From Streptomyces sp. NBC_00286 (GTDB lineage: Bacteria > Actinomycetota > Actinomycetes > Streptomycetales > Streptomycetaceae): DNA of 64,000 nt. The stretch is taken from contig NZ_CP108054.1 in the NCBI RefSeq assembly GCF_036173125.1, positions 496,001 to 560,000 of the forward strand, read 5' to 3'. Positions 1 to 64,000 of this stretch are shown here, piece after piece; the stretch's first letter is position 1, and every line of letters begins with the position of its first letter. Both the position numbers and the translations under genes were made by a program. The notes under the pieces are model-generated. The model made no database searches and was not told where the DNA came from. It saw nothing but the letters and a program-made list of their open reading frames with translations.

Positions 1-1422
1 AAGAGCGAGGTCGACTGGTCCGCCACCATCGACCAGGTCAGCTCCGGCAAGGAGGTGTCCGGCGACCGCAACCCCGATGTGGTCGGCGACGCGCTCGAGG
101 AGCGGTCCTCTGTCGACGTACCCGCGTACGCGGCACAGCCGCTGTGGTTCACCTTCAAGATCCCCGAGAAGGCCCGGCCCGGCACCTACACCGGCACGGT
201 GAAGGTCAACGCCGACGGCCGTACCCAGACCACCTACCCGCTGACCATCGAAGTCGCGGACGCGAGTGTGCCCGACCCGGAGGACTACGACTTCTTCCTC
301 GACATATGGGCGCAGCCGGAGACGATGGCCAAGAACCACGGCGTCAGGCTCTGGTCCGACCGGCACTGGAAGCTGATCGAGAAGTACAACCGCGATCTGG
401 CGTCACGCGGCCAGAAGGTCATCAACACCACCATCGTCGACAACCCCTGGCACCACCAGTGGTCACTCGGCACCCGGGAATCGCAGACCGCCACGCCGTA
501 CACCAGCATGGTGGGCTGGAGCTGGAACGGAAAGACGTTCTCCTTCGACTTCGGCCGCTGGGACAAATACGTCCAGACCGCCAGACGCGCCGGTCTCGGG
601 CCCGACATCGGTGCCTTCTCCATGCTGGCGTTCCAGGACCAGGAGCACCTCACCTACACCGACACCCGCACCGGCAAGACCGTCTACGAGAACGTCGACC
701 TGGGCGGGGACCGCTGGCGGGAGGCGTGGGGAGCGTTCCTGCCCGCCTTCGAGAAGCATTTGAAGGCGAAGGGCTGGCTGGAGGACACCTGGCTGTCGTT
801 CGACGAGCGGCCCATCGACACCATGACGGTCGTCAAGGACTTCGTCCACGAGGTCGCACCGGTCTTCGACGACCGTATCTCCGTCGCCGGTTCGATCAGC
901 ACCGAGGGCGTCGCGTCCAACCTGTCCGTCGACTGGGGCGGCATCGACGCGATGACGAAGGAGAAGGTGGCGGAGCGGCGCAAGGCAGGCAAGACCACGA
1001 CCTTCTACGTGTACGGCTCGCCGGCCCACCCGAACACGCTGTCGTACTCGCCGGCCGTCGAGTCGCGGATGCTGCCGTGGATCTCCGCCCAGCGGAATCT
1101 GGACGGTTTCCTGCGCTGGTCGTACAACAGCTGGACCAGCGACCCCTTCAAGCAGCCGGTGCACGTCTTCACGCAGGGCGACGAGTACCTGGTCTACCCG
1201 GGCAGGGACGGCCCGATGTCCAGCATCCGCTGGGAGCAGCTGAAGGAGGGCATCGAGGACTACGAACTCATCGCCCAGCTGCGGAAGAAGGACGGCGGCG
1301 CCGACAGCGAGGCCCTGACCGAGGCCCTCACCACCGCGACCCGGAACCTCGACGGCCGGACGAAGGACGTCGGCGACATCGAGACCGCGCGGGCGGCCGT
1401 CGTGAAGGGGCTGACGTCATGA
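1..1422 (+). CDS. GH123-like (DUF4091) glycoside hydrolase, 5' truncated by window edge
   Basis: The reading frame is open from base 1, so the N-terminus, including any signal peptide, lies outside the window; 473 residues are visible. The start of the visible part is a beta-sandwich of the kind that precedes the catalytic barrel. The rest matches DUF4091, whose characterised relatives are GH123 beta-N-acetylgalactosaminidases. A neighbouring Asp-Glu pair in SFDERP (codons at 802-807) is in the position expected for the GH123 acid and the residue that orients the N-acetyl group. The stop overlaps the next start as ATGA, so it is translationally coupled to the beta-galactosidase gene. Substrate specificity is inferred from family and context only. 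Confidence 0.85.
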   Translation, partial: KSEVDWSATIDQVSSGKEVSGDRNPDVVGDALEERSSVDVPAYAAQPLWFTFKIPEKARPGTYTGTVKVNADGRTQTTYPLTIEVADASVPDPEDYDFFLDIWAQPETMAKNHGVRLWSDRHWKLIEKYNRDLASRGQKVINTTIVDNPWHHQWSLGTRESQTATPYTSMVGWSWNGKTFSFDFGRWDKYVQTARRAGLGPDIGAFSMLAFQDQEHLTYTDTRTGKTVYENVDLGGDRWREAWGAFLPAFEKHLKAKGWLEDTWLSFDERPIDTMTVVKDFVHEVAPVFDDRISVAGSISTEGVASNLSVDWGGIDAMTKEKVAERRKAGKTTTFYVYGSPAHPNTLSYSPAVESRMLPWISAQRNLDGFLRWSYNSWTSDPFKQPVHVFTQGDEYLVYPGRDGPMSSIRWEQLKEGIEDYELIAQLRKKDGGADSEALTEALTTATRNLDGRTKDVGDIETARAAVVKGLTS

Positions 1423-4400
1423 GGGGCAAGTGGAGATCTCTGCTGCTCGCCGGAGCTCTGTCTGTCATGCCCCTGACCAGCACAGGTGCCGCCGCGGAAC
1501 CGGTTCAGGCGGAGCCGCAGGCCCAGGCCCCGCGCACCGTCACGTACGACCAGTACTCCGTGAAGGTCGACGGCAAACCCCTGTACATCTGGGGCGCCGA
1601 GTTCCACTACTTCCGGCTGCCCAGCCCCGACGCGTGGCGGGACGTACTGCAGAAGATCAAGGCGGGCGGATTCAACGCCGTCTCGCTCTACTTCGACTGG
1701 GGCTTCCACTCCGCCAAGCCGGGCTCGTACGACTTCACCGGCACCCGTGACGTGGAGCGGCTGCTGAACGAGGCCGAGCGCGCGGGCCTGTATGTGATCG
1801 CCCGGCCGGGCCCGTACATCAACGCGGAGGTCTCCGGCGGCGGCATGCCCGCATGGCGCAAGACACAGGCCGGCGTGAACCGCACCTCCGAGCCGGAGTA
1901 CATGAAGGCGGCCCGGGAGTGGATGAGCCGGATCAACCCGATCATCGCGCGGCACCAACTCACCCGTGGCACCGGCAATGTGATCCTCTATCAGATCGAG
2001 AACGAGTACCAGGGCGGCCGCCAGGACGCCGACTACATGCAGACCCTCATCGACTGGGCGCGCCAGGACGGCATCGACGTCCCGACCTTCGTCAACGACG
2101 GCGGCGCCAACAAGAACTGGGTCAGTGGCAAGGGCGCCCCGGACATCTACGGCTTCGACGCCTATCCGCAGGGCTTCGACTGCAAGGACCCCGACACCTG
2201 GAAGAACCTGCCCGACTACTCGTACGTCAATGAGTGGAAGCCCGAGTCCCCACTGATCATCCCGGAGGCACAGGGCGGCGCCTTCGACCCCTGGGGCGGC
2301 ACCGGATACCAGGACTGCGCGAAGCTCACCGGCACCGACTTCACCCGGGTGTTCAGCAAGATGAACATCGCCGCCGGGGTGAGCGGCCAGTCCTTCTACA
2401 TGACGTACGGCGGCACCAACTGGGGCTGGCTCGCCGATCCCAACGCGGTCTACACGTCGTACGACTACGGGGCCCCGATCAACGAGTCCCGCCAACTGAC
2501 CGACAAATACCAGGAGTTCAAGCGCCTCGGATACATGGTCAACTCCGTGACCTCGCTGGCACGCACCGACAAGGCCGAGGCCCCCGCCCCGTCCGACGAC
2601 GCCCTGCGCATCGACCGGCGCGTCAATCCCGACGCCGGAACCCAGTTCTTCACCGTCCGGCACGCCGACACCCGCGTGAAGGACAAGGACGAGACCACCT
2701 TGTCGCTGAAGGGCGCGGACGGCGAGTATCCGCGCGTACCCCAGCAGGGAACGATCACCGTCGACGGCCGGGACGCCAAACTCCTCGTCGCGGGCTATGA
2801 CTTGCGCGAGGACCAGCGGCTCGTCTACTCCACCTCGGAGATCATGACGCACGCCCGGATCGCCGACCGGGACGTGGCGCTGCTGTACGGGCGTGACGGC
2901 GAGGCCGGCGAGACCGTGCTGCGGTACGCCGAGCGGCCGAAGGTCACCGTCCTCGACGGCGATGTCACCACCACCTGGGACGCCGAACGCGGTGACCTGC
3001 GGCTGAACTACACGCACAAGGGCCTGGCCCGGGTGCTGGTGAACGGCATGGAACTGCTGATCGCCGACACCGCCGAGACCGCCCACTGGTGGCGGCAGGA
3101 CACCGCCGCGGGCCCGGTTCTCGTACGAGGCCCTTCCCTCGTCCGTACGGCCGAACAGGCGGACGGCACTCTGAAGTTGACCGGCGACTCCACCGAGGCC
3201 GCGAAGATCGAGGTCATCGCGGACGCCAAGAAGGTGACCTGGAACGGCCGCAAGGTCGCCGTCACCCAGGCGCCGCGCCCGGTCGAGCTGCCTGAGCTGA
3301 CGACGTGGAAGTACAAGGAGGAGGCGCCGGAGGCGGCCCCCGGCTTCGACGACTCCACTTGGACCACCGCCGACCACCTTACCGCCAACAACCCAGACCT
3401 GGCCGGGTCGCTGCCGGTCCTCGCGATGGACGAGTACGGCTACCACCACGGCAACGTCTGGTACCGCGGCCGGTTCAAGACCACTGGCCGGGCGACCGCG
3501 CTCGCGTTGAACGCCAACACCGGCCCGACCGGCCAGTACGCGGTCTGGCTCAACGGCAGCTACCTCGGCAGTTCCGGCGACGGCGCGCACACCTTCGACA
3601 TCCCGGCCGGGACGCTCAAGGCGGAAGGCGACAACGTCCTTTCCGTGCTCGTCGAGAACGCGGGCCACAACGAGGAATGGGGCCACGACTACTCCAAGGA
3701 GCCGCGCGGTCTGCTCGGCGCCGAGGTGATCGGCGGGGCCTCCACCTTCACCTGGAAGATCCAGGGCAGCCGGGGAGGCGAAGATCCGGTCGACACCGCC
3801 CGGGGCCCGTACAACAACGGTGGGCTGTACGGGGAGCGGGCCGGCTGGTCCTTGTCCGGTTACCCCGACGGCGGCTGGAAGCGCAGCACCCTGGCGGCGG
3901 GCACCGAGAAGACCGGACCCGGCGTGCGCTGGTACCGCACCTCCGCGCGGCTCGACCTGCCGCAGGGCCAGGACAACGCGGTCGCACTCGATCTCGCCGA
4001 AGCGGACGGCGGCAGCACCGGCTACCGCGCCCAGATCTTCGTCAACGGCTGGCTGATCGGCCGCTACCTGCCGGACACCGGACCCCAGACACGCTTCGTC
4101 ATCCCCAAGGGCATCCTGCGCGAACAGGGCACGAACACCATCGCCCTGGCCGCGTGGTCCACCGAGGGCGGCGCGGGCCCGGGTTCCGCCAAGCTCGTCG
4201 ATCTCGGCGCCACGGCGGGCGGGATCAAGGTCGGTACGGTGGCCGCGCCGTCGTACGACGCCAAGACCTACGCCATGCCGACCGCTGGCGCCCATGTCAC
4301 CGTCGACGCCGAGCCGTTCCTGAACACCGGTACCGCCACCGAGGTTCCCGTGTCGCTCACCGTGCCGAAGGGCGCGCCCACGGCTCGGGACGTACAGCTG

Positions 4401-5066
4401 ACGCTGACGACGCCCGACGGATGGACCGCGACCACCGACGACACCACCCGTTTCGCCCGGGTCCGGCCCGGCGACACGGTGACCGCGGCCTACACCGTGA
4501 CCCCGCCCGGCGACCCGGTCCACTACGCCGTCCTGTCCGCGACCGCCACGCTCACACAGCCCGGCCGTCCGGGCACCGTCACGGGTGTACGGGCCGTGCA
4601 GGTGCCGCCGCCGGGGCTGTCCGCCGACGCCTATGTCAGCGACCTGACCCTGGCCAAGGCGGTCAACGGCTGGGGTCCGGTCGAGAAGGACGCCTCCAAC
4701 GGCGAGTCCGCGGCGGGCGACGGGCGGACGCTCTCGGTCGGCGGCACCTCGTACGACAAGGGCCTCGGCGTGCACGCGAACAGCCAGGTCCGGGTCTATC
4801 TCGGCGGCGGCTGCACCCGGTTCACCGCGACCGCCGGGGTGGACGACGAGGTCGGCGACAACGGCAGCGTCTCCTTCGAGGTGATCGCAGACGGCCGCTC
4901 CCTGTTCGACAGCCCGGTGCTGTACGGCTCCGACGGCGGCGCCGCGATCGACGTGGACGTGACCGGCGCCCGCTGGCTGGACCTGCTGGTCGACGGAGAC
5001 GGCGATGTCTCCACGGACCATGCCGACTGGGCCGACGCGAGGCTGACCTGCGGCGGCGGTGCCTGA
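1419..5066 (+). CDS. Secreted GH35 beta-galactosidase with C-terminal NEW3/NPCBM modules
   Basis: This 1215-residue protein begins with a Sec-type signal peptide (MRGKWRSLLLAGALS, cleavage after an Ala-rich stretch near residue 28). The GH35 TIM barrel follows: WGAEFHYFRLP near the start, the acid/base Glu in QIENEYQG (about E196) and the nucleophile Glu in IIPEAQGG (about E283). Jelly-roll domains fill the middle. The last 400 residues hold a NEW3-like domain and a final NPCBM-like domain (GTSYDKGLGVHANSQV), which binds galactose-type sugars in other enzymes. It removes terminal beta-galactose outside the cell. The start overlaps the preceding stop and its own stop overlaps the next start (TGATG), so it sits inside one operon. 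Confidence 0.93.
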   Translation: MRGKWRSLLLAGALSVMPLTSTGAAAEPVQAEPQAQAPRTVTYDQYSVKVDGKPLYIWGAEFHYFRLPSPDAWRDVLQKIKAGGFNAVSLYFDWGFHSAKPGSYDFTGTRDVERLLNEAERAGLYVIARPGPYINAEVSGGGMPAWRKTQAGVNRTSEPEYMKAAREWMSRINPIIARHQLTRGTGNVILYQIENEYQGGRQDADYMQTLIDWARQDGIDVPTFVNDGGANKNWVSGKGAPDIYGFDAYPQGFDCKDPDTWKNLPDYSYVNEWKPESPLIIPEAQGGAFDPWGGTGYQDCAKLTGTDFTRVFSKMNIAAGVSGQSFYMTYGGTNWGWLADPNAVYTSYDYGAPINESRQLTDKYQEFKRLGYMVNSVTSLARTDKAEAPAPSDDALRIDRRVNPDAGTQFFTVRHADTRVKDKDETTLSLKGADGEYPRVPQQGTITVDGRDAKLLVAGYDLREDQRLVYSTSEIMTHARIADRDVALLYGRDGEAGETVLRYAERPKVTVLDGDVTTTWDAERGDLRLNYTHKGLARVLVNGMELLIADTAETAHWWRQDTAAGPVLVRGPSLVRTAEQADGTLKLTGDSTEAAKIEVIADAKKVTWNGRKVAVTQAPRPVELPELTTWKYKEEAPEAAPGFDDSTWTTADHLTANNPDLAGSLPVLAMDEYGYHHGNVWYRGRFKTTGRATALALNANTGPTGQYAVWLNGSYLGSSGDGAHTFDIPAGTLKAEGDNVLSVLVENAGHNEEWGHDYSKEPRGLLGAEVIGGASTFTWKIQGSRGGEDPVDTARGPYNNGGLYGERAGWSLSGYPDGGWKRSTLAAGTEKTGPGVRWYRTSARLDLPQGQDNAVALDLAEADGGSTGYRAQIFVNGWLIGRYLPDTGPQTRFVIPKGILREQGTNTIALAAWSTEGGAGPGSAKLVDLGATAGGIKVGTVAAPSYDAKTYAMPTAGAHVTVDAEPFLNTGTATEVPVSLTVPKGAPTARDVQLTLTTPDGWTATTDDTTRFARVRPGDTVTAAYTVTPPGDPVHYAVLSATATLTQPGRPGTVTGVRAVQVPPPGLSADAYVSDLTLAKAVNGWGPVEKDASNGESAAGDGRTLSVGGTSYDKGLGVHANSQVRVYLGGGCTRFTATAGVDDEVGDNGSVSFEVIADGRSLFDSPVLYGSDGGAAIDVDVTGARWLDLLVDGDGDVSTDHADWADARLTCGGGA

Positions 5067-6301
5067 TGCCCGTGAGCGGGATGCGTTCGACACGCGGCAG
5101 GTTCACCGTGCTGCTGCTCGCGGTCATGGGTCTCGTGGCGGGGACGGTCGCGCCCGCCGAGGCCGGTCAGCAGGACGATCGGCGCGGCTGGACGGGAACT
5201 TGGGCGACGGCGGCCAGCGAGCACTACGAAGTCTCGGGGATGTCCGAAGTGACGGTACGGATGCCGGTGCACACCAGCGTCGGCGGCTCCTCCGTACGCA
5301 TCCGCCTGACCAACGCCTACGCCACCGACCCGGTGACGATCGGGCACGCGACCGTGGGCCTGCGTGATGGGGGTTCTGCCGTTGCGCGCCCGTACGACGT
5401 GCGGTTCGGCGGGAAGCACGAGGTCACGATCCCGGCGGGCGGCGAGGCGGTCAGCGATCCGGTCCGGCTCGCCGTGCCGGCCCTGGCCGACCTGGTGGTC
5501 AGTCTCCATCTGCCCGGCCAGGTGACGCACATCACCGATCACTGGTGGGCGCAGCAGACCGTCTACTGGACGGACTACGGGGCGGGCGACCACGCGGCCG
5601 ACACCGCCGGTGACGCCTTCACCTGGACCACCACCAGCTGGCCCTTCCTCAGCGGCGTCGATGTGACCGCGCCGAGTGCCCGGTCGGTGGTGGCGCTCGG
5701 CGACTCCATCACCGACGGGTCCTTCTCGACGCCCGACACCAACCAGCGCTGGCCCGACCTGCTCTCCGCCCGGCTGAACGCCTGCCGGCCCGGCGCCGGG
5801 GTGCTCAACGCGGGCATCACCAGCAACCGGATCACCGCCGGTACCGCGACCAACCCCTCGGCCCTGGACCGCCTCGAACGGGACGTGCTCTCCCAGCCGG
5901 GGGCCAGGACCCTGATCCTCTTCGAGGGCATCAACGACCTCGGCGGGGCGAGTGCCGAGCAGATCATCGCCGGGATGACGGAGATCGCCGACCGGGCGCA
6001 CCAGCGCGGGATGCGGGTCGTCGCCGCCACGATCACGCCGTACAAGGACTTCACCTGGGGCGGCTGGAGCGAGGCGACGGAGGCCCGGCGGCAGCAGGTC
6101 AACGCGTTCGTCCGGGACTCCGGAGGGGTCTTCGACGGCTACGCCGACTTCGACAAGGCGGTACGGGACCCGGTGGATCCGCGGCGGCTCGGCGCGGCGT
6201 ACGACTCGGGCGACCATCTGCATCCCAACGACGCCGGGATGAAGGCCTTCGCCGACTCCATCGACCTCACCGCGCTCGGGCTCGGCCGCGGCTGTTCCTG
6301 A
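5066..6301 (+). CDS. Secreted SGNH/GDSL-family esterase
   Basis: This 411-residue protein has a signal peptide (FTVLLLAVMGLVAGTVAPAEA). The SGNH-hydrolase blocks are clear: block I GDSITDGS with the nucleophile Ser near residue 214, block III EGINDLGG, and block V SGDHLHPNDAG with the catalytic Asp and His. About 190 residues precede block I, as in secreted Streptomyces esterases that carry an N-terminal beta-domain. The ATG overlaps the upstream TGA by one base; a second ATG five codons later is a possible alternative. In this operon it probably removes O-acetyl groups (for example from sialic acid or other sugars) to expose substrate to the glycosidases, but that is inference. Confidence 0.88.
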   Translation: MPVSGMRSTRGRFTVLLLAVMGLVAGTVAPAEAGQQDDRRGWTGTWATAASEHYEVSGMSEVTVRMPVHTSVGGSSVRIRLTNAYATDPVTIGHATVGLRDGGSAVARPYDVRFGGKHEVTIPAGGEAVSDPVRLAVPALADLVVSLHLPGQVTHITDHWWAQQTVYWTDYGAGDHAADTAGDAFTWTTTSWPFLSGVDVTAPSARSVVALGDSITDGSFSTPDTNQRWPDLLSARLNACRPGAGVLNAGITSNRITAGTATNPSALDRLERDVLSQPGARTLILFEGINDLGGASAEQIIAGMTEIADRAHQRGMRVVAATITPYKDFTWGGWSEATEARRQQVNAFVRDSGGVFDGYADFDKAVRDPVDPRRLGAAYDSGDHLHPNDAGMKAFADSIDLTALGLGRGCS

Positions 6302-6346
6302 CGCACTCATTGACTCCTTCTCCACCCACGAGTGAGAGGCACATTC

Positions 6347-7795
6347 ATGGCAGTCGACCGTAGACAGTTCATGACCACCGCGGCAGCCCTCGGCGGCGCG
6401 GTGCTGCTCGCCCCGCCGGGCACCGCCCAGGCCCTCGCCCGAGGGGCGACGCCCCGCGCCGCGGGCATTCCCGACTACGAGCCCACCAAGGCGTCCCTCG
6501 ACACCCATCCCGTGCCGCGCTGGTACAAGGACGCCAAGTTCGGCATCTTCATCCACTGGGGCATCTACTCGGTGATCGCCGGCGCGACGCCGAGAAGTGC
6601 CTCCGAGTGGTACCTCTGGTACCAGAGCACCAAGGACACCGCCGAGTGGAAGTATCACCGCGACACCTACGGCGAGGACGTCACCTACGACGACCTCATC
6701 CCCCAGTTCAAGGCCGAGAAGTACGATCCCGACGCCTGGGTGAAGCTGTTCGAGCAGGCGGGCGCCGAGTACTTCGCGCTGACCAGCAAGCACCACGACG
6801 GATTCGCCCTCTACCCCAGCAAGGTGACGGACCGTCACTCCGTGGCGTACGGCCCGAAGCGCGACCTCGTCGGTGAGCTGATGACCGCGGCCCGCAAGCG
6901 CGGCACCGTGCGGCCAGGCCTGTACTACTCGCTCGGCGAGTACTTCAACCCGGCGATCGGCCGGCCGATGCGCAACTTCTACACCGACGAGGAAATCCCG
7001 ATGACCGGCTACAAGCCGGTCGAGGACTACATAGGCGACTACGAGCTCGAGCAGCTCTACGAGATCATCGACCGCTACGACCCGGAGCTGCTGTGGGCGG
7101 ACGGACAGTGGTTCCGGCCGACGGGCGAACCGCCGTGGCGCAGTGAGGAACCCCTGGCCCACTACTACAACCAGGCCAAGAACCGCAGGCACCCCAAGGG
7201 GGTGGTGATCAACGACCGGTTCGACACCCACTTCGACTTCGCGACGTACGAGCAGCGCACCAACCCCACGATGGATCCGCAGAAGTGGGAGTGCTGCATG
7301 ACCATGGGCTACTCCTGGGGCTACAACAAGCACGAGCCGGACGAGGACTACAAGACCTCCGAGTTCCTGATCCAGCTGCTCGCCGACGTGGTCAGCAAGA
7401 ACGGCAACCTGCTGCTCAACATCGGGCCCAGGCCGGACGGCACGATCCCCGAGATCATGCAGGAGCGGCTGAAGGACATCGGCGCCTGGCTGAAGGTCAA
7501 CGGCCCGGCGATCTACGGGTCCACGCCCTGGGTGCGGGCGGAGGAGGAGGGCGGCTCGCTCGGCGTCCGCTACACCGTCTCCCCGGGCAAGTTCAACATC
7601 ATCGTGCTGGGCGCGCCCAGCGGCACCCTCTCGGTGCCCGGCGACATCCCCATCAGCGCCACTTCCCGGATCCGGTTGCTCGGCAAGAGCGGCAGTCTGC
7701 GGTGGACCCGCCGTGACGGAAAGATCAACATCACCGTCCCGTCCTCCCTGCCCAGCGACATCGCCAACGTCTTCACCGTCGACTGGGCCCGGTGA
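6347..7795 (+). CDS. Secreted GH29 alpha-L-fucosidase (Tat signal)
   Basis: The start was chosen at the ATG behind a GAGAGG ribosome-binding site; a GTG 15 bases upstream lacks one. The 482-residue protein opens with a twin-arginine signal (VDRRQFMTTAAALGG). It continues with GH29 hallmarks: WYKDAKFGIFIHWG, SKHHDGFALY, and the nucleophile Asp in LLWADGQW (about D252). NLLLNIGPRPDGTI closes the barrel, and a short beta-domain ends the protein. It hydrolyses alpha-linked L-fucose from glycans outside the cell. The gene lies 45 bases after the esterase, and its stop overlaps the next GTG (GTGA). Unlike many relatives it carries no extra C-terminal carbohydrate-binding module; such modules occur instead as the next two genes. 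Confidence 0.94.
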   Translation: MAVDRRQFMTTAAALGGAVLLAPPGTAQALARGATPRAAGIPDYEPTKASLDTHPVPRWYKDAKFGIFIHWGIYSVIAGATPRSASEWYLWYQSTKDTAEWKYHRDTYGEDVTYDDLIPQFKAEKYDPDAWVKLFEQAGAEYFALTSKHHDGFALYPSKVTDRHSVAYGPKRDLVGELMTAARKRGTVRPGLYYSLGEYFNPAIGRPMRNFYTDEEIPMTGYKPVEDYIGDYELEQLYEIIDRYDPELLWADGQWFRPTGEPPWRSEEPLAHYYNQAKNRRHPKGVVINDRFDTHFDFATYEQRTNPTMDPQKWECCMTMGYSWGYNKHEPDEDYKTSEFLIQLLADVVSKNGNLLLNIGPRPDGTIPEIMQERLKDIGAWLKVNGPAIYGSTPWVRAEEEGGSLGVRYTVSPGKFNIIVLGAPSGTLSVPGDIPISATSRIRLLGKSGSLRWTRRDGKINITVPSSLPSDIANVFTVDWAR

Positions 7796-8745
7796 GCGGC
7801 ATGGGAATCAGGAACGGTACCCAGTTCGACACCCTGGGCCCCACGCTCACTGTCACCACGGAACCCGCCGAGCCGGCCGGCGGTGACACGGTCACCGCCA
7901 CCGCGGTCCTCACCAACGACTGCCCCTTCCCGCTCCGCAACGCCGTGCTCCACCTGATCGACCCCGGCGCCACCACGGCGGCGAAGACCATCCCGCTCGG
8001 CGACCTGCGGCGCGGCGCGAGGACAACCCGGCGCTGGGAGACGGCGATGCCGGCCGACGTGGCCGGGAACGTGTCGTTCACCGCGCACGTGGTCTTCGAC
8101 GTCGACGGGCGCAGCAGCGACTGCGCGCGGTCCGCGAAGACGGTCACGGTGCCCTACGAGCCCAACGGGGTGCGGGACCCGTACCGGACGTTCGCCACCA
8201 CCGACGACGCCGAGTTCGGCCAGTACGGCAGCCAGTTGGTGATCTGGGCGGGCGGCCGCGACTTCTCCGGCGGCACCGACGAGAAAGGGGGCATCCGCCT
8301 TCCCGGCTCTGCTGCCGCGGCGAGCGTGGTGCAGGTCAAGACGGTCAGCCTCACCGGCAGCGACAACCCCACCGCCAAGTACGGGATCGCGGTCGCCAAC
8401 GACCTGACCGCTCCGGAGAAGGGCGGCTATGCCGTACTCACCATGTCGAAGTCGTTCGGCCTGGAGTTCATGACCGACAGCGACGGCGACGGACGGCTCG
8501 ACACCTGGGCCGGTGGCGGCGGTTCCACCCACCCCGCCTGGCTGCGCCTGGTCCGCGACGGCACCACGTACACCGCGTACTCCAGCACCAACAGCGGTCT
8601 TTCCTGGATCGAGATCGCGAGCGTGAACGTCCCCTCCGCGAGCGGCGCCCTGGATGCCGGCGTGGTGGCAAGCGCCGTGAACCTCAACTACCCCGGCACC
8701 ACCGTGCAGGCCGTGTTCGACCACTTCTCAGTGGAGACGAGATGA
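7792..8745 (+). CDS. Orphan two-domain beta-sandwich protein (NEW3-like plus glycosidase-tail module), no signal peptide
   Basis: The 317-residue product starts at a GTG overlapping the fucosidase stop and has no visible signal peptide, membrane segment or catalytic domain. Residues 15-125 form a NEW3/CARDB-like beta-sandwich (TLTVTTEPAEPAGGDTV) that is paralogous to the start of the next gene. Residues 128-317 (DPYRTFATTDDAEFGQYG, then DSDGDGRLD) closely parallel the last 190 residues of the GH89 enzyme downstream, where the same module is attached to a catalytic domain. It looks like a glycosidase tail living as a separate protein. How it would leave the cell is unclear; a binding or scaffolding role is a guess. 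Confidence 0.8.
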   Translation: MSGMGIRNGTQFDTLGPTLTVTTEPAEPAGGDTVTATAVLTNDCPFPLRNAVLHLIDPGATTAAKTIPLGDLRRGARTTRRWETAMPADVAGNVSFTAHVVFDVDGRSSDCARSAKTVTVPYEPNGVRDPYRTFATTDDAEFGQYGSQLVIWAGGRDFSGGTDEKGGIRLPGSAAAASVVQVKTVSLTGSDNPTAKYGIAVANDLTAPEKGGYAVLTMSKSFGLEFMTDSDGDGRLDTWAGGGGSTHPAWLRLVRDGTTYTAYSSTNSGLSWIEIASVNVPSASGALDAGVVASAVNLNYPGTTVQAVFDHFSVETR

Positions 8746-9656
8746 CAACCCATCGCCTCGCCCAGGCCGCCTACCGCCCCGAACAGGACTTCCTCCCGCC
8801 GCCCGTCTCCCTCACCGTCACCCCGGCCACCCCCGGGCCGGGCCAGGCCGTGTCCCTGACCGCCACCCTCAAGAACACCACTGGCATTACCCTGCGCGGC
8901 ACCGTGCTCTACCTCGCCGTGGGCGACATCGCGGAGTCGGACGGCCTCGGCGGCCTCGCCCCCGGACGGTCGGTCACCCGCACCTGGCGGACCCGGCTCC
9001 CAGACGACGCCGAGGGCCGCATCGCGTGCACCGCCCACGCGCTCTTCGACGTCCACCGGCACGGCTCCGACTGCACCCGCGCCACCTCGTCACTGAGGCT
9101 GCCGTACCGCTCGCTGGCCAGTGCCTTCGACAACGCCGGCATCTCCTCCGACGACGCCACCACCACCGCCGACATCGACGGCTCGCGTTCCAGCCTGTCC
9201 GCCCAGGCGCTGGCCTCGGTCGGACTGACTCCCGGGGCCTCGGTCACCTACGGCGGGACCCCCTTCACCTGGCCGGACACCGAGCCCGGGGCCAAGGACA
9301 ACGTGGTGTCCTCCGGGCAGACCGTACGGCTGTCCGGCACCGGCTCGCGGCTGGCCTTCCTCGGCACCTCCACCTGGGGCGACGGCAAGGGGCCAGGGAA
9401 GGTCGTGTACGCGGACGGCACGGAGCAGGCCTTCTCCGTCGAGGTCCCCGACTGGTACTCGGCGAACTCCGCGGCCGCGGCGGTCCTGCCGTACCGCAAC
9501 ACCCCCTCGGGCCAGGACAACAACCCGGTCAGCCTCTACACCTTCGGCGTCGAGCTGGAGGACAAGGAACTGCACTCCGTCGTGCTGCCGAAGGTCAGCG
9601 ACGGCCTGTCGAGCGGTGGCCCCGCTCTGCACATCTTCGCGATGACCGTCGCCTGA
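8742..9656 (+). CDS. Orphan two-domain beta-sandwich protein, no signal peptide
   Basis: This 304-residue protein starts at an ATG overlapping the previous stop (ATGA). Its first 120 residues (VSLTVTPATPGPGQAVS, then FDVHRHGSDC) repeat the N-terminal domain of the upstream gene, including a shared DC near the domain end, so the pair arose by duplication. The C-terminal half (LASVGLTPGASVTYGG, FTWPDTEPG, FLGTSTWGDG) resembles the beta-domain often found at the C-terminus of Streptomyces GH29, GH92 and related enzymes. There is no signal peptide and no catalytic domain. A strong hairpin follows the stop, so this is the last gene of the coupled block. Confidence 0.8.
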   Translation: MTTHRLAQAAYRPEQDFLPPPVSLTVTPATPGPGQAVSLTATLKNTTGITLRGTVLYLAVGDIAESDGLGGLAPGRSVTRTWRTRLPDDAEGRIACTAHALFDVHRHGSDCTRATSSLRLPYRSLASAFDNAGISSDDATTTADIDGSRSSLSAQALASVGLTPGASVTYGGTPFTWPDTEPGAKDNVVSSGQTVRLSGTGSRLAFLGTSTWGDGKGPGKVVYADGTEQAFSVEVPDWYSANSAAAAVLPYRNTPSGQDNNPVSLYTFGVELEDKELHSVVLPKVSDGLSSGGPALHIFAMTVA

Positions 9657-9657
9657 A

Positions 9658-9702
9658 CCGAGCCGCGGCGCGGTGCGACCATCACATCGCACCGCGGCTC
9701 GG
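9658..9702 (+). terminator. Hairpin terminator after the first glycosidase block
   Basis: Two bases after the preceding stop there is a long inverted repeat. The right arm TCGCACCGCGGCTCGG pairs with a left arm that has a five-base bulge, around an 8-base loop. No T-run follows, which is usual in Streptomyces. It separates the coupled block from the GH89 gene, which has its own ribosome-binding site. Confidence 0.7.
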
Positions 9703-9731
9703 AAGATCCGAAAAGTTCTGAGAGGACGTTC

Positions 9732-12700
9732 ATGACAGGCAATCAACGCCTCAGCCGCAGACGCCTGCTGACCGGAGCGGCCGCGCTCGGCGGAGTGGTG
9801 CTGCTGACCCCGCAGCCAGGTGCCCACGCCGCACCAGCGGCTGCGGACAAGGCCGCGAAGCCGTTCGACACGACCCCCGCATCGGTCGCGCTGCGACGCC
9901 TGCTTCCCGACCACCACCGGCAGGTGACGCTGCGCGCGCTGGACGCCGGCAGTGCCGACCGGTTCAAGGTCACCGGCCGGGCCGGGGCGATCACCGTGGA
10001 GGGCACCAGCCCGGCGGTGCTGCTCACCGGCCTCAACACCTATCTCGCGCGGGTGGCGAAGGCCGACATCTCCTGGAACGGCGAACAGCTGAACCTCCCC
10101 AGGCTGCTGCCCGCCCCCGACGGGGAGATCGCCGGATCGGCGAACGTGCCGCACCGGTTCGCCCTCAACGACACCAACGACGGCTACACCGGCCCCTACC
10201 GGGACTGGGACGCGTGGGAGCGCGAGCTGGACGTGCTCGCGCTGCACGGCATCAACAGGGTGCTGGTCTACACCGGCGGCGACGCCGTCTACTACGACAC
10301 CTTCCGGCAGTTCGGCTACTCGGACGCCGAGATGCGGGCGTGGATTCCGGCACCGGCCCATCAGCCGTGGTGGTTGCTGCAGAACATGTCGGGGTTCGGC
10401 GGCCCGGTGTCCAGGCGGCTCATCGAGAGGCGCGCCGATCTCGCCCGGAAGATCACCGACCGGGTGCGCGCACTGGGCATGACACCGGTGCTGCCCGGTT
10501 ACTTCGGCACCGTGCCGGACGACTTCGTCGCCAAACACGGCGGGGACGCGGCCGTGGTCCCCCAGGGCGACTGGGGAGCCTTCAAGCGACCCGACTGGCT
10601 CGACCCGCGCACGACGGCCTTCGACGAGGTGTCCGCCGCCTTCTACCGGGCCCAGTCGGAGCGGTTCGGCGACAGCACGATGTACAAGATGGACCTGCTG
10701 CACGAGGGCGGCAACCCCGGTGACGTTCCGGTGGACGAAGCCGCGGCAGCCGTCGAAGGGGCGCTCCAGAAGGCTCACCCGGGCGCGATCTGGGCCATCC
10801 TGGGCTGGCAGTCCAACCCGTCCAAGGCGCTTCTCGACGGCGTCGACAAATCCCGGATGCTGATCGTCGACGGCCTGTCCGACCGCTACACCACCGTCAC
10901 CGACCGCGAAAGCGACTGGGACGGCACCCCATACGCCTTCGGCAGTATCTGGAACTTCGGCGGCCACACCCCGATGGGCGCCAACGCCCCGGACTGGGTG
11001 GAGCAGTACCCCAAGTGGCGTGACAAGGAAGGCAGCGCGCTCGCCGGGATCGCGGCGATGCCGGAGGCCGCCGACAACAACGCACCCGCCCTCGCCCTCC
11101 TCACCGACCTGGCCTGGACACCCGGCGTCATCGACCTGGACGACTGGTTCGCCGCCTACGCCCTCTCCCGCTACGGCGGCCCCGACCGGCACGCCGCCGC
11201 GGCCTGGCAGACGATCCGCGGCACCGCGTACAACATGTCCCGCGCGGACTCCTGGAGCGAGGCGCCCGACGGCCTGTTCGGCGCCCGTCCGAGCCTGACG
11301 GCTAACAAGGCCGCCTCCTGGGGCCCGGAGAAGGACCGCTACGACACCACCGCCTTCGACACCGCGCTCACCGAACTCCTTGCCGTACGCGTGGAGTTGA
11401 GGGACAGCTCGGCGTATCGCTACGACGTCGTCGACGTGGCCCGGCAGGTCCTGTCCAACCGCAGCCGGGTCCTGCTGCCGCAGATCAAGGCCGCGTACGA
11501 GGCCGGGGAAAGGGCCCTGTTCGGCAGGTTGACCGGGACCTGGCTGCACTGGATGAACCTCCTCGACGATCTGCTGGCGGCCTCCGGCCCGCACCTGCTC
11601 GGGCGGTGGCTCGCCGACGCACGCTCCTGGGGCGCCGACCGCACCGAGAAGGACCGCCTGGAATACGACGCCCGCTCTCTCCTCACCACCTGGGGCGGAC
11701 GCGCCAGCAGCGAAGAGGGCCTGCACGACTACGCGAACCGGGAGTGGGCGGGGCTGGTCGGCGGCCTGTACCGGACCCGCTGGAAGACGTACTTCGACGC
11801 GCTCGCCAAGGGACTCGCCACGGGCAAGGACCCGGCGACGATCGACTGGTTCGCCCTGGAGGACCGCTGGGCTCACGCGCACGAGACACACCCGACCGAG
11901 CCCCACGGCTCCCCGTACGCCCTGGCCCGCCGCGTGCGCGACCTGCTGGCCGCGACTCCCCATCAGGCGGCCCTCACCGCGGGGACCGACCGGGGAGCGG
12001 TGGCCGAGGACACGCCCGCGACGGTGACGGTCACCTTCACCAACAGGAACGGGTTCGCGGCGGCACGTGGCGTGACCCTCTCCGTCACCGCCCCCGAGGG
12101 CATGGCGGTGAAGCCGCTCGATCCGGTGCGCACGGCGTCGGTGGCGTCCGGCGAGACGGTCGCCGCTCGCTTCGAGGTCTCTCTTGCGGGTGAGCCGACG
12201 GAACTGGTCGGTCGTGTCGTCGCAGCGGCGGCGTACGCGGGGGGCGGGAAGGCGGTGGCGCCGGTACGGCTGATGGCCGCGGCCGGGATCGGCGACCCGT
12301 ACCGCACGGTCTCCTACAACGACGCCGTGTTCGGTCAGGCCGGCGACGAGATCGCCGTCGAGGGCGCCGGGGCCGACCTGTGGGGCGCCACCAACGAGTT
12401 CGGGGCGGTGTACCGGGCGGGCGCGTACGGCGACGGAACCGTGGCCGAGGTCATGGTCACGTCCCAGGACGCGACCGGGGGCTGGGCACGGGCGGGCCTC
12501 GTCGTCCGCAACGACCTGGGCGCTCAGGGCAGCGTGGGCTATGTGAACCTGGCGGTCACGCCGTCCAACGGCTGCGCGCTGAGCTGGGACGCCGACGGTG
12601 ACGGCCGTTTCGACTCGATCGCGCTGTCGGGCTCCTTCACCGCGCCGGTGCGGCTGCGGCTGACCAGGTCCGGCGCCTCGTACATCGGGGAAGCCAGCGC

Positions 12701-12845
12701 GGACGGCGTCACCTGGACGACGGTGGGCACGGCCACGCCGGGAGGCGCGGCGGCCGCACAGGACGTGGGGGTCTTCATGACCGCGGCCAACGGCTGGAAC
12801 GGCGCACGGGGCATCGCCACGTTCGACGGATTCACGGTGGCGTGA
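9732..12845 (+). CDS. Secreted GH89 alpha-N-acetylglucosaminidase (Tat signal)
   Basis: The ATG is preceded by GAGAGGA. The 1037-residue protein has a twin-arginine signal (LSRRRLLTGAAALGG). It then shows the NAGLU-type architecture: a small N-terminal domain, a catalytic barrel starting near WDAWERELDVLALHGIN with an acidic LLHEGGN motif, and an all-alpha C-terminal part. A NEW3-like domain (VTVTFTNRNGFAA) and a beta-sandwich tail (from DPYRTVSYNDAVFGQAG) follow. Bacterial GH89 enzymes remove alpha-GlcNAc caps, for example from gastric-type mucin O-glycans, and are relatives of human NAGLU. With the upstream enzymes it completes a set able to strip a fucosylated, GalNAc-based glycan. Confidence 0.92.
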   Translation: MTGNQRLSRRRLLTGAAALGGVVLLTPQPGAHAAPAAADKAAKPFDTTPASVALRRLLPDHHRQVTLRALDAGSADRFKVTGRAGAITVEGTSPAVLLTGLNTYLARVAKADISWNGEQLNLPRLLPAPDGEIAGSANVPHRFALNDTNDGYTGPYRDWDAWERELDVLALHGINRVLVYTGGDAVYYDTFRQFGYSDAEMRAWIPAPAHQPWWLLQNMSGFGGPVSRRLIERRADLARKITDRVRALGMTPVLPGYFGTVPDDFVAKHGGDAAVVPQGDWGAFKRPDWLDPRTTAFDEVSAAFYRAQSERFGDSTMYKMDLLHEGGNPGDVPVDEAAAAVEGALQKAHPGAIWAILGWQSNPSKALLDGVDKSRMLIVDGLSDRYTTVTDRESDWDGTPYAFGSIWNFGGHTPMGANAPDWVEQYPKWRDKEGSALAGIAAMPEAADNNAPALALLTDLAWTPGVIDLDDWFAAYALSRYGGPDRHAAAAWQTIRGTAYNMSRADSWSEAPDGLFGARPSLTANKAASWGPEKDRYDTTAFDTALTELLAVRVELRDSSAYRYDVVDVARQVLSNRSRVLLPQIKAAYEAGERALFGRLTGTWLHWMNLLDDLLAASGPHLLGRWLADARSWGADRTEKDRLEYDARSLLTTWGGRASSEEGLHDYANREWAGLVGGLYRTRWKTYFDALAKGLATGKDPATIDWFALEDRWAHAHETHPTEPHGSPYALARRVRDLLAATPHQAALTAGTDRGAVAEDTPATVTVTFTNRNGFAAARGVTLSVTAPEGMAVKPLDPVRTASVASGETVAARFEVSLAGEPTELVGRVVAAAAYAGGGKAVAPVRLMAAAGIGDPYRTVSYNDAVFGQAGDEIAVEGAGADLWGATNEFGAVYRAGAYGDGTVAEVMVTSQDATGGWARAGLVVRNDLGAQGSVGYVNLAVTPSNGCALSWDADGDGRFDSIALSGSFTAPVRLRLTRSGASYIGEASADGVTWTTVGTATPGGAAAAQDVGVFMTAANGWNGARGIATFDGFTVA

Positions 12846-12892
12846 TCGGTCCCGCTCACGGATCAAGATCCGGACCATTGCCGGACGTAGCC

Positions 12893-12925
12893 GGAGTGGA
12901 GCCAGGATGATCCTGGCTCCACTCC
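12893..12925. terminator. Bidirectional terminator between converging glycosidase and esterase genes
   Basis: This is a perfect 15-base inverted repeat (GGAGTGGAGCCAGGA and its complement) around a 3-base loop. It lies 47 bases after the GH89 stop and 14 bases before the end of the converging esterase gene, so it can serve both transcripts. Confidence 0.85.
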
Positions 12926-12939
12926 GTGGTGCGGGTGTG

Positions 12940-14313
12940 TCACTGGAACTGTGCGAAGAACCTCCAGATCTCTGCTTTGGTCCAGGTGGTGACGCCGCTT
13001 TCGTTGGGCGAGCCATCGACCGGACCGGGTATGTGGCCTCCGTCGAACGCGGCCCATTGGACCGGGTATCCGGCACGGCAGCCCGAGTAGGTGGTGGTGA
13101 TGTGCGTTCGGCTGCCCGGCCCGGGCTCGCGCGGGCTTTGGGCAGTGCAGCCGTTGTTGGCGACGAACTTGTCGCGCAGGGACCGTCCTTGCCCGATGTT
13201 GAGGACGTTGTCGCTGATGCCGTGGATTCCGAAGTAGGCGATGGGCTGGCTGCCGCCGCTGCACCCGCTGATCTGAGCGCCGGCGATGACCGCGACGGCC
13301 CTGAAGGCGTTCGCCCGGCTGCAAGCGAGTGCGTAGCTCATACCGCCGCCCCAGCTGAATCCCGTGGCGAAACGCTGTGCCGGGTTGACACAGAGGCCGC
13401 CCTCGATGCGCCGGATCATGTCGTCGACGAAGGTGACGTCCTCACCGCCCGAATTGGCCCAGCCGTTGCCGAGGCCCTGGGGGGCGACGAGGATTGCGCT
13501 GTTGTTCGACTGTTCCTGCTGGCCGTAGTAGGACCAGGCGTTCCCGCTCGTGCCGCCCGAGGCGACGTCGCCGGCGGTTCCGCCCCGCCAGTGGAACGCG
13601 AAGATCAGCCGGTAGCGGTGGTTGTTGTCGTAGTTGGGGGGAACCCTGAGGATGAAGCTGCGGCTCTTGCCGCCGCTCTGGATCGTGTGCGTACCGCTCG
13701 TCAGAGTCGGAGCGCTGCCGCATGCGCCCTCGCCGCCGCCATCGGACGACAGCTTGACCATCTGCCATTGCTGGTTGGCGCCGCCCCAGTCGGAGTACTG
13801 GACGACGTTGCCGCCGTCGGCGGTCGAGGCGCCCTGCACCTCCACCGCCTTGCCGCTGGTGCGGTTGATCAGCCGGACGTGGCCCGCGTCGGAGTCGGCC
13901 AGGCGGAACTGCTGGTTGGCCCCGTTGTGGTCGGCCCACTGCTGGAGCGCGGCACCGTCTGCGGTCGAGGCGCCGGCCACGTCGAGAACCTTGCCCGAAT
14001 GCCGGGCCTTGAGGCGGTAGAAGCCGCCGCCGGAGTCCACGAACTGCCACTGCTGGTTGGCTCCGTCGTGGCGCGTCCACTGGCTGACCCGCGCGCCGTC
14101 GGCGGTGGACGTGCCAGAGACGTCCAGCGCCTTGCCGCTGTTGCGGTTGACCAGGACGTACCAGGCATTGGTGTCCACCGTCGCCGCCTCGGCGGGCGCC
14201 GGATTCACCGCGGTGAGCATGCCGATCGCGAGGGTCGCAGCCACCACGGCGGCGACCCGGGACCACCAGCGATGTCTGCGTGGAGGGGGGGAAGCCGCAC
14301 CGAAGGTCTTCAT
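12940..14313 (-). CDS. Secreted ricin-lectin (CBM13-like) / CE1-type esterase
   Basis: This 457-residue protein starts at an ATG behind AAAGGGCGAG. After a signal peptide (about residues 20-43) come three beta-trefoil repeats with QQWQF/NQQFRL/NQQWQM motifs (about 48-190). An alpha/beta-hydrolase of the PHB-depolymerase/feruloyl-esterase type follows (about 205-457), with nucleophile motif GFSWGGGMS and a late GGHIPG histidine. It begins 31 bases after the xylanase stop and is presumably co-transcribed with it. The likely role is to cleave feruloyl or acetyl esters from arabinoxylan; the lectin domain would anchor the enzyme to xylan. A true PHB depolymerase is less likely in this setting. 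Confidence 0.85.
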   Translation of the reverse strand: MKTFGAASPPPRRHRWWSRVAAVVAATLAIGMLTAVNPAPAEAATVDTNAWYVLVNRNSGKALDVSGTSTADGARVSQWTRHDGANQQWQFVDSGGGFYRLKARHSGKVLDVAGASTADGAALQQWADHNGANQQFRLADSDAGHVRLINRTSGKAVEVQGASTADGGNVVQYSDWGGANQQWQMVKLSSDGGGEGACGSAPTLTSGTHTIQSGGKSRSFILRVPPNYDNNHRYRLIFAFHWRGGTAGDVASGGTSGNAWSYYGQQEQSNNSAILVAPQGLGNGWANSGGEDVTFVDDMIRRIEGGLCVNPAQRFATGFSWGGGMSYALACSRANAFRAVAVIAGAQISGCSGGSQPIAYFGIHGISDNVLNIGQGRSLRDKFVANNGCTAQSPREPGPGSRTHITTTYSGCRAGYPVQWAAFDGGHIPGPVDGSPNESGVTTWTKAEIWRFFAQFQ

Positions 14314-14344
14314 CGACTCGCCCTTTCGTCTGTGGCAGGTCCCA

Positions 14345-15850
<1,506 letters not shown>

Positions 15851-16150
15851 TCACTCGGCAGACGAACGGGGCGGGCCGGAATCCGGGCAGCACGGAATCA
15901 CCGGACATCGCGGTGATGGGACCGGGCCGATCTCAACCGGTACGGACGGCACCCGGCCGGCCGCCGGGTGTCCTACGGCGGGCGGCGGCGGTGTTCCGAC
16001 ACAGGCATGGGGGTACCTCCATCGCGGCTCAGCCGGGGGCCGCCACGCGGCGTCGCGTACCTCTCCAACCGCGCGAAGAGCCACGATGCGCTGGTGCGAA
16101 CCTCACCGGAACGAACGGGGGTGGCGAAGGTGCTTTGGTGCGCGGATCTG

Positions 16151-16168
16151 CCGTGCAGCTGTGCACGG
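16151..16168. repeat. Inverted repeat CCGTGCA-GCTG-TGCACGG
   Basis: Perfect 7-base arms surround a 4-base centre, about 375 bases upstream of the xylanase start. It could be an operator; no known regulator consensus was recognised. Confidence 0.4.
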
Positions 16169-16252
16169 ATCTGTCGTGCAGCACAGATTGCTTAGGGCGA
16201 CCTGGTTCGATATCTCGAACTAAGGCCCGCTTCCCAGACAGGGAGATTGAAG

Positions 16253-16274
16253 TATTGACGATGGATCGTCAATA
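16253..16274. promoter_or_regulatory. Perfect 22-base palindrome containing TTGACG on both strands
   Basis: The arms TATTGACGAT and ATCGTCAATA are exact complements around a GG centre. Each arm carries a -35-like TTGACG, so the element could overlap the -35 boxes of divergent promoters. This is inference from the sequence only. Confidence 0.5.
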
Positions 16275-16284
16275 CTCCCCGCAG

Positions 16285-16316
16285 AAGAAGTTTCGGTTCA
16301 TCCTCCGAAACTTTCA
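16285..16316. promoter_or_regulatory. Paired CGAAACTT half-sites (xylanase-type operator)
   Basis: The 9-base arms AAGTTTCGG and CCGAAACTT face each other around an 8-base spacer. The right-hand copy extends to CGAAACTTTCA, one mismatch from CGAAACTTTCG, a motif reported upstream of actinomycete xylanase genes. Probably a regulator site controlling xylanolytic genes. Confidence 0.55.
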
Positions 16317-16439
16317 GGAAGCCCGAGACAGCTCGTCAATCCCACACGGGAGGCGCTGTTTATGGACAGATCAGTGACAGGCCTTGACCAGAGTGCCCTG
16401 CATTCCTAGCTTGTGGCGTCACAGCATCGGGGAATTCTT

Positions 16440-16450
16440 CGAAACATTCG
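16440..16450. promoter_or_regulatory. CGAAACATTCG site (xylanase-type operator)
   Basis: It matches the actinomycete xylanase motif CGAAACTTTCG at 10 of 11 positions and lies about 80 bases before the arabinofuranosidase start. It is a second candidate site for the same regulator as the paired element near 16300. Confidence 0.5.
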
Positions 16451-16530
16451 AGATGCCCTGTCCCCGGGCACGTCCGCTCCGCGCTTCCTCGGTGTCACCT
16501 CACCCCCCGCCCCCGAACGGAGGCCCTCTG

Positions 16531-18012
16531 ATGTGGTTTCGCCACCCGTCCCCGGTCCGTCCAAGACGTTTGCTCGCCGTCCTTGCGCCCCTGCTGCTCG
16601 TGGCTACCTTCCTCGGTGCCCAGCCCTCCGGCGCGGCTGCGCGGGCGGCCGTAGACCCCAACGCCTCGTATGTGCTGGTCAACCGCAGCAGCGGCAAGGC
16701 CCTTGACGTCTACAACAGGGCGACCAGCGACGGCGCCCGCATCACGCAGTGGACCCGGAACGATCAGAACCAGCAGCAGTGGCAATTCGTCGACTCCGGC
16801 GGCGGTTACTACCGCATCAAGTCCCGCCACTCCGGCAAGGTGCTGGACGTCCATAACTTCTCAACCGCCAACGGCGGCTCGATCGTCCAGTGGGCCGACC
16901 TGAATGGCACCAACCAGCAGTTCCGGCTGGCCGACAGCTCGGATGGCTACGTGCGGCTCATCGCACGCCACAGCAACAAGGCCCTCGAGGTACAAGGCGG
17001 CTCCACCGCCGACAACGCGAACATCGTCCAGTACGACGACTGGGGTGGCACCAACCAGCAGTGGCAGCTCGTGAAGGTCGGCAGCGGCAACCCCGGCCAG
17101 TGTGACCTTCCGTCGACATACCGCTGGTCATCGACGGGCGCGCTTGCGCAGCCCAGGCCTGGGTGGGCCTCGCTCAAGGACTTCACCGTCGCCCCGTACA
17201 ACGGCAAGCACCTCGTCTATGCGACGACGCACGGCGTGGGACAGGGGTCGGGCTGGGGCTCGATGAACTTCGGCCTGTTCACCAACTGGCCGGAGATGGC
17301 CTCGGCCAGCCAGAACGCGATGTCGAATTCCACCGTCGCGCCCACGCTCTTCTACTTCGCGCCGAAGAACATCTGGGTGCTCGCCTACCAGTGGGGACGG
17401 ACCCAGTTCGCCTACCGGACGTCGAGCGACCCCACCAACCCGAATGGCTGGTCAGCGGAGCAGCCGCTCTTCTCCGGAAGCCTCCCCGACTCCGGAACGG
17501 GACCCATCGACCAGACGCTCATCGCTGACGGCTCGAACATGTACCTGTTCTTCGCCGGTGACAACGGCAAGATCTACCGGGCCAGCATGCCCATCGGGAA
17601 TTTCCCGAGCAGTTTCGGCTCGAACTACACAACGATCATGAGCGATACGAGGAACAACCTGTTCGAAGCCCCGCAGGTCTACAAGCTCCAGGGCCAGAAC
17701 CGGTACCTCATGATCGTCGAGGCGATCGGCTCGCAGGGCCGCTACTTCCGCTCGTTCACGGCCACCAGTTTGAACGGCTCATGGACACCCCAGGCCGCGA
17801 CCGAGAGCAATCCCTTCGCCGGCAAAGCCAACAGCGGCGCCACCTGGACCAATGACATCAGTCATGGCGAACTGATCCGCGCCAGCGCCGATCAGACCTT
17901 CACCGTCGATCCCTGCAACCTGCAGTTCCTCTACCAGGGACGCGATCCCAACTCCGGCGGCGACTACGGCCAATGGCCCTACCGGCCGGGTCTGCTGACA
18001 CTGCGGCGCTGA
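16531..18012 (+). CDS. Secreted ricin-lectin / GH62 alpha-L-arabinofuranosidase
   Basis: The ATG follows ACGGAGG by 8 bases; the longer upstream frame has no coding character. The 493-residue protein has a signal peptide ([18 protein letters not shown]) and an N-terminal beta-trefoil lectin (about residues 48-185), then GH62 from CDLPSTYRW to the end. Catalytic residues fit the family: Asp in [13 protein letters not shown], Asp in [11 protein letters not shown] and Glu in [12 protein letters not shown]62 enzymes release single arabinose branches from arabinoxylan. The lectin domain is nearly the same as that on the esterase at 12940, although it sits on an unrelated catalytic domain. Confidence 0.93.
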
Positions 18013-18055
18013 CGGCGTGACACGAGTCCGGCTCCGCTACAGAGCAGAGCCGGTG

Positions 18056-18086
18056 GGGCGGGCTCGGCGGAAGGCCGAGCCCGCCC
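18056..18086 (+). terminator. Strong hairpin terminator after the arabinofuranosidase gene
   Basis: A perfect 13-base stem (GGGCGGGCTCGGC and its complement) encloses a 5-base loop, 43 bases after the stop codon. Confidence 0.85.
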
Positions 18087-18239
18087 GGGTCACGCGACAA
18101 CATCAGCGCGCCTACGGCGACGGAGCGCGGGGTCGAGCGGACCAGGCGCGGACCAACTCGGCTTCGCAGCACACGATTCCACCCTTTTGACCAGTCACGG
18201 ATGACCAGTCACGGACCAGAACCCTCGGAGCGCATCCGA

Positions 18240-18253
18240 TGGGAGCGCTCCCC
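18240..18253. promoter_or_regulatory. CebR operator upstream of the GH6 cellulase
   Basis: The sequence TGGGAGCGCTCCCC matches the published CebR box TGGGAGCGCTCCCA at 13 of 14 positions and is palindromic. It lies 54 bases before the cellulase start. CebR is the LacI-family repressor released by cello-oligosaccharides, so the cellulase should be induced by cellobiose or cellotriose. Confidence 0.85.
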
Positions 18254-18306
18254 ACGCTCAGCGCCGACCATCCGACGCATCCCTGTCAGAAAACCGAGGT
18301 ACCGTC

Positions 18307-19272
18307 ATGCGCCGCAGACTGCTCCCCCTGGTGGCAGCACTTGCCTCGCTGCCGCTGGCGCTCGCCGCCGCACCGGCCGCGCACGCGGCCGACCCGACGA
18401 CCATGACCAACGGGTTCTACGTGGACCCCGACTCCAGCGCGAAGCGGTGGGTCGCCGCCAACCCCGGTGACGGCCGGGCGCCCGCGATCAACGCGTCCAT
18501 CGCCAACACTCCGACAGCCCGCTGGTTCGGCTCCTGGAGCGGCACCATCGGCACCGCCACCGGCGCGTACGCGGGCGCCGCGGACGCCCAGGACAAGCTG
18601 CCCATCCTTGTCGCCTACAACATCTACAACCGCGACTACTGCGGCGGGCACTCCTCGGGCGGAGCCTCCTCGCCGTCCGCCTACATGAACTGGATCGCCC
18701 AGTTCGCGGGCGGAATCGCGGGCCGCCCGGCCCTCGTCGTCCTCGAACCGGACTCCCTCGGGGACTACGGCTGCATGAACCAGGCCCAGATCGACGAACG
18801 CGAGGCCATGCTCACCGGCGCGCTCGCCGAGTTCAACCGCCAGACTCCCAACACCTGGGTCTATCTCGACGCCGGCAACCCGGCCTGGGCGAGCGCGGCG
18901 ACCATGGCCCAACGCCTCCACGAAGCCGGCCTCCGACAGGCCCACGGCTTCTCCCTCAACGTCTCCAACTACCTGACCACGGCCGAGAACACCGCGTACG
19001 GCAACGCCGTCAACAGGGAACTCGGCGCCCGGTACGGCTACACCAAGCCGTTCGTCGTGGACACCAGCCGCAACGGCAACGGCTCCAACGGCCAGTGGTG
19101 CAATCCCTCAGGCCGCCGTATCGGCACCCCCACCCAGCTGGGCGGAGGCGCCGAGATGCTCCTGTGGATCAAGGTCCCGGGTGAGTCCGACGGCAACTGC
19201 GGCGCCGGAAGCGGCTCCTCGGCCGGACAGTTCCTCCCCGAGGTCGCCTACAAGATGATCTACGGCTACTGA
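18307..19272 (+). CDS. Secreted GH6 endoglucanase
   Basis: This 321-residue protein has a signal peptide (MRRRLLPLVAALASLPLAL, cleavage near AHA) followed directly by a GH6 domain. The family signatures are VLEPDSLGDYG (acid Asp), YLDAGNPAW, the flexible loop NVSNYLTTAEN, and VVDTSRNGNG with WCNPSGR. No cellulose-binding module is attached. It hydrolyses beta-1,4-glucan outside the cell. The CebR box 54 bases upstream indicates control by cello-oligosaccharides. Confidence 0.93.
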   Translation: MRRRLLPLVAALASLPLALAAAPAAHAADPTTMTNGFYVDPDSSAKRWVAANPGDGRAPAINASIANTPTARWFGSWSGTIGTATGAYAGAADAQDKLPILVAYNIYNRDYCGGHSSGGASSPSAYMNWIAQFAGGIAGRPALVVLEPDSLGDYGCMNQAQIDEREAMLTGALAEFNRQTPNTWVYLDAGNPAWASAATMAQRLHEAGLRQAHGFSLNVSNYLTTAENTAYGNAVNRELGARYGYTKPFVVDTSRNGNGSNGQWCNPSGRRIGTPTQLGGGAEMLLWIKVPGESDGNCGAGSGSSAGQFLPEVAYKMIYGY

Positions 19273-19352
19273 TCCAGGACCGCTGATCCAGGACCGCTCC
19301 GGCGCAGATCCGGTACCAGGTCAGGGGCCAGAGCCTCCTCCAGCGCTTCGTA

Positions 19353-19380
19353 GAGCGGGGAGCGGGCGCCGGCCCCGCTC
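19353..19380 (+). terminator. Probable terminator after the GH6 gene
   Basis: Arms GAGCGGGG and CCCCGCTC are separated by 12 bases, about 80 bases after the cellulase stop. A short tandem duplication, TGATCCAGGACCGC twice, lies between the stop codon and the hairpin. Confidence 0.5.
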
Positions 19381-19504
19381 AGCCCCGCACCCGGCGGTCA
19401 GGCGCAGCGGCCGGGGCGCCGTGGAGCGGAAGCGGACCTAGTCTGGAAGGTGCGGCTGGAAACCAGCCCTGACGGGCAGGGCTGTCCGGACGGAGGCGTG
19501 GCGC

Positions 19505-21973
19505 GTGGAGATGGCCGGCAGACAAGACGCGCCCACTGCCGTTGTCGTGGTGGGCCCGGACGGCATGGTGAGCGGCTGGAGCGAGGGAGGGCGGCTGCTG
19601 CTCGGCTGGACGGCGGAGGACGCCGTCGGCCGCCCCGTGACCGACCTGCTGGTCGATCCCCCGCCACCCGGCTTTCCCGAGGGCTACGGCGCCGGACCCG
19701 ACCCCACCGGTTTCATCCTTCTGCGCCACCGGGACGGATCCACGGTGGATGCCGTGGTGACGACTCATCCGCTGTCAGGCCCCGACGGGCGGGCGCTGGG
19801 CCATGCGGTGACCGTCCAGCGCTGGGGACGCCGCCCGGTGATCGCCGACCGGGCCTTCGAGCAGTGCCCCTTCGCTCTGGGCGTCTACGACCCTGAGCTG
19901 CGGTTTCTGTGGATCAACGCCTCCTCGGGACGGGTGATAGCGCACTCCGAGGAGCAAGTGCTCGGTAAGAAGTACCGCGAGCTGTTTCCCGAATTCGACC
20001 GCGAGATGTTTCCCGAAAGGGACGACAAGCCCTACACCGACCAGCTCGCCGAAGTGGCGAGGACGGGCAAGCCCGCGCGTCTCATGACCGTCTTCCGCCC
20101 GCTCGGCAGTAACTACGCCAACGCCTGGGCCACCAGCTTCTGGCCCGTCCGGGATGCCGAGGGCAGGGTCCGCGCTGTCGCCAACTGGGGATTCGACATG
20201 AGCGCCGAGTACTGGGCTCGGCAGCGCCTGCTCCTGCTCAACGAGGCCACCCGTGGCATCGGCCGGACACTCGACGTGATCGGCACCGCCCAGGAACTGG
20301 CCAGGACCCCCGTGCCGGGATTCGTCGACCTCGTCAGCGTGGACCTCTTCGACGAGGTGCTGCGCGGAGAGGAACCGCCCTCCGCGTCCGCGTTCACCCC
20401 CGGCGAGACCATCGCGCTCAGGCGTGCCGCCGAGCACAGCGCGAAAGACGACAAGGAGGACACCGACCGGGCTCCCGGACCCACGATGCCGGTCAGCCAC
20501 TCCCCCGGTTCCGTCGCAGCCCGCTGCATGGCCACCGGCAGCTCCATGGTTGAGCTCGCCGCTGAGCCCGGCGAGGGCGGCGAATGGGCCTTCGGGCCCG
20601 GGCTCGCCGCCGACCCGGCCCACTGGCCACCGGGCAACCCGTTGATCGACGAGTCCCTGGCCGCGGAGGGGCTGACCGGCCGGATCACCGTGCCGCTCCG
20701 GGCCCGCGGCGCGCTGCTCGGCGTCGTCGCGTTCTCCCGCAGCGACCGGCCCGAGGCCTTCACCGCCGACGACCTGATCCTCGCCGAAGAGCTGACCGCC
20801 AAGGCAGCCGTCGCCATCGACAACGCCCGCCGGTACTCGCGCGAGCGCACGACCGCGCTGACCCTGCAACGCAGTCTGCTGCTGCAGCAGTTGCCGAGTC
20901 AGGAGGCGGTCGAGGTGGCATCCCGCTACCTGCCCGCCGGGACCGGCGCGGAAGTGGGTGGTGACTGGTTCGACGTCATTCCGCTCTCCGGGGCCCGGGT
21001 CGCCCTGGTCGTCGGCGATGTCGTAGGCCATGGCCTGCACGCCGCGGCGAGCATGGGCCGGCTGCGCACGGCGGTCCGTACGCTCGCCGACGTGGACCTG
21101 CCGCCGGACGAGTTGCTGACCCACCTGGACGACCTGGTCATCCACCTCGCCAGCGACCTCCAGCCCGCCGGCCGCTTCCAGCCGACCGGCGAGTTCGGCG
21201 CCACCTGCCTGTACACCGTCTACGACCCGGTCTCCCGCCGCTTCACCCTGGCGAGCGCAGGTCATCCGCTGCCGCTGATCATCTCCCCGGACGGCACCAG
21301 GACCCCAGTAGACGCACAGCCGGGACCACCGCTCGGCATCGGCGGACTGCCTTTCGAGGCTACGGAGCTCGAGTTGCCCGAGGGCAGCCTGCTCGCCCTC
21401 TACACCGACGGACTGGTGGAGAGCCGCGAGCGCGACGTAGACCAGAGGATCGCCGAACTCCTGCGAGTCCTGAACCATTCGGCCACCTCGCTGGACGGCC
21501 TCTGCGACACGGTGATGGACGCCCTGCTTCCCGAACGCCGCACCGACGACGCCGCCCTGCTGCTCGCTCGCACTCACGCGCTGGATCCCCAGCATGTCGC
21601 CGACTGGGATGTCGTACCCGACCCCTCGCAGGTGCCGCTCGCCAGGAAGTTCACCCTCGACCAGCTGGAGGCCTGGGGACTGGAGGACGCGTCGTTCGTC
21701 ACCGAACTGGTCGTCAGCGAGTTGGTCACCAACGCCATCAGATACGGCGAGCCCCCGATCAAACTGCGGCTGATTCGCGACAGTTCTCTGATCTGCGAGG
21801 TCGCCGACGCCAGCAGCACCGCACCACACCTACGCCGGGCGCGCGCCTTCGACGAGGGCGGCCGGGGCCTGCTGCTCGTCGCCCAGCTCACCCAGGGCTG
21901 GGGTACCCGGCACACCACCGACGGCAAGACGATCTGGTGCGCACAGACTCTCACCGAGCCCGAGCCACGATGA
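19505..21973 (+). CDS. PAS-PAS-GAF-SpoIIE phosphatase with C-terminal HATPase
   Basis: The GTG start has CGGAGG 8 bases upstream. Domain order in the 822 residues is: PAS (about 8-110), second PAS (CPFALGVYDPELRFLWIN, about 118-235), GAF (about 250-455), PP2C-like SpoIIE phosphatase (about 480-690, with EVGGDWFDVIPL and GDVVGHG), and an RsbW-type ATPase (about 705-820, with ELVVSELVTNAIRYG and DEGGRGLLLV). Proteins of this design switch anti-anti-sigma factors by dephosphorylation and may phosphorylate them through the ATPase domain. No partner anti-anti-sigma gene is adjacent, so the target is unknown. No transmembrane segments are visible; sensing is probably cytosolic. Confidence 0.92.
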   Translation: MEMAGRQDAPTAVVVVGPDGMVSGWSEGGRLLLGWTAEDAVGRPVTDLLVDPPPPGFPEGYGAGPDPTGFILLRHRDGSTVDAVVTTHPLSGPDGRALGHAVTVQRWGRRPVIADRAFEQCPFALGVYDPELRFLWINASSGRVIAHSEEQVLGKKYRELFPEFDREMFPERDDKPYTDQLAEVARTGKPARLMTVFRPLGSNYANAWATSFWPVRDAEGRVRAVANWGFDMSAEYWARQRLLLLNEATRGIGRTLDVIGTAQELARTPVPGFVDLVSVDLFDEVLRGEEPPSASAFTPGETIALRRAAEHSAKDDKEDTDRAPGPTMPVSHSPGSVAARCMATGSSMVELAAEPGEGGEWAFGPGLAADPAHWPPGNPLIDESLAAEGLTGRITVPLRARGALLGVVAFSRSDRPEAFTADDLILAEELTAKAAVAIDNARRYSRERTTALTLQRSLLLQQLPSQEAVEVASRYLPAGTGAEVGGDWFDVIPLSGARVALVVGDVVGHGLHAAASMGRLRTAVRTLADVDLPPDELLTHLDDLVIHLASDLQPAGRFQPTGEFGATCLYTVYDPVSRRFTLASAGHPLPLIISPDGTRTPVDAQPGPPLGIGGLPFEATELELPEGSLLALYTDGLVESRERDVDQRIAELLRVLNHSATSLDGLCDTVMDALLPERRTDDAALLLARTHALDPQHVADWDVVPDPSQVPLARKFTLDQLEAWGLEDASFVTELVVSELVTNAIRYGEPPIKLRLIRDSSLICEVADASSTAPHLRRARAFDEGGRGLLLVAQLTQGWGTRHTTDGKTIWCAQTLTEPEPR

Positions 21974-22062
21974 GATCCGAGCATGAACGGCCCTTCGGCC
22001 GCGCCCAGTTACTGAGCGGCGCGGCCACCTCCCAGGCGTGCCGCTGGCCGAGCCATGCGCCA

Positions 22063-22848
22063 TCACGCCCCGGCAGCCCCGATGAACTCGCGCACGGCGC
22101 TGCGCGGGTCTCCCGAGCGGACCAGTGCCTCGCCGACCAGTACCACGTCGGCTCCCCAACCGCGGTACTCCGCGACGTCCTTCGGGCCCGTCACTCCTGA
22201 TTCCGCGACCTTGACCGTGCCTTCGGGGATGCCCGTCACGAGGTCGGCGAACACGGTGCGATCCACGTCCAGCGTTGTCAGGTCCCGCGCGTTGATTCCG
22301 AGAAGCTCAGCTCCTGCGGCGCCGGCGCGCCGCACTTCGTCGGCCGTGTGCGCCTCCACGAGCGGCGTCAGACCCAACTCCTTGCACAGCCCCATCAAAG
22401 CCGCGAGTTGGCCGTCGTCCAGCGACACGACCATGAGAAGCGCAAGATCGGCGCCGTGTGCGCGAGCTTCCCACAGCTGGTAGGGGTCGACGATGAAGTC
22501 CTTGCGCAGGACGGGCACGTCGACCCGGGCACGTACGGCGTCCAGATCGGCGAGGGAGCCGCCGAAGCGCCTGCTCTCGGTGAGCACGCTGATCGCGGCG
22601 GCACCGCCGGCCGCGTACTGCGCGGCGAGGGACGCAGGGTCGGGGATGTCCGCCAGCGCGCCCTTGCTGGGGCTCTTTCGCTTCACCTCGGCAATGATGG
22701 ACACCCCGGGCGCGCGGAAAGCGGGCAGGGGGTCGAGCGCGGGTGCCGCGTCTGCCGCCCGGGAGCGCAGCTCCGCCAACGGCGTCGCACGCTTACGTTG
22801 TTCCAGGTCTTCGCGAACTCCCGCGAGGATCCCGTCGAGAACGGTCAT
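22063..22848 (-). CDS. trpC: Indole-3-glycerol phosphate synthase
   Basis: This 261-residue TIM-barrel enzyme closes the indole ring in tryptophan synthesis. Signatures include [13 protein letters not shown] (catalytic Lys), [39 protein letters not shown] and VAESGV. The ATG is preceded by GGGAGAGGG. No other trp gene is adjacent. Streptomyces normally carries trpC in a trpCXBA-type cluster, so this may be a second, stand-alone copy. A 37-codon frame (22848-22961) ends at a TAA overlapping the start (TAATG), but it has no ribosome-binding site and its reality is doubtful. The roughly 230 bases upstream hold no other recognised feature. Confidence 0.95.
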
Positions 22849-23079
22849 TACCCTCTCCCTGCCGAATCGTCTGACGCTCCGGATGTCCCACGGCTTGCCT
22901 GACGCCGTCCACCACCCACGTCCAAGTCGTCCCCAGAACGCAGGCAGTTGGGATCGATCATGGCGAGAGTATCGGCCCGGCCTCGGGGCACGGGAATCGG
23001 ACTTCTCGCGGACGCGCGACTCCGCGGTTCCGTCAGGGGATGCCCAAGCGCTGGCGGTAGGACGGGAGCCGCCACCTGA

Positions 23080-23230
23080 CCGCCCGTCAAGCAGGTCATC
23101 GACGCCCGCGTCGCACTGGAGGCCCAGCGCCTGCTCGCCCACACCGACGAGTCGGTCGCCACGTTCGCCCGCCGCCTCGGCTTCTCCGGCCCCACGAACT
23201 TCGGCATGTTTCGGGGAAACCGCACTGGCC
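23080..23230 (+). pseudogene. Remnant of an AraC-family regulator (second helix-turn-helix)
   Basis: After an in-frame TGA at 23077 the frame reads [20 protein letters not shown], then [13 protein letters not shown]. This is the typical C-terminal DNA-binding end of an AraC/XylS regulator. It parallels the end of the intact AraC gene at 58872 (IDRRVILEAKRLLAHGDQ). The N-terminal part and first helix-turn-helix are missing, and the frame runs past the expected end. It is a decayed fragment, probably left by a deletion next to trpC. Confidence 0.6.
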
Positions 23231-23246
23231 GTGGCGAAGGGGCGGC

Positions 23247-24170
23247 CTACCGGAGGGCCGCGTATTCGGTCGCTACCCGTGCGCCGAGGCGGGCGTTGTT
23301 CTTGACCAGGGCGATGTTGGTCCGCAGGCTTTCGCCGTTGGTGAGTTCGACGATGCGGCCCAGCAGGTACGGTGTGGCCTCCTTGCCCGAGATACCGGCC
23401 TTCTCCATTTCGGTGACGGCCTGTTCGATGATGCCGTCGATCTGGGACGCCGGGATTTCGTCGTCCTCGGGGACGGGGTTGGCGACGCTGACGCCGCCGG
23501 AGATGCCCAGGTCCCAGCGGGCGTGCATGACAGCGGCGATCTCCCGTGCCGAATCGACTCGCATGGGGGAAGGAAAGCCGCTGCTGCGCGAGAAGAAGGC
23601 GGGGAATTCGTCGGTGCCGTAACTGAGCACGGGCACGCCCAGGGTTTCCAGTGTCTCCAGGGTGAGCCCGATGTCGAGGATGCTCTTCACGCCGGCGCTG
23701 ATGACCGCGACGTTGGTGGCGGCGAGTTCCGTAAGGTCCGCGCTGACGTCGAAGGTCACCGGTGCGCCGCGGTGGACTCCGCCGATGCCGCCGGTCACGA
23801 AGACACTGATCCCGGCCAGGGCAGCGAGCCGCATGGTGCCGGCGACGGTGGTCGCGCCGTGCCCTCCGCGTGCCATCACGTAGGCCAGGTCGCGCACGCT
23901 GGCCTTGGTCACGTCCGTGCTGGTCGCGAGCAGTTCCAGATCTGCCTGGGTCAGACCGATGAAGGGCCGGCCGTGCAGGACGGCGATGGTCGCCGGGACC
24001 GCTCCGCCGGCCCGGATGATGTCCTCGACCTGGGTGGCCATCTCCACGTTCTGCGGATACGGCATGCCATGGCTGATGATGGTGGATTCGAGGGCGACGA
24101 CCGGGCGACCGTCGTGCAGCGCCTCGCGAACCTCCTCGGTCAGGGTCAGCCTGGGGTGCGGGACGGTCAT
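23247..24170 (-). CDS. psuG: Pseudouridine-5'-phosphate glycosidase
   Basis: This 307-residue enzyme splits pseudouridine 5'-phosphate into uracil and ribose 5-phosphate. Family signatures are [52 protein letters not shown] and [15 protein letters not shown]. The ATG that overlaps the kinase stop (ATGA) was preferred over a TTG four codons upstream. It is co-transcribed with the kinase gene that supplies its substrate. Confidence 0.95.
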
Positions 24171-25303
24171 GTCTGGCTCCAACTCGGGTCGTTGAGGGTG
24201 TCCTCGATGAGTCGCGGGGTCAGGTCCAGGCGCACCGTGGCCTCGCTGGCGACCGTCAGCGCCGCGGCGGCGTGGCCGTAGCGGGCCGCGTCGACCGGCT
24301 CGCTGCCCGCCAGCAGTGCGTGTACGAAGGCGCCGAGCATGGCGTCGCCGGCGCCCGTGACATCGCGGACGTCGGCGGGCGGCGCGGTGAGGAACGTATG
24401 GCCGTCATCGGCGGTGCTCAGCAGACTGCCGCGCTCACCGAGCCGTATCCAGACGTGCCGCACGCCACGCTCGTGCAGGAGGGCGGCGGCCGCGATCACG
24501 TCCTTCTCCTCGGTGCCGACGGGCCGGCCGGTGATCGCCTCGAGCTCCTCCAGGTTCGGAGTGAGGGCGAAGATCGGCCGCTCCCGGGCGATCAGCGGGG
24601 CAAGGAGTGCGGCCTTGGGTGCGCTCACCGGGTCGATCACGGTCGGGACACCGGCGGGGTGGGCGATGTCCAGCGCGTATGTCAGCACGGGGGCCGGGAG
24701 ATTGCCGTCGAGTACAAGCAGGCTCGCGTTCGCGATGAGCTCCCGCGCGTGCTGGAGGTCTTGGGGCGTGAGGGCGTCCGTGGCCGCCATGTCCGAGATG
24801 GCCACCACCATGTCCCCGTCGGCATCGAGCACCGCGGTGTAGGTGCCGGTCGGATGCGTGCTGCGGTGCACATGGTCCACACGCACACCCGCTGCCTGCG
24901 TGTCACCGAGCAGCCGCCCGCCCGCCGCGTCGCGCCCAACCGCCGCGATGAGGTGGGTCGGGGTGCCCAGCCGCGCCAGGTTCTCCGCGACGTTGCGTCC
25001 GACCCCGCCCGGAGTGGTGTTCGACCGGCCGGGGTTGCTCGTACGGTGCTGGACGGGCGCGAGGCTGCAGACCTTGTTGTCGATGTTCGCGCCGCCGATG
25101 ACCACCACCGCGTTCTCCTGACGCAGGATGTAGCCGCGCCCCAGGATCGCGCCCTTCTTGCCCAGGTTCGACAGGTGCACGTTCACTGCGGAGCGCGTAG
25201 TCCCGATCGCATCCGCGATCGCCTGCGGCCCGGCGAGCGGATCGCGACGCAGGAGCGCGATGATCTCGCGTTCGCGTCGGGTCAGCATCACGCTAAGAAA
25301 CAT
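24167..25303 (-). CDS. psuK: Pseudouridine kinase with N-terminal winged helix-turn-helix
   Basis: The first 60 residues are a winged-helix DNA-binding domain ([19 protein letters not shown], then [16 protein letters not shown]). The rest is a PfkB/ribokinase fold, ending with the anion-hole and catalytic-base motif [13 protein letters not shown]. It phosphorylates pseudouridine for PsuG. The fused helix-turn-helix suggests it also regulates its own operon. The ATG at the upstream end was used; a second ATG five codons later is possible, and neither has a clear ribosome-binding site, so the message may be leaderless. Confidence 0.9.
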
Positions 25304-25305
25304 AA

Positions 25306-25319
25306 AGCGTCTTTACGCT
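25306..25319. promoter_or_regulatory. Small palindrome at the psuK start (candidate autoregulatory operator)
   Basis: AGCGT-CTTT-ACGCT lies 2 bases upstream of the kinase start codon, in locally A/T-rich sequence. It is a candidate binding site for the helix-turn-helix fused to the kinase. Inference only. Confidence 0.4.
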
Positions 25320-25423
25320 ACTAAGCAAACCTTTCGTGGCGCAGGCGGGGCCACTTTCCACCGGTGAAGAGCCCGCTGTTAGGGTGCGGTGCCGCGCGGG
25401 GCGGAGTAAGGCGGGGGGCCAGG

Positions 25424-25669
25424 TTGAACCTTCGGAACAGGATCGAACAGGTCGCGGAGCTGCCGCCCGTGTTGGCGGCAGTCCTCGGGATCCTCATGCT
25501 CGCCCTGATCGTCGGATTGGTGTGGGGGCTGCTCCGGCTGCCGGACCACACGAAGCTCAGAAGCCCGGCAGCCCGCGAGCGCGCGCAGCGTCGCAAGGAG
25601 AGCCAGAAGCGGCAGAAGAAGCTGCGTTCGCGTCGGGAGTCCCTGCAACGCAAGGCAGGCCGACGCTGA
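25424..25669 (+). CDS. Small single-pass membrane protein, unknown function
   Basis: This 81-residue product starts at a TTG behind GGCGGGGGG. An upstream GTG at 25364 gives a longer form with an implausible N-terminus. There is one membrane segment (LPPVLAAVLGILMLALIVGL), followed by a highly basic, probably helical tail (RERAQRRKESQKRQKKLRSR). I do not recognise a family. Small membrane proteins with basic tails like this are common in actinomycetes and usually uncharacterised. Confidence 0.5.
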   Translation: MNLRNRIEQVAELPPVLAAVLGILMLALIVGLVWGLLRLPDHTKLRSPAARERAQRRKESQKRQKKLRSRRESLQRKAGRR

Positions 25670-25789
25670 TCGGCGCCTGTCATGCCGCGACGAACCCGCC
25701 CTCCAGCCAGATCGCACGGCCCCCCGTGCAGTGCGCGACCGTCGCCGCCGTGATGTCGATGGTGCCGCGGCCGTAATCCTGCCGTCCTG

Positions 25790-26380
25790 TCAGGCCCGCC
25801 CGAGCTCGGCCGCGCCGAACGACACGTCGAAGCGGTCGCACCAGATGCTCACGCTGCTGTAGGTCGACGGGTCCACGTCACTGGGCAGGGCGTAGTTCTG
25901 GCTTCCCTTGTTGCCCTTGAGCTTGCCCAGGCTGACGTACTTGCCGTCGTCGAAGACGTGCCAGCCGGCCTGCCCTTCCTTCACCGGCGCGTCGGTCAGC
26001 CAGACGCGCAGGTCCGGGCCGTTGCTGGTGTTGAGGTTCTCCAGCCGGACGACATGGGAGCCGTCGGCGAGCCGTACGAGCTTCACCGTGCCCGATGTCG
26101 TGTGCTCGTGGCTGATCAGCTCACCGCTCGACAGCGTCTGCGGACCGGTGGCGCGCGAGGGCGACTCGGAGGGCTGGTCAGTGGGTTCCTCGGCGGGTGC
26201 AGGCGCCGCAGCAGGAGGAGCGGAGGTCTCCGTGACCCCGGGCAGATCCTCTTGGACCGTCTCGTCCTGCCACAGCTTCCACGGCTGGAACCAGTACAGA
26301 CCGAAGCCGACTCCGCCGACCGCCACCACCAGCACCGCGATGACCAACGGCCCCGTAAATACCTTGCGCACGCGCCCCAT
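25790..26380 (-). CDS. Membrane-anchored DM13-domain protein
   Basis: The ATG follows AGGAGG. The 196-residue protein has an N-terminal membrane anchor (PLVIAVLVVAVGGVGFGLYWF) and a Pro/Ala/Ser-rich linker (about 50-85). Outside the membrane is a DM13 domain (TSSGTVKLVRLADGSHVVRLENL-type strands, DLRVWLTD, VSIWCDRFDVSFG). The conserved Cys in the final strand is present. DM13 domains have been proposed to take part in extracellular redox reactions; the partner is unknown here. It is a single gene facing the small membrane protein gene. Confidence 0.85.
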   Translation of the reverse strand: MGRVRKVFTGPLVIAVLVVAVGGVGFGLYWFQPWKLWQDETVQEDLPGVTETSAPPAAAPAPAEEPTDQPSESPSRATGPQTLSSGELISHEHTTSGTVKLVRLADGSHVVRLENLNTSNGPDLRVWLTDAPVKEGQAGWHVFDDGKYVSLGKLKGNKGSQNYALPSDVDPSTYSSVSIWCDRFDVSFGAAELGRA

Positions 26381-26503
26381 CCCCGACTCGCCTCCTGAGT
26401 GTTTGCCTGATCCTCCCCCACTCAACGGGAACGGACGGCCGTCCCGCACCCCGCAGCCGATGACGGAATCCTTACGTCGCCCCGTCGCCCCGTCGCCCCC
26501 GGC

Positions 26504-27241
26504 TCAGCGGTGCTCGGGGTTGTCCGCCCCCGGCCGGCAGCCTGCGTCCCATTCCGTGCGCTGGTTGCCGTGGGCCGGGATGCCGCCGGCACGCTTGAGC
26601 AGGGCCGCCAGGTGCATCACGTTCCAGGTCATGAACGCGGTGTTGCGGTTGGTGAAGTCGTTCTCCGGGCCGCCCGAACCGGGGTCCAGATACGACGGGC
26701 CGGGCCCCGCGGCGCCGATCCAGCCCGCGTCCGCCTGGGGCGGGATGGTGTAGCCGAGGTGCTGCAGGCTGTAGAGGACGTTCATGGCGCAGTGCTTGAC
26801 GCCGTCCTCGTTGCCGGTGATCAGACAGCCGCCGACCCGCCCGTAATAGGCGTACTGGCCCTGGGAGTTGAGGAGGCTGGAGCAGCTGTACAGGCGCTCG
26901 ATGACCTGCTTGGTGACGGAGCTGTTGTCGCCCAGCCAGATGGGCCCGGCCAGTACGAGGATGTCGGCGGCCATCACCCGCTCGTACAGCGCGGGCCAGG
27001 CGTCGGTGGCGAAGCCGTGCTCGGTCATGTCCGGGTAGACGCCCGGAGCGATGTCGTGGTCGACCGCGCGGACGAGCTCCGTCGTCACCCCACGGGAGTC
27101 CATGATCGAACGGCTCTTGTCGATGAGTCCCTGGGTGTGGCTGAGCTGAGGTGACGGCTTGAGCGTGCAGTTGATGAAGAGCGCGCTCAGGTCGTCGAAG
27201 CGGTAGCCGTCCTCAGCGGACGGGGCGGGCGATGCTGTCAT
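26504..27241 (-). CDS. Flavodoxin-fold NAD(P)H-dependent oxidoreductase
   Basis: This 245-residue cytosolic protein has the flavodoxin-like pattern: an early strand ALFINCTLKPSP forming the phosphate loop, LVLAGPIWLGDNSSVTKQ after the third strand, and GGCLITGNEDGVKH. It belongs to the FMN-dependent NADPH reductase group; the electron acceptor is not predictable. The start has AGGAG upstream. It stands alone, divergent from the SRPBCC/TfoX pair. Confidence 0.85.
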   Translation of the reverse strand: MTASPAPSAEDGYRFDDLSALFINCTLKPSPQLSHTQGLIDKSRSIMDSRGVTTELVRAVDHDIAPGVYPDMTEHGFATDAWPALYERVMAADILVLAGPIWLGDNSSVTKQVIERLYSCSSLLNSQGQYAYYGRVGGCLITGNEDGVKHCAMNVLYSLQHLGYTIPPQADAGWIGAAGPGPSYLDPGSGGPENDFTNRNTAFMTWNVMHLAALLKRAGGIPAHGNQRTEWDAGCRPGADNPEHR

Positions 27242-27497
27242 GACGGGGGCTCCTGGGAAGGAAGAGCGGACAGGGGTGAGGGGCGGGAGCCGGCACGCCC
27301 GCGGCCCGGCGGCAGCGTCTCGCGAAAATCAGGCGTTGTCCCTCTGCGACGCACCAGCACATAGCGCTTTCCACTGGCATCCGAGAGCATCGGACGGCAT
27401 CCGGCAGCTCGTCGTGCGCTCGCCTCCCGCCTGGAGGATCCTGGGCACGGCAACAGGGCCACGGGTCCGGGCCGGTCGAGGACAAGGCAGCAGCACG

Positions 27498-27944
27498 ATG
27501 ACGATCGACGTGAGCACGGAGCGCGTGATCCCGCTCCCGCCCGAGCAGGTCGCCGAGTACGCCATGGACTGGCGCCATGACGCCGAGTGGACCCAGGGCA
27601 TCCGCACCGCCGAGCTGACCCGGGAGGCGGACGACGGCGGCTTCGGTGTGGGCGCCGAGGTCACCCGTAGGGCGTATTTCCTCGGTCGGCGCATCGACTA
27701 CGTCCTGCGCGTCGCGGCGTACGAGCCACCCCGTCTGCTGGACATGCTCTCCGTGGCCGGACCGATGCCCATGCACGTCACCTACACCTTCGAGCAGAAC
27801 CCGAGGGGCACTCTCGCCCGCATCCGCGTCCGGGGCGGCGAAGGTGGCTTCTACCGGCTGGCCGCGCCGTTGTTGGCCCGCCAGGTACGCTCCTCCATCG
27901 GCAAGGACCTGCGTGACCTCGAGCACCGGCTCGTCGGACGTTAG
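27498..27944 (+). CDS. SRPBCC (START/cyclase-fold) family protein
   Basis: This 148-residue protein has the pattern of a polyketide-cyclase/dehydrase-like lipid-binding fold: an N-terminal strand STERVIPLPPEQVAEYAMD, an internal beta-sheet, and a long C-terminal helix ending RSSIGKDLRDLEHRL. Ligand and function are unknown. The upstream ribosome-binding site is weak. Its stop lies 11 bases from the next gene, so the two form an operon. Confidence 0.75.
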   Translation: MTIDVSTERVIPLPPEQVAEYAMDWRHDAEWTQGIRTAELTREADDGGFGVGAEVTRRAYFLGRRIDYVLRVAAYEPPRLLDMLSVAGPMPMHVTYTFEQNPRGTLARIRVRGGEGGFYRLAAPLLARQVRSSIGKDLRDLEHRLVGR

Positions 27945-27955
27945 GAGGAACCGCT

Positions 27956-28285
27956 ATGGCGTACGACGAGGGACTGGCGGAACGGATCCGACACCGGCTC
28001 GGCGCTGATCCGGACATCAAGGAGCAGCGGATGTTCGGCGGTCTCGCCTTCCTGTACCGCGGCAACATGGCCGTGTGCGTGAGCGGCGACGATCTCATGG
28101 TGCGGGTCGGCACCGACAACGCCGACGCTGCTCTGACCCGACCCGGCACACGCGTCATGGATATGAGCGGCCGCCCGATGCGCGGCTGGGTCCTCGTCGA
28201 CGGGACCGCGCTCACGGAGGACGACATCCTCGGCCGGTGGATCGACGAGGGACGCGCCTTCGCCGCGACCTTCCCAGCCAAGTAA
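27956..28285 (+). CDS. TfoX N-terminal-domain protein
   Basis: This 109-residue protein matches the stand-alone TfoX/Sxy N-terminal domain: ADPDIKEQRMFGGLAFLYRG and MRGWVLVDGTAL. It has an excellent ribosome-binding site (GGAGGAA). In Proteobacteria TfoX drives competence. Single-domain actinomycete versions are widespread and have no established competence role. It is co-transcribed with the SRPBCC gene. Confidence 0.85.
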   Translation: MAYDEGLAERIRHRLGADPDIKEQRMFGGLAFLYRGNMAVCVSGDDLMVRVGTDNADAALTRPGTRVMDMSGRPMRGWVLVDGTALTEDDILGRWIDEGRAFAATFPAK

Positions 28286-28306
28286 CGTCTCGTCACGGAG
28301 CGGCGC

Positions 28307-28343
28307 TGAGGCGTACTGAGGAGTACTGAGGACCTACGCCTCA
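28307..28343. terminator. Bidirectional hairpin between converging genes
   Basis: Perfect 9-base arms TGAGGCGTA and TACGCCTCA lie between the TfoX-N gene and the methyltransferase; the right arm includes the methyltransferase stop codon. The loop contains a tandem GTACTGAGGA repeat. Confidence 0.6.
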
Positions 28344-29141
28344 AGGCCTCCGGGCGAAGGCGACGAAGTTGGCGGCGAAGAACCTGACATCGCGCTCCTC
28401 GCGTTCCACCTTGCGGAACTCCTCGTCCCAGCGGGCGACGTCCTCCGGCGTGACCAGGCCTTCGGCGATCATGGCGTCGCGGGCGGCCCAGGCCGGACCG
28501 CGCATACCCGGTGGCGGCGTGATCACATTGATGTGGCCCTCAAAGGCGACGAGTTCCAGGCCGGCCGCGGTGAGCAGTTCATCGAGCCGGGTGCCGACGG
28601 TGAGGTCATTGCCGCGTCGGCGGTGCAGTTCGCGGTACCGCTCGTCCATTTCCTCGTACGCCTCCGGGGCCCCACGCAGCCGGAAGGAGTCGGCGTCGAC
28701 GTCGACGAGGTACACGGCTCCGCCACCGGGCTTGGCCAGCGTGGCGAGGTGATCGACGATCGCCTGCTCACGGCCACCGTTGTGGGCCAGGACATGCCGG
28801 AGCATCACGACATCGAAGGTGTCGGCGGGCAGCCCGGTGGCCTCGGCGGACCCTGTCGCCGTGTGCACCCGCACCCCGGATTTCTCGGCGAGGGCGGATG
28901 CCACGGCCAGCGCGTCGCCGTCCCGGTCGACCGCCCACACCGCGCCGTCGGAACCGGCCGTGTCCGCCAGCCGCACCGCGATCGCGCCGGGTCCGCATCC
29001 CACATCCGCGATCCGCGCACCGGGAGCCACTCCTGCGGCCGCCCACAGGTCACGTTCCCTCGCCTCGGCGACTTCGGCCATGAGCCGGTACCGCTCGATC
29101 TCCGCATCGCTGAGGGCCAACGAATACTCGGACATTTCCAT
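28341..29141 (-). CDS. Class I SAM-dependent methyltransferase
   Basis: This 266-residue Rossmann-fold methyltransferase has motif I ARIADVGCGPGAIAVRLAD, the acidic post-I residue in VWAVDRDGDAL, and a motif-IV-like FDVVMLRHVLAH. The C-terminal part (GMRGPAWAARDAMIAEGLV) is typical of UbiE-like small-molecule methyltransferases. The substrate cannot be predicted. The ATG is behind GGGGAA; a second ATG two codons later is possible. It is a single gene. Confidence 0.88.
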   Translation of the reverse strand: MEMSEYSLALSDAEIERYRLMAEVAEARERDLWAAAGVAPGARIADVGCGPGAIAVRLADTAGSDGAVWAVDRDGDALAVASALAEKSGVRVHTATGSAEATGLPADTFDVVMLRHVLAHNGGREQAIVDHLATLAKPGGGAVYLVDVDADSFRLRGAPEAYEEMDERYRELHRRRGNDLTVGTRLDELLTAAGLELVAFEGHINVITPPPGMRGPAWAARDAMIAEGLVTPEDVARWDEEFRKVEREERDVRFFAANFVAFARRP

Positions 29142-29330
29142 TTTCCCCGTCTGCTAAGAGAGACCGTCCATTTTGCCCAAGCATCGGATTCATGAGGGCA
29201 GGCGCAGCCGGGCCAGTACCGACGAACGGCACCACCCGCCCGTACGCCAGAGCCGTACGAACGGGCAGCAAGAGCTCCGGCAGCGACCGGCGCAGGCGCC
29301 GCCCTCAAGCACCGCCCTCAAGTCCCGCAC

Positions 29331-30167
29331 TCACGCATCGCGCCGCTTGAGCAGAACCGCCGCGCCCGCCATGAGGACAACGAGGTACACGGCGAACACC
29401 GCCAGCCCGCCCCCGGGTGACAGCGCGTCGCCCTCCGTCTGCACCGCCATGATGGCGTTCCCGGCGCTCGACGGCAGGTACGGGCCGATGGCGTCGTTCC
29501 AGCTGCTGGGCAGCAGCTGGACCAGGCCGGGCACCACGAACAGTGCGCCCACCACGAGCGTGATCGCACCGGCTGTGTTGCGCAGCAGGGACCCGACCGC
29601 CAGGCCGATCAGGCCGGCGCCGGTCAGGTAGACCGCCGCGCCGATGACCGCGCGGAACACCCCCGGATCCGACAGCGCGGCGGTGTCCATGTCGCGGGAG
29701 GACAGGACCGACTGGCCGAGCAGGAAGGCTCCCAGGGCCGCGATGAGCATGAGTACGAAGCTCACCGCGGCGAAGACGACCACCTTGCCCCACAGCACGG
29801 GCAACCGGGCGGGCACCGCGGCGAGTGTGGCGCGGATGGTTCCGGTGGCGTACTCACCGGCGGTCATCAGCACTCCGAGCACCGCGATGGCCAGCGCGGC
29901 GAGCGTCACTCCGCCCAGGGTGATCGCGGTCGGGTCGCCGAAATCGTCCTCTCCGGGGCCCTCGCCCGAGCCGACCAGACTGCTGAACAGCAGCCCGAAG
30001 CCGACGAGAAGGCCCACCGTGATCGCCAGCGTCAAGGTCGTCGAGCGCAGCGACCGCAGCTTGATCCATTCCATGTGGATGACCCGCGGAAAGGTGACGC
30101 GCTGACGGTCCGCCGGCCGGGCGGCTGTGATGTTCGTGTCCTGCGGGGCGAGGTCTGTGGTGCTCAT
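29331..30167 (-). CDS. ABC-2 type transporter permease
   Basis: This 278-residue integral membrane protein has about six hydrophobic segments (for example LTLAITVGLLVGFGLLFSSL, ALAIAVLGVLMTAGEYATG, VVVFAAVSFVLMLIAALGAF). GEYATGTIRATL is a typical signature of ABC-2 permeases partnered with bacitracin- or drug-type ATPases. Its start overlaps the stop of the ATPase gene by 4 bases (ATGA). The cargo is unknown. Confidence 0.9.
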   Translation of the reverse strand: MSTTDLAPQDTNITAARPADRQRVTFPRVIHMEWIKLRSLRSTTLTLAITVGLLVGFGLLFSSLVGSGEGPGEDDFGDPTAITLGGVTLAALAIAVLGVLMTAGEYATGTIRATLAAVPARLPVLWGKVVVFAAVSFVLMLIAALGAFLLGQSVLSSRDMDTAALSDPGVFRAVIGAAVYLTGAGLIGLAVGSLLRNTAGAITLVVGALFVVPGLVQLLPSSWNDAIGPYLPSSAGNAIMAVQTEGDALSPGGGLAVFAVYLVVLMAGAAVLLKRRDA

Positions 30168-31102
30168 CAGTTCGTCCTTCCCGTCGTGACGGGTTCGGCG
30201 GAGGTGGCGTGGTATTCGACGGAGTCGCGGGTCAGTTCCATGAACGCCTCCTCGAGGGAGGCTTCCTGCCGGAACAGTTCATGGAGCACCAGGCCGGCGG
30301 CCGCGGCGCGTTCGCCGATCTCGGCCGCTTCCAGTCCGGTGACGTCCAGGACGCCGGGCTCGCTGGTGGAAACCGAGACGCCGTCGCCCAGCAGCAGGGC
30401 GCGCAGGTCCGCGGCCTGCGGGGAGCGCACTCGTACGCTGCGGGTGGAGGACCCGGCGATGAAGTCGGCGAGCGGACCGGCGGACAGGAGTCGCCCGCGT
30501 CCGATCACGATCAGGTCCTCGGCGATCAGCGCCATCTCGCTCATCAGGTGGGAGGAGACGAAGACGGTCCGCCCCCGGTCGGCGAGATCCTTGAGCAGGT
30601 TGCGGATCCACAACACGCCTTCTGGATCAAGGCCGTTGACCGGCTCATCGAGCATCACGACCTGGGGGTCACCGAGCAGCGCCGAGGCGATGCCGAGCCG
30701 TTGGCCCATGCCGAGCGAGAAGCCGCCCGCCCGCTTGCGGGTCACCTCCGTCAGCCCGACCATGTCGATCACTTCCAGCACCCGCCGCTTGCCGATGCCG
30801 TTGCTCGCCGCCAGAGCCAGCAGGTGGTCATAGGCCGAGCGCCCGGGGTGGATCGCCTTCGCCTCCAGCAGCGCCCCGATCTCGTGCAGCGGCGCCTTGT
30901 GCTGCTCGTACGGGCGGCCGTTGATACGCGTCGTGCCGGACGACGGCCGGTCAAGACCCATGATCATCCGCATCGTGGTCGACTTTCCCGCGCCGTTGGG
31001 CCCGAGGAATCCGGTGACCACTCCAGGGCGCACAGCAAAGCTGAGTTCATCGACGGCGAGCTTGTCGCCGTACCTCTTGCTGAGGTCGGTTACCTCGATC
31101 AC
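30167..31102 (-). CDS. ABC transporter ATP-binding protein
   Basis: A GTG start was chosen because GAGGTGG lies 6 bases before it; an ATG five codons upstream is possible. The 311-residue ATPase has Walker A GPNGAGKST, signature GGFSLGMGQRLGIA, Walker B VVMLDEPVNGLDPEG and the switch His in VFVSSHLMSE. A C-terminal regulatory extension of the drug-exporter type follows. With the permease it forms a two-gene exporter, perhaps for a peptide or antibiotic. It is divergent from ribA; a symmetric element lies between them. Confidence 0.92.
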   Translation of the reverse strand: MIEVTDLSKRYGDKLAVDELSFAVRPGVVTGFLGPNGAGKSTTMRMIMGLDRPSSGTTRINGRPYEQHKAPLHEIGALLEAKAIHPGRSAYDHLLALAASNGIGKRRVLEVIDMVGLTEVTRKRAGGFSLGMGQRLGIASALLGDPQVVMLDEPVNGLDPEGVLWIRNLLKDLADRGRTVFVSSHLMSEMALIAEDLIVIGRGRLLSAGPLADFIAGSSTRSVRVRSPQAADLRALLLGDGVSVSTSEPGVLDVTGLEAAEIGERAAAAGLVLHELFRQEASLEEAFMELTRDSVEYHATSAEPVTTGRTN

Positions 31103-31305
31103 AACAATCCACCTCATGTCTTTTGAGGCTTCAAGGCTCTCGAGAAACGCGGGCGCGGGCGTCAACCCACGGCGTGCAGTGTGCGTACCACGACCGCAGT
31201 ACGTCGTCGCCCAGGACAGCGACCGTAGGTTGATCCCGCCGATGTCGCGGTCTGCACCGCGCAGCCCCTCGAGCCGGCGTGATCGGCACCACACGCTTCG
31301 GTGTG

Positions 31306-31318
31306 TTCAAAATTTGAA
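31306..31318. promoter_or_regulatory. TTCAAAATTTGAA palindrome and TTCAAGCA repeats upstream of ribA
   Basis: A 13-base palindrome with 6-base arms lies 78 bases before the ribA start. It is followed by GTTCAAGCATTCAAGCAT, two tandem TTCAAGCA units starting near 31332. TTCAA/TTGAA symmetry is typical of MarR-family operators, but no MarR gene is in the window. Confidence 0.5.
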
Positions 31319-31395
31319 GCACAGGCTATCGTTCAAGCATTCAAGCATCGAGCTTCACATCTGAACCGCGCTCGTCCGATCCTCGAGGAGCCCTC

Positions 31396-32067
31396 ATGCA
31401 CGCGTCCCTCTCAGCAGGTCAGACCGTTCTCGGCAGTGCTGCGGTACGCACGCGCGTGACCATCCCGCTGCGTTTCCCCGACGGGTACGAGGTCACCGCC
31501 GAGGCCGTCACCTTCGGCGGTCTGGCCGACGGCAAGGAGCATGTGGCGCTCGTCCTCGGCGACCCCACGGCGGGCGCGGCACCGCTGGTGCGGCTGCACT
31601 CCGAGTGCCTGACCGGGGACGTGTTCGGCTCGGCCCGCTGCGACTGCGGCCCGCAGCTGCGCGAAGCCGTGGAGCGCATCGCCGCCACCGGAGGCGTCCT
31701 GCTCTACCTCCGCCAGGAGGGCCGCGGCATCGGGCTCTACAACAAGCTCGACGCCTACGCCCTCCAGGACGCGGGCCTGGACACCTACGAGGCCAACACC
31801 GCGCTCGGACTGCCCGAGGACGCCCGCGACTACACCGCCGCCGCCCAGATGCTCGCCGCCCTCGACATCGCCGAGCTGGACATGCTCACCAACAACCCTG
31901 ACAAGGCAGGGCAGTTGAGGGACCTGGGCGTCGCCGTTCGCTTCATCCGGCGGACCGGTGTCTTCGCCACCGACGACAACGTCCGTTACCTGCACGCCAA
32001 GGCCCAGCACACCCACCACACCATCGCGCTGCCCGACACGGCCACGGTCACCGCCCTGGTCGGCTGA
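31396..32067 (+). CDS. ribA: GTP cyclohydrolase II (monofunctional)
   Basis: This 223-residue enzyme catalyses the first step of riboflavin synthesis from GTP. The zinc ligands are in the C-x10-C-x-C pattern (SECLTGDVFGSARCDCG). The GTP-binding motif YLRQEGRGIGLYNKL and the late TNNPDKAGQL are present. There is no fused RibB domain, unlike the usual actinobacterial rib operon enzyme, so this is probably an additional copy. GAGGAG precedes the ATG. The following two genes lie 50 and 2 bases apart and appear co-transcribed. Confidence 0.93.
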   Translation: MHASLSAGQTVLGSAAVRTRVTIPLRFPDGYEVTAEAVTFGGLADGKEHVALVLGDPTAGAAPLVRLHSECLTGDVFGSARCDCGPQLREAVERIAATGGVLLYLRQEGRGIGLYNKLDAYALQDAGLDTYEANTALGLPEDARDYTAAAQMLAALDIAELDMLTNNPDKAGQLRDLGVAVRFIRRTGVFATDDNVRYLHAKAQHTHHTIALPDTATVTALVG

Positions 32068-32117
32068 CCGCACCAGGGGCTGCGGGCCCATCCGATCCCC
32101 ACACCCAGGAGCCACCC

Positions 32118-32402
32118 ATGCCTTCCTCCCTCGGCCGTGTCACGACCGACGCCGCCCCGCGCTACGCCAAGCAGTTCGCCTCCCACTTCGGCCGCAAGAT
32201 CCCCGTAGAGGAGACCCCGGACGGCGGCCACCGCCTCGCCTTCCAGGAAACCGAGGTCGTACTCCAGCCCGCGGACGACCACCTGCTGATCCGCGTCACC
32301 TCACCGGACGGGACCACGCTCACCGCCATCCAGGACGTGGTGAGCAGCCATCTCGAACGTTTCGGCCGCCGCAACGAACTCACCGTCACCTGGGAGGCAT
32401 AG
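32118..32402 (+). CDS. DUF2218 family protein
   Basis: This 94-residue protein matches DUF2218: RYAKQFASHFGRKIPVEE, then LRIRVTSPDG-type strands and an ending with VVSSHLERFGRR. Members are small, cytosolic and uncharacterised; they often neighbour siderophore-interacting or redox genes. Here it lies between ribA and a quinone-reductase gene, which suggests a flavin- or redox-linked role. Confidence 0.85.
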   Translation: MPSSLGRVTTDAAPRYAKQFASHFGRKIPVEETPDGGHRLAFQETEVVLQPADDHLLIRVTSPDGTTLTAIQDVVSSHLERFGRRNELTVTWEA

Positions 32403-32404
32403 CC

Positions 32405-33352
32405 ATGAAGGCAGTCGTCATCACCGGCTTCGGAGCCGAGCCCCGGCTGACCGACCTGCCCGTACCGCAGCCGGGTCCGGGCGAGGTGCTGGTGCGCCTG
32501 CACGCCGCCGCGCTCAATCCCTTCGACTGGAAGGTCGCCGACGGCGCCCTGAGGAACGCCGTCGAGCACGAGTTCCCGCTCGTCATGGGCTCGGACGGCG
32601 CCGGAGTGGTCGAGAGTATTGGCGCCGGGGTGACCCGCTTCCGGCCCGGCGACACCGTCTACGGCCAGTTCATGAGCGTCCAGCACGGGCGCGGCTCGTA
32701 CGCCGAGTACGTCCTGGCCCCCGAGGACGGCAAGCTCGCCCGCACACCCGACAGCCTGCCGTTCCCCGTCGCCGCGGCACTGCCCACGGCCAGCATGACC
32801 GCCTACCAGGCCATCGAGACGGCCCGGCTCGACACCGGGCACGTCATCCTCGTCAACGGCGCCTCCGGCGGCGTGGGCCAGTCCGCCGTCCAGTTCGCCG
32901 CCCTCCAGGGGGCCCGGATGCTGGCCACGGCGACCCCCGACATCGCCGACCATCTCCGCGACCTCGGCGCCCACGAAACCATCGACTTCCACGCCGCACC
33001 CACCGCCCAACAGGTCCTGGCCGCCTACCCCGACGGCATCGACGCCGTCCTCGACCTGATCACCATGCACGGCGGCGACACCGACTCCTTGGCAGGCCTG
33101 CTCAAACCCGGCGGCATCCTGGTCAGCACCAACGGCGCCGCCGACCCCGACGCGCTGGCCGCCCGAGGGGTCCGCGGCGTCAACCTCTCCAACAACCCCA
33201 GCCGCGCAGAACTCGAGGCCCTCGCCGACCTCGCCGCCGCGGGCAAACTCCGGGTCACGATCGACGCCGAAGTCCCCCTGGCCGACGCCCCCGCCGCGGT
33301 GGCCCGCGCCCGCACCGGACACTCCCGCGGCAAGACCGTCATCCTCCTCTGA
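32405..33352 (+). CDS. Zinc-independent NADP-dependent oxidoreductase (quinone reductase type)
   Basis: This 315-residue medium-chain reductase starts 2 bases after the DUF2218 stop. It shows the GroES-like entry (LHAAALNPFDWKVADGA, VMGSDGAGVVESIGAG) and the NADPH-binding motif NGASGGVGQSAVQFA. The zinc-ligand cysteines of alcohol dehydrogenases are absent. It probably reduces quinones or enones. The operon ribA-DUF2218-reductase may serve an oxidative or electrophile response. Confidence 0.92.
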   Translation: MKAVVITGFGAEPRLTDLPVPQPGPGEVLVRLHAAALNPFDWKVADGALRNAVEHEFPLVMGSDGAGVVESIGAGVTRFRPGDTVYGQFMSVQHGRGSYAEYVLAPEDGKLARTPDSLPFPVAAALPTASMTAYQAIETARLDTGHVILVNGASGGVGQSAVQFAALQGARMLATATPDIADHLRDLGAHETIDFHAAPTAQQVLAAYPDGIDAVLDLITMHGGDTDSLAGLLKPGGILVSTNGAADPDALAARGVRGVNLSNNPSRAELEALADLAAAGKLRVTIDAEVPLADAPAAVARARTGHSRGKTVILL

Positions 33353-33370
33353 CCAGGCCCTCCGGCCCGT

Positions 33371-33643
33371 CTACTCGTCGGTGCGGTACACAGCGATCTC
33401 GGTCAGCGTCGGGGTGTACTGCTCCGTCGCGATCTGCCCGGTCAGCGCCACCCGGAGCCGGGAGGTCGTGACGCTGCCGAAGCCGGTCACGGTGCGGTCG
33501 TGCCCGATGCCGTCGTCGCGGCTCGCGAAGGTCACCCACTGGCCGGCCCCGGGGTCCCAGCGCTGGAGGTCGAAGGACCGCACGCGTGGGTTGGTGCCCG
33601 AGTCGGTGTACTCGTCCAGGTAGACCTCGTCGAGAGCCGTATG
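33371..33643 (-). pseudogene. C-terminal remnant of an F5/8 type C (discoidin) domain protein
   Basis: The minus strand reads TALDEVYLDEYTDSG, then SFDLQRWDPGAGQWVTFASR and ends TLTEIAVYRTDE before a stop. This is the last half of a galactose-binding-like discoidin domain, often attached to secreted glycosidases. Upstream of it the frame runs into a repetitive non-coding element, so the front of the gene has been lost. Confidence 0.65.
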
Positions 33644-33659
33644 CCCTGTTGGCGACGGG

Positions 33660-33800
33660 CTGACGCACCGGGCCGCGACCCCGCATCCACCAGCTACCCA
33701 GGGGCGCGGGGCTGTGACATTTGCGGCTCCGCCGCGGGGCGCGAGCAACCACAGGCAACCCGCAGCCGCCCCACCGCCGGAGGCACCCCGCGGAGCGCTC
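33660..33800. repeat. Streptomyces interspersed intergenic repeat element
   Basis: The stretch containing CAGGGGCGCGGGGCTGTGAC and GCGGCTCCGCCGC resembles a family of short intergenic elements found in many copies in Streptomyces genomes (from memory, not searched). It includes a GCGGC-TCC-GCCGC hairpin, and a further inverted repeat CCCAACG...CGTTGGG lies at 33808-33830. It separates the discoidin remnant from the PhoX-like gene. Confidence 0.5.
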
Positions 33801-33913
33801 ACGTTCTCCCAACGCTCACTCCCCGTTGGGCAAACAACCAAGCCCTGCCTCCTAGGGTGACACCCGCCGCCCCCTCGTTCGTCGCATCGTTTTGTCGTAT
33901 CGAGAGGACCCCC

Positions 33914-35272
33914 ATGTCAGCCAAGTCCGCTGGAAGACCCACCCGTTCCGGTCCGGAACGACGCACTCTCCTGCGCGGAGCGGCCGTGGCCGCCGCCGCG
34001 TCCGTCCCCTTCCAGGCCCTCGCGGCGCGAACGGCGGCAGCCGCGCCGGTCAAGCTGGAATTCGACGCCGGGTACGGCCCGCTGCGCCCGGTCAAGGACC
34101 AGGCGACCGGACTGGAACTGCTGCAGCTGCCGCGCGGCTTCGAGTACATCTCCTACGGCTGGACCAACGACCTCATGGACGACGGGGTACGCACCCCGGG
34201 CTCGCACGACGGCATGGCGGCCTTCCGATACGACGACAAGCTCCACATCGTCCGCAACCACGAGCGCGGCGCCGGACCCGCCTTCACCGCCCCGGCCTAC
34301 AACCCCGAGGCCGGCGGCGGCACCACCACGATGGTCTTCGACCCGGACGCGGGCAAATGGCTGGAGTCCTACGGCAGCCTCGGCGGCACCATCCGCAACT
34401 GCGCCGGCGGTCCCACCCCGTGGAACACCTGGCTGACCTGCGAGGAGACCTTCTCCACGACGGCCGGCAAGCGCCACGGTTACATCTTCGAGGTGGCTTC
34501 GGAGGGCAAGGGCAACCCCGAGCCGTACAAGGCAATGGGGCGGTTCAACCACGAGGCCATCGCCATCGACCCGGCGACCGGCTACGTCTACGAGACTGAG
34601 GACCGAGGCGACGCCTCCCTGTACCGCTTCGTGCCGGCGGTCCGTGGCGACCTGTCCAAGGGCGGCCGGCTGGAGGCCATGCGCATCGGCGCCGCGACGT
34701 ACGACACCCGCCTGGACGGGGAGAAGGCGTACGGCACCGTCTCCTGGGTGCCCGTGGACGACGTCGACCCGGCGACGGACACGGTGCGGCTCCAGGCTCA
34801 GGCGAAGGGCGCCGCCGTCTTCAGCCGCCTCGAGGGCGCCTGGTACGGGAACGACCGCATCTACGTGATCACGACCGACGGCGGCCAGGCCCGCCAGGGG
34901 CAGGTCTTCGAACTCGACCCGGCCACCGACGAGTTCCGGGTGCTCTTCGCCTCCCCCGGCGCCGACGTGCTCAACGCTCCGGACAACATGTGCGTCAGCC
35001 CTCGCGGAGGCCTGGTGCTCTGCGAGGACGGCGGCGGCACCGAGTACGTCCATGGACTGACCACGGAGGGCGAGATTTTCCGCTTCGCCGTCAACAGCGT
35101 CGACCTTCGCGGCGGCACCGCGGGCAAGAACGTCCCGGCCGCCGACCACAGGGGCTCCGAGTGGGCCGGATCCGTATTCGAGCCGAAGAACGGCAACTGG
35201 CTGTTCGTCAACATCCAGACGCCCGGCATCACGTTCGCGATCACCGGCCCCTGGGCCCAGGGCGCGCTCTGA
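33914..35272 (+). CDS. Secreted PhoX-like (DUF839) phosphatase family protein, Tat signal
   Basis: This 452-residue protein has a twin-arginine signal (PERRTLLRGAAVAAAASVPF). The body is a beta-propeller of the PhoX/DUF839 type: VRNHERGAGPAF, GGPTPWNTWLTCEETF, GRFNHEAIAIDP, VYETEDRGDASLYRFVP and APDNMCVSPRGGLVLCEDGG. PhoX enzymes are calcium/iron alkaline phosphatases. The GGPTPW-TWLTCEET and NHE motifs expected at the metal site are present. GAGAGGA precedes the ATG. I could not find a PHO box upstream. Confidence 0.9.
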   Translation: MSAKSAGRPTRSGPERRTLLRGAAVAAAASVPFQALAARTAAAAPVKLEFDAGYGPLRPVKDQATGLELLQLPRGFEYISYGWTNDLMDDGVRTPGSHDGMAAFRYDDKLHIVRNHERGAGPAFTAPAYNPEAGGGTTTMVFDPDAGKWLESYGSLGGTIRNCAGGPTPWNTWLTCEETFSTTAGKRHGYIFEVASEGKGNPEPYKAMGRFNHEAIAIDPATGYVYETEDRGDASLYRFVPAVRGDLSKGGRLEAMRIGAATYDTRLDGEKAYGTVSWVPVDDVDPATDTVRLQAQAKGAAVFSRLEGAWYGNDRIYVITTDGGQARQGQVFELDPATDEFRVLFASPGADVLNAPDNMCVSPRGGLVLCEDGGGTEYVHGLTTEGEIFRFAVNSVDLRGGTAGKNVPAADHRGSEWAGSVFEPKNGNWLFVNIQTPGITFAITGPWAQGAL

Positions 35273-35300
35273 TCCGTCCGTAGGGCATCGTCTGCCCGCA

Positions 35301-35338
35301 GGGTTGCCGGACGGGAGTCAGACCTGGTCCGGCAACCC
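35301..35338 (+). terminator. Terminator after the PhoX-like gene
   Basis: A perfect 11-base stem (GGGTTGCCGGA and its complement) with a 16-base loop lies 28 bases after the stop codon. Confidence 0.75.
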
Positions 35339-35394
35339 TCACCCGCTCGCCCGGCTGCCACGAGCTTCCTAGGCTGAGGTGTGGTGAGCAGCCC

Positions 35395-36057
35395 ATGAAC
35401 TCCGCCGCCAGGAAGCCCGGAGATCTCGTGCGAGCCCTCGCAGCCGCCGGGATCAGGGACGAGCGGCTGCTCGATGCCGTACGGACGACGCCCCGGGCGG
35501 AATTCGTTCCGGCCTGTCAGGTGGCCGCCGCATACCGCGACGAACCCGTTGCGATCGGGGAAGGGCAGGTCACGACTCAGCCGTCGCTGTCCGCCATGAT
35601 GATCGAGTGCCTTGGCCTGGAGGGGTACGAGCATGTCCTTGAGATCGGTACCGGTCTCGGCTTCCAGACGGCGCTGCTCGCCCGGCTCGCCGCCGACGTG
35701 GTCAGCATCGAGATGCGCCCGGACCTCGCCCGCCAGGCGCGTGACAATCTCGCGCGGCAGCGGGTCCAGAACGTGGAGCTACGAGTCGGCGACGGCAGCG
35801 GCGGCGTGCCGGACCGCGCTCCGTACGACGCGATCGTCGTGTCGGCCGCATTCCCGGAGGTGCCCGCACCGCTGATCGCACAGGTGCGGCCGTCCGGCCG
35901 CCTGGTGCAGCCGATCGGGCCGGGCGGACACGAGCGCGTCGTGTGCTTCGTACGCACCCCATCCGGGCTGGAGCAACGGCGGATGGTGACCGCGGCCCGC
36001 TTTGTCCGGCTGCAGGGACGGTACGGCTTTCCGCAGGACGACGCGGGTCCTCCTTGA
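35395..36057 (+). CDS. Protein-L-isoaspartate O-methyltransferase family protein
   Basis: This 220-residue enzyme methylates isoaspartyl residues that arise in aged proteins. It shows the family start (DERLLDAVRTTPRAEFVP), the substrate-loop GEGQVTTQPSLSAMM, SAM motif VLEIGTGLGFQTALLA and the closing IGPGGHERVVCF. The start has only a weak ribosome-binding site. It lies 122 bases after the PhoX-like gene, beyond a terminator, and converges on the LacI gene. Confidence 0.9.
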   Translation: MNSAARKPGDLVRALAAAGIRDERLLDAVRTTPRAEFVPACQVAAAYRDEPVAIGEGQVTTQPSLSAMMIECLGLEGYEHVLEIGTGLGFQTALLARLAADVVSIEMRPDLARQARDNLARQRVQNVELRVGDGSGGVPDRAPYDAIVVSAAFPEVPAPLIAQVRPSGRLVQPIGPGGHERVVCFVRTPSGLEQRRMVTAARFVRLQGRYGFPQDDAGPP

Positions 36058-36141
36058 GGGGCGGTCCGTCGACCGCGTGGCGACGCGCCCTGCGACGGCG
36101 CGGCGGGAGGCGCCTGCCCCGCATGCAGCCCACCTGCCGGA

Positions 36142-37179
36142 TCAGCGCGGCTGAGCCGTACTCCCCCGCACCACCAGCGACGGAGCGAGGACGATCTCGC
36201 GGGGCCCGGTACGCCCCTGGTCGAGGCGCTCGACGGCGGCCGTCACGGCCTGGCGGGCCTGTTCCTCGGCGTTCTGGCTGACGGTGGTGAGGTCGAAGGC
36301 GGCCAGCCGGGACAGGGTGTCGTCGTCGTAGCCGGCGACGGAAACCGTGCCGGGGACGTCGATCCCGGCTCGCCGGAAGGCGGTGAGCAGGCCGATGGCG
36401 CTCTGGTCGTTGTAGGCCACGACGGCGGTCGGCAGATCGCCTGCGTCGAGGAAGTGCAGGCCGGCCTTCTCGCCGGCTTCCTCCGTGATGTTCCCGTGCA
36501 GGACGCTGATCTGCCCGTCGAGACCGTGACGGCGCATGGCACTCCGGTAGCCGCGGCGCCGGTCGATGGCGATGACACCCTTGCCGCCGTCGACGTACGC
36601 GATCGCGCGGTGTCCGAGGCCCACCAGGTGGTCGACGATCTGGCCGACTCCGTCGTCGTCGGCGCTGCGGACGACGTCCAGTTCGGCCCCGGTGATCCGG
36701 CGGCCGACGGAGATGACGGGCGCCCTGCGGTCGAGCTCGGCGAGGACGGAGGCGGGGGCCACCGGGCCGAGCAGGAGCAGTGCCTCGCAGCGGAAGGCCA
36801 GGAGCGTCTCGATGGCCGTGTTCTCGTCGCGGGTACGGGTCAGGGTGCTCAGGACGAGGTCGTAACACACCTCTTCGGCGGCCGTGTGCAGGTGCTCGAC
36901 CAACTCGGCGTGGAACGGACTGTGGATGTCGACCATGACGCCGAGCAGCCGGCTGCGCCTGCTGGCCAGGGCGCTGGCGGTGCGGTCGGGGCGGTAACCG
37001 AGTTCGGCGGCGGCCTTCAGGACGCGCTGCCGGGTGCGCTCACTGGGCCCGGGCACGCCCCGCAACACCAGTGACACCGACGCCGTCGACAGGCCGACGC
37101 GCGCGGCTACGTCCTCCAGGCGGGGACGCGGAGCGGCGCCGTTGCCGCCCGCGGGGGCACCGGAGCCGACCTCGTCCAC
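36142..37179 (-). CDS. LacI-family transcriptional regulator
   Basis: A GTG start behind GGGAGG was chosen. The 345-residue protein has an N-terminal helix-turn-helix (LEDVAARVGLSTASVSLVLRG) with hinge helix (YRPDRTASALASRRS), then a periplasmic-binding-protein-like sugar sensor. It is divergent from a decayed sugar-phosphate isomerase gene; a perfect 16-base palindrome lies in the intergenic region. By analogy with other LacI repressors, a sugar or sugar acid would release it. The nearest target is now a pseudogene, so it may act elsewhere. Confidence 0.93.
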   Translation of the reverse strand: MDEVGSGAPAGGNGAAPRPRLEDVAARVGLSTASVSLVLRGVPGPSERTRQRVLKAAAELGYRPDRTASALASRRSRLLGVMVDIHSPFHAELVEHLHTAAEEVCYDLVLSTLTRTRDENTAIETLLAFRCEALLLLGPVAPASVLAELDRRAPVISVGRRITGAELDVVRSADDDGVGQIVDHLVGLGHRAIAYVDGGKGVIAIDRRRGYRSAMRRHGLDGQISVLHGNITEEAGEKAGLHFLDAGDLPTAVVAYNDQSAIGLLTAFRRAGIDVPGTVSVAGYDDDTLSRLAAFDLTTVSQNAEEQARQAVTAAVERLDQGRTGPREIVLAPSLVVRGSTAQPR

Positions 37180-37208
37180 GCGACCTCCCTGGTCTTTGGG
37201 CCACACCC

Positions 37209-37237
37209 TTGACATCCATCTGCGACGCGCCGATAGT
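37209..37237 (+). promoter_or_regulatory. Sigma70-type promoter for the decayed isomerase gene
   Basis: TTGACA, 17 bases, then GATAGT gives a near-consensus vegetative promoter pointing to the start at 37288. The predicted transcription start falls inside the palindromic operator immediately downstream. Confidence 0.6.
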
Positions 37238-37244
37238 ACCAGCA

Positions 37245-37260
37245 CTTAAAGCGCTTTAAG
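37245..37260. promoter_or_regulatory. LacI-type operator CTTAAAGCGCTTTAAG
   Basis: This perfect 16-base palindrome has the central CG typical of LacI-family sites. It overlaps the predicted transcription start and lies 66 bases from the LacI gene start. It is the probable binding site of the divergent regulator. Confidence 0.8.
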
Positions 37261-37287
37261 GCGGCCGCACCGAGAAGCCACACCACC

Positions 37288-38144
37288 ATGAAGATCGCCC
37301 TCGACCCGTACATGATCCGCAGGACCCCCCTGCTCGAACTGCCCGCCGTGGTAGCCGAGTTGGACTACGAGTGGATCGAGCTCTCGCCGCGCGAGGTTCC
37401 CGTTCTTCCGCCACCCGCGCGTCGACGACGACACGGTCGCAAAGTTCCGCAAGGCCTTGGCGGGCGCGGGCGTCGGTCGGCATCTCGTCCGTACTCCCGC
37501 TGTTCCGTTGGTCGGGTCCGGACGAGGACGCGCGGCAGGCCGCCGTACGGTACTGGAAGCGGGCCATCCAGATCAGCGCGGATCTCGGCGTCACCAGCAT
37601 GATCTCCGAGTTCAACGGCCGCCCCGAGGACCCGGACCGCAGCGAGGCCCAGTTCTGGAAGTCCATGGCCGAACTGCTGCCGCTGTTCGAACGCGAGGGC
37701 ATCCACCTCGCCCTGGAGCCGCACCCCGACGACTTCATCGAGAACGGCTACGACGCGATCAACCTCATCCGCGGTATCAACCACCCGAACGTCAGATTCC
37801 TCTACTGCGCCCCGCACACCTTCCACATCGGCAACGACGCCCCCGGCATCATCGAGTACGCGGGCGACCTGCTCACCCACGTCCACCTCGCCGACGCCTT
37901 CGACCACACCGCATCCTCGGGCAACCGCTAGATCCTCAACCCGCCCGGCACCCCGGCCCGCATCCACCAGCACCTGAACATGGGCGAGGGCGAGGTCGAC
38001 TTCGGGGAACTCTTCCGCGAGCTCAATGCGGTCGGTTTCGACAGCACCTTCACGGCTTGTGTGTTCGCCTGGGAGGAGAAGGCGAAGGAGTCCTCCGTAT
38101 TCATGCGGAAGAAGATCGGCGAATATCTCGCCAATGGGAAGTGA
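37288..38144 (+). pseudogene. Decayed sugar-phosphate isomerase/epimerase (TIM barrel, IolE-like)
   Basis: The frame begins correctly (MKIALDPYMIRRTPLLELPA) but shifts after LSPRE near 37395. It shifts again near 37480 into SSVLPLFRWSGPDEDARQAA, then stays intact through EHPHPDD-like metal-site sequence (LALEPHPDDFIENGYD) and THVHLADAFDHT. It then meets an in-frame TAG at 37930 where TAC (Tyr) would be expected. The remaining GEGEVDFGELFRELNAVGF and KKIGEYLANGK are still readable to the TGA. So there are two frameshifts and one nonsense change over an otherwise well-preserved xylose-isomerase-like barrel, which suggests recent inactivation. Sequencing error is possible for single sites but unlikely for three. 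Confidence 0.85.
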
Positions 38145-38169
38145 AGCCCCTTCATCAGGCATTCACCAC

Positions 38170-38769
38170 TCACATCGCAGATTCCCCCTCGTCGGTATGG
38201 CGAACGCAGGAAGCGACGACCACGAAAGGCCAGAGGGACTGGATCGAGGTCACCACGCGTTCGGCGACGCCGGCGGCACCATGACGGTTCATTTCAAGTA
38301 CGAACCATGCCGCCGTGACAGTCATCAGGGCGGTCGCCGCGAAAGAGGGCGCGGGCCGGAGCCCCCAGGGCGCGCCCCTTCGGCGATCGGCTGCCAGAAC
38401 CGGCCACACCGCCAGGAGAGCGAATCCGGCCCCGGCGATGAAGCCGTGACGTAGCGAACCTCCACTGCTCGGCGCCGGGAACAGCGCCACGGCCAGGGTC
38501 ACCGCTCCCCCGCCGGCCAGCGCCACACGACCGGCGAGTGCGGCCGCGCGCAGCCCCCAGGCGGTCAGCAGGTGGCAGGCGCCCAGGGCGAGCAGCCCTG
38601 CGGTCATCACCCAGGATCCGGCGGCCCCGTACGCGGCCAGGACGCTGATCGTCTGGCTGACGGGGTCGTAGGCGGGCCCCTCCAGCACCGCCGCGATCGC
38701 CCAGCCTCCGGCCAGTAGGACGGGCGCACACCCCGACGAGAGCAAGGCCCACCTAGGAACAATTCGCAT
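38170..38769 (-). CDS. DUF998 family membrane protein
   Basis: This 199-residue protein has about six membrane segments (for example LLSSGCAPVLLAGGWAIAAV, MTAGLLALGACHLLTAWGL, GFALLAVWPVLAA). The early YDPVSQTISVLAAYGAAGSW motif is typical of DUF998. Function is unknown. The ATG was used; a TTG one codon earlier is possible. It converges on the isomerase pseudogene. Confidence 0.85.
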   Translation of the reverse strand: MRIVPRWALLSSGCAPVLLAGGWAIAAVLEGPAYDPVSQTISVLAAYGAAGSWVMTAGLLALGACHLLTAWGLRAAALAGRVALAGGGAVTLAVALFPAPSSGGSLRHGFIAGAGFALLAVWPVLAADRRRGAPWGLRPAPSFAATALMTVTAAWFVLEMNRHGAAGVAERVVTSIQSLWPFVVVASCVRHTDEGESAM

Positions 38770-38884
38770 CAAGACACCGTAAAACGCCCATCCGGGAAGA
38801 TACGGTTCCTGTCCCGGTCAGTCCCGCCTCTTCACTTCCGGCACTTCCGGCACCCTTGGCACTTCCGGTACCTCCGGTACGGAG

Positions 38885-39337
38885 TCACCCGCACCCCGAG
38901 GCAAAGGCCGCCCACACCGTGTTCCCCCCGGTGAGAACGGAGCGCTCGGCGCCCCACGCGTCCGCGAAGTGCTCCACGAGTAACAGTCCACGGCCGCCTT
39001 CGTCCTCCGGGCTCGGGTCGCGTGGGGGCAGGGTCCGCGCCGTGAGGCCCTCGTCGTGCACTTCGAGGTGGAGCAGCCGGTCCGCGGTGAGGCCGGCGCA
39101 GCAGAGGATCCGCGCACTGGGAGTGTGGCGTATCGCGTTCGTGACCAGCTCGGAAAGGATCAGGAGCGCGTCCTCGCGCACCTGCTCGGGCAGTCGCCAG
39201 GTGCGCAGCCGCTCGCCCATTACGCGCCGGGCTTCACCGACGCCGGCCGGGCATGCCTTGAGTTCGAGCCAGTGGACCCTGGACGGGGCGGTGCCGGCCA
39301 GGAGTTGGGGGGAGGGAGGGGACGTAAGGGAGGGCAC
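38885..39337 (-). CDS. RsbW-type ATP-binding regulatory protein (first cassette)
   Basis: This 150-residue single-domain HATPase has the N-box LILSELVTNAIRHT and the G-box DEGGRGLLLVEHFADAWG. Proteins of this type in Streptomyces are anti-sigma-like kinases that often sit beside XRE-DUF5753/DUF397 genes. It is divergent from such a pair here. The predicted start is a GTG. A second copy of the same arrangement is at 53664-55279. Confidence 0.85.
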   Translation of the reverse strand: MPSLTSPPSPQLLAGTAPSRVHWLELKACPAGVGEARRVMGERLRTWRLPEQVREDALLILSELVTNAIRHTPSARILCCAGLTADRLLHLEVHDEGLTARTLPPRDPSPEDEGGRGLLLVEHFADAWGAERSVLTGGNTVWAAFASGCG

Positions 39338-39673
39338 GGTGGTCGCCTTCCGTCAGGGGACGGGTAGTGCGAGGAGCTGAGGGGGGAGCCTCACCGGGCC
39401 GACGTGGGGGTCGTCCGGTGTGGCAGCTGGTGCCCGATTCGACCGTGATGCACGTCAACTCCCGGATCGCGTCCGGGAGTTGATGAGTGTCATCGCGGTC
39501 GGTGAGATCGGTCATGGTGACACTATGCTGCCCGGTCCGTTCAAGCTGCAACCTCCTGCCTGATAATTTCAGGAGGCCGGTATCCGGCTGGCGTCATCAC
39601 CAAGTCGCTGTCACACTCATGCCGGTGACACTCCTTCAGCTCCGCCGGTGACACTCACTCAGGAGGTAAGACC
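39338..39673. promoter_or_regulatory. Divergent control region of the first HATPase/XRE cassette
   Basis: This is a 336-base intergenic region. It contains an 11-base perfect inverted repeat (39456-39482) and three GGTGACAC octamers (39516, 39624 and 39647). The last two form 13-base direct repeats GCCGGTGACACTC spaced 23 bases apart, close to two helical turns. No convincing gene lies within it. Confidence 0.65.
39456..39482. repeat. Perfect 11-base inverted repeat in the cassette promoter region
   Basis: CAACTCCCGGA and TCCGGGAGTTG face each other around TCGCG. It is about 120 bases upstream of the HATPase start and could be an operator or a leader hairpin of its transcript. Confidence 0.6.
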
Positions 39674-40546
39674 GTGAGCGAAGCCCGTTCGGGCGCCGGC
39701 AGCGGCGCTCCCACCGTTCTGCGCATGATCCTCGGCAAGCGGCTGCAGGACCTGCGGCTGAGCGCCGGGGTGTCGCTGGACGAGGCGGCCAAGGCCCTGC
39801 GGGTGAAGCCGTTGACGATTCGGCGGCTGGAGAAGGCCGAGGTCAGCCTCAAGATCCTGTACGTGGAGCTGCTGCTGCAGACGTACGGGGTCGACCGGCA
39901 GGAGATCGACGAGTTCATCGAGCTGGCCGAAAAGGCCAACCGGCCTGGCTGGTGGCACCGCTACCGCGATGTGCTGCCCGGCTGGTTCACCGCCTACGTC
40001 AGCCTGGAGAGCGGCGCCAGGACCCTGCGTACGTACGAGCCCCACTACGTCACGGGCCTGCTGCAGACCCGCGGGTACGCCCGGGCCGTACTGCGCGCCG
40101 GCTTTCCCAACGACAGCGACGAGGAACTCGAGCGGAGAGTCGATCTGCGCCTGCGCAGACAGAGCCTGCTGACGAAGCCTGCGGCGCCCACCCTGTGGGT
40201 GGTGATGGAAGAGGCCGTACTGCACCGGGTCGTCGGCGGTCCTGAAGTGATGCGCGAGCAGATCGACGCGCTGCTGGCGGCGGCCGAGATGGAGCATGTC
40301 AGCCTCGACATCGTGCCGTTCAGCGCGGGCGCGCACACCGGAGCGTTCGCCGCCTTCACCTACTTCCGTTTCGACGAGCCGGAGTTGCCGGACATCGTCT
40401 ACACCGAGCTTCTCTCCGGTGCCGTCTACCTCGACCAGCGCTCCGACGTGTCCGCCCATCTCGAGGCGCACAACCGGATGTCCCTGCTGACGTCGACCAC
40501 TGAGAGCAAGGCTCTCCTGAACCGCATGCGCAAGGAGTACACATGA
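39674..40546 (+). CDS. XRE-family regulator with DUF5753 (WhiJ/Scr1-like, first cassette)
   Basis: This 290-residue protein has an N-terminal helix-turn-helix (RLQDLRLSAGVSLDEAAKAL and IRRLEKAEVS). The C-terminal DUF5753 ligand/dimer domain is recognisable from YEPHYVTGLLQTRGYARAVL and VVMEEAVLHRVVGG. AGGAGG lies upstream. Relatives such as WhiJ control development or antibiotic production in Streptomyces together with a small DUF397 partner. The next gene (DUF397) overlaps it by 4 bases. Confidence 0.92.
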   Translation: MSEARSGAGSGAPTVLRMILGKRLQDLRLSAGVSLDEAAKALRVKPLTIRRLEKAEVSLKILYVELLLQTYGVDRQEIDEFIELAEKANRPGWWHRYRDVLPGWFTAYVSLESGARTLRTYEPHYVTGLLQTRGYARAVLRAGFPNDSDEELERRVDLRLRRQSLLTKPAAPTLWVVMEEAVLHRVVGGPEVMREQIDALLAAAEMEHVSLDIVPFSAGAHTGAFAAFTYFRFDEPELPDIVYTELLSGAVYLDQRSDVSAHLEAHNRMSLLTSTTESKALLNRMRKEYT

Positions 40547-40794
40547 GCAGCACCGGCAGCGGTACCTACAACGGCATGCCCGCGACGGCCCTCGGTGAGC
40601 AGGGCTGGGAGTGCCCGTGGAGCGGTACCAGCGGCGGGCAGTGCGTGGAGACGAAGCGGCTCGCCGACGGCCGGGTGGCCTTTCGGCAGTCGACGGATCC
40701 CGCCGGTCCCGCGCTGATCTACACGCCGGAGGAGTTCAGCGCGTTCGTCACGGGGATCAAGAACGGGCTCGCCGATCACCTGACGAAGAGCTGA
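40543..40794 (+). CDS. DUF397 small partner protein (first cassette)
   Basis: This 83-residue protein overlaps the XRE gene (ATGA). The DUF397 pattern is seen in CVETKRLADGRVAFRQSTDP, followed by YTPEEFSAFVTGIKNG. DUF397 proteins are thought to antagonise their cognate XRE regulator. It is longer at the N-terminus than the copy at 55088. Confidence 0.88.
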   Translation: MSSTGSGTYNGMPATALGEQGWECPWSGTSGGQCVETKRLADGRVAFRQSTDPAGPALIYTPEEFSAFVTGIKNGLADHLTKS

Positions 40795-40875
40795 ACCAGG
40801 ACAGCGACAAGCAGCACCCGTACCAGCCTCCCCCAACCTGGCCGGCATGCCGAAGCACACCTCTGAAGGGACACG

Positions 40876-41706
40876 ATGACCTCCCCCCACACCGCGCGGC
40901 ACATCGACACCAGCAGGCCACACTCGGCCCGCATGTACGACTACTACCTCGGCGGCAAAGACCACTTCGACGTCGACAAGGAGGCTGCCGAGCGGGTCGC
41001 GGCGGCGTACCCCGGCATCTTCGTGTGCGCCAGGGAGAACCGCGCCTTCATGCACCGCGCCACCCGTGTCCTCGCCCGGGAGCACGGCATCCGGCAGTGG
41101 CTCGACATAGGCACCGGCATCCCGACCGAGCCCAATCTGCATCAGGTGGCGCAGGCCGTCGTCCCGCAGGCCAGGGTCGTGTACGCGGACAATGACCCGC
41201 TCGTCCTCAAGTACGCCGAGAGGCTGATGCACAGCGCCCCCGAGGGCCGTACGACCTATATCGAGGCAGACGTCAACGAGCCCGAAACGCTCCTGAACGC
41301 CCCCGAGTTGGCCGAAGTCCTCGACCTGTCCGAGCCGGTCGCGCTGTCCCTCAACGCCCTCATGCACTTCGTCCCCGACGCCCAGAACCCGTACGGGATC
41401 GTCGACCGCCTCATGAGCGTCCTCCCCTCGGGCAGCGCCCTCGCCCTGACTCACTGCACTCCGGACTTCGACCCCACGACGTGGGCGAACGTCACGAAGA
41501 TCTACACCACCGCCGGAACCCCCGTGCAGTTCCGCGCCAAGACCGACGTCGCCCGCTTCTTCGACGGCCTCGACCTCCTCTCCCCCGGCATCACCCTCGG
41601 CCACCGCTGGCGTCCGGAGGCCGCGGACGACAGCACCGAGGGCCCCATGCCGGAGCCCACGGACGCCGAGGTCAGCCTCTGGGCAGGGGTGGGCATCAAG
41701 CCGTAG
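40876..41706 (+). CDS. PF04672-type SAM-dependent methyltransferase
   Basis: This 276-residue protein has the family hallmarks MYDYYLGGKDHFDVD, WLDIGTGIPTEPNLHQV and VYADNDPLVLKYAERL. This family is greatly expanded in Streptomyces, frequently next to XRE-DUF5753/DUF397 genes; its substrates are unknown. It lies 81 bases after the DUF397 gene and may belong to the same regulon. Confidence 0.9.
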   Translation: MTSPHTARHIDTSRPHSARMYDYYLGGKDHFDVDKEAAERVAAAYPGIFVCARENRAFMHRATRVLAREHGIRQWLDIGTGIPTEPNLHQVAQAVVPQARVVYADNDPLVLKYAERLMHSAPEGRTTYIEADVNEPETLLNAPELAEVLDLSEPVALSLNALMHFVPDAQNPYGIVDRLMSVLPSGSALALTHCTPDFDPTTWANVTKIYTTAGTPVQFRAKTDVARFFDGLDLLSPGITLGHRWRPEAADDSTEGPMPEPTDAEVSLWAGVGIKP

Positions 41707-41723
41707 CGCTTTCTGCCCGACCG

Positions 41724-42122
41724 TCAGGAGGAGTCGCCGGGCCGGAGGGCCGCGAGCAGGCGTGGTGGGGCCTGGAGTGCTGTGCGTTGCATCAGGTCCA
41801 AGACGCCGTGCGTACCCGCCAATTCCGAGCCGCCGCCGGCCCGGCCGGGGCCGCCGTGCCGCAGGGCAGGGAGTGGGGAGCCCGTGGCCGGTTGTCTGCG
41901 CCATGTTCGCCGAGTCCATCAGGTGCAGTCGTCCGTGCCAGGGGGCCGCTGCCTGGAGGAAGGCGGTGGTCCAGGTGAGGTCGTCGCTGACGAGGGAGGC
42001 CGCGAGGCTGCCGCGGCCGCGCGCCACCAGGTCCGTCGCATGGGCCGTGTCGCGGTACGCCAGGACTGTCGCCGTCGGTCTGAAGGGTTCGACCTCGTGG
42101 GGTGCGGCGGCGTCCGGGCCGG
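41724..42122 (-). pseudogene. paaZ C-terminal remnant (phenylacetate ring-opening enzyme)
   Basis: Minus-strand frames give TGPDAAAPHEVEPFRPTATV, then AHATDLVARGRGSLAASLVS and [19 protein letters not shown]. After a frameshift near 41860 comes [20 protein letters not shown] before a stop at 41724. This is the end of the aldehyde-dehydrogenase part of PaaZ-type proteins. Its front is missing; the fragment abuts the 3' end of the XRE-cupin gene. No other paa gene is present. Confidence 0.75.
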
Positions 42123-42707
42123 TCAGATGTTGGAAGCGGGGCCGGGCGGCAGATGGACCGTCATGATCAGGTGGCAGGTCTCCGTGCCCGTGCCGCGGTA
42201 GGTGTGAGAGGTCTCGCCGTCGAACGTGGCGGTCTGTCCGGCTTCCACGGTGTGTTCCGTGCCGTCGACGATCAGGGTCATACGGCCGGAGGTGACGCTG
42301 ACGGTTTCTACAACTCCGGCCTGGTGGGGGTGACTTGGGTACTCCTCGTCCGGTTCCAGTTGCCAGCGCCAGACCTCGACGGGGGCAGGGCCTGAGGTCG
42401 TCAGCATGAGGCGGGCCTCGCTCCCCCGTTCTCCGGTCCACAGGGGGGCCACGGTGTCGGCGGCCACGACGCGGACACGGCCCTCGGGCGGGCCCTGCAT
42501 CAGGGCGGACACCGAGATGCCGAGAGTGTCGGCCAGCCGGACCAGGGTGGCGAGGTTGGGATTGCCCTGGGCCTTCTCCAGTGCCACCAGAGCTCCCTTG
42601 CTGACCTGGGATCGACGGCTGAGTTCCTCCAGGGACAGGCCTGCCCGGGTGCGGGCCGCCCGGACGTTGTGCGCGACCGTCCGCAGGGCTGCGGCTGTCT
42701 CGGCCAT
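42123..42707 (-). CDS. XRE-family regulator with C-terminal cupin domain
   Basis: This 194-residue protein starts at an ATG behind GGAG. Residues 10-65 are a helix-turn-helix (LSLEELSRRSQVSKGALVAL). The cupin barrel follows (EPDEEYPSHPHQAGVVETV, then GRMTLIVDGTEHTVEAGQTA). Such regulators sense small ligands. It is divergent from a B3/B4-domain gene, a pairing seen in many actinomycetes. Two 18-base direct repeats lie between the genes. Confidence 0.9.
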   Translation of the reverse strand: MAETAAALRTVAHNVRAARTRAGLSLEELSRRSQVSKGALVALEKAQGNPNLATLVRLADTLGISVSALMQGPPEGRVRVVAADTVAPLWTGERGSEARLMLTTSGPAPVEVWRWQLEPDEEYPSHPHQAGVVETVSVTSGRMTLIVDGTEHTVEAGQTATFDGETSHTYRGTGTETCHLIMTVHLPPGPASNI

Positions 42708-42752
42708 CTGATCTCCATCCTCGCCACTGGTCGCCGGCCACTTCAATGCACC

Positions 42753-42813
42753 GTGCGGTCGGTCGGTTGACACGGGACGGTCATTGCGTTGTACGGTGCG
42801 GTCGTTCGGTTGA
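42753..42813. promoter_or_regulatory. Two 18-base direct repeats (candidate XRE-cupin operators)
   Basis: GTGCGGTCGGTCGGTTGA (42753-42770) and GTGCGGTCGTTCGGTTGA (42796-42813) differ at one position and start 43 bases apart, close to four helical turns. They lie in the divergent promoter region and are likely operator sites for the adjacent regulator. Confidence 0.65.
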
Positions 42814-42967
42814 TAGTAGAGGATGCGCTGCGATCGCTCTGCTGCCGACCCTGGGCAGCCCGCACAGACCAGGTAGCGCCGCCGCCTGGACCGTATCGGC
42901 GCCTGGAAACCCTGACCCCGCCCCACCACCGCCCAAGCCCGGACGCAGGAAACGGAAAACCCCGCCC

Positions 42968-43675
42968 ATGCCCGCCTTCCGCATCACCCCCACCGTCGCG
43001 GACGCCTTCCCCGACACCCTCATCGCCCTGGTCATCGCCTCCGGCCTGCGCGGCCGTGAACCCTGGCCGCACACCACCGCGGCCCTGGAAGACCTGGAGC
43101 AGCAGCTCGCCGAGGGCACTTGGCAGCCCGCCGAAGAGACCGACCCCCGCATCGAGGCCTGGCACACCGCCTACCGCTCCTTCGGCACCAACCCCCGCCG
43201 CATCCGCCCCAGCGTGGACGCGCTCGGCCGCCGCCTCGCCAAGAAGGGCAGCCTGCCGCGCATCAATCCGCCGGTCGACTCCTACAACGCCGTCTCCGTA
43301 CGGCACGGCCTGCCCGCCGGCGCCTTCGATCTGGACCACGTCACCGGCGACGTCGACATCCGATACGCCGACGGCACCGAGTCCTTCACCCCGCTCGGCG
43401 AACCCGACACGGTCGAGAACCCCAAGCCCGGCGAGATCATCTACGCGGACACCACCGGCGTCCTGACCCGCCACTGGAACCACCGCGACGCCCACCGAAC
43501 CCGCGTCACCGAGGACTCCACCCACGTCGCCTTCGTCCTCGAAACCCTCCACGCCACCCGCGACGGCGACCTCCTCAAGCTCGCGGCAGAGGAACTACAG
43601 GCCCTGCTAGCCCCGCACGCCACACAGACGGCCGTACACCACCTCAGCCCGGCACAGCCCCAGGCCACCACCTGA
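42968..43675 (+). CDS. Stand-alone B3/B4 (tRNA-editing-like) domain protein
   Basis: This 235-residue protein matches the B3/B4 domain of phenylalanyl-tRNA synthetase beta: WHTAYRSFGTNPRRIRPSVD, LPRINPPVDSYNAVSVRHGL and PAGAFDLDHVTGD. In the synthetase this domain removes mischarged tyrosine. Free-standing versions are common but little studied; a trans-editing or amino-acid-binding role is inference. The ATG has only a weak ribosome-binding site. Expression is presumably under the divergent XRE-cupin regulator. Confidence 0.88.
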   Translation: MPAFRITPTVADAFPDTLIALVIASGLRGREPWPHTTAALEDLEQQLAEGTWQPAEETDPRIEAWHTAYRSFGTNPRRIRPSVDALGRRLAKKGSLPRINPPVDSYNAVSVRHGLPAGAFDLDHVTGDVDIRYADGTESFTPLGEPDTVENPKPGEIIYADTTGVLTRHWNHRDAHRTRVTEDSTHVAFVLETLHATRDGDLLKLAAEELQALLAPHATQTAVHHLSPAQPQATT

Positions 43676-43710
43676 GCCGGCCGTCGACCACGATTCAGTG
43701 CTGCAGGCTG

Positions 43711-43849
43711 TCCCGCGACGACCCCGTCGCGGGTGCGGGCGGTGGTGGGGGTGCCACGGTCGTGCTCGGCGACCTTGACCGCGGGGTACGGTCCGCCGTC
43801 GCTTCCCGACGGCAGGCCGTACAGGTGCAGCCCCTCGTCCAGACCAGGG
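43711..43849 (-). pseudogene. Remnant of a sarcosine oxidase/N-methyltryptophan oxidase-like FAD enzyme
   Basis: The minus strand reads GLDEGLHLYGLPSGSDGG then PYPAVKVAEHDRGTPTTA, an internal piece of the DadA/SoxA-type FAD oxidase fold. It stops abruptly where the IS end begins at about 43850. Both flanks of the original gene are lost. Confidence 0.55.
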
Positions 43850-44325
43850 CAGGGCTCCGTCAAGTTCCGTGCTTGCGTGGAGGGTTGACGATCAGGCCGG
43901 TAGGGGCGGATAGCAGAGCAGGCACGGGGGTTCGTGATCATTGCGGTGTCGAAGCCAGATGATCACGAGGACATCCCGTGCCTGCTGTTGCATCTTCCCC
44001 TATCCCTGCCGTGCTGGAGAAGCTGGGGCCGCTGGATGCGGACCGGATCGCTGACCTGGACCCCTACCTCGAATCGGTTCCGGATCCGCGCTCACGCCGG
44101 GGCCGGCGGCGCAGCCCCAAGCCGGTCACTCTCAGACGCGTCCTTCAGGCACTTGACGGCGACGCCCTGGACCAGGCTGTGGGCGCCTACCTGGCCGACC
44201 GGCACCGCATCACCGCGTCCGCGGACATGCCCGAGACCCGATCGCGGCAGATCATCGCCGTGGACGGCAAGGCCCTCAAGGGCTCAGCCCGCCTGGCCGC
44301 GCTCGAACCGCGTCGACGCCACCTC
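43850..44325 (+). mobile_element. ISAs1-family insertion sequence, internally deleted
   Basis: The left end probably starts at CAGGGCTCCGTCAAGTTCCG (about 43850), just where the FAD-oxidase remnant breaks off. The transposase frame begins at a GTG (43978) behind GAGGA. It reads YLESVPDPRSRRGRR, jumps directly to RRVLQALDGDALDQAVGAYL, and continues to RQIIAVDGKALKGSARL. About 60 residues expected between these parts are missing, and everything after the first catalytic Asp region (AVDGKALKG) is gone. The element cannot be active. No matching right end was found. Confidence 0.7.
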
Positions 44326-44479
44326 ACTCAGCGTGGCCGTGGAGATCGCCGCCCTGCCCGACATGGTCCGCGGCTACGAGTCGATCAAGGAACGCAACGT
44401 CGAGTCGTACCGCGCCGCGGTCGCCGAAGCACTCCGACGGTTCGACGAGCTCGCTTCGCCGGATCGGGGTAGCCAGTGA
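44326..44479 (+). pseudogene. Short C-terminal remnant, possibly of an indolepyruvate ferredoxin oxidoreductase
   Basis: Immediately after the truncated transposase, the frame ending at 44479 reads VAVEIAALPDMVRGYESIKE then RNVESYRAAVAEALRRFDEL. The LPD-VRGYE-IK pattern resembles the C-terminus of large 2-oxoacid/indolepyruvate ferredoxin oxidoreductases. The assignment is tentative. The fragment joins the IS without a spacer. Confidence 0.35.
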
Positions 44480-44579
44480 GCGGTCACCCTTCACCCCTCC
44501 CCGGAGGGACTTCGTTGGGACCGCCTCCTCGATCCCGGCCGTGGGAAGGTGGGAAGGCTGGTGGCGGATCTTCCGCAAA

Positions 44580-44598
44580 ACCGCCCTGGCCGGGCGGT
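44580..44598 (-). terminator. Terminator of the lipoprotein peptidase gene
   Basis: Perfect 7-base arms ACCGCCC and GGGCGGT around a 5-base loop lie 16 bases beyond the stop of the minus-strand gene. Confidence 0.6.
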
Positions 44599-44614
44599 CC
44601 GGGGCGGTTCACCC

Positions 44615-46231
44615 TCAAGTGCCCTGCGTTTCGCATGTCTCATCGCGTGCCGGGAGTTCCCCGCTGGTCAAGTACTGGTTGACCTCGTGGTCGATGCACG
44701 CATTGCCGTACTGCCCGTAGAGGCCGTGCCGGTTGGCACCTTTCAGGGTGAGTAGCTTGGAACTCGGCAGCAGCCGGTGGAGTTCAGAGCTGCTCTTGTA
44801 AGTGGTCCGCGGATCGCCGGTTGCGGCCACGATCAGCATGGCGGCGTCGTCACGCACTCGGATGGGTTTCTCCGGCGGGGTTTTCCAGAAGGCGCACGGG
44901 ACGATGTTGTTGGCGAGGGGCCCGAACAAGGGATGCGTGCGGCGGCTGGCTTCGATGTCCCGCCAGTACTGCTCGATATTGCGCGAAGCCGTGCCGTCCG
45001 CGCAGGCGAGAGCGGTCTGTACGGTGCCGAGGTTGGTGTCCTCGTCGGTCAGGAAGACCCGGAGAACCGCAGCGAACTCTGGTGTCAACGGGGCCGGTTG
45101 CCCGTCCGCGGCTTTCGCGAGGACGGAGAGCTGCCCGGCGAGGGCGTCACGGGCCGAGTCCGTGTCGTCCGAGAGTCCCATGAAGAGCAGCAGCGGCACC
45201 TGGGTGTCGTCGATTCGGAAGAGATCGGGAGCGGTCCCGACGGTCAGCGGCTTGCGTGCGGCCGCCGACATGACACGGTCGATGGTGGCCAGCACCTCGA
45301 CGCGGGTGCGGCCGAGGGAGTAGGTGCCGCGGCGTTGCGCGGCCCAGGTCGCCCAGGCGGACAGGGCCTGCTCGTTCTCCGGTTCCAGACCCTTCAGCAG
45401 TTGAGGGGTGTAGCTGCTGGGGGCGACGGACCCGTCGAGCACCATGCGGTCGAAGCGGCCGGGGAACATCTGGGTGTAGACCGTGCCCAGGTAGGTGCCG
45501 TACGAGTAGCCCAGGTAGGAGATCCTCCGTTCATCGAGCGCGCCCCGGATGACGTCCATGTCGCGAGCCGTGTTACGTGTGTTGATGTGCGGCAGCACCG
45601 ATGCGTTGGTGGCCCGGCACTTGTCGGCCAGGCTCTTTTGCAGCTCAACCTGACGATCGAAACTGGCCCGGCTGAGGCCGGCCGAGAAAAGAGCGTTGCC
45701 GATCGGCCAGCCACAGTCCAGCGGGGTGCTGCGTCCGACAAAGCGCGGATCGAATCCGATGATGTCGTAGCGGGCCCCGACTTCTCCCATCGCCGCTCGG
45801 ACGTCCGGCGGGGACGCCAGGGCAGGAACTCCAGGGCCACCGTTGTTGATCAGAATCGAGCCGATACGACGACGGGTGTCGGTGGCCTGAAGGCGCGACA
45901 TCGCCACGGGGATCGTTCGGCCTTGAGGGACTGCGTAGTCAAGCGGCACGGTCAGGTTCGCGCACTCTGCGCCGGCTTTGTCCAAGTCCTGGCCGGTGGT
46001 GTCGTCGGGGTCGTGTGCGCACTTCCCCCAAGCAAGGTGCTGATCATAGAAACGGCCGAGCCCGGGTACGGCACTGGCTGCGCTCTTGCCCGTAGAAGCC
46101 TCGCGTTCTGCAACGGTGGCTTCTGGGCTGGTGCCGGTGGCTTCTGGGCCGGCGGCGGTGCAGGCCGTGAGGCCCGCCAAAACCAGAGCCGCTGCTGCGG
46201 TACGGTACGTCGCCGCACGTATTGTGATCAT
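44615..46231 (-). CDS. Lipoprotein alpha/beta-hydrolase, tripeptidyl aminopeptidase type (TAP-like)
   Basis: This 538-residue protein has a lipoprotein signal with lipobox LTAC (Cys about residue 24). The alpha/beta-hydrolase has oxyanion motif ILINNGGPGVPAL, nucleophile motif YLGYSYGTYLG (Ser), and the C-terminal TAP domain (VPCAFWKTPPEKP, ATGDPRTTYKSSSELHRLL, ANRHGLYGQYGNACIDHEVN with the catalytic Asp and His). It resembles the mycelium-associated proteases SlpD/SlpE and Tap of Streptomyces. It probably removes tripeptides from proteins at the cell surface. CGAGGAA precedes the start. Confidence 0.9.
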   Translation of the reverse strand: MITIRAATYRTAAAALVLAGLTACTAAGPEATGTSPEATVAEREASTGKSAASAVPGLGRFYDQHLAWGKCAHDPDDTTGQDLDKAGAECANLTVPLDYAVPQGRTIPVAMSRLQATDTRRRIGSILINNGGPGVPALASPPDVRAAMGEVGARYDIIGFDPRFVGRSTPLDCGWPIGNALFSAGLSRASFDRQVELQKSLADKCRATNASVLPHINTRNTARDMDVIRGALDERRISYLGYSYGTYLGTVYTQMFPGRFDRMVLDGSVAPSSYTPQLLKGLEPENEQALSAWATWAAQRRGTYSLGRTRVEVLATIDRVMSAAARKPLTVGTAPDLFRIDDTQVPLLLFMGLSDDTDSARDALAGQLSVLAKAADGQPAPLTPEFAAVLRVFLTDEDTNLGTVQTALACADGTASRNIEQYWRDIEASRRTHPLFGPLANNIVPCAFWKTPPEKPIRVRDDAAMLIVAATGDPRTTYKSSSELHRLLPSSKLLTLKGANRHGLYGQYGNACIDHEVNQYLTSGELPARDETCETQGT

Positions 46232-46382
46232 GGCGCTGTTCCTCGGGGTGGGGCGCGCTTCAGGCGCGAGAACGAGGCGTCCAGGGCCATCGGCTGGAGA
46301 TCCATCGGCCCGGTCACCGTCTTACGCAATCGACGCTAGAAGTTGAGCGGTACACAATCACTGCAGCTCTCCGCACGATCTT

Positions 46383-46400
46383 GGTGGGGATAACCCCACC
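46383..46400. repeat. GGTGGGG-ATAA-CCCCACC inverted repeat
   Basis: Perfect 7-base arms lie in the 315-base divergent region between the lipoprotein and rhamnosidase genes. It could be an operator. No regulator is assigned. Confidence 0.35.
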
Positions 46401-46487
46401 CTGAACCCCGCCGCTCGCCCAACCTCCGCTGTCACACACCTTGTTGGGTGCCACTCGCGTACATAGCATTTCCCGGCAAGGGGAATT

Positions 46488-46501
46488 TTGAATCGTTTCA
46501 A
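46488..46501. promoter_or_regulatory. LacI-type operator TTGAATCGTTTCAA before the rhamnosidase gene
   Basis: Arms TTGAA and TTCAA around TCGT give the TGAA-N-TTCA pattern with central CG seen in LacI-family operators. It lies 46 bases before the GH78 start, a position suited to repression. Confidence 0.55.
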
Positions 46502-46546
46502 GCACAGCTTCGTTGTCCGCGGCGACACAGCGAGCGAGGAACGCGC

Positions 46547-49500
46547 ATGGGCCAGTTCTGGAACCGGAGACTCTTCCTGAAAGGCACGACGGCGGGCGTG
46601 GGCGGCGGGTTCACCGCGTTCTCCTCCGGCCCGGCGGCGGCCGGCACGCCGGCGGGGGGTCCGGAGGGCGACCGCACCGGAGCGCTCCGCGTCGAGCGCA
46701 CCACCGTCGAGTACGCCGAGCGGCTCCTCGGTACCGACGTCGAACACCCCCATCTCAGCTGGGAGTTGTCCGCTCCGGGGCACGGCGCCCAGCAGAGCGC
46801 GTACCAGGTCCAGGTGGCCCTCGACCCAAGGGAGCTGACGGATGGCACCGGGGCGGCGGCCAAGCCGGTCTGGGACTCGGGGAAGGTGGCGTCCGACCGC
46901 AGCGTGGGCGTCCCCTACGAAGGGCCTGCGCAGCGACCCCGTACCCGCTACCACTGGCGGGTACGGGTCTGGGACGGCGCCGGGCGGCCGTCACGCTGGA
47001 GCGAGGTCCGCTGGTGGGAGACAACGTTGTTGGCAGCCGACTGGCAGGCCGCAGGTGCCCGCTGGATCGGCGCCGAGCCGCCCCCGCAGCCGCCCTCCCT
47101 CTCCGGTGCCTCGTGGATCTGGTCTCCGGACGCCACGTCCTCCGACGCCCCTGTGGGGCCGCGCTGGTTCCGGGCGGTGCTGCGTCTGCCGGACGGTACG
47201 CGGGTGCGGCGGGCCACCGTGGTCGCCACCGCCGACGACGACTTCACTCTCCATCTGGACGGCCGGCAGGTGCTGCAGGCGCCGGAGCAGCAGGATGGCT
47301 GGCGCACCGGCCACGCGGTCGATGTCACCGAGTTCACGGAGGAGGTCCGCGGCGCCGGCCGCCCGGTGGTGCTCGCCGCCCGTGCCACCAACCGTCCCGG
47401 CGCCTCCGTGAACCCCGGCGGCCTGCTGGTCCGGCTGGTCGTCGAGACGGAGGACGGTGACGGACCGTATGAACTGGTCACCGGCCCCGGCTGGCGTGTT
47501 TCCGCCACTGAGCCCCAAGAAGGCTGGCAGCGCCCGGAGTTCGACGACGCGGCCTGGGATCGGGCCGCCGTTCTCGCCCCCTACGGGCAGGGGCCCTGGG
47601 GCAGCGGGGTGAGCGTCGCCGCGCCGGAGCAGCCCGCGCCGCTGCTGCGCCGCGCCTTCACCGTGCGGCAGCGGATCTCCCGCGCTCGCCTCTACATCAG
47701 CGGACTCGCCTACTACGAGGCCGAGATCAATGGGCGCAGGGTCGGCCGGCAGGTGCTCGACCCTGGCTTCACGGACTATGACGAGACCGTGTTGTACGCC
47801 GTCCACGACGTCACCGGGCTGATCGGGCGCGGCGAGAACGCCATCGGTGTCACCCTCGGCCGCGGCTTCTTCGGCATGACCACGCCCAACGTCTGGAACT
47901 GGCACCGCCCGCCGTGGCACGGCGAGCCCCGGCTGCTGGCCCAGCTGGAGATCGACCACCCGGACGGCTCCCGCACCACCGTCGCCTCGGACGGCGGGTG
48001 GCGGATCACCGAGGGGCCGACCCTGTCCAATTCCCTCTACGCGGGCGAGACGTACGACGCACGCCGGGCCCCGCACGGCTGGACCCGTCCCGGCTTCGAC
48101 GACAGCGGCTGGCGGGCGGCGGGTGTGCAGCAGGCCCCCCGGGGCGCGCTCAGGGCGCAGCCGCACGACCCGATCGAGATCGTCGAGACGGTACGGCCGA
48201 CGGAGATCACTGAGCTCCGCTCCGGGGTGTACGTGGTGGACATGGGCCGCACCATGGCGGGCTGGACCCGCCTCACCGTCCGCGGCGCCGAGGCGGGCAC
48301 CGTCGTCCGCCTCGTGCACGGCGAGAAGCTGAAGGCCGACGGAAGTGTGCACGCCGAGACCGGCCACGTCCCGGGCCGCTTCCAGACCGACGAATACATC
48401 TGCGCGGGCGGCGCGCGTGAGGTCTGGGAGCCGAAGTTCTCGTACAAGGGCTTCCGTTACGTGGAGATCCACGGCCTGCCCGCGCGGCCCACCCCGGAGC
48501 AGGTGCTGGGGCGGCTGGTGCACACCCGTGTCGAGGAGGTCAGCTCCTTCGGCTGCTCGGAGCCGTTCTACGAGTGGCTGGACGGTGCCATGCGCCGCAC
48601 GCTCCTCAACAACCTGCACGGCATCCCGACCGACACCCCCATGTACGAGAAGAACGGCTGGACCGGCGACGCCCAGGTCGGCGCGCCGGTGATGGCGTAC
48701 GCCTTCGGGGTGCACCGCTTCCTGTCCAAGTGGCTGGGCGATCTGGCGGACAGCCAGAACGGCGAGGGGCAGCTGCCGGTGATCGTGCCGAGCGGCGGCT
48801 GGGGGTACCAGGAGCTGGCCCCCTCCCCCGAGTGGACGACCGTCTACCCGTTCGTCGTCCGTGAGTTGTACCGGGTGTACGGGGACGAGCGCGCCGCCCG
48901 CGAGCACTGGGCGACGCTGACCCGGTACCTGGACTGGGAGCTGGCCCGGTTGCGGGACGGGCTGGCGGTCACGGCGCTCGGCGACTGGGTGGCGCCCGGC
49001 TACGAGATTCCCCCGGAGGACACCCGGCTGACCGCGACCGCGTACCTCCACCGGGCGCTGCTGAACACCGCCGAACTGGGCGAACTGCTGGGTGACGGCG
49101 AGGCCGTGAAGCGGTACCGGGAGGCGGCCGAGAAGCTGAAGACCGCGTTCAACCAGGCGTTCCTGAGTCCGGAGGGCCACTACCGTACGGCAAAGGATCC
49201 CGGCTACCGGCAGACGTCCAACGCGATTCCGCTGGCCTTCGGCCTGGTGCCGCCCGGCGCCCGCGCCTCCGTGCTGGACAGCCTGGTGGCGGACATCGAG
49301 GCGCGCGGCAACCATCTGAACACCGGCTGTCTGGGCACGAGTGTGCTGCTGAAGGTGTTGTGTGCCCACGGCCGTCCGGACGTGGCCCACGCCGTCGCGA
49401 CGCAGCGGACCTATCCGAGCTGGGGGTACTGGCACGCAGCCGGCGCCGACACCATGTGGGAGATGTGGCCGCTGGACTCCCGCTCCCGCGACCACTACTT

Positions 49501-49849
49501 CCTGGGCACGGTCGCGCAGTGGCTGTACGAGAACGTGGCCGGGCTGCGCCCCGGGGACGCCGGCTACCGCACCTTCTCGGTGCGCCCCGACGCCCGTACG
49601 GGAGTGGACTGGGCCCGTACGTCGATCCGTACGGTGCGCGGCGAGGCGGCCGTGTCCTGGTCGCGGCTGGACCGGGAGCTGCGGCTGTCGGTGCGGGTGC
49701 CGGTGGGCTCGACGGCCGAGGTGCATGTGTCGGGAGAGGCGCGCGACCGGGTGGCCGCGCCGGAGGGCGCGGAGTTCCTGCGCAGCGACCCCGCGTTCGT
49801 CGTCTTCCGTGTCGGGCACGGGGAGTGGACCTTCACCGGCCCGGCGTGA
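46547..49849 (+). CDS. Secreted GH78 alpha-L-rhamnosidase
   Basis: This 1100-residue protein starts at an ATG behind GCGAGGA. The signal is Tat-like but with RR before LF (WNRRLFLKGTTAGVGGGF). Domain order is: fibronectin-like N domain (about 45-160), two jelly-rolls (GASWIWSPDATSSDAP; RISRARLYISGLAYYEAEIN), the catalytic (alpha/alpha)6 barrel (about 640-980, with IPTDTPMYEKNGWTGDAQVG, QLPVIVPSGGWG and MWEMWPLDSRSRDHYFLG), and a C-terminal beta-domain. It releases terminal rhamnose from plant or bacterial glycans. A LacI-type operator lies upstream, but no rhamnose transporter or catabolic gene is adjacent. Confidence 0.94.
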   Translation: MGQFWNRRLFLKGTTAGVGGGFTAFSSGPAAAGTPAGGPEGDRTGALRVERTTVEYAERLLGTDVEHPHLSWELSAPGHGAQQSAYQVQVALDPRELTDGTGAAAKPVWDSGKVASDRSVGVPYEGPAQRPRTRYHWRVRVWDGAGRPSRWSEVRWWETTLLAADWQAAGARWIGAEPPPQPPSLSGASWIWSPDATSSDAPVGPRWFRAVLRLPDGTRVRRATVVATADDDFTLHLDGRQVLQAPEQQDGWRTGHAVDVTEFTEEVRGAGRPVVLAARATNRPGASVNPGGLLVRLVVETEDGDGPYELVTGPGWRVSATEPQEGWQRPEFDDAAWDRAAVLAPYGQGPWGSGVSVAAPEQPAPLLRRAFTVRQRISRARLYISGLAYYEAEINGRRVGRQVLDPGFTDYDETVLYAVHDVTGLIGRGENAIGVTLGRGFFGMTTPNVWNWHRPPWHGEPRLLAQLEIDHPDGSRTTVASDGGWRITEGPTLSNSLYAGETYDARRAPHGWTRPGFDDSGWRAAGVQQAPRGALRAQPHDPIEIVETVRPTEITELRSGVYVVDMGRTMAGWTRLTVRGAEAGTVVRLVHGEKLKADGSVHAETGHVPGRFQTDEYICAGGAREVWEPKFSYKGFRYVEIHGLPARPTPEQVLGRLVHTRVEEVSSFGCSEPFYEWLDGAMRRTLLNNLHGIPTDTPMYEKNGWTGDAQVGAPVMAYAFGVHRFLSKWLGDLADSQNGEGQLPVIVPSGGWGYQELAPSPEWTTVYPFVVRELYRVYGDERAAREHWATLTRYLDWELARLRDGLAVTALGDWVAPGYEIPPEDTRLTATAYLHRALLNTAELGELLGDGEAVKRYREAAEKLKTAFNQAFLSPEGHYRTAKDPGYRQTSNAIPLAFGLVPPGARASVLDSLVADIEARGNHLNTGCLGTSVLLKVLCAHGRPDVAHAVATQRTYPSWGYWHAAGADTMWEMWPLDSRSRDHYFLGTVAQWLYENVAGLRPGDAGYRTFSVRPDARTGVDWARTSIRTVRGEAAVSWSRLDRELRLSVRVPVGSTAEVHVSGEARDRVAAPEGAEFLRSDPAFVVFRVGHGEWTFTGPA

Positions 49850-49936
49850 CCGAACCGACGGCCCCCGGAGCGCGGAGATCGACGCGTACCTGGCCGAACT
49901 CGACATCGCCATCACCCCCGAGAAGCGATCGGATCG

Positions 49937-50638
49937 TTACCAGGCGGCCGGGCCGGTGTGGTCGAAGTAGCCACCGGTCGGGCCGTCGGCGCCGATGGTG
50001 GCCATGCGGACGATGCTCTCCGCGCCCTCTTCGACGGTTTGGGTGCCCTGATGGCCGTTGAGGTCGGTGGCGGTGTAGCCGGGGTCGACGGCGTTGAACC
50101 GCATGTCGGGATACGCCTTGGCGTACTGCGAGGTGACCATGACCAGCGCGGTCTTGGAGGAGTTGTAGTCCAGCACCGTCACCTGGGACTCGATCCGGCT
50201 GGGGTCGGTGGTCACCGCCAGCGAGCCCAGACCGCTGCCGACGTTGACGACGACCGGGACATCGCTCGCTTCCAACAGCGGCAGGAAGGCGTGCGTGACG
50301 CGTACGACGCCGAAGACGTTCGTGTCGTACGTGGTCATCATGTCGGCCCCGGTGACGTCGCCGACCCGACCGATCTTGCCCGCGCCCACGATCCCGGCGT
50401 TGTTGACCAGGACGTCGAGGCGGCCGGCGTCCGCGCGGACGAATTCGGCGGCGGCCTTGACGGAGTCCTCGTCGGTGACGTCGAGCTGAACGAAGCGAGC
50501 ACCGAGCCGCGCAGCCGCCTCCCGGCCGCGGTGGGCGTCGCGTGCCCCGGCGTAGACGGTGTGCCCGGCCTCGATCAGACGGCGGGCCGTCTCAGCCCCG
50601 AGGCCCTTGTTCGCGCCGGTGATCAGCGTGGTGGTCAT
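49937..50638 (-). CDS. Short-chain dehydrogenase/reductase
   Basis: This 233-residue classical SDR has TGANKGLGAETARRL, DVLVNNAG, a Tyr-x3-Lys-like active site seen as DYNSSKTALV, and the late NAVDPGYTATDLN. The substrate is unknown. It is divergent from a truncated helix-turn-helix gene that was probably its regulator. About 90 bases between the rhamnosidase stop and this gene hold a short unexplained open frame (AEIDAYLAELDIAITPE). Confidence 0.92.
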   Translation of the reverse strand: MTTTLITGANKGLGAETARRLIEAGHTVYAGARDAHRGREAAARLGARFVQLDVTDEDSVKAAAEFVRADAGRLDVLVNNAGIVGAGKIGRVGDVTGADMMTTYDTNVFGVVRVTHAFLPLLEASDVPVVVNVGSGLGSLAVTTDPSRIESQVTVLDYNSSKTALVMVTSQYAKAYPDMRFNAVDPGYTATDLNGHQGTQTVEEGAESIVRMATIGADGPTGGYFDHTGPAAW

Positions 50639-50775
50639 GAAATGTTCGCTCCGGTGATCGATGGGATGCTGTCGCCTCCACCCTCATCGCACCGCGGACG
50701 GACAGACAGTGCCCGCCGTTGCCTGTGGACTGCCAGTACCAGGCTGTCCGGGCGCGGCGGCCGGATACTGGGGTC

Positions 50776-51028
50776 GTGAGCGGATCCAGGGAACTGGGCA
50801 GGGCGCTGCGTGGCTGGCGCGACCGTACGGCCCCCGCAGCGGTGGGAGTGCCCGCCGGCGGAGTACGGCGGGCCGCCGGGCTGAGACGCGAGGAACTGGC
50901 GCAGTTCGCCAGCCTGTCGGTGGACTACATCGTCCGCCTGGAACAGGGCCGGGCGACCTCCCCCTCACCGCAGGTGCTGTCCGCGCTGGCCCGCGCCCTG
51001 CGGCTGTCGGCGGCCGAACGTGAACACC
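50776..51028 (+). pseudogene. Truncated XRE (MmyB-like) regulator
   Basis: From a GTG the frame reads ELGRALRGWRDRTAPAAVGV, then GLRREELAQFASLSVDYIVR and ALRLSAAEREH, the conserved N-terminal part of MmyB-like regulators. After that it loses similarity, where LYRVAG and the ligand domain should follow. About 180 residues are missing. It is divergent from the SDR gene, the usual arrangement for this family, so the SDR has probably lost its local regulator. Confidence 0.7.
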
Positions 51029-51391
51029 ATCCTTCAGGAAGAGCTCGCTGGTGGGCATCCGGCTCTCATTCCCACACTCGGCGGCAGTCGGGGCGCGCTG
51101 ATCTCGCGGATCTCACGCGCGACATCCAATCTTGCCTGACTTGCCATGCCTTACGCCCAGGCCAGACGCAAGTTCCGTGACATGAGTGTCACGTTGAGCG
51201 ACCCAAGAGGGCGAATTCATTGCGGAATGTGGCAGATAGGCACCTCGCTGTGACATTCGGCTGGGTGTGCCCCCTTCCGCAGCCTGGCCGAGAACCACTT
51301 ACGCCCACATACGGCCGTCTTGCGCTCCTTTTTGACCGGCTCTGACACTCATGACCAGCGGGGCGTGCTTCATGACCGTGAGGGGGACCCC
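51029..51391. other. Intergenic region upstream of the TGT-like gene
   Basis: These 363 bases contain no supported gene. The first part may hold further debris of the truncated regulator. The only clear element is the GTGACA/TGTCAC inverted repeat at 51177. The promoter of the following gene should lie between about 51180 and 51390. Confidence 0.5.
51177..51192. promoter_or_regulatory. Inverted repeat GTGACATGAGTGTCAC
   Basis: Perfect 6-base arms GTGACA and TGTCAC around TGAG, 200 bases before the TGT-like gene. The arm shares GTGACA with the GGTGACAC octamers of the two HATPase/XRE cassettes, so it could be a related operator. Confidence 0.45.
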
Positions 51392-52498
51392 ATGGGGGGC
51401 GACGGGATCGAGGGCTTACTGCGCGACCGGTTACTGATCATGGTGAACGACAGGTCGGCGATCGGCCTGCTTCCGCACATCGACGGAAACGCCGGAGGCC
51501 TGCTTCTCACAGGTGTCGACGCGGCGCTGAGGTGCCGGAACATACGCAACAGTTACCCGGACACGGTCGTTGCCGTCGACTACGGCGGCCACGAGCACCG
51601 GGTCGCAACCGTCGACCGGCCCTTCGGCTACCAGGCGGCCGGCGGCTGGCACGCACTCGACTCCTCCGGCCTGGAGGAGGTCCTGAACGGCCAGTTGGCC
51701 AACAAGGCGGCGTTCGCGGTGACCCCGACCTGCTTCATACCGCCGGACGAGGAGGGCGACGCCCGCGTCCTGCATGCGGTGATCGCCCAGGCCAACCGGC
51801 TGGAGCGGACGGACACGGTCGTTGTGCTGCCGTGCAGCTACCGCTGGCTGCGGGGCGAGTCGCTGCTGCACCTGGTGATGGCGGTACGGGCCAGCCGGCA
51901 CCCCGTGGCGTTGATCATGCAGCACTCCAAGGACCCGTTGGAGCGGGTGGGTGTGGCCGAGGGCCTGCACGTGCTGTGCCGGTCGTGTCCGCGCCTGTTG
52001 CTGTGGCGCACGGACCTGGCGGCCTTCGACGCGCTGGCGCACGGGGCGTTGGGCACGGCGGTGGGAGTCACCGCCATGCTCCGTCACGGCATGGACCCGC
52101 GCCGGAAGGGCCGGGGCTGGCGGCCGTATCCGGTGGTGCTGGTCCGCGAGTTGCTGAAGTACCACCGGGTGGAGGTGCTCCAGGACTGGTTCGCGCGCGT
52201 CGAACCGTGGACGTGCGGGTGCGCGGTCTGCGAGGGCGCCGAGTTGTCGCGCTTCAGCGAGAGCAACGCCGACGTGCGCGAGTCGCAGCGGCACAACACG
52301 TGCGAGTTGTACGCGCTGCACGACGAATTGATCTCGGCCGATGCGGGCCAGGACCGGCTGGAGTGGTGGCGACAGATCGTCGACGACGCGGTTGCGCGGC
52401 ATCACCTGCTGACCTCCGACCTCGGGGAGGAGGTCGCGCATCCTCCGGTGCTGCACTACTGGCAGCGGGCGAGCCCGCCGGCGGTTCCGCTGCCGTGA
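51392..52498 (+). CDS. Unrecognised protein with tRNA-guanine-transglycosylase-like zinc motif; two TTA codons
   Basis: The ATG was chosen behind GAGGGGGA. The 368-residue product has no signal peptide or membrane segment. I do not recognise the family with certainty. Near the C-terminus C275-x-C277-x2-C280-x20-H301 (WTCGCAVCEG, then QRHNTCELYALHDEL) closely resembles the zinc site of tRNA-guanine transglycosylases (C-x-C-x2-C-x25-H). Alternating strands and helices before it (VVVLPCSYRWL, PVALIMQHSKDP, GTAVGVTAMLRHGMDP) could form the matching TIM barrel. The standard nucleophile motif is not evident. Codons 9 and 14 are TTA (51416 and 51431), which in Streptomyces need the bldA tRNA, so translation should be developmentally controlled. 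The gene stands alone. Confidence 0.75.
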   Translation: MGGDGIEGLLRDRLLIMVNDRSAIGLLPHIDGNAGGLLLTGVDAALRCRNIRNSYPDTVVAVDYGGHEHRVATVDRPFGYQAAGGWHALDSSGLEEVLNGQLANKAAFAVTPTCFIPPDEEGDARVLHAVIAQANRLERTDTVVVLPCSYRWLRGESLLHLVMAVRASRHPVALIMQHSKDPLERVGVAEGLHVLCRSCPRLLLWRTDLAAFDALAHGALGTAVGVTAMLRHGMDPRRKGRGWRPYPVVLVRELLKYHRVEVLQDWFARVEPWTCGCAVCEGAELSRFSESNADVRESQRHNTCELYALHDELISADAGQDRLEWWRQIVDDAVARHHLLTSDLGEEVAHPPVLHYWQRASPPAVPLP

Positions 52499-52521
52499 CG
52501 CATTCGAGAGCGGGCCGCCCT

Positions 52522-52557
52522 GCCATGGGTGCTCTGGATGTTCTGGGCACCCATGGC
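52522..52557. terminator. Bidirectional terminator after the TGT-like gene
   Basis: A perfect 11-base stem GCCATGGGTGC/GCACCCATGGC with a 14-base loop fills the gap between this gene and the converging lipoprotein gene. Confidence 0.75.
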
Positions 52558-52560
52558 GGG

Positions 52561-53118
52561 TCAGGAGCCATACAGCGCCCCGCCATCGGAGGCCGACATC
52601 TGGTCATTGTCCGGGTCCGTCGTCTTGGGCTCGAAGCGGAGTACGGCTCCCGAAGCGTTGGTCTTCTTCACGGTGACCTTGACTCCGTTGGTGAGCCCCA
52701 GGAAACCGGTGCCTTTGATATAGCCGGACACACTGTTCAACTCCGCGCGATCGACCTCGAACGTCACCTCGTCCGGGCTGACGTAGGTGAGGAGGAACCT
52801 GGTGAAGCCGAGCTTGGGGTCCAGGGGAATGCGAGCGGCGCCGCGGATGACGATCTCGCAGTCGGCGTCCCTGCACGCCTTCAGGTCGGAGCCGTCCGCC
52901 GCGCTGAGTGCGGGCGGCGCGGATGTCTTCTGGGGGCTGGGGCTGCTGGTGGCTGTCCGACTGGGCGTCGCGGTGGACTTGCTGGGTGTCGCGGTGGACT
53001 TGCTCGGGGCCTCACCGGAGTCGTCCGCCGTCGAGGAACACGCGGTGACGGGCAGGAGAAGCGTCGTGATGAGCAACGGCAACTGGAGCGCACGCTTGAC
53101 CGTGGTCGAATACTTCAT
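52561..53118 (-). CDS. Lipoprotein of unknown function
   Basis: This 185-residue protein starts behind AGAGGGGG. It has a lipoprotein signal with lipobox VTAC, then a Ser/Thr/Pro-rich linker containing a repeated SKSTATP unit (about 40-70). The folded domain of about 110 residues (DADCEIVIRGAARIPLDPKL, TYVSPDEVTFEVDRAEL) is predicted all-beta with one CxxxxC pair. It resembles uncharacterised Streptomyces surface lipoproteins. Confidence 0.8.
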   Translation of the reverse strand: MKYSTTVKRALQLPLLITTLLLPVTACSSTADDSGEAPSKSTATPSKSTATPSRTATSSPSPQKTSAPPALSAADGSDLKACRDADCEIVIRGAARIPLDPKLGFTRFLLTYVSPDEVTFEVDRAELNSVSGYIKGTGFLGLTNGVKVTVKKTNASGAVLRFEPKTTDPDNDQMSASDGGALYGS

Positions 53119-53234
53119 GCCCCCTCTTGTAGCCCCAGCGGGCCGGGAGGGGTCCCCACCTCGCGCCGACCGGTGATCACCTTGGCCCCCTTTTGCCGAA
53201 GATGTCGCGGATGACCTGCGCACCGTCCACATGG

Positions 53235-53618
53235 TCACTCGGTCCGTGCGAGCTTGAAGTCGTACGTGCACATGGGGAGTTCCACGCCCTGGCGGTGTGC
53301 GAGTGGCAGGAAGAGTACGGGTCGGACCGTCCATGTGATGCGCGTGCTGACATGGGTGATCGATACGGTCCAGGGCTCGCGCCGCAGGAGAGCGCGTCGG
53401 GTGTCGGTGCGGTGGTCGTAGAGCCTTTCCCATGCCCCCGCGCAGGCTGCCGCGTCGAGGGCCGGCGAGATGGTGCGGAGGATCGTCGCCACCCAGTTGT
53501 CCACCTCCACGGCGAAGTACGCGTCGCAGTATCCGAAGAGTGCCGGCGCCTTACGCACGTCCAGGTCCCGTGTCCAGCACGCGCCCCAGAAGCCGGGGCC
53601 GGTCGTCGCCCTCAACAC
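53235..53618 (-). CDS. Small protein of unknown function
   Basis: This 127-residue protein starts at a GTG with GAGAGGG 6 bases upstream. It contains DLDVRKAPALFGYCDAYFAV, which reads as a compact alpha/beta segment, and has no signal or membrane region. I do not recognise a family. It lies 45 bases downstream of the HATPase gene on the same strand and may be co-transcribed with it. Confidence 0.6.
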   Translation of the reverse strand: MLRATTGPGFWGACWTRDLDVRKAPALFGYCDAYFAVEVDNWVATILRTISPALDAAACAGAWERLYDHRTDTRRALLRREPWTVSITHVSTRITWTVRPVLFLPLAHRQGVELPMCTYDFKLARTE

Positions 53619-53663
53619 AGATGCCCTCTCAGTTCTCGGATCTCCGTTCTGGGTTCTCGGTTC

Positions 53664-54107
53664 TCAACGGAGGTCGATCTCGGCCCAGATGACCTTGCCG
53701 GGTCCGCAGCGGTCTGTGACGCCCCAACGGGAGGCGATGGCCTCGACGATGACGAGCCCACGACCGTGGTCGGCAGTCGGATCCGTGGCGCCGGTCGCGG
53801 GCGGCTGTGCGGCGACGGGGCGGTCCCCTCGGGCATCGGCGACCTCGATGCGCAGTACGTCCGTACGGTGCTCAAGGCGTAGGGAGAAATCACGCCCCGG
53901 TACGCGTGCGTGGAGTACGGCATTGGAGGCCAGCTCCGCGACGACGAGGGCCACGGTGTCGGAGACGTCCGAGCCGAACGGGATGCCCCAGACGTCGAGT
54001 TGGTACGTGGCGAGACGGCGGGCGAGGCGGGCGCCGCGTCGGGTGGCGCTGAGCTGCTGGAAGAACATACGTACGGTGACGGCCGGTTGGGCCTGAGGTG
54101 CGGTCAT
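53664..54107 (-). CDS. RsbW-type ATP-binding regulatory protein (second cassette)
   Basis: This 147-residue HATPase has N-box LVVAELASNAVLHARVPG and G-box DHGRGLVIVEAIASRWGV. It is the counterpart of the protein encoded at 38885 and has the same orientation relative to an XRE-DUF5753/DUF397 pair. The start was placed at the ATG of MTAPQAQPAV, since the frame further upstream lacks coding character. Confidence 0.85.
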   Translation of the reverse strand: MTAPQAQPAVTVRMFFQQLSATRRGARLARRLATYQLDVWGIPFGSDVSDTVALVVAELASNAVLHARVPGRDFSLRLEHRTDVLRIEVADARGDRPVAAQPPATGATDPTADHGRGLVIVEAIASRWGVTDRCGPGKVIWAEIDLR

Positions 54108-54191
54108 GCGGTCCAGCGTCGCGGGAGGGAGAGCACCGCAACAGGCACAGCCCTGGTACAGCCGCGGCTGGGTGGGTTCACTGAGTGGACA

Positions 54192-54206
54192 GGGTGGGTG
54201 ACACCC
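54192..54206. promoter_or_regulatory. GGTGACAC element in the second cassette promoter region
   Basis: GGGTGGGTGACACCC is a small inverted repeat (GGGTG/CACCC) containing the same GGTGACAC octamer that occurs three times in the control region of the first cassette. Confidence 0.5.
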
Positions 54207-54260
54207 CGTAACCATGGGCGAGTTGATGTCCCGGTGGGGTACGTGGGAGGTGAGCCGGGC

Positions 54261-55091
54261 GTGTTGGACGGCGTCGCGAGCAGTGAACCGGAAGTGTCGG
54301 ACGGCCTCAAGAGCTTCGGCGCGGTCCTGAAGGCGTTGCGGGAGGAAGCGGGCCTGACACAGGAGGAGTTCGCACCGCTGGTGGGCTACTCGGTGCATGC
54401 GGTGGCCAAGCTGGAGCAGGGGAAACGGTTCCCGTCGGTCAAGTTCATCGAGCGGGCGGGGGCGGTTCTCGGGGCCCCACGGGTGCTCAAGGCGGCGGCG
54501 CGGCATCTGACACGGAGGCAGGGGCTGGCGTCGTGGTTCGTGCAGTGGGCGGGGATCGAGGAGGAGGCGATCTCGCTTTACGCGTATGAGTGCCGGGCGA
54601 TTCCTGGGTTGTTGCAGCCGGAGGCTTACATCCGGGCGATCTTTGAGCGGAGGCTTCCGCCGGTCACAGAGGAACGACTGGAACGTGAGACTGCTGCGCG
54701 GCTCGAGCGACAGCAGCTCCTGATGCAGAAGCCGAACACGGCCTTCAGCTTCGTCATCGAGCAGGCGCTGTTGGAACGGCGAGTGGGTGGAGCGGGAGTC
54801 ACGAGGGCCCTCATCGGGCACCTCCTGGAGGTTGGGAAGCTACGCAACGTGGAGATCCAGCTCATGCCGCTGCGACAGGAGGACCACGTGGGCGTTGACG
54901 GCCAGATGTACCTGGCAGAGACTCCTGACAACCAGTGGATCGGCTACACCGAGGGTCAGCGTTCGAGCACTCTGATCACGGCATCGAAGGACGTGAGCGT
55001 CCTGCTCCAGCGCTATGGCAAGCTGCGTGCGCAGGCCCTCGATTGCAGGGCCACGGTGAGCCTGCTGGAACACATGCGAGGAGCGCTATGA
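54261..55091 (+). CDS. XRE-family regulator with DUF5753 (second cassette)
   Basis: A GTG start with GGGAGG 10 bases upstream was chosen. The 276-residue protein has a helix-turn-helix (VLKALREEAGLTQEEFAPLV, VAKLEQGKRFPS). DUF5753 follows (YECRAIPGLLQPEAYIRAIF, FSFVIEQALLERRVGG, EDHVGVDGQMYLAETPDNQW). It is a paralogue of the product at 39674, with the same partners. Likely a developmental or secondary-metabolism switch like WhiJ. Confidence 0.92.
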   Translation: MLDGVASSEPEVSDGLKSFGAVLKALREEAGLTQEEFAPLVGYSVHAVAKLEQGKRFPSVKFIERAGAVLGAPRVLKAAARHLTRRQGLASWFVQWAGIEEEAISLYAYECRAIPGLLQPEAYIRAIFERRLPPVTEERLERETAARLERQQLLMQKPNTAFSFVIEQALLERRVGGAGVTRALIGHLLEVGKLRNVEIQLMPLRQEDHVGVDGQMYLAETPDNQWIGYTEGQRSSTLITASKDVSVLLQRYGKLRAQALDCRATVSLLEHMRGAL

Positions 55092-55279
55092 GCACCACCG
55101 AACCGGCGTGGTTCAAGAGCAGCTACAGCGGTAGCGAGGGGGACAACTGCGTCGAGGTCGCTGACTGCCATGAAGCTGTCCGCGTCCGGGACTCCAAGGA
55201 CAAGGAGGGCGGACAGCTCGCCCTCTCCCGCACCACGTGGTCGGCCTTCGTCGCGTACGCGGCAGACGCCCGAGTCTGA
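55088..55279 (+). CDS. DUF397 small partner protein (second cassette)
   Basis: This 63-residue protein overlaps the regulator gene (ATGA). It has the canonical DUF397 form: WFKSSYSGSEGDNCVEVADC, VRVRDSKDKEGGQLALS, and TWSAFVAYA. It is followed by a hairpin terminator. Confidence 0.93.
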   Translation: MSTTEPAWFKSSYSGSEGDNCVEVADCHEAVRVRDSKDKEGGQLALSRTTWSAFVAYAADARV

Positions 55280-55296
55280 CGCCTACCCAACGCCCG

Positions 55297-55331
55297 TGGG
55301 GCTGCAGGAGTTCTGGACTCCGGCAGCCCCA
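55297..55331 (+). terminator. Terminator after the second DUF397 gene
   Basis: Perfect 9-base arms TGGGGCTGC and GCAGCCCCA with a 17-base loop start 18 bases after the stop codon. Confidence 0.7.
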
Positions 55332-55345
55332 GTGCCACGTTGTGC

Positions 55346-55748
55346 CTACTCGGCGTCGAGGGCGGACTGCTCAGGGGCACTCGTCTCCTTCGAGGCCGCA
55401 GCCTTACGTCCCCGCGCCCGCTTCACTGGCCGCCAGCCCTTGAGGTCCGCTGCGCTGAGCCGATGCTTGCCCATCTGCTCATCGAGGAAGGCATGGCAGT
55501 CCAAGTGGGAGCGTTCGGCTTCATCTAGCTGGAGTGCGTTCGCGACGGCGCCGAGGACTTCCTCCGAGGCGGCCGCGCTCCAGGCGGACGTAGTAGTCGA
55601 TGCTGACGCCAGCGAGGAGAGCGACTTCTTCGCGGCGCAGGCCCGGCACGCGCCGGTTGCCGCCGTAGGCGGGCAGGCCGGCCTGCTGCGGGGTGATCTT
55701 GGCTCGGCGGGAGGCCAGGAACTGCCGTATGTCGCTCTCGGTACTCAC
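55346..55748 (-). pseudogene. Frameshifted XRE (MmyB-like) regulator with an unrelated tail
   Basis: The minus strand begins STESDIRQFLASRRAKITPQ, then VPGLRREEVALLAGVSIDYY, a standard MmyB-type start. After VRLERG a small deletion shifts the frame; it resumes as EEVLGAVANALQLDEAERSH. The expected FDLA and ligand domain are replaced by FLDEQMGKHRLSAADLKGW and a Lys/Arg-rich end that stops at 55346. The tail looks like the end of a different gene joined by deletion. Confidence 0.65.
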
Positions 55749-55963
55749 GGCCTCCAGGCTAGATCGATCGGCGTACGGGAGGGGGGTCCTGTCAGTACCT
55801 GTAACGGCAGACCCTTCTCCAGCTCATTGATCTGCGGAACGCTGTCCGGCAAGCCTCCTGCGCGCTCCGTCGCCTGCGCCGACTGCAGCGCGGCTGTCGA
55901 GGCCGAGGCAGGGAACTCGTCGCCCAGGTCGCTGCCTCTCCCCGTACACCTGAAAGGCACATC

Positions 55964-56383
55964 ATGGAATTCGTCAAGCCGCAGGCCACGGTCAAGGCTC
56001 CCGCTGACTGGTTCACCGGCGATGTCTGGTTCGACGTGATCTACGCGGGCCAGGAGCCGTCCCGGATGCGTGCCAACCTGGTCCGCTTCTCCCCCGGCGC
56101 CCGCACCCACTGGCACTCCCACGCGCTGGGCCAGGCCCTGCACGTCGTCTCGGGCATCGCCCTGATCGGCACCCGTGACGGCACCGTCTTCGAGGCCCAC
56201 CCCGGCGAGACCGTCACCTGCCCGCCGAACGAGGAGCACTGGCACGGAGCCACCCCCGACCGCTTCATGGAGCACATCGCCATGTGGGAGGGCAAGGTCG
56301 ACGGCAGCGAAGAAACCACCTGGAACGAACCGGTCCCCGACGAGCAGTACGACCGCCCCCGCCCCCGCACCCGCATCCGCTGA
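55964..56383 (+). CDS. Cupin-domain protein
   Basis: This 139-residue single-domain cupin has motif 1 FSPGARTHWHSHALGQALHV and motif 2 PGETVTCPPNEEHWHG, with the metal-binding His/Glu set. It belongs to the group often annotated as carboxymuconolactone-decarboxylase-like cupins; the reaction is unknown. GAAAGG precedes the ATG. The next gene follows by 14 bases, so the two are an operon. The 215 bases upstream contain no recognised gene. Confidence 0.85.
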   Translation: MEFVKPQATVKAPADWFTGDVWFDVIYAGQEPSRMRANLVRFSPGARTHWHSHALGQALHVVSGIALIGTRDGTVFEAHPGETVTCPPNEEHWHGATPDRFMEHIAMWEGKVDGSEETTWNEPVPDEQYDRPRPRTRIR

Positions 56384-56397
56384 AAGGTGGTGCGATC

Positions 56398-57123
56398 GTG
56401 AGCCGCATTCTGGTGACCGGTTCCGCGGACGGCCTTGGACGTGCCGCGGCTGATTCGCTGCTGTCCGCGGGACACGAGGTGGTGGTGCACGCCCGGAATC
56501 CGGAGCGCGCTGCCAGCCTCGACACGTTCGTCGACCGCGGGGCGCACATTGTGGTGGGCGATCTGACGGACCGTGACGCCGTACGCCGTATCGCCGCCGA
56601 ACTGATCGACGCGGAGCCTCTCGACGCGGTCATCCACAACGCCGGCGTGTGGAGCGGCCCGGCGGTCATGCCGGTCAACGTCATCGCCCCGTACCTGCTC
56701 ACGACCCTGCTCCCGGGTCCGCGCCGACTGGTGTACCTGAGCAGCGGCTCGCACTTCGGTGGGCGCCCCTCGCTCGCCGGGGTCGACTGGCGGGGCAGGA
56801 GCGCGGGCTCGTACTCGGACAGCAAGCTGTACGTCACTACGCTCGCCGCCGCGGTGGCCCGGCTGCGCCCCGGGGTGCTGAGCAACGCCGTCGACCCGGG
56901 CTGGGTGCCGACCAAGATGGGCGGGCCCAGTGCACCGGACGACCTCGAGCTCGGTCACCGGACGCAGGAGTGGCTGGCGACGAGTGACGATCCCGAGGCC
57001 CTGACGACGGGCGGGTACTGGTACCACCGCGAGCGGCAGCAGCCGCATCGCGCGGTCCACGACGAGGCGTTCCAGGAGCGCCTCTTGCGGGCCTTGGCCG
57101 AGGAGACGGGCACCGCTTTGTGA
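56398..57123 (+). CDS. Short-chain dehydrogenase/reductase
   Basis: This 241-residue protein starts at a GTG behind AAAGGTGG. It has the SDR nucleotide motif TGSADGLGRAAADSL, DAVIHNAGVW, the active site Ser and Tyr-x3-Lys as YLSSGSHFGG and SYSDSKLYVT, and NAVDPGWVPTKMGG. It is co-transcribed with the cupin gene. Substrate unknown. Confidence 0.9.
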   Translation: MSRILVTGSADGLGRAAADSLLSAGHEVVVHARNPERAASLDTFVDRGAHIVVGDLTDRDAVRRIAAELIDAEPLDAVIHNAGVWSGPAVMPVNVIAPYLLTTLLPGPRRLVYLSSGSHFGGRPSLAGVDWRGRSAGSYSDSKLYVTTLAAAVARLRPGVLSNAVDPGWVPTKMGGPSAPDDLELGHRTQEWLATSDDPEALTTGGYWYHRERQQPHRAVHDEAFQERLLRALAEETGTAL

Positions 57124-57170
57124 CCGAGTGCGCGTTACGTCCAGCCATGAAGCCGAGGAGCCGGAGGACG

Positions 57171-57415
57171 TCAGTACGTCGCGCGTCCCCCGCTGATGTC
57201 GTACACCGGTGTGATGACGTTGATGAGGACGCCGCTCGTGGCCAGTTCCTTGCCTGCGGACTTGGTGAGGGCGATCACGGCGGCCATCGAGGCGGAGTAG
57301 ACGGAGAGATTGGGTTGCCGTCCTTGCCCGCCATGCTGGCGAAATTGACGACCCGGCCCCAGCCGCGGTCCCGCATGCCGGGCACGGAGGCCGTCCTTCC
57401 AGTAATCGGTACGGT
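57171..57415 (-). pseudogene. C-terminal SDR remnant
   Basis: Minus-strand sequence reads [20 protein letters not shown] in one frame, then after a one-base deletion [20 protein letters not shown] and SGVLINVITPVYD. This is the active-site region of a second, unrelated SDR gene. The active-site Lys is replaced by Met in SASMAAV. The 5' half is missing and the fragment abuts the FAH remnant, which points the other way. Confidence 0.7.
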
Positions 57416-57435
57416 GGTCTAGCATCCGGAACATC

Positions 57436-57585
57436 ATGGAGCCCGGCGACCTCATCAACACCGGAACCCCGCCCGGCGTCGGCATGGGCTTCACCCCGCC
57501 CGTATGGCTGCGGCCCGGCGACGTGATGGAACTGGGCATCCGGCAGCTCGGCACCCAGCGCCAACACGTCGTCGCGCCACGGTGA
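57436..57585 (+). pseudogene. C-terminal remnant of a fumarylacetoacetate hydrolase family gene
   Basis: The frame reads MEPGDLINTGTPPGVGMG then FTPPVWLRPGDVMELGIRQL and ends at a TGA that overlaps the next GTG. This is the signature end of FAH-family hydrolases. Only about 50 residues remain. The overlap shows it was once translationally coupled to the alcohol dehydrogenase. Confidence 0.8.
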
Positions 57586-58619
57586 ACGCCCGCCGCATGC
57601 GAGCGTTCGTGCTGACCGCACCCGGTACGTACGAGGTACGGGACGTGCCCGCGCCCGAGCCGGCTCCGGGCGAGGCCATCATCGACGTCGAGCGAGTCGG
57701 CGTGTGTGGCACCGACGTGGAGTTCTTCACCGGCGAGATGGCCTACCTCCACCAAGGCCACTCCTCCTACCCCATGCGGCTCGGCCACGAATGGGCCGGG
57801 CGCGTGGCGGCCGTCGGCGAAGGCGTCGACGCCGTGTGGATCGGCCGGCGGGTCATGGGCGACACCATGCTCGGCTGCGGCACCTGCCGGCGCTGCCTGC
57901 GCGGCCACCAGCACGTGTGCGACAGGCGGCAGGAGCTCGGCATCCGCGGGGATCGGCCCGGCGCCCTCGCCGAGCGACTCGCCGTCCCCGTCTCCTCGCT
58001 GCACGTGCTGCCCGACAGCGTCGACGCCACTCTGGGAGCGCTGGTGGAGCCCGGCGGAAACGCCCTGCGGGCAGCGCAGGCGGCCGAACTGCGCTCCGGG
58101 GACAGGGCGTTGGTGCTCGGCCCTGGCACCATCGGCCTGCTCGTCGCCATGTTCGCCCGCGCCGTCGGCGCCGAAGTCCACCTCATGGGCCAGACCGACA
58201 GCTCCCTCGCCTTCGCCCGCGGTCTGGGCTTCGACCACGTGTGGCGGGAGAACCAGGTTCCGGACCTGCCCTTCGACGCGGTCGTCGACGCCTCGAACGC
58301 GGCCCATCTGCCCGCTACGGCTCTCGACCTGGTCGAACCGGGCGGCCGAGTCGTCTACATCGGGCTGTCCGGCGAACCGAGCCGGATCGACACCCGCACC
58401 CTCGCCCTCAAGGACGTCACGGCGGTCGGCATCTTGTCCGCCTCCCCTGGCCTGGACGCCACCATCCGGGCCTATGCCGACGGGTCCGTCGATCCCAGGC
58501 CCCTGGTCGCCGCGACGGTCGGCCTCGCTCAGGCCGGTGCCGTCCTCGCCGGCGAACGTCCGCCGGACGCGGGGTCGGGCCCGAAGATCCACGTCGATCC
58601 CCGCCGCCCCGGCGACTGA
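57582..58619 (+). CDS. Zinc-dependent alcohol/sugar dehydrogenase
   Basis: The GTG overlapping the FAH stop (GTGA) was taken as start; an ATG five codons later is possible. The 345-residue enzyme has catalytic-zinc ligands in ERVGVCGTDVEFF and GHEWAGRV, the structural zinc motif GCGTCRRCLRGHQHVC, and the nucleotide motif VLGPGTIGLLVAMFA. It is of the sorbitol/threonine dehydrogenase type. Remnants of FAH and SDR genes next to it suggest it came from a sugar or sugar-acid (for example fucose-type) oxidative pathway operon that has been cut by deletion. Confidence 0.9.
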   Translation: MNARRMRAFVLTAPGTYEVRDVPAPEPAPGEAIIDVERVGVCGTDVEFFTGEMAYLHQGHSSYPMRLGHEWAGRVAAVGEGVDAVWIGRRVMGDTMLGCGTCRRCLRGHQHVCDRRQELGIRGDRPGALAERLAVPVSSLHVLPDSVDATLGALVEPGGNALRAAQAAELRSGDRALVLGPGTIGLLVAMFARAVGAEVHLMGQTDSSLAFARGLGFDHVWRENQVPDLPFDAVVDASNAAHLPATALDLVEPGGRVVYIGLSGEPSRIDTRTLALKDVTAVGILSASPGLDATIRAYADGSVDPRPLVAATVGLAQAGAVLAGERPPDAGSGPKIHVDPRRPGD

Positions 58620-58766
58620 CCTGATCGAGAAGTGGACCAAGAAGGCTTCGACGATCTCCGGGCCTCGGCTTCTCATCGACGGTGACGGCGCTCCCGCTCG
58701 CAGCGGTATTCACCCGTGCGCGCTCGGTGGCGCCCCAAGCCTGTCGCGTGCGACTCCTGTCCTTAT

Positions 58767-58794
58767 GCTGCGGTTGGTGGCATCCAACCGCAGC
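58767..58794. terminator. Hairpin between the dehydrogenase and AraC genes
   Basis: Perfect 11-base arms GCTGCGGTTGG and CCAACCGCAGC with a 6-base loop lie 148 bases after the dehydrogenase stop and 77 bases before the AraC start. It may be a terminator or a regulator site. The rest of the 250-base gap shows nothing. Confidence 0.55.
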
Positions 58795-58871
58795 CTGTAC
58801 CGGCCACCCACCCCTCAGATTGAGCGCAGACTGAGAGCTGGACAGGCTGGCTCTGTGCATGGTGGCTACTG

Positions 58872-59813
58872 GTGACGGTGAGAAAACGACCTGACGGCCC
58901 GCGCGAGATCGCGGACGTCGGCTTTGCTCCGCCGGTCGGCATTCCGGCGGGCGTCGAGGTCATGTCTCTGGCGGAACTGCGTGAGCGGGCCGCCGTCCGC
59001 ATGGGCAGGGAGGGGCTGTCGACACCTCAGCGGCCGACGTTCCACCACCTGATCACTCTCTCCAGCGGCTCCTTGTGGCACATGGTGGATTTCACCGGCT
59101 ACGCCCTCAAGCCGGGCTCCTGGCTGTGGGTACGGCCCGGCCAGGTGCAGCAGTGGGGTGATCTGTACGAGGCTGAGGGCACCCTGGTGCTCTTCGAGCG
59201 CGACTTCGTCGATCCGGGCACCGTGGCCGCGGCGCGCATGGACGATCCGTACGCACCCGTGCTCCAGGTTCCCGACCCGGAAGACGGCCACGCGTTGGAG
59301 ATGGCCGTGCGTCATCTGGCACTCGAGTTCCAGGCGCTGCGCGGCGTTCCGCTGGAAGCTCATGTGGCGGTGCTGCGCCACCTGCTGGCGGTACTGGTGC
59401 TGCGCCTTTCGCAGCGCACGTCGGCGGTCGGCAGCCCGGTCGCGGAGCCGGGGAAGGCCTTCGTCCGCTTCCGTGAGGCTGTCGAACGCGACTTCGCCCG
59501 CACGCGTCGCCTGGAGGACTACGCCCGGGCGCTGGGCTACTCGCCGCGCACGCTCTCCCGGGCCACACTCGCCGACGCAGGGGTGGGAGCGAAGGAGTTC
59601 ATCGACCGAAGGGTGATCCTGGAAGCCAAACGCCTCCTCGCGCACGGCGACCAGCCGGCCTCCCGTATCGCGGCACAGCTCGGCTTCACCAGTGCCACCA
59701 ACTTCAGCAAGTACTTCCATCAGCGGACCGGCCAGTCTCCGATCGCCTTCCGCGCAACCGTGCGGGGCCGCTCCTCAGAGTGTGGTGGGGGCGCTGTGCC
59801 CCGTACCGGGTGA
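58872..59813 (+). CDS. AraC-family transcriptional regulator
   Basis: This 313-residue protein has an N-terminal cupin-like sensor (FHHLITLSSGSLWHMVDFTG, LKPGSWLWVRPGQVQQWG). The C-terminal double helix-turn-helix follows (ARALGYSPRTLSRATLADAG; ASRIAAQLGFTSATNFSKYF). The start is a GTG with a weak ribosome-binding site. The target is not evident; the DsbA-like gene converges on it and the dehydrogenase lies upstream on the same strand. Confidence 0.92.
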   Translation: MTVRKRPDGPREIADVGFAPPVGIPAGVEVMSLAELRERAAVRMGREGLSTPQRPTFHHLITLSSGSLWHMVDFTGYALKPGSWLWVRPGQVQQWGDLYEAEGTLVLFERDFVDPGTVAAARMDDPYAPVLQVPDPEDGHALEMAVRHLALEFQALRGVPLEAHVAVLRHLLAVLVLRLSQRTSAVGSPVAEPGKAFVRFREAVERDFARTRRLEDYARALGYSPRTLSRATLADAGVGAKEFIDRRVILEAKRLLAHGDQPASRIAAQLGFTSATNFSKYFHQRTGQSPIAFRATVRGRSSECGGGAVPRTG

Positions 59814-59865
59814 CCAGGGCGGGGAGGGCCGCCCCCGCGAGCGGTGCCACCAGCTACGGGTGAGT

Positions 59866-60519
59866 TCAGGCGCCTGTGGCGGCGGCCAGGTGTTGGTCCA
59901 GGGCGCGGGTGAGCACGTCGGCTGAGGAGACCGGGCCGCCCAGGCGGTCGGTGCCGTATGCGGTGTGCAGCAGCAGCGTCGGGTAGCCGTCGACGCCCAG
60001 ACGCCGCACCTCGAGAATGTCGGCCGCGGCCTCGGCACGGGCGGCGGGCGAGGCGTACGCGGTCGCCACCGCGTCGGCGTCCAGGCCCAGCTCGGCGGCG
60101 ATGTCCCGGTAGACCTCGGCGTCGGAGAGGCTACGGCCATCGACGTACCAGGCACGCTGCATAGCGTCGGCGGCATCCAGGGCGTTCGCGCCGGGCTGGC
60201 TGCGCAGGGCGACCAAACCCGTGGCGGCGTCGGCGGAGTCCATGACCGCGGTGCCGTCCGTCAGCGCGGCACGGTAGCCGTCGCCGAACGTGACGCCGGT
60301 CAACTGGGCGATGCGCTCGTTGGCACCCGGGATGTGCCGGTAGGCGGACATCGGCAACGCGCGCGAGCCGGTGAACAGGCCGCCGGACAGCACCCGCAGC
60401 TCGACCCGGTCCGCGTTGGCGGCGGCGAACTCGTGCAGGGCCGGGCTGAAGCCGTAGCACCAGCCGCAGTAGGCGTCGAAAGCGTACGTCAGTGCAATGC
60501 GCTCCACGGAGTCCCTCAC
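59866..60519 (-). CDS. DsbA-family thioredoxin-fold protein (cytosolic)
   Basis: A GTG behind GGAAAGGA was chosen. The 217-residue protein has an active-site CxxC within FDAYCGWCYGFSP, a helical insertion and the cis-Pro loop GVDGYPTLLL. No signal peptide is present, so it belongs to the cytosolic FrnE-like/2-hydroxychromene isomerase-type DsbA group and not the periplasmic enzymes. Probable disulfide oxidoreductase or isomerase. Confidence 0.9.
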   Translation of the reverse strand: MRDSVERIALTYAFDAYCGWCYGFSPALHEFAAANADRVELRVLSGGLFTGSRALPMSAYRHIPGANERIAQLTGVTFGDGYRAALTDGTAVMDSADAATGLVALRSQPGANALDAADAMQRAWYVDGRSLSDAEVYRDIAAELGLDADAVATAYASPAARAEAAADILEVRRLGVDGYPTLLLHTAYGTDRLGGPVSSADVLTRALDQHLAAATGA

Positions 60520-60649
60520 GTGTCGTCCTTTCCGGATTCCGCCACCCAACTCCCTGTCCCGGCCGGGCTGACACGCTCAAAGCTATGGTCAGAAAGCAGG
60601 ACCCCTCGGATACGAGGGCGACAGGCCATGGTGGAAAAGCGACAACCTC

Positions 60650-60790
60650 GTGAGTACCTGGTCCGTGAGCCCCACCAGGCGGCAGCGGCTCCTCGGCGAG
60701 CTCACCGCCACCCAGGCGGAGCGAACGACGGCGGAACGCCAGGCGGGCACCCTGGCCGAACGTCAGCGCCTGGCCCGGGAGGTTCGCGAC
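60650..60790 (+). pseudogene. Remnant of a two-component sensor kinase (HisKA_3 helix)
   Basis: The frame reads QRLLGELTATQAERTTAERQ then AGTLAERQRLAREVRDEA. This is the dimerisation helix of NarL-type sensor kinases, but the phosphoacceptor motif (normally REIHDTLAQ) is degraded to REVRDEALV. The frame then runs into the end of the converging epimerase gene. Membrane and ATPase parts are absent. Confidence 0.6.
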
Positions 60791-60800
60791 GAGGCCCTGG

Positions 60801-61742
60801 TCATGCCGACGCCCCGGTCTCCCGGCTCACGCCCAGCTCTTCCTTGAAGCCCTCCCGCCACGAGGGGTAGCGCAGTTGCCAGCCCAGCTTCCGCTTCGCC
60901 CTGGCGTTGGAGAAGCCGTGCCCCTCGGTCATCATCGTCACCGGGAACTCCCCGGCCAGCAGCTTGGCCAGCCACTTGGGAACCCGCAGCGGACGCTTCG
61001 CCCCCGCGCACGCGGCGAGATACGGCAGCCAGTCGCGGACCTGGGCGGGCTCGTCGTCGACGATGTTGAACACGCCCCTCGCCTGCTGCTCCACGACCAG
61101 CACGGTGGCGCTCGCCGCGTCGTCGAGGTGCACCCACGAGGCCCAGCCGGTGCCCTCCCCGACGAGCGGGAACATCCGCTTGCGCACCATCTTGACCACG
61201 TCGTCGCTGGCGCCCGGCCCGTAGAACCCGCCGTACCGCAGCACCGTGCCGCCGGCCTTGGGCACCACGTCCTGGATGTGCAGGACACCCGACGAGAGCC
61301 TGCGCGCCACCGGCGACGTACCCGCGTCGATCGGGTCCTGTTCGGTCAGCAGCCCCGCTCCGGGCCCGTAGCTCTGCGCGAAGCTCTGTACGACCACATG
61401 GGGTACGCCGGTCGCCTCGGCGGCGGCCAGCAGGTGGTCCGTACCCTCGATGCGCAGCCGGTTGGTGGGGGCGAAGGACCGGTCGGGGTGCCGCATGTCG
61501 AGCTTGCCGCTGAGCCCGGTCATCTGGTGCACGATCACGTCCGGCCGGGCCTGGGCCACCGCCTCACCGACCGACACCGCGTCCAGCCCGTCCATCACGA
61601 CACCCTGAGCACCCAGCTCCTCCAGCAAGCGCAGCTTGGCCGCACTCGTCGTCGTAGCCGTCACCTGGTGTCCCCGGGCCACCAGCTGCGGCACCAGCCG
61701 CCGCCCCAGGGCCCCACTCCCGCCTGCCACGAACACGCGCAT
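60801..61742 (-). CDS. NAD-dependent epimerase/dehydratase family protein
   Basis: This 313-residue extended SDR has nucleotide motif VFVAGGSGALGRRLVPQL, an atypical active site (SFAQSYGPG in place of Tyr-x3-Lys at the usual spacing), LRYGGFYGPGASDD and the closing LGWQLRYPSWREGF. GGAAGG precedes the ATG. Substrate unknown; relatives are annotated as NAD(P)-dependent oxidoreductases. It is divergent from the arsenic locus. Confidence 0.9.
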   Translation of the reverse strand: MRVFVAGGSGALGRRLVPQLVARGHQVTATTTSAAKLRLLEELGAQGVVMDGLDAVSVGEAVAQARPDVIVHQMTGLSGKLDMRHPDRSFAPTNRLRIEGTDHLLAAAEATGVPHVVVQSFAQSYGPGAGLLTEQDPIDAGTSPVARRLSSGVLHIQDVVPKAGGTVLRYGGFYGPGASDDVVKMVRKRMFPLVGEGTGWASWVHLDDAASATVLVVEQQARGVFNIVDDEPAQVRDWLPYLAACAGAKRPLRVPKWLAKLLAGEFPVTMMTEGHGFSNARAKRKLGWQLRYPSWREGFKEELGVSRETGASA

Positions 61743-61891
61743 GACCGTCACCTTCCTGTTCCTGATCTCAACTCCGTACTCCGTCTCCAATACCTCGGAC
61801 GAGACAGCACCCCCGGTCTGTGACATCAGCGAACTCAGGGCTCCGGATACAGCGCATGGCCGACTCGGCTCATCCTGGCCTCCCCCGGGCC

Positions 61892-61925
61892 TTGACGGGG
61901 GACATTAACTCAACAAAGATTGAGT
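61892..61925 (+). promoter_or_regulatory. ArsR operator and promoter of the arsenic locus
   Basis: ACTCAACAAAGATTGAGT (61908-61925) is an inverted repeat with perfect 6-base arms, of the ATCAA-N6-TTGAT kind bound by ArsR-family repressors. TTGACG at 61892 and AAAGAT 17 bases later form a plausible promoter whose -10 box lies inside the operator. The predicted transcription start is at or next to the ATG at 61928, suggesting a leaderless message. Confidence 0.7.
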
Positions 61926-61927
61926 CA

Positions 61928-62623
61928 ATGAATGCTGAGTGGTCTGCTTCGGTGGTGGCGCGAGCACAACGGCACGCGGCACTGGGCGAGCCCGCGCGTC
62001 TGGCGATCATCGACCGGCTGCTGCTGGGCGACGCCTCGCCCGGCGAACTCGGCCAGGAGCTGGGCGTGCCCAGCAATCTCCTGGCCCACCACATCAAGCT
62101 GCTCGAACAGGTCGGGCTGATCGAGCGATCCCGCTCCGAAGGAGACAGACGGCGCACCTACCTGCGCCTACGCGTACAGAACCTGACGAGCCTTACCCCA
62201 ACTCCCTTGCGTACAGCGCCTCGTGTGGTGTTCGTCTGCACCCACAACTCCGCCCGATCGCACCTGGCCGCGGCCCTCTGGAAGCGCCACAGCGCCGTAC
62301 CGGCCGCCTCGGCGGGAACCCGACCCGCCGGGCGCGTCCACCCCCGCACCCTCGCGACCGCACGCAAACACGGCCTCTCCCTGGTCCCCGCCCGTACCTC
62401 CCATATCGACGAGACACTGCGCCCTGACGACCTCGTGGTCGCCGTCTGCGACAACGCTCACGAACAGCTCGGCCCCCGGGCCCCCGACCGCCTGCACTGG
62501 TCGGTCCCCGACCCCACCCGCACCGGCACCGACGACGCCTTCGCCGACGCCCTGAGTGATCTCGCCGACCGGGTCGACCGGCTGGCTCCCGCCGTCCGCC
62601 CTCCTGGAGGCAACGATGACTGA
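61928..62623 (+). CDS. ArsR-type repressor fused to a low-molecular-weight phosphatase/arsenate-reductase domain
   Basis: This 231-residue protein has an N-terminal winged helix (ALGEPARLAIIDRLLLGDAS, PSNLLAHHIKLLEQVGLIER). A second domain follows with the CX5R loop FVCTHNSARSHLAAALW and the later VCDNAHEQLGP and WSVPDPTRTGT. Such fusions pair metalloid sensing with a phosphatase-fold domain of uncertain catalytic role. No ribosome-binding site is present upstream. It overlaps arsC by 8 bases. Confidence 0.9.
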   Translation: MNAEWSASVVARAQRHAALGEPARLAIIDRLLLGDASPGELGQELGVPSNLLAHHIKLLEQVGLIERSRSEGDRRRTYLRLRVQNLTSLTPTPLRTAPRVVFVCTHNSARSHLAAALWKRHSAVPAASAGTRPAGRVHPRTLATARKHGLSLVPARTSHIDETLRPDDLVVAVCDNAHEQLGPRAPDRLHWSVPDPTRTGTDDAFADALSDLADRVDRLAPAVRPPGGNDD

Positions 62624-63278
62624 GACCGCGTCCTTCCCGCACCACAACCTGAGCATCGACCAGCAACTCGCCCTGCGCACCGCCGCCACTCACCTGAGCC
62701 GGGACTTCGACGGCACCTTCGGCCAGGAGACCATCGAGCGCTTCCTGCACACCAGTTACGACCAGTTCGCCGCCCGCAGCACCATCCCCAACTTCCTCCC
62801 GCTGCTGGCCGAACGGTTCGCCCGCCAGCGCCTGCACGCCCTGGCCAAGGTCGAAGGCCACATCACCGATGGCAAGCCCGTCGTCCTCTTCCTCTGCGTC
62901 CACAACGCCGGACGCAGCCAGATGGCCATGGGCTTCTTCCAGCACCTGGCCGGCGACGGGGCCCTCGCCTGGTCGGGTGGCTCCGAGCCCGGATACGAGC
63001 TGAACCCGGCCGCCGTCGCCGCGATGAGCGAGCGCGGCATCGACATCTCCCGCGAGTTCGCCAAACCCTGGACGGACGAGATCGTCCGCGCCGCCGACAT
63101 CGTGGTCAGCATGGGCTGCGGCGACGCCTGCCCGGTCTTCCCCGGCAAGCGCTACCTCGACTGGACACTGGACGACCCCGCGGGCAAGGCCGTGGACGAC
63201 GTCCGCCCCATCCGCGACGAGATCGAGCGCCGCGTCCGCGGCCTCCTCGACGAACTCGGCGTCCCAGCACAGCACTAA
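62616..63278 (+). CDS. arsC: Arsenate reductase (thioredoxin-type) with N-terminal three-helix domain
   Basis: This 220-residue protein begins with a three-helix bundle dimerisation domain (about 10-75: AATHLSRDFDGTFGQETIER). The ArsC domain follows: phosphatase loop FLCVHNAGRSQMAMGFF, EPWTDE-like KPWTDEIVRAADIVV, and the second Cys in MGCGDACPVFPGKRYLDW. It reduces arsenate to arsenite. CTGGAGG precedes the ATG within the upstream gene. No arsenite exporter (Acr3/ArsB) is in the window. Confidence 0.94.
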   Translation: MTETASFPHHNLSIDQQLALRTAATHLSRDFDGTFGQETIERFLHTSYDQFAARSTIPNFLPLLAERFARQRLHALAKVEGHITDGKPVVLFLCVHNAGRSQMAMGFFQHLAGDGALAWSGGSEPGYELNPAAVAAMSERGIDISREFAKPWTDEIVRAADIVVSMGCGDACPVFPGKRYLDWTLDDPAGKAVDDVRPIRDEIERRVRGLLDELGVPAQH

Positions 63279-63404
63279 CCGCACGCAGAGCGCATGAAGG
63301 CCAGACCCACACCGCGCAGGCCCGCCGGTTCATTGACTCCCCCTCAGCCGGCGGCAGCCGGTGCACGGTCCGAGCCACACGGCGGGCAGCCCAGCGCCGC
63401 AGAG

Positions 63405-63839
63405 TCAGTCCACTCGGCCGTGCCGGTCGGGACGGCGAATTGAATGTGAAGCGGGGAATGCGGTCACACAGATCATCGGCAAGGCCAAGTACGTGAACAG
63501 ATCCACAGCGGTCTGTAGTCGCTTGCGCGTCGTGCGGCTCGCATCGTCACGGTGGTAGATCTCCCAGCCGAACACTGCGCCGTGGGCGCCGCTGAGCTCG
63601 GCCAGCCGCGGTCCCAGCCGGTCGCGGATGTAGCAGCCGACCGCCGAGATCTTCTCGTCATTGACCAGGTAGGTCCAGTCCAGGACCAGGCAGATCACGG
63701 GGACGGCGAGCAGCAGTTGCGTCTGCCTGCTCTGGACGGTGATCGCCAGGACCGCGGTGTACGCGGCGCAGGCCACGCGTCGGCTGAGTCCGGCGAGCCG
63801 GCGCAAAGAGGGGCCCGAAAAGGCCGCTTCCGCGGCCAA
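63405..63839 (-). CDS. Small membrane protein of unknown function, start uncertain
   Basis: This product of up to 144 residues has one clear hydrophobic segment (TQLLLAVPVICLVLDWTYLV), a possible second at the N-terminus (VACAAYTAVLAITVQSRQ) and another near the C-terminus (LFTYLALPMICVTAFPAS). A soluble loop contains AVGCYIRDRLGPRLAELSGA. I do not recognise a family by name. The only available starts are TTG-type and lack a ribosome-binding site, so the gene may be truncated at its 5' end. Confidence 0.45.
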   Translation of the reverse strand: MAAEAAFSGPSLRRLAGLSRRVACAAYTAVLAITVQSRQTQLLLAVPVICLVLDWTYLVNDEKISAVGCYIRDRLGPRLAELSGAHGAVFGWEIYHRDDASRTTRKRLQTAVDLFTYLALPMICVTAFPASHSIRRPDRHGRVD

Positions 63840-64000
63840 GCCATCGAGGCTGTCCGGACTACTGGGTCGTTCGAAATGGGCACATCACCGGGGAATTGAC
63901 TGACGGAATTTTGTGCCGGAGAGCCGAACCCGGCAGAGAATTCAAACCCAATTGCATCTTCCCCGAGATGTGAAGACACCTCGCGGAGGCCGTGTTTAAC

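Follow-up and report, generated by a model that had tools for sequence, protein, structure and literature searches.

The gene examined here, C0, lies in a window of 64,000 nucleotides from Streptomyces sp. NBC_00286, the whole stretch of DNA that was analysed. It likely belongs to an uncharacterised family of the tRNA-guanine transglycosylase (TGT) superfamily with an apparently altered centre, found in a regulated actinobacterial module and standing as an orphan in the window. TGTs are textbook enzymes, and the relatives of theirs that are well known work in 7-deazaguanine chemistry. The explanation that we favor, at a probability of roughly 40%, is that the family provides the effector of an accessory actinobacterial module, with a rebuilt TGT centre, and that the window copy is an orphan with a TTA-based brake.

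Predicted fold and active centre of C0

C0 encodes a 368-residue protein (Table 1), is present once in its genome, and has a GC3 of 0.91 with strong codon-position bias (home-made gene caller). The closest genomes with available DNA are those of S. canus 299MFChir4.1 (L002, 94% identical) and Streptomyces sp. cf386 (L003, 92%). The dN/dS is 0.166 against the former and 0.177 against the latter (range among the three genomes, 0.15 to 0.18), indicating a gene under purifying selection. Scans of Pfam, PHROG, and NCBIfam up to E 10 assign no family, a sequence search of the PDB finds no relative, and PADLOC gives no match. These results confirm the observation, made in a preliminary description from the sequence alone, of a protein of no known family with a C-x-C-x2-C-x20-H motif near its end; the interpretation offered with it is partly supported.

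Table 1. Features of the C0 locus (positions in the window)
Feature	Position	Strand	Basis
C0 coding sequence, 368-aa TGT-fold protein	51392..52498	+	ORF list, predicted fold, dN/dS
Likely ribosome-binding site GAGGGGG, 5 bases 5' of ATG	51380..51386	+	Read from sequence; inference
TTA codon 9	51416..51418	+	Kept in window, L002, and L003
TTA codon 14, within predicted strand beta-1	51431..51433	+	Codon count and predicted structure
Asp63, beta-3 end, aligned with TGT general acid/base Asp102	51578..51580	+	D in 69/77 rows, E in 8/77
Thr111-Pro112-Thr113, beta-4 end; Thr113 at place of TGT Asp156	51722..51730	+	Alignment, hhalign
Family signature R206-T-D-L-A...D-x-x-A-H-G-A219, beta-7 end and next helix	52007..52048	+	Alignment, model
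Gly225, beta-8 end, apparent place of TGT nucleophile Asp280	52064..52066	+	Gly in 74/77 rows, Asp in 3/77; mapping by eye
Predicted zinc site C275-x-C277-x2-C280-x20-H301	52214..52294	+	Alignments, hhalign

At least 49 relatives were found by a protein search and at least 56 by a profile search, both of which scored only the roughly 8,000 candidates with the most words in common. Those with a named source are all Actinomycetota, and nearly all are annotated as "hypothetical protein," with TGT-like names on a few UniRef entries.

The predicted structure of C0 is a TGT-type TIM barrel over nearly the whole chain. On this prediction, C0 shares with TGT (PF01702; Z. mobilis TGT, 5v3c and 1pud; arcTGT, 1iq8) the barrel fold, the order of the three Cys and one His, and apparently an acidic residue (Asp or Glu) closing beta-3. 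The zinc ligands are invariant in both alignments (53/53 and 77/77 rows) and form the best-kept part of the family. The preliminary description had made a TIM-barrel fold and conservation of the Cys/His residues the tests of its interpretation, and neither test refutes it, the barrel being a prediction. Further, hhalign pairs the C0 motif with the TGT Cys/His residues (P 6.6e-5). The hhalign probability of C0 against TGT is modest, at 39 over the whole length and 64 for the C-terminal half, and the stretch covering only residues 30 to 240 gives a P of 0.22. C0 differs from TGT in lacking a PF01702 match, as do all 10 relatives scanned by profile, and in its apparently changed nucleophile and base-recognition positions. 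By prediction, then, the fold guessed from the sequence is right: C0 is a diverged member of the TGT superfamily, a TIM barrel with a zinc site whose conserved ligands would bind metal.

The TGT nucleophile is Asp280 and its general acid/base is Asp102, according to the passages covered of PMC4425180. In hhalign alignments, Asp63 of C0 pairs with Asp102, the N-terminal part alone being a weak match (P 0.046). Thr113 appears to fall at Asp156, a base-recognising residue of TGT. The predicted strand at residues 221 to 225, which precedes the zinc domain, ends in Gly225. This residue was placed at Asp280 by counting back from the conserved Arg231, equated by eye with the Arg of the TGT "PTR" motif, and by following strand order; hhalign left the Asp280/Gly225 stretch unaligned, and the mapping was made by eye alone. 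No D-x-V-x-P-T-R motif of TGT was found on reading C0. The preliminary description had reported the usual catalytic Asp as missing, and on this mapping its place appears to be taken by Gly in nearly every row.

The preceding predicted strand (202 to 205) ends in R206-T207-D208, which together with D63 (or E), T111-P-T113, W152, and R231 forms a near-invariant polar cluster at the C-terminal strand ends. P112, W152, and G218 are, like C275, C277, C280, and H301, invariant in the 77-row alignment, whereas R206 is kept in 73 rows, D208 in 72, and G225 and R231 in 74 each. The 77 rows come down to 73 distinct proteins, because four of them entered from two sources; L002, L015, L022, and the second row for the window's own copy, which is in the alignment as P0001, are left out of this residue count. 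Asp225 is found only in three Nocardiopsis rows (L026 to L028), and the same three are without Asp208, which is absent from five rows (L024 to L028). Because L024 and L025 have Gly at 225 and no Asp208, they lack both Asp places; these two loci keep the neighbouring gene C1 described below. That the only three rows with Asp225 are among the five without Asp208 is what an exchange between the two positions would predict, and the Nocardiopsis pattern, seen in one small clade, would fit a relocated catalytic Asp. These Nocardiopsis sequences are divergent, do not have Arg-Thr-Asp at 206 to 208, and show no C1 or C2 in the surrounding DNA examined.

Gene neighbourhood of C0 in the window and in relatives

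A scan of genome contigs located 27 C0-family loci, all reached through one conserved peptide pattern, so that relatives without the pattern fall outside this set. The loci come from Streptomyces, Psychromicrobium, Nonomuraea, Planotetraspora, Microbacterium, Gordonia, Plantibacter, Microlunatus, Actinacidiphila, Rhizohabitans, Agromyces, Catelliglobosispora, and Nocardiopsis; none were found in the viral contigs scanned. Within Streptomyces, C0 is an accessory gene, since 18 of 295 genomes drawn carry the family, the window's own included. One genome (G331) has C0 only as two fragments in different frames (L066/L076; query residues 5-53 and 238-366), adjoining a C1 match over nearly the whole C1 length, and another (G469, L075) has only a short C-terminal part.

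Neighbours of the C0 loci were defined by home-made gene calling and tblastn. C1, a protein of about 205 residues, is encoded downstream of C0 and convergent with it in 22/27 loci (weakly in L022), and adjoins C0 in 15/18 Streptomyces survey genomes; the distance between the tails of the two genes, measured in 19 loci, ranges from -59 to +29 nt. A Pfam scan of 19 C1 members shows no family common to them, and the C1 model (pLDDT 89, pTM 0.81) resembles, in a weak match, a nuclease-like alpha/beta fold that houses a wHTH. Directly upstream of C0 on the same strand, 15 of the 27 loci carry C2, an XRE plus Peptidase_M78 (ImmA/IrrE) protein as judged from the one member scanned; C2 is present in 12/18 survey genomes. 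HExxH is kept in all 15 C2 proteins, and one tested member matches the PADLOC RmrA models (E 1e-52). Eight loci also have a small wHTH-like gene ahead of C1, namely C3 in five, with weak HTH-family matches, and C10 in three, with none. The locus sets overlap: the L002 locus recurs as L059, and the L004 locus as L060.

This arrangement resembles RosmerTA, in which the ImmA-type antitoxin RmrA occurs with varied RmrT toxins and which defends against phage, as described in the covered part of PMC10440598. The likeness lies in the position of the XRE-ImmA gene just ahead of the putative effector gene in 15/27 loci and in the RmrA match of the one C2 tested. The C0 module differs from RosmerTA by the extra convergent C1 gene, the window copy has no antitoxin gene beside it, and the toxins named in the covered passages of PMC10440598 include no TGT-fold candidate. 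A search of open-access literature, part of it swamped by "immature"-like words, found no TGT-fold protein in an ImmA module. The gene set conserved around the relatives in many other actinobacteria resembles a stress or anti-phage module.

The surroundings of the loci were also surveyed, using 89 neighbour proteins at 10 loci, chosen from 136 at 11 loci by leaving out all L024 proteins. Septu PtuA (E 1e-125, L011) and some restriction and other defence models were among the first 25 of 130 and 85 families matched. In Streptomyces sp. TSRI0281, the PtuA-like gene (L011:5802-7322, minus strand) and a complete C2-C0-C1 module are about 1.5 kb apart. In this uncontrolled survey, integrases matched in at least three and recombinases in at least three of the 89 proteins, and 9 of 10 neighbour proteins scanned singly have no PADLOC match at 1e-20. 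A defence-island reading of the C0 loci was among those that we rejected.

The window copy is an orphan: tblastn with C1 and C2 finds neither within the window nor in the 10-kb flanks of L002 and L003, and relatives about 60% identical (L004 to L006) keep C1 without C2. In the own genome, a single distant relative of C1 (L078:7941-8585, minus strand; own genome C1:43982-44497) lies far from the C0 gene, at a distance of about 500 kb, and 44 kb from a contig end. It adjoins two small genes that resemble a RelE-type pair, the 86-aa one without a Pfam match, and a transposase-like gene. Just upstream of C0, an XRE (HTH_31) frame (50779-51138, plus strand) spans a junction near 51028, past which the DNA matches the region upstream of C0 in L002 and L003; the junction resembles a recombination joint by which the XRE regulator was truncated. 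At the usual place of C1, and likewise convergent with C0, is a predicted 185-aa gene (52561-53118, minus strand) with no Pfam match; it is secreted or lipoprotein-like on reading, and it is not matched by C1 proteins. Scans of nine stretches of the window near C0 gave a hydrolase, a rhamnosidase, dehydrogenases, regulators, and a single protein of no family. The absence of both partners near the gene, and the split or partial copies in G331 and G469, would fit a leftover of a lost module that is decaying and no longer has a function, but dN/dS already weakens such an account, and the frame is intact and the invariant residues are kept, leaving it very improbable.

TTA codons of the window copy

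The TTA codons at positions 9 and 14 of C0 are within real coding sequence, because codon 14 lies in predicted beta-1 (residues 13 to 19), a segment aligned in most relatives (53-row alignment). The home-made gene caller counts three TTA codons among 17,611 codons in 56 predicted genes of the window. The third is at position 80 of a predicted 111-aa gene (38885-39220, minus strand), so the description of the two in C0 as the window's only in-frame TTA codons was nearly right. Both are kept in the window copy, L002, and L003 (GC3 0.90 to 0.92), although the codon differs from that of the window at 10/44 shared Leu sites in L002 and 12/44 in L003. In relatives about 60% identical, TTA is absent or stands elsewhere, and we rejected TTA as the mark of a conserved bldA gene across the family; the suggested bldA control would rest on two in-frame codons kept solely within the window's close clade.

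Among Streptomyces members, TTA occurs in 7/11 without C2 versus 2/16 with C2 (Fisher p 0.011). This is a hint only, as the count covers the aligned stretch, leaves out L059, L060, and L076 as second copies, and draws its rows without C2 mostly from one clade, two gene fragments (L066 and L075) included. We infer that in the window's clade the early TTA codons may act as a translational brake in place of the lost partners. They could also mark C0 as a metabolic enzyme timed by bldA, with a small molecule as its substrate and a role in the strain's development or secondary metabolism. For this, the conservation of both codons in three genomes and the covered part of PMC2000904, on S. coelicolor, can be cited. 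However, their places are not kept at about 60% identity, the nine window stretches hold no obvious biosynthetic core, and the conserved neighbours in many other genomes are regulator-like rather than metabolic, making a metabolic role improbable.

Possible substrate and catalysis, and the proposed effector reading

A TGT- or DpdA-like exchange of 7-deazaguanine, close to the base exchange first proposed for C0, is made unlikely by its genomic context. A PF01702 profile search of the window's genome up to E 10 finds none, with 14/14 controls found; the profile is present in 115/198 genomes drawn from the phylum and in none of the 8 listed Streptomyces genomes of that draw, the own genome included. 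Hosts of the C0 family mostly lack full-length QueC, which occurs in 5/41 genomes carrying the C0 family or pieces of it (42 loci or genomes were given and 41 covered, with L006 left out). Short partial QueC matches in long frames account for 21 further genomes (raw tally, 26), among them the own genome, whose match covers 70 positions. These results make 7-deazaguanine exchange improbable for the C0 family as a whole, though such bases may be taken up from outside. The fold, the zinc-site residues, and the TGT-like names of some UniRef entries speak for base exchange on tRNA or DNA with this substrate; the Thr at the apparent base-recognising position and the lack of an NCBIfam or PADLOC match speak against it, and overall we give it little chance. 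DpdA of the Dpd islands and the GNAT-TGT part of BRC likewise place a TGT homologue outside tRNA modification, in a setting of genome conflict, in the part of PMC12839542 covered. Their partners differ from the ImmA protease-regulator and wHTH/nuclease-like-fold protein of the C0 family, and the C0 protein matches no model in NCBIfam or PADLOC; conserved beside its family are C1, C2, and the small wHTH.

Close behind the effector explanation comes the tentative alternative that C0 is a non-catalytic TGT relative, a zinc TIM-barrel protein that binds RNA or DNA as a sensor, adaptor, or partner. The zinc site is the best-kept part of the family and Gly occupies the apparent nucleophile place; a precedent is QTRT2/QTRTD1, the non-nucleophile subunit of eukaryotic TGT, which keeps its zinc ligands and has Glu for Asp280 (PMC4425180, passages covered). 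C0 differs from QTRTD1 in that its genome has no catalytic TGT partner by PF01702, and the near-invariant polar cluster exceeds the needs of a scaffold. The effector explanation has difficulties of its own: retention of a free toxin as an orphan fits it poorly, toxin-antitoxin pairs are not usually arranged like C0 and its convergent C1, and the module reading of the window copy is borrowed from relatives, because its own locus has neither partner.

Under the effector explanation, the module would comprise an XRE-ImmA/IrrE protease-regulator of the RosmerTA-antitoxin type, the TGT-fold C0, the convergent C1, and in some loci a small wHTH protein. In the full module, C2 would hold the C0 effector down and release it upon stress or infection. 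Released C0 would bind nucleic acid in the TGT manner and attack the N-glycosidic bond, with a centre made of Asp63 and Asp208 on beta-7 instead of Asp280 on beta-8; a base would thereby be exchanged or removed, in a substrate that is not 7-deazaguanine. Within the Streptomyces clade of the window, C0 has become an orphan under purifying selection, and the two early TTA codons, and hence the bldA tRNA, may take the place of the lost partners. The most specific form of this proposal is doubtful: a class of TGT-barrel effectors whose catalytic Asp moved from beta-8 to beta-7 (Asp208), which carry out another base exchange or removal on RNA or DNA, and which are controlled in an ImmA-dependent module of three to four genes, with TTA codons taking over control in the window's clade.

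If the effector explanation is true, the C0 family would widen the roles of the TGT fold and add an effector type to RosmerTA-like systems. It raises the testable question of whether a TGT barrel can act as a toxin or modifier without the beta-8 aspartate, and gives a group of "hypothetical protein" genes a role that can be tested.
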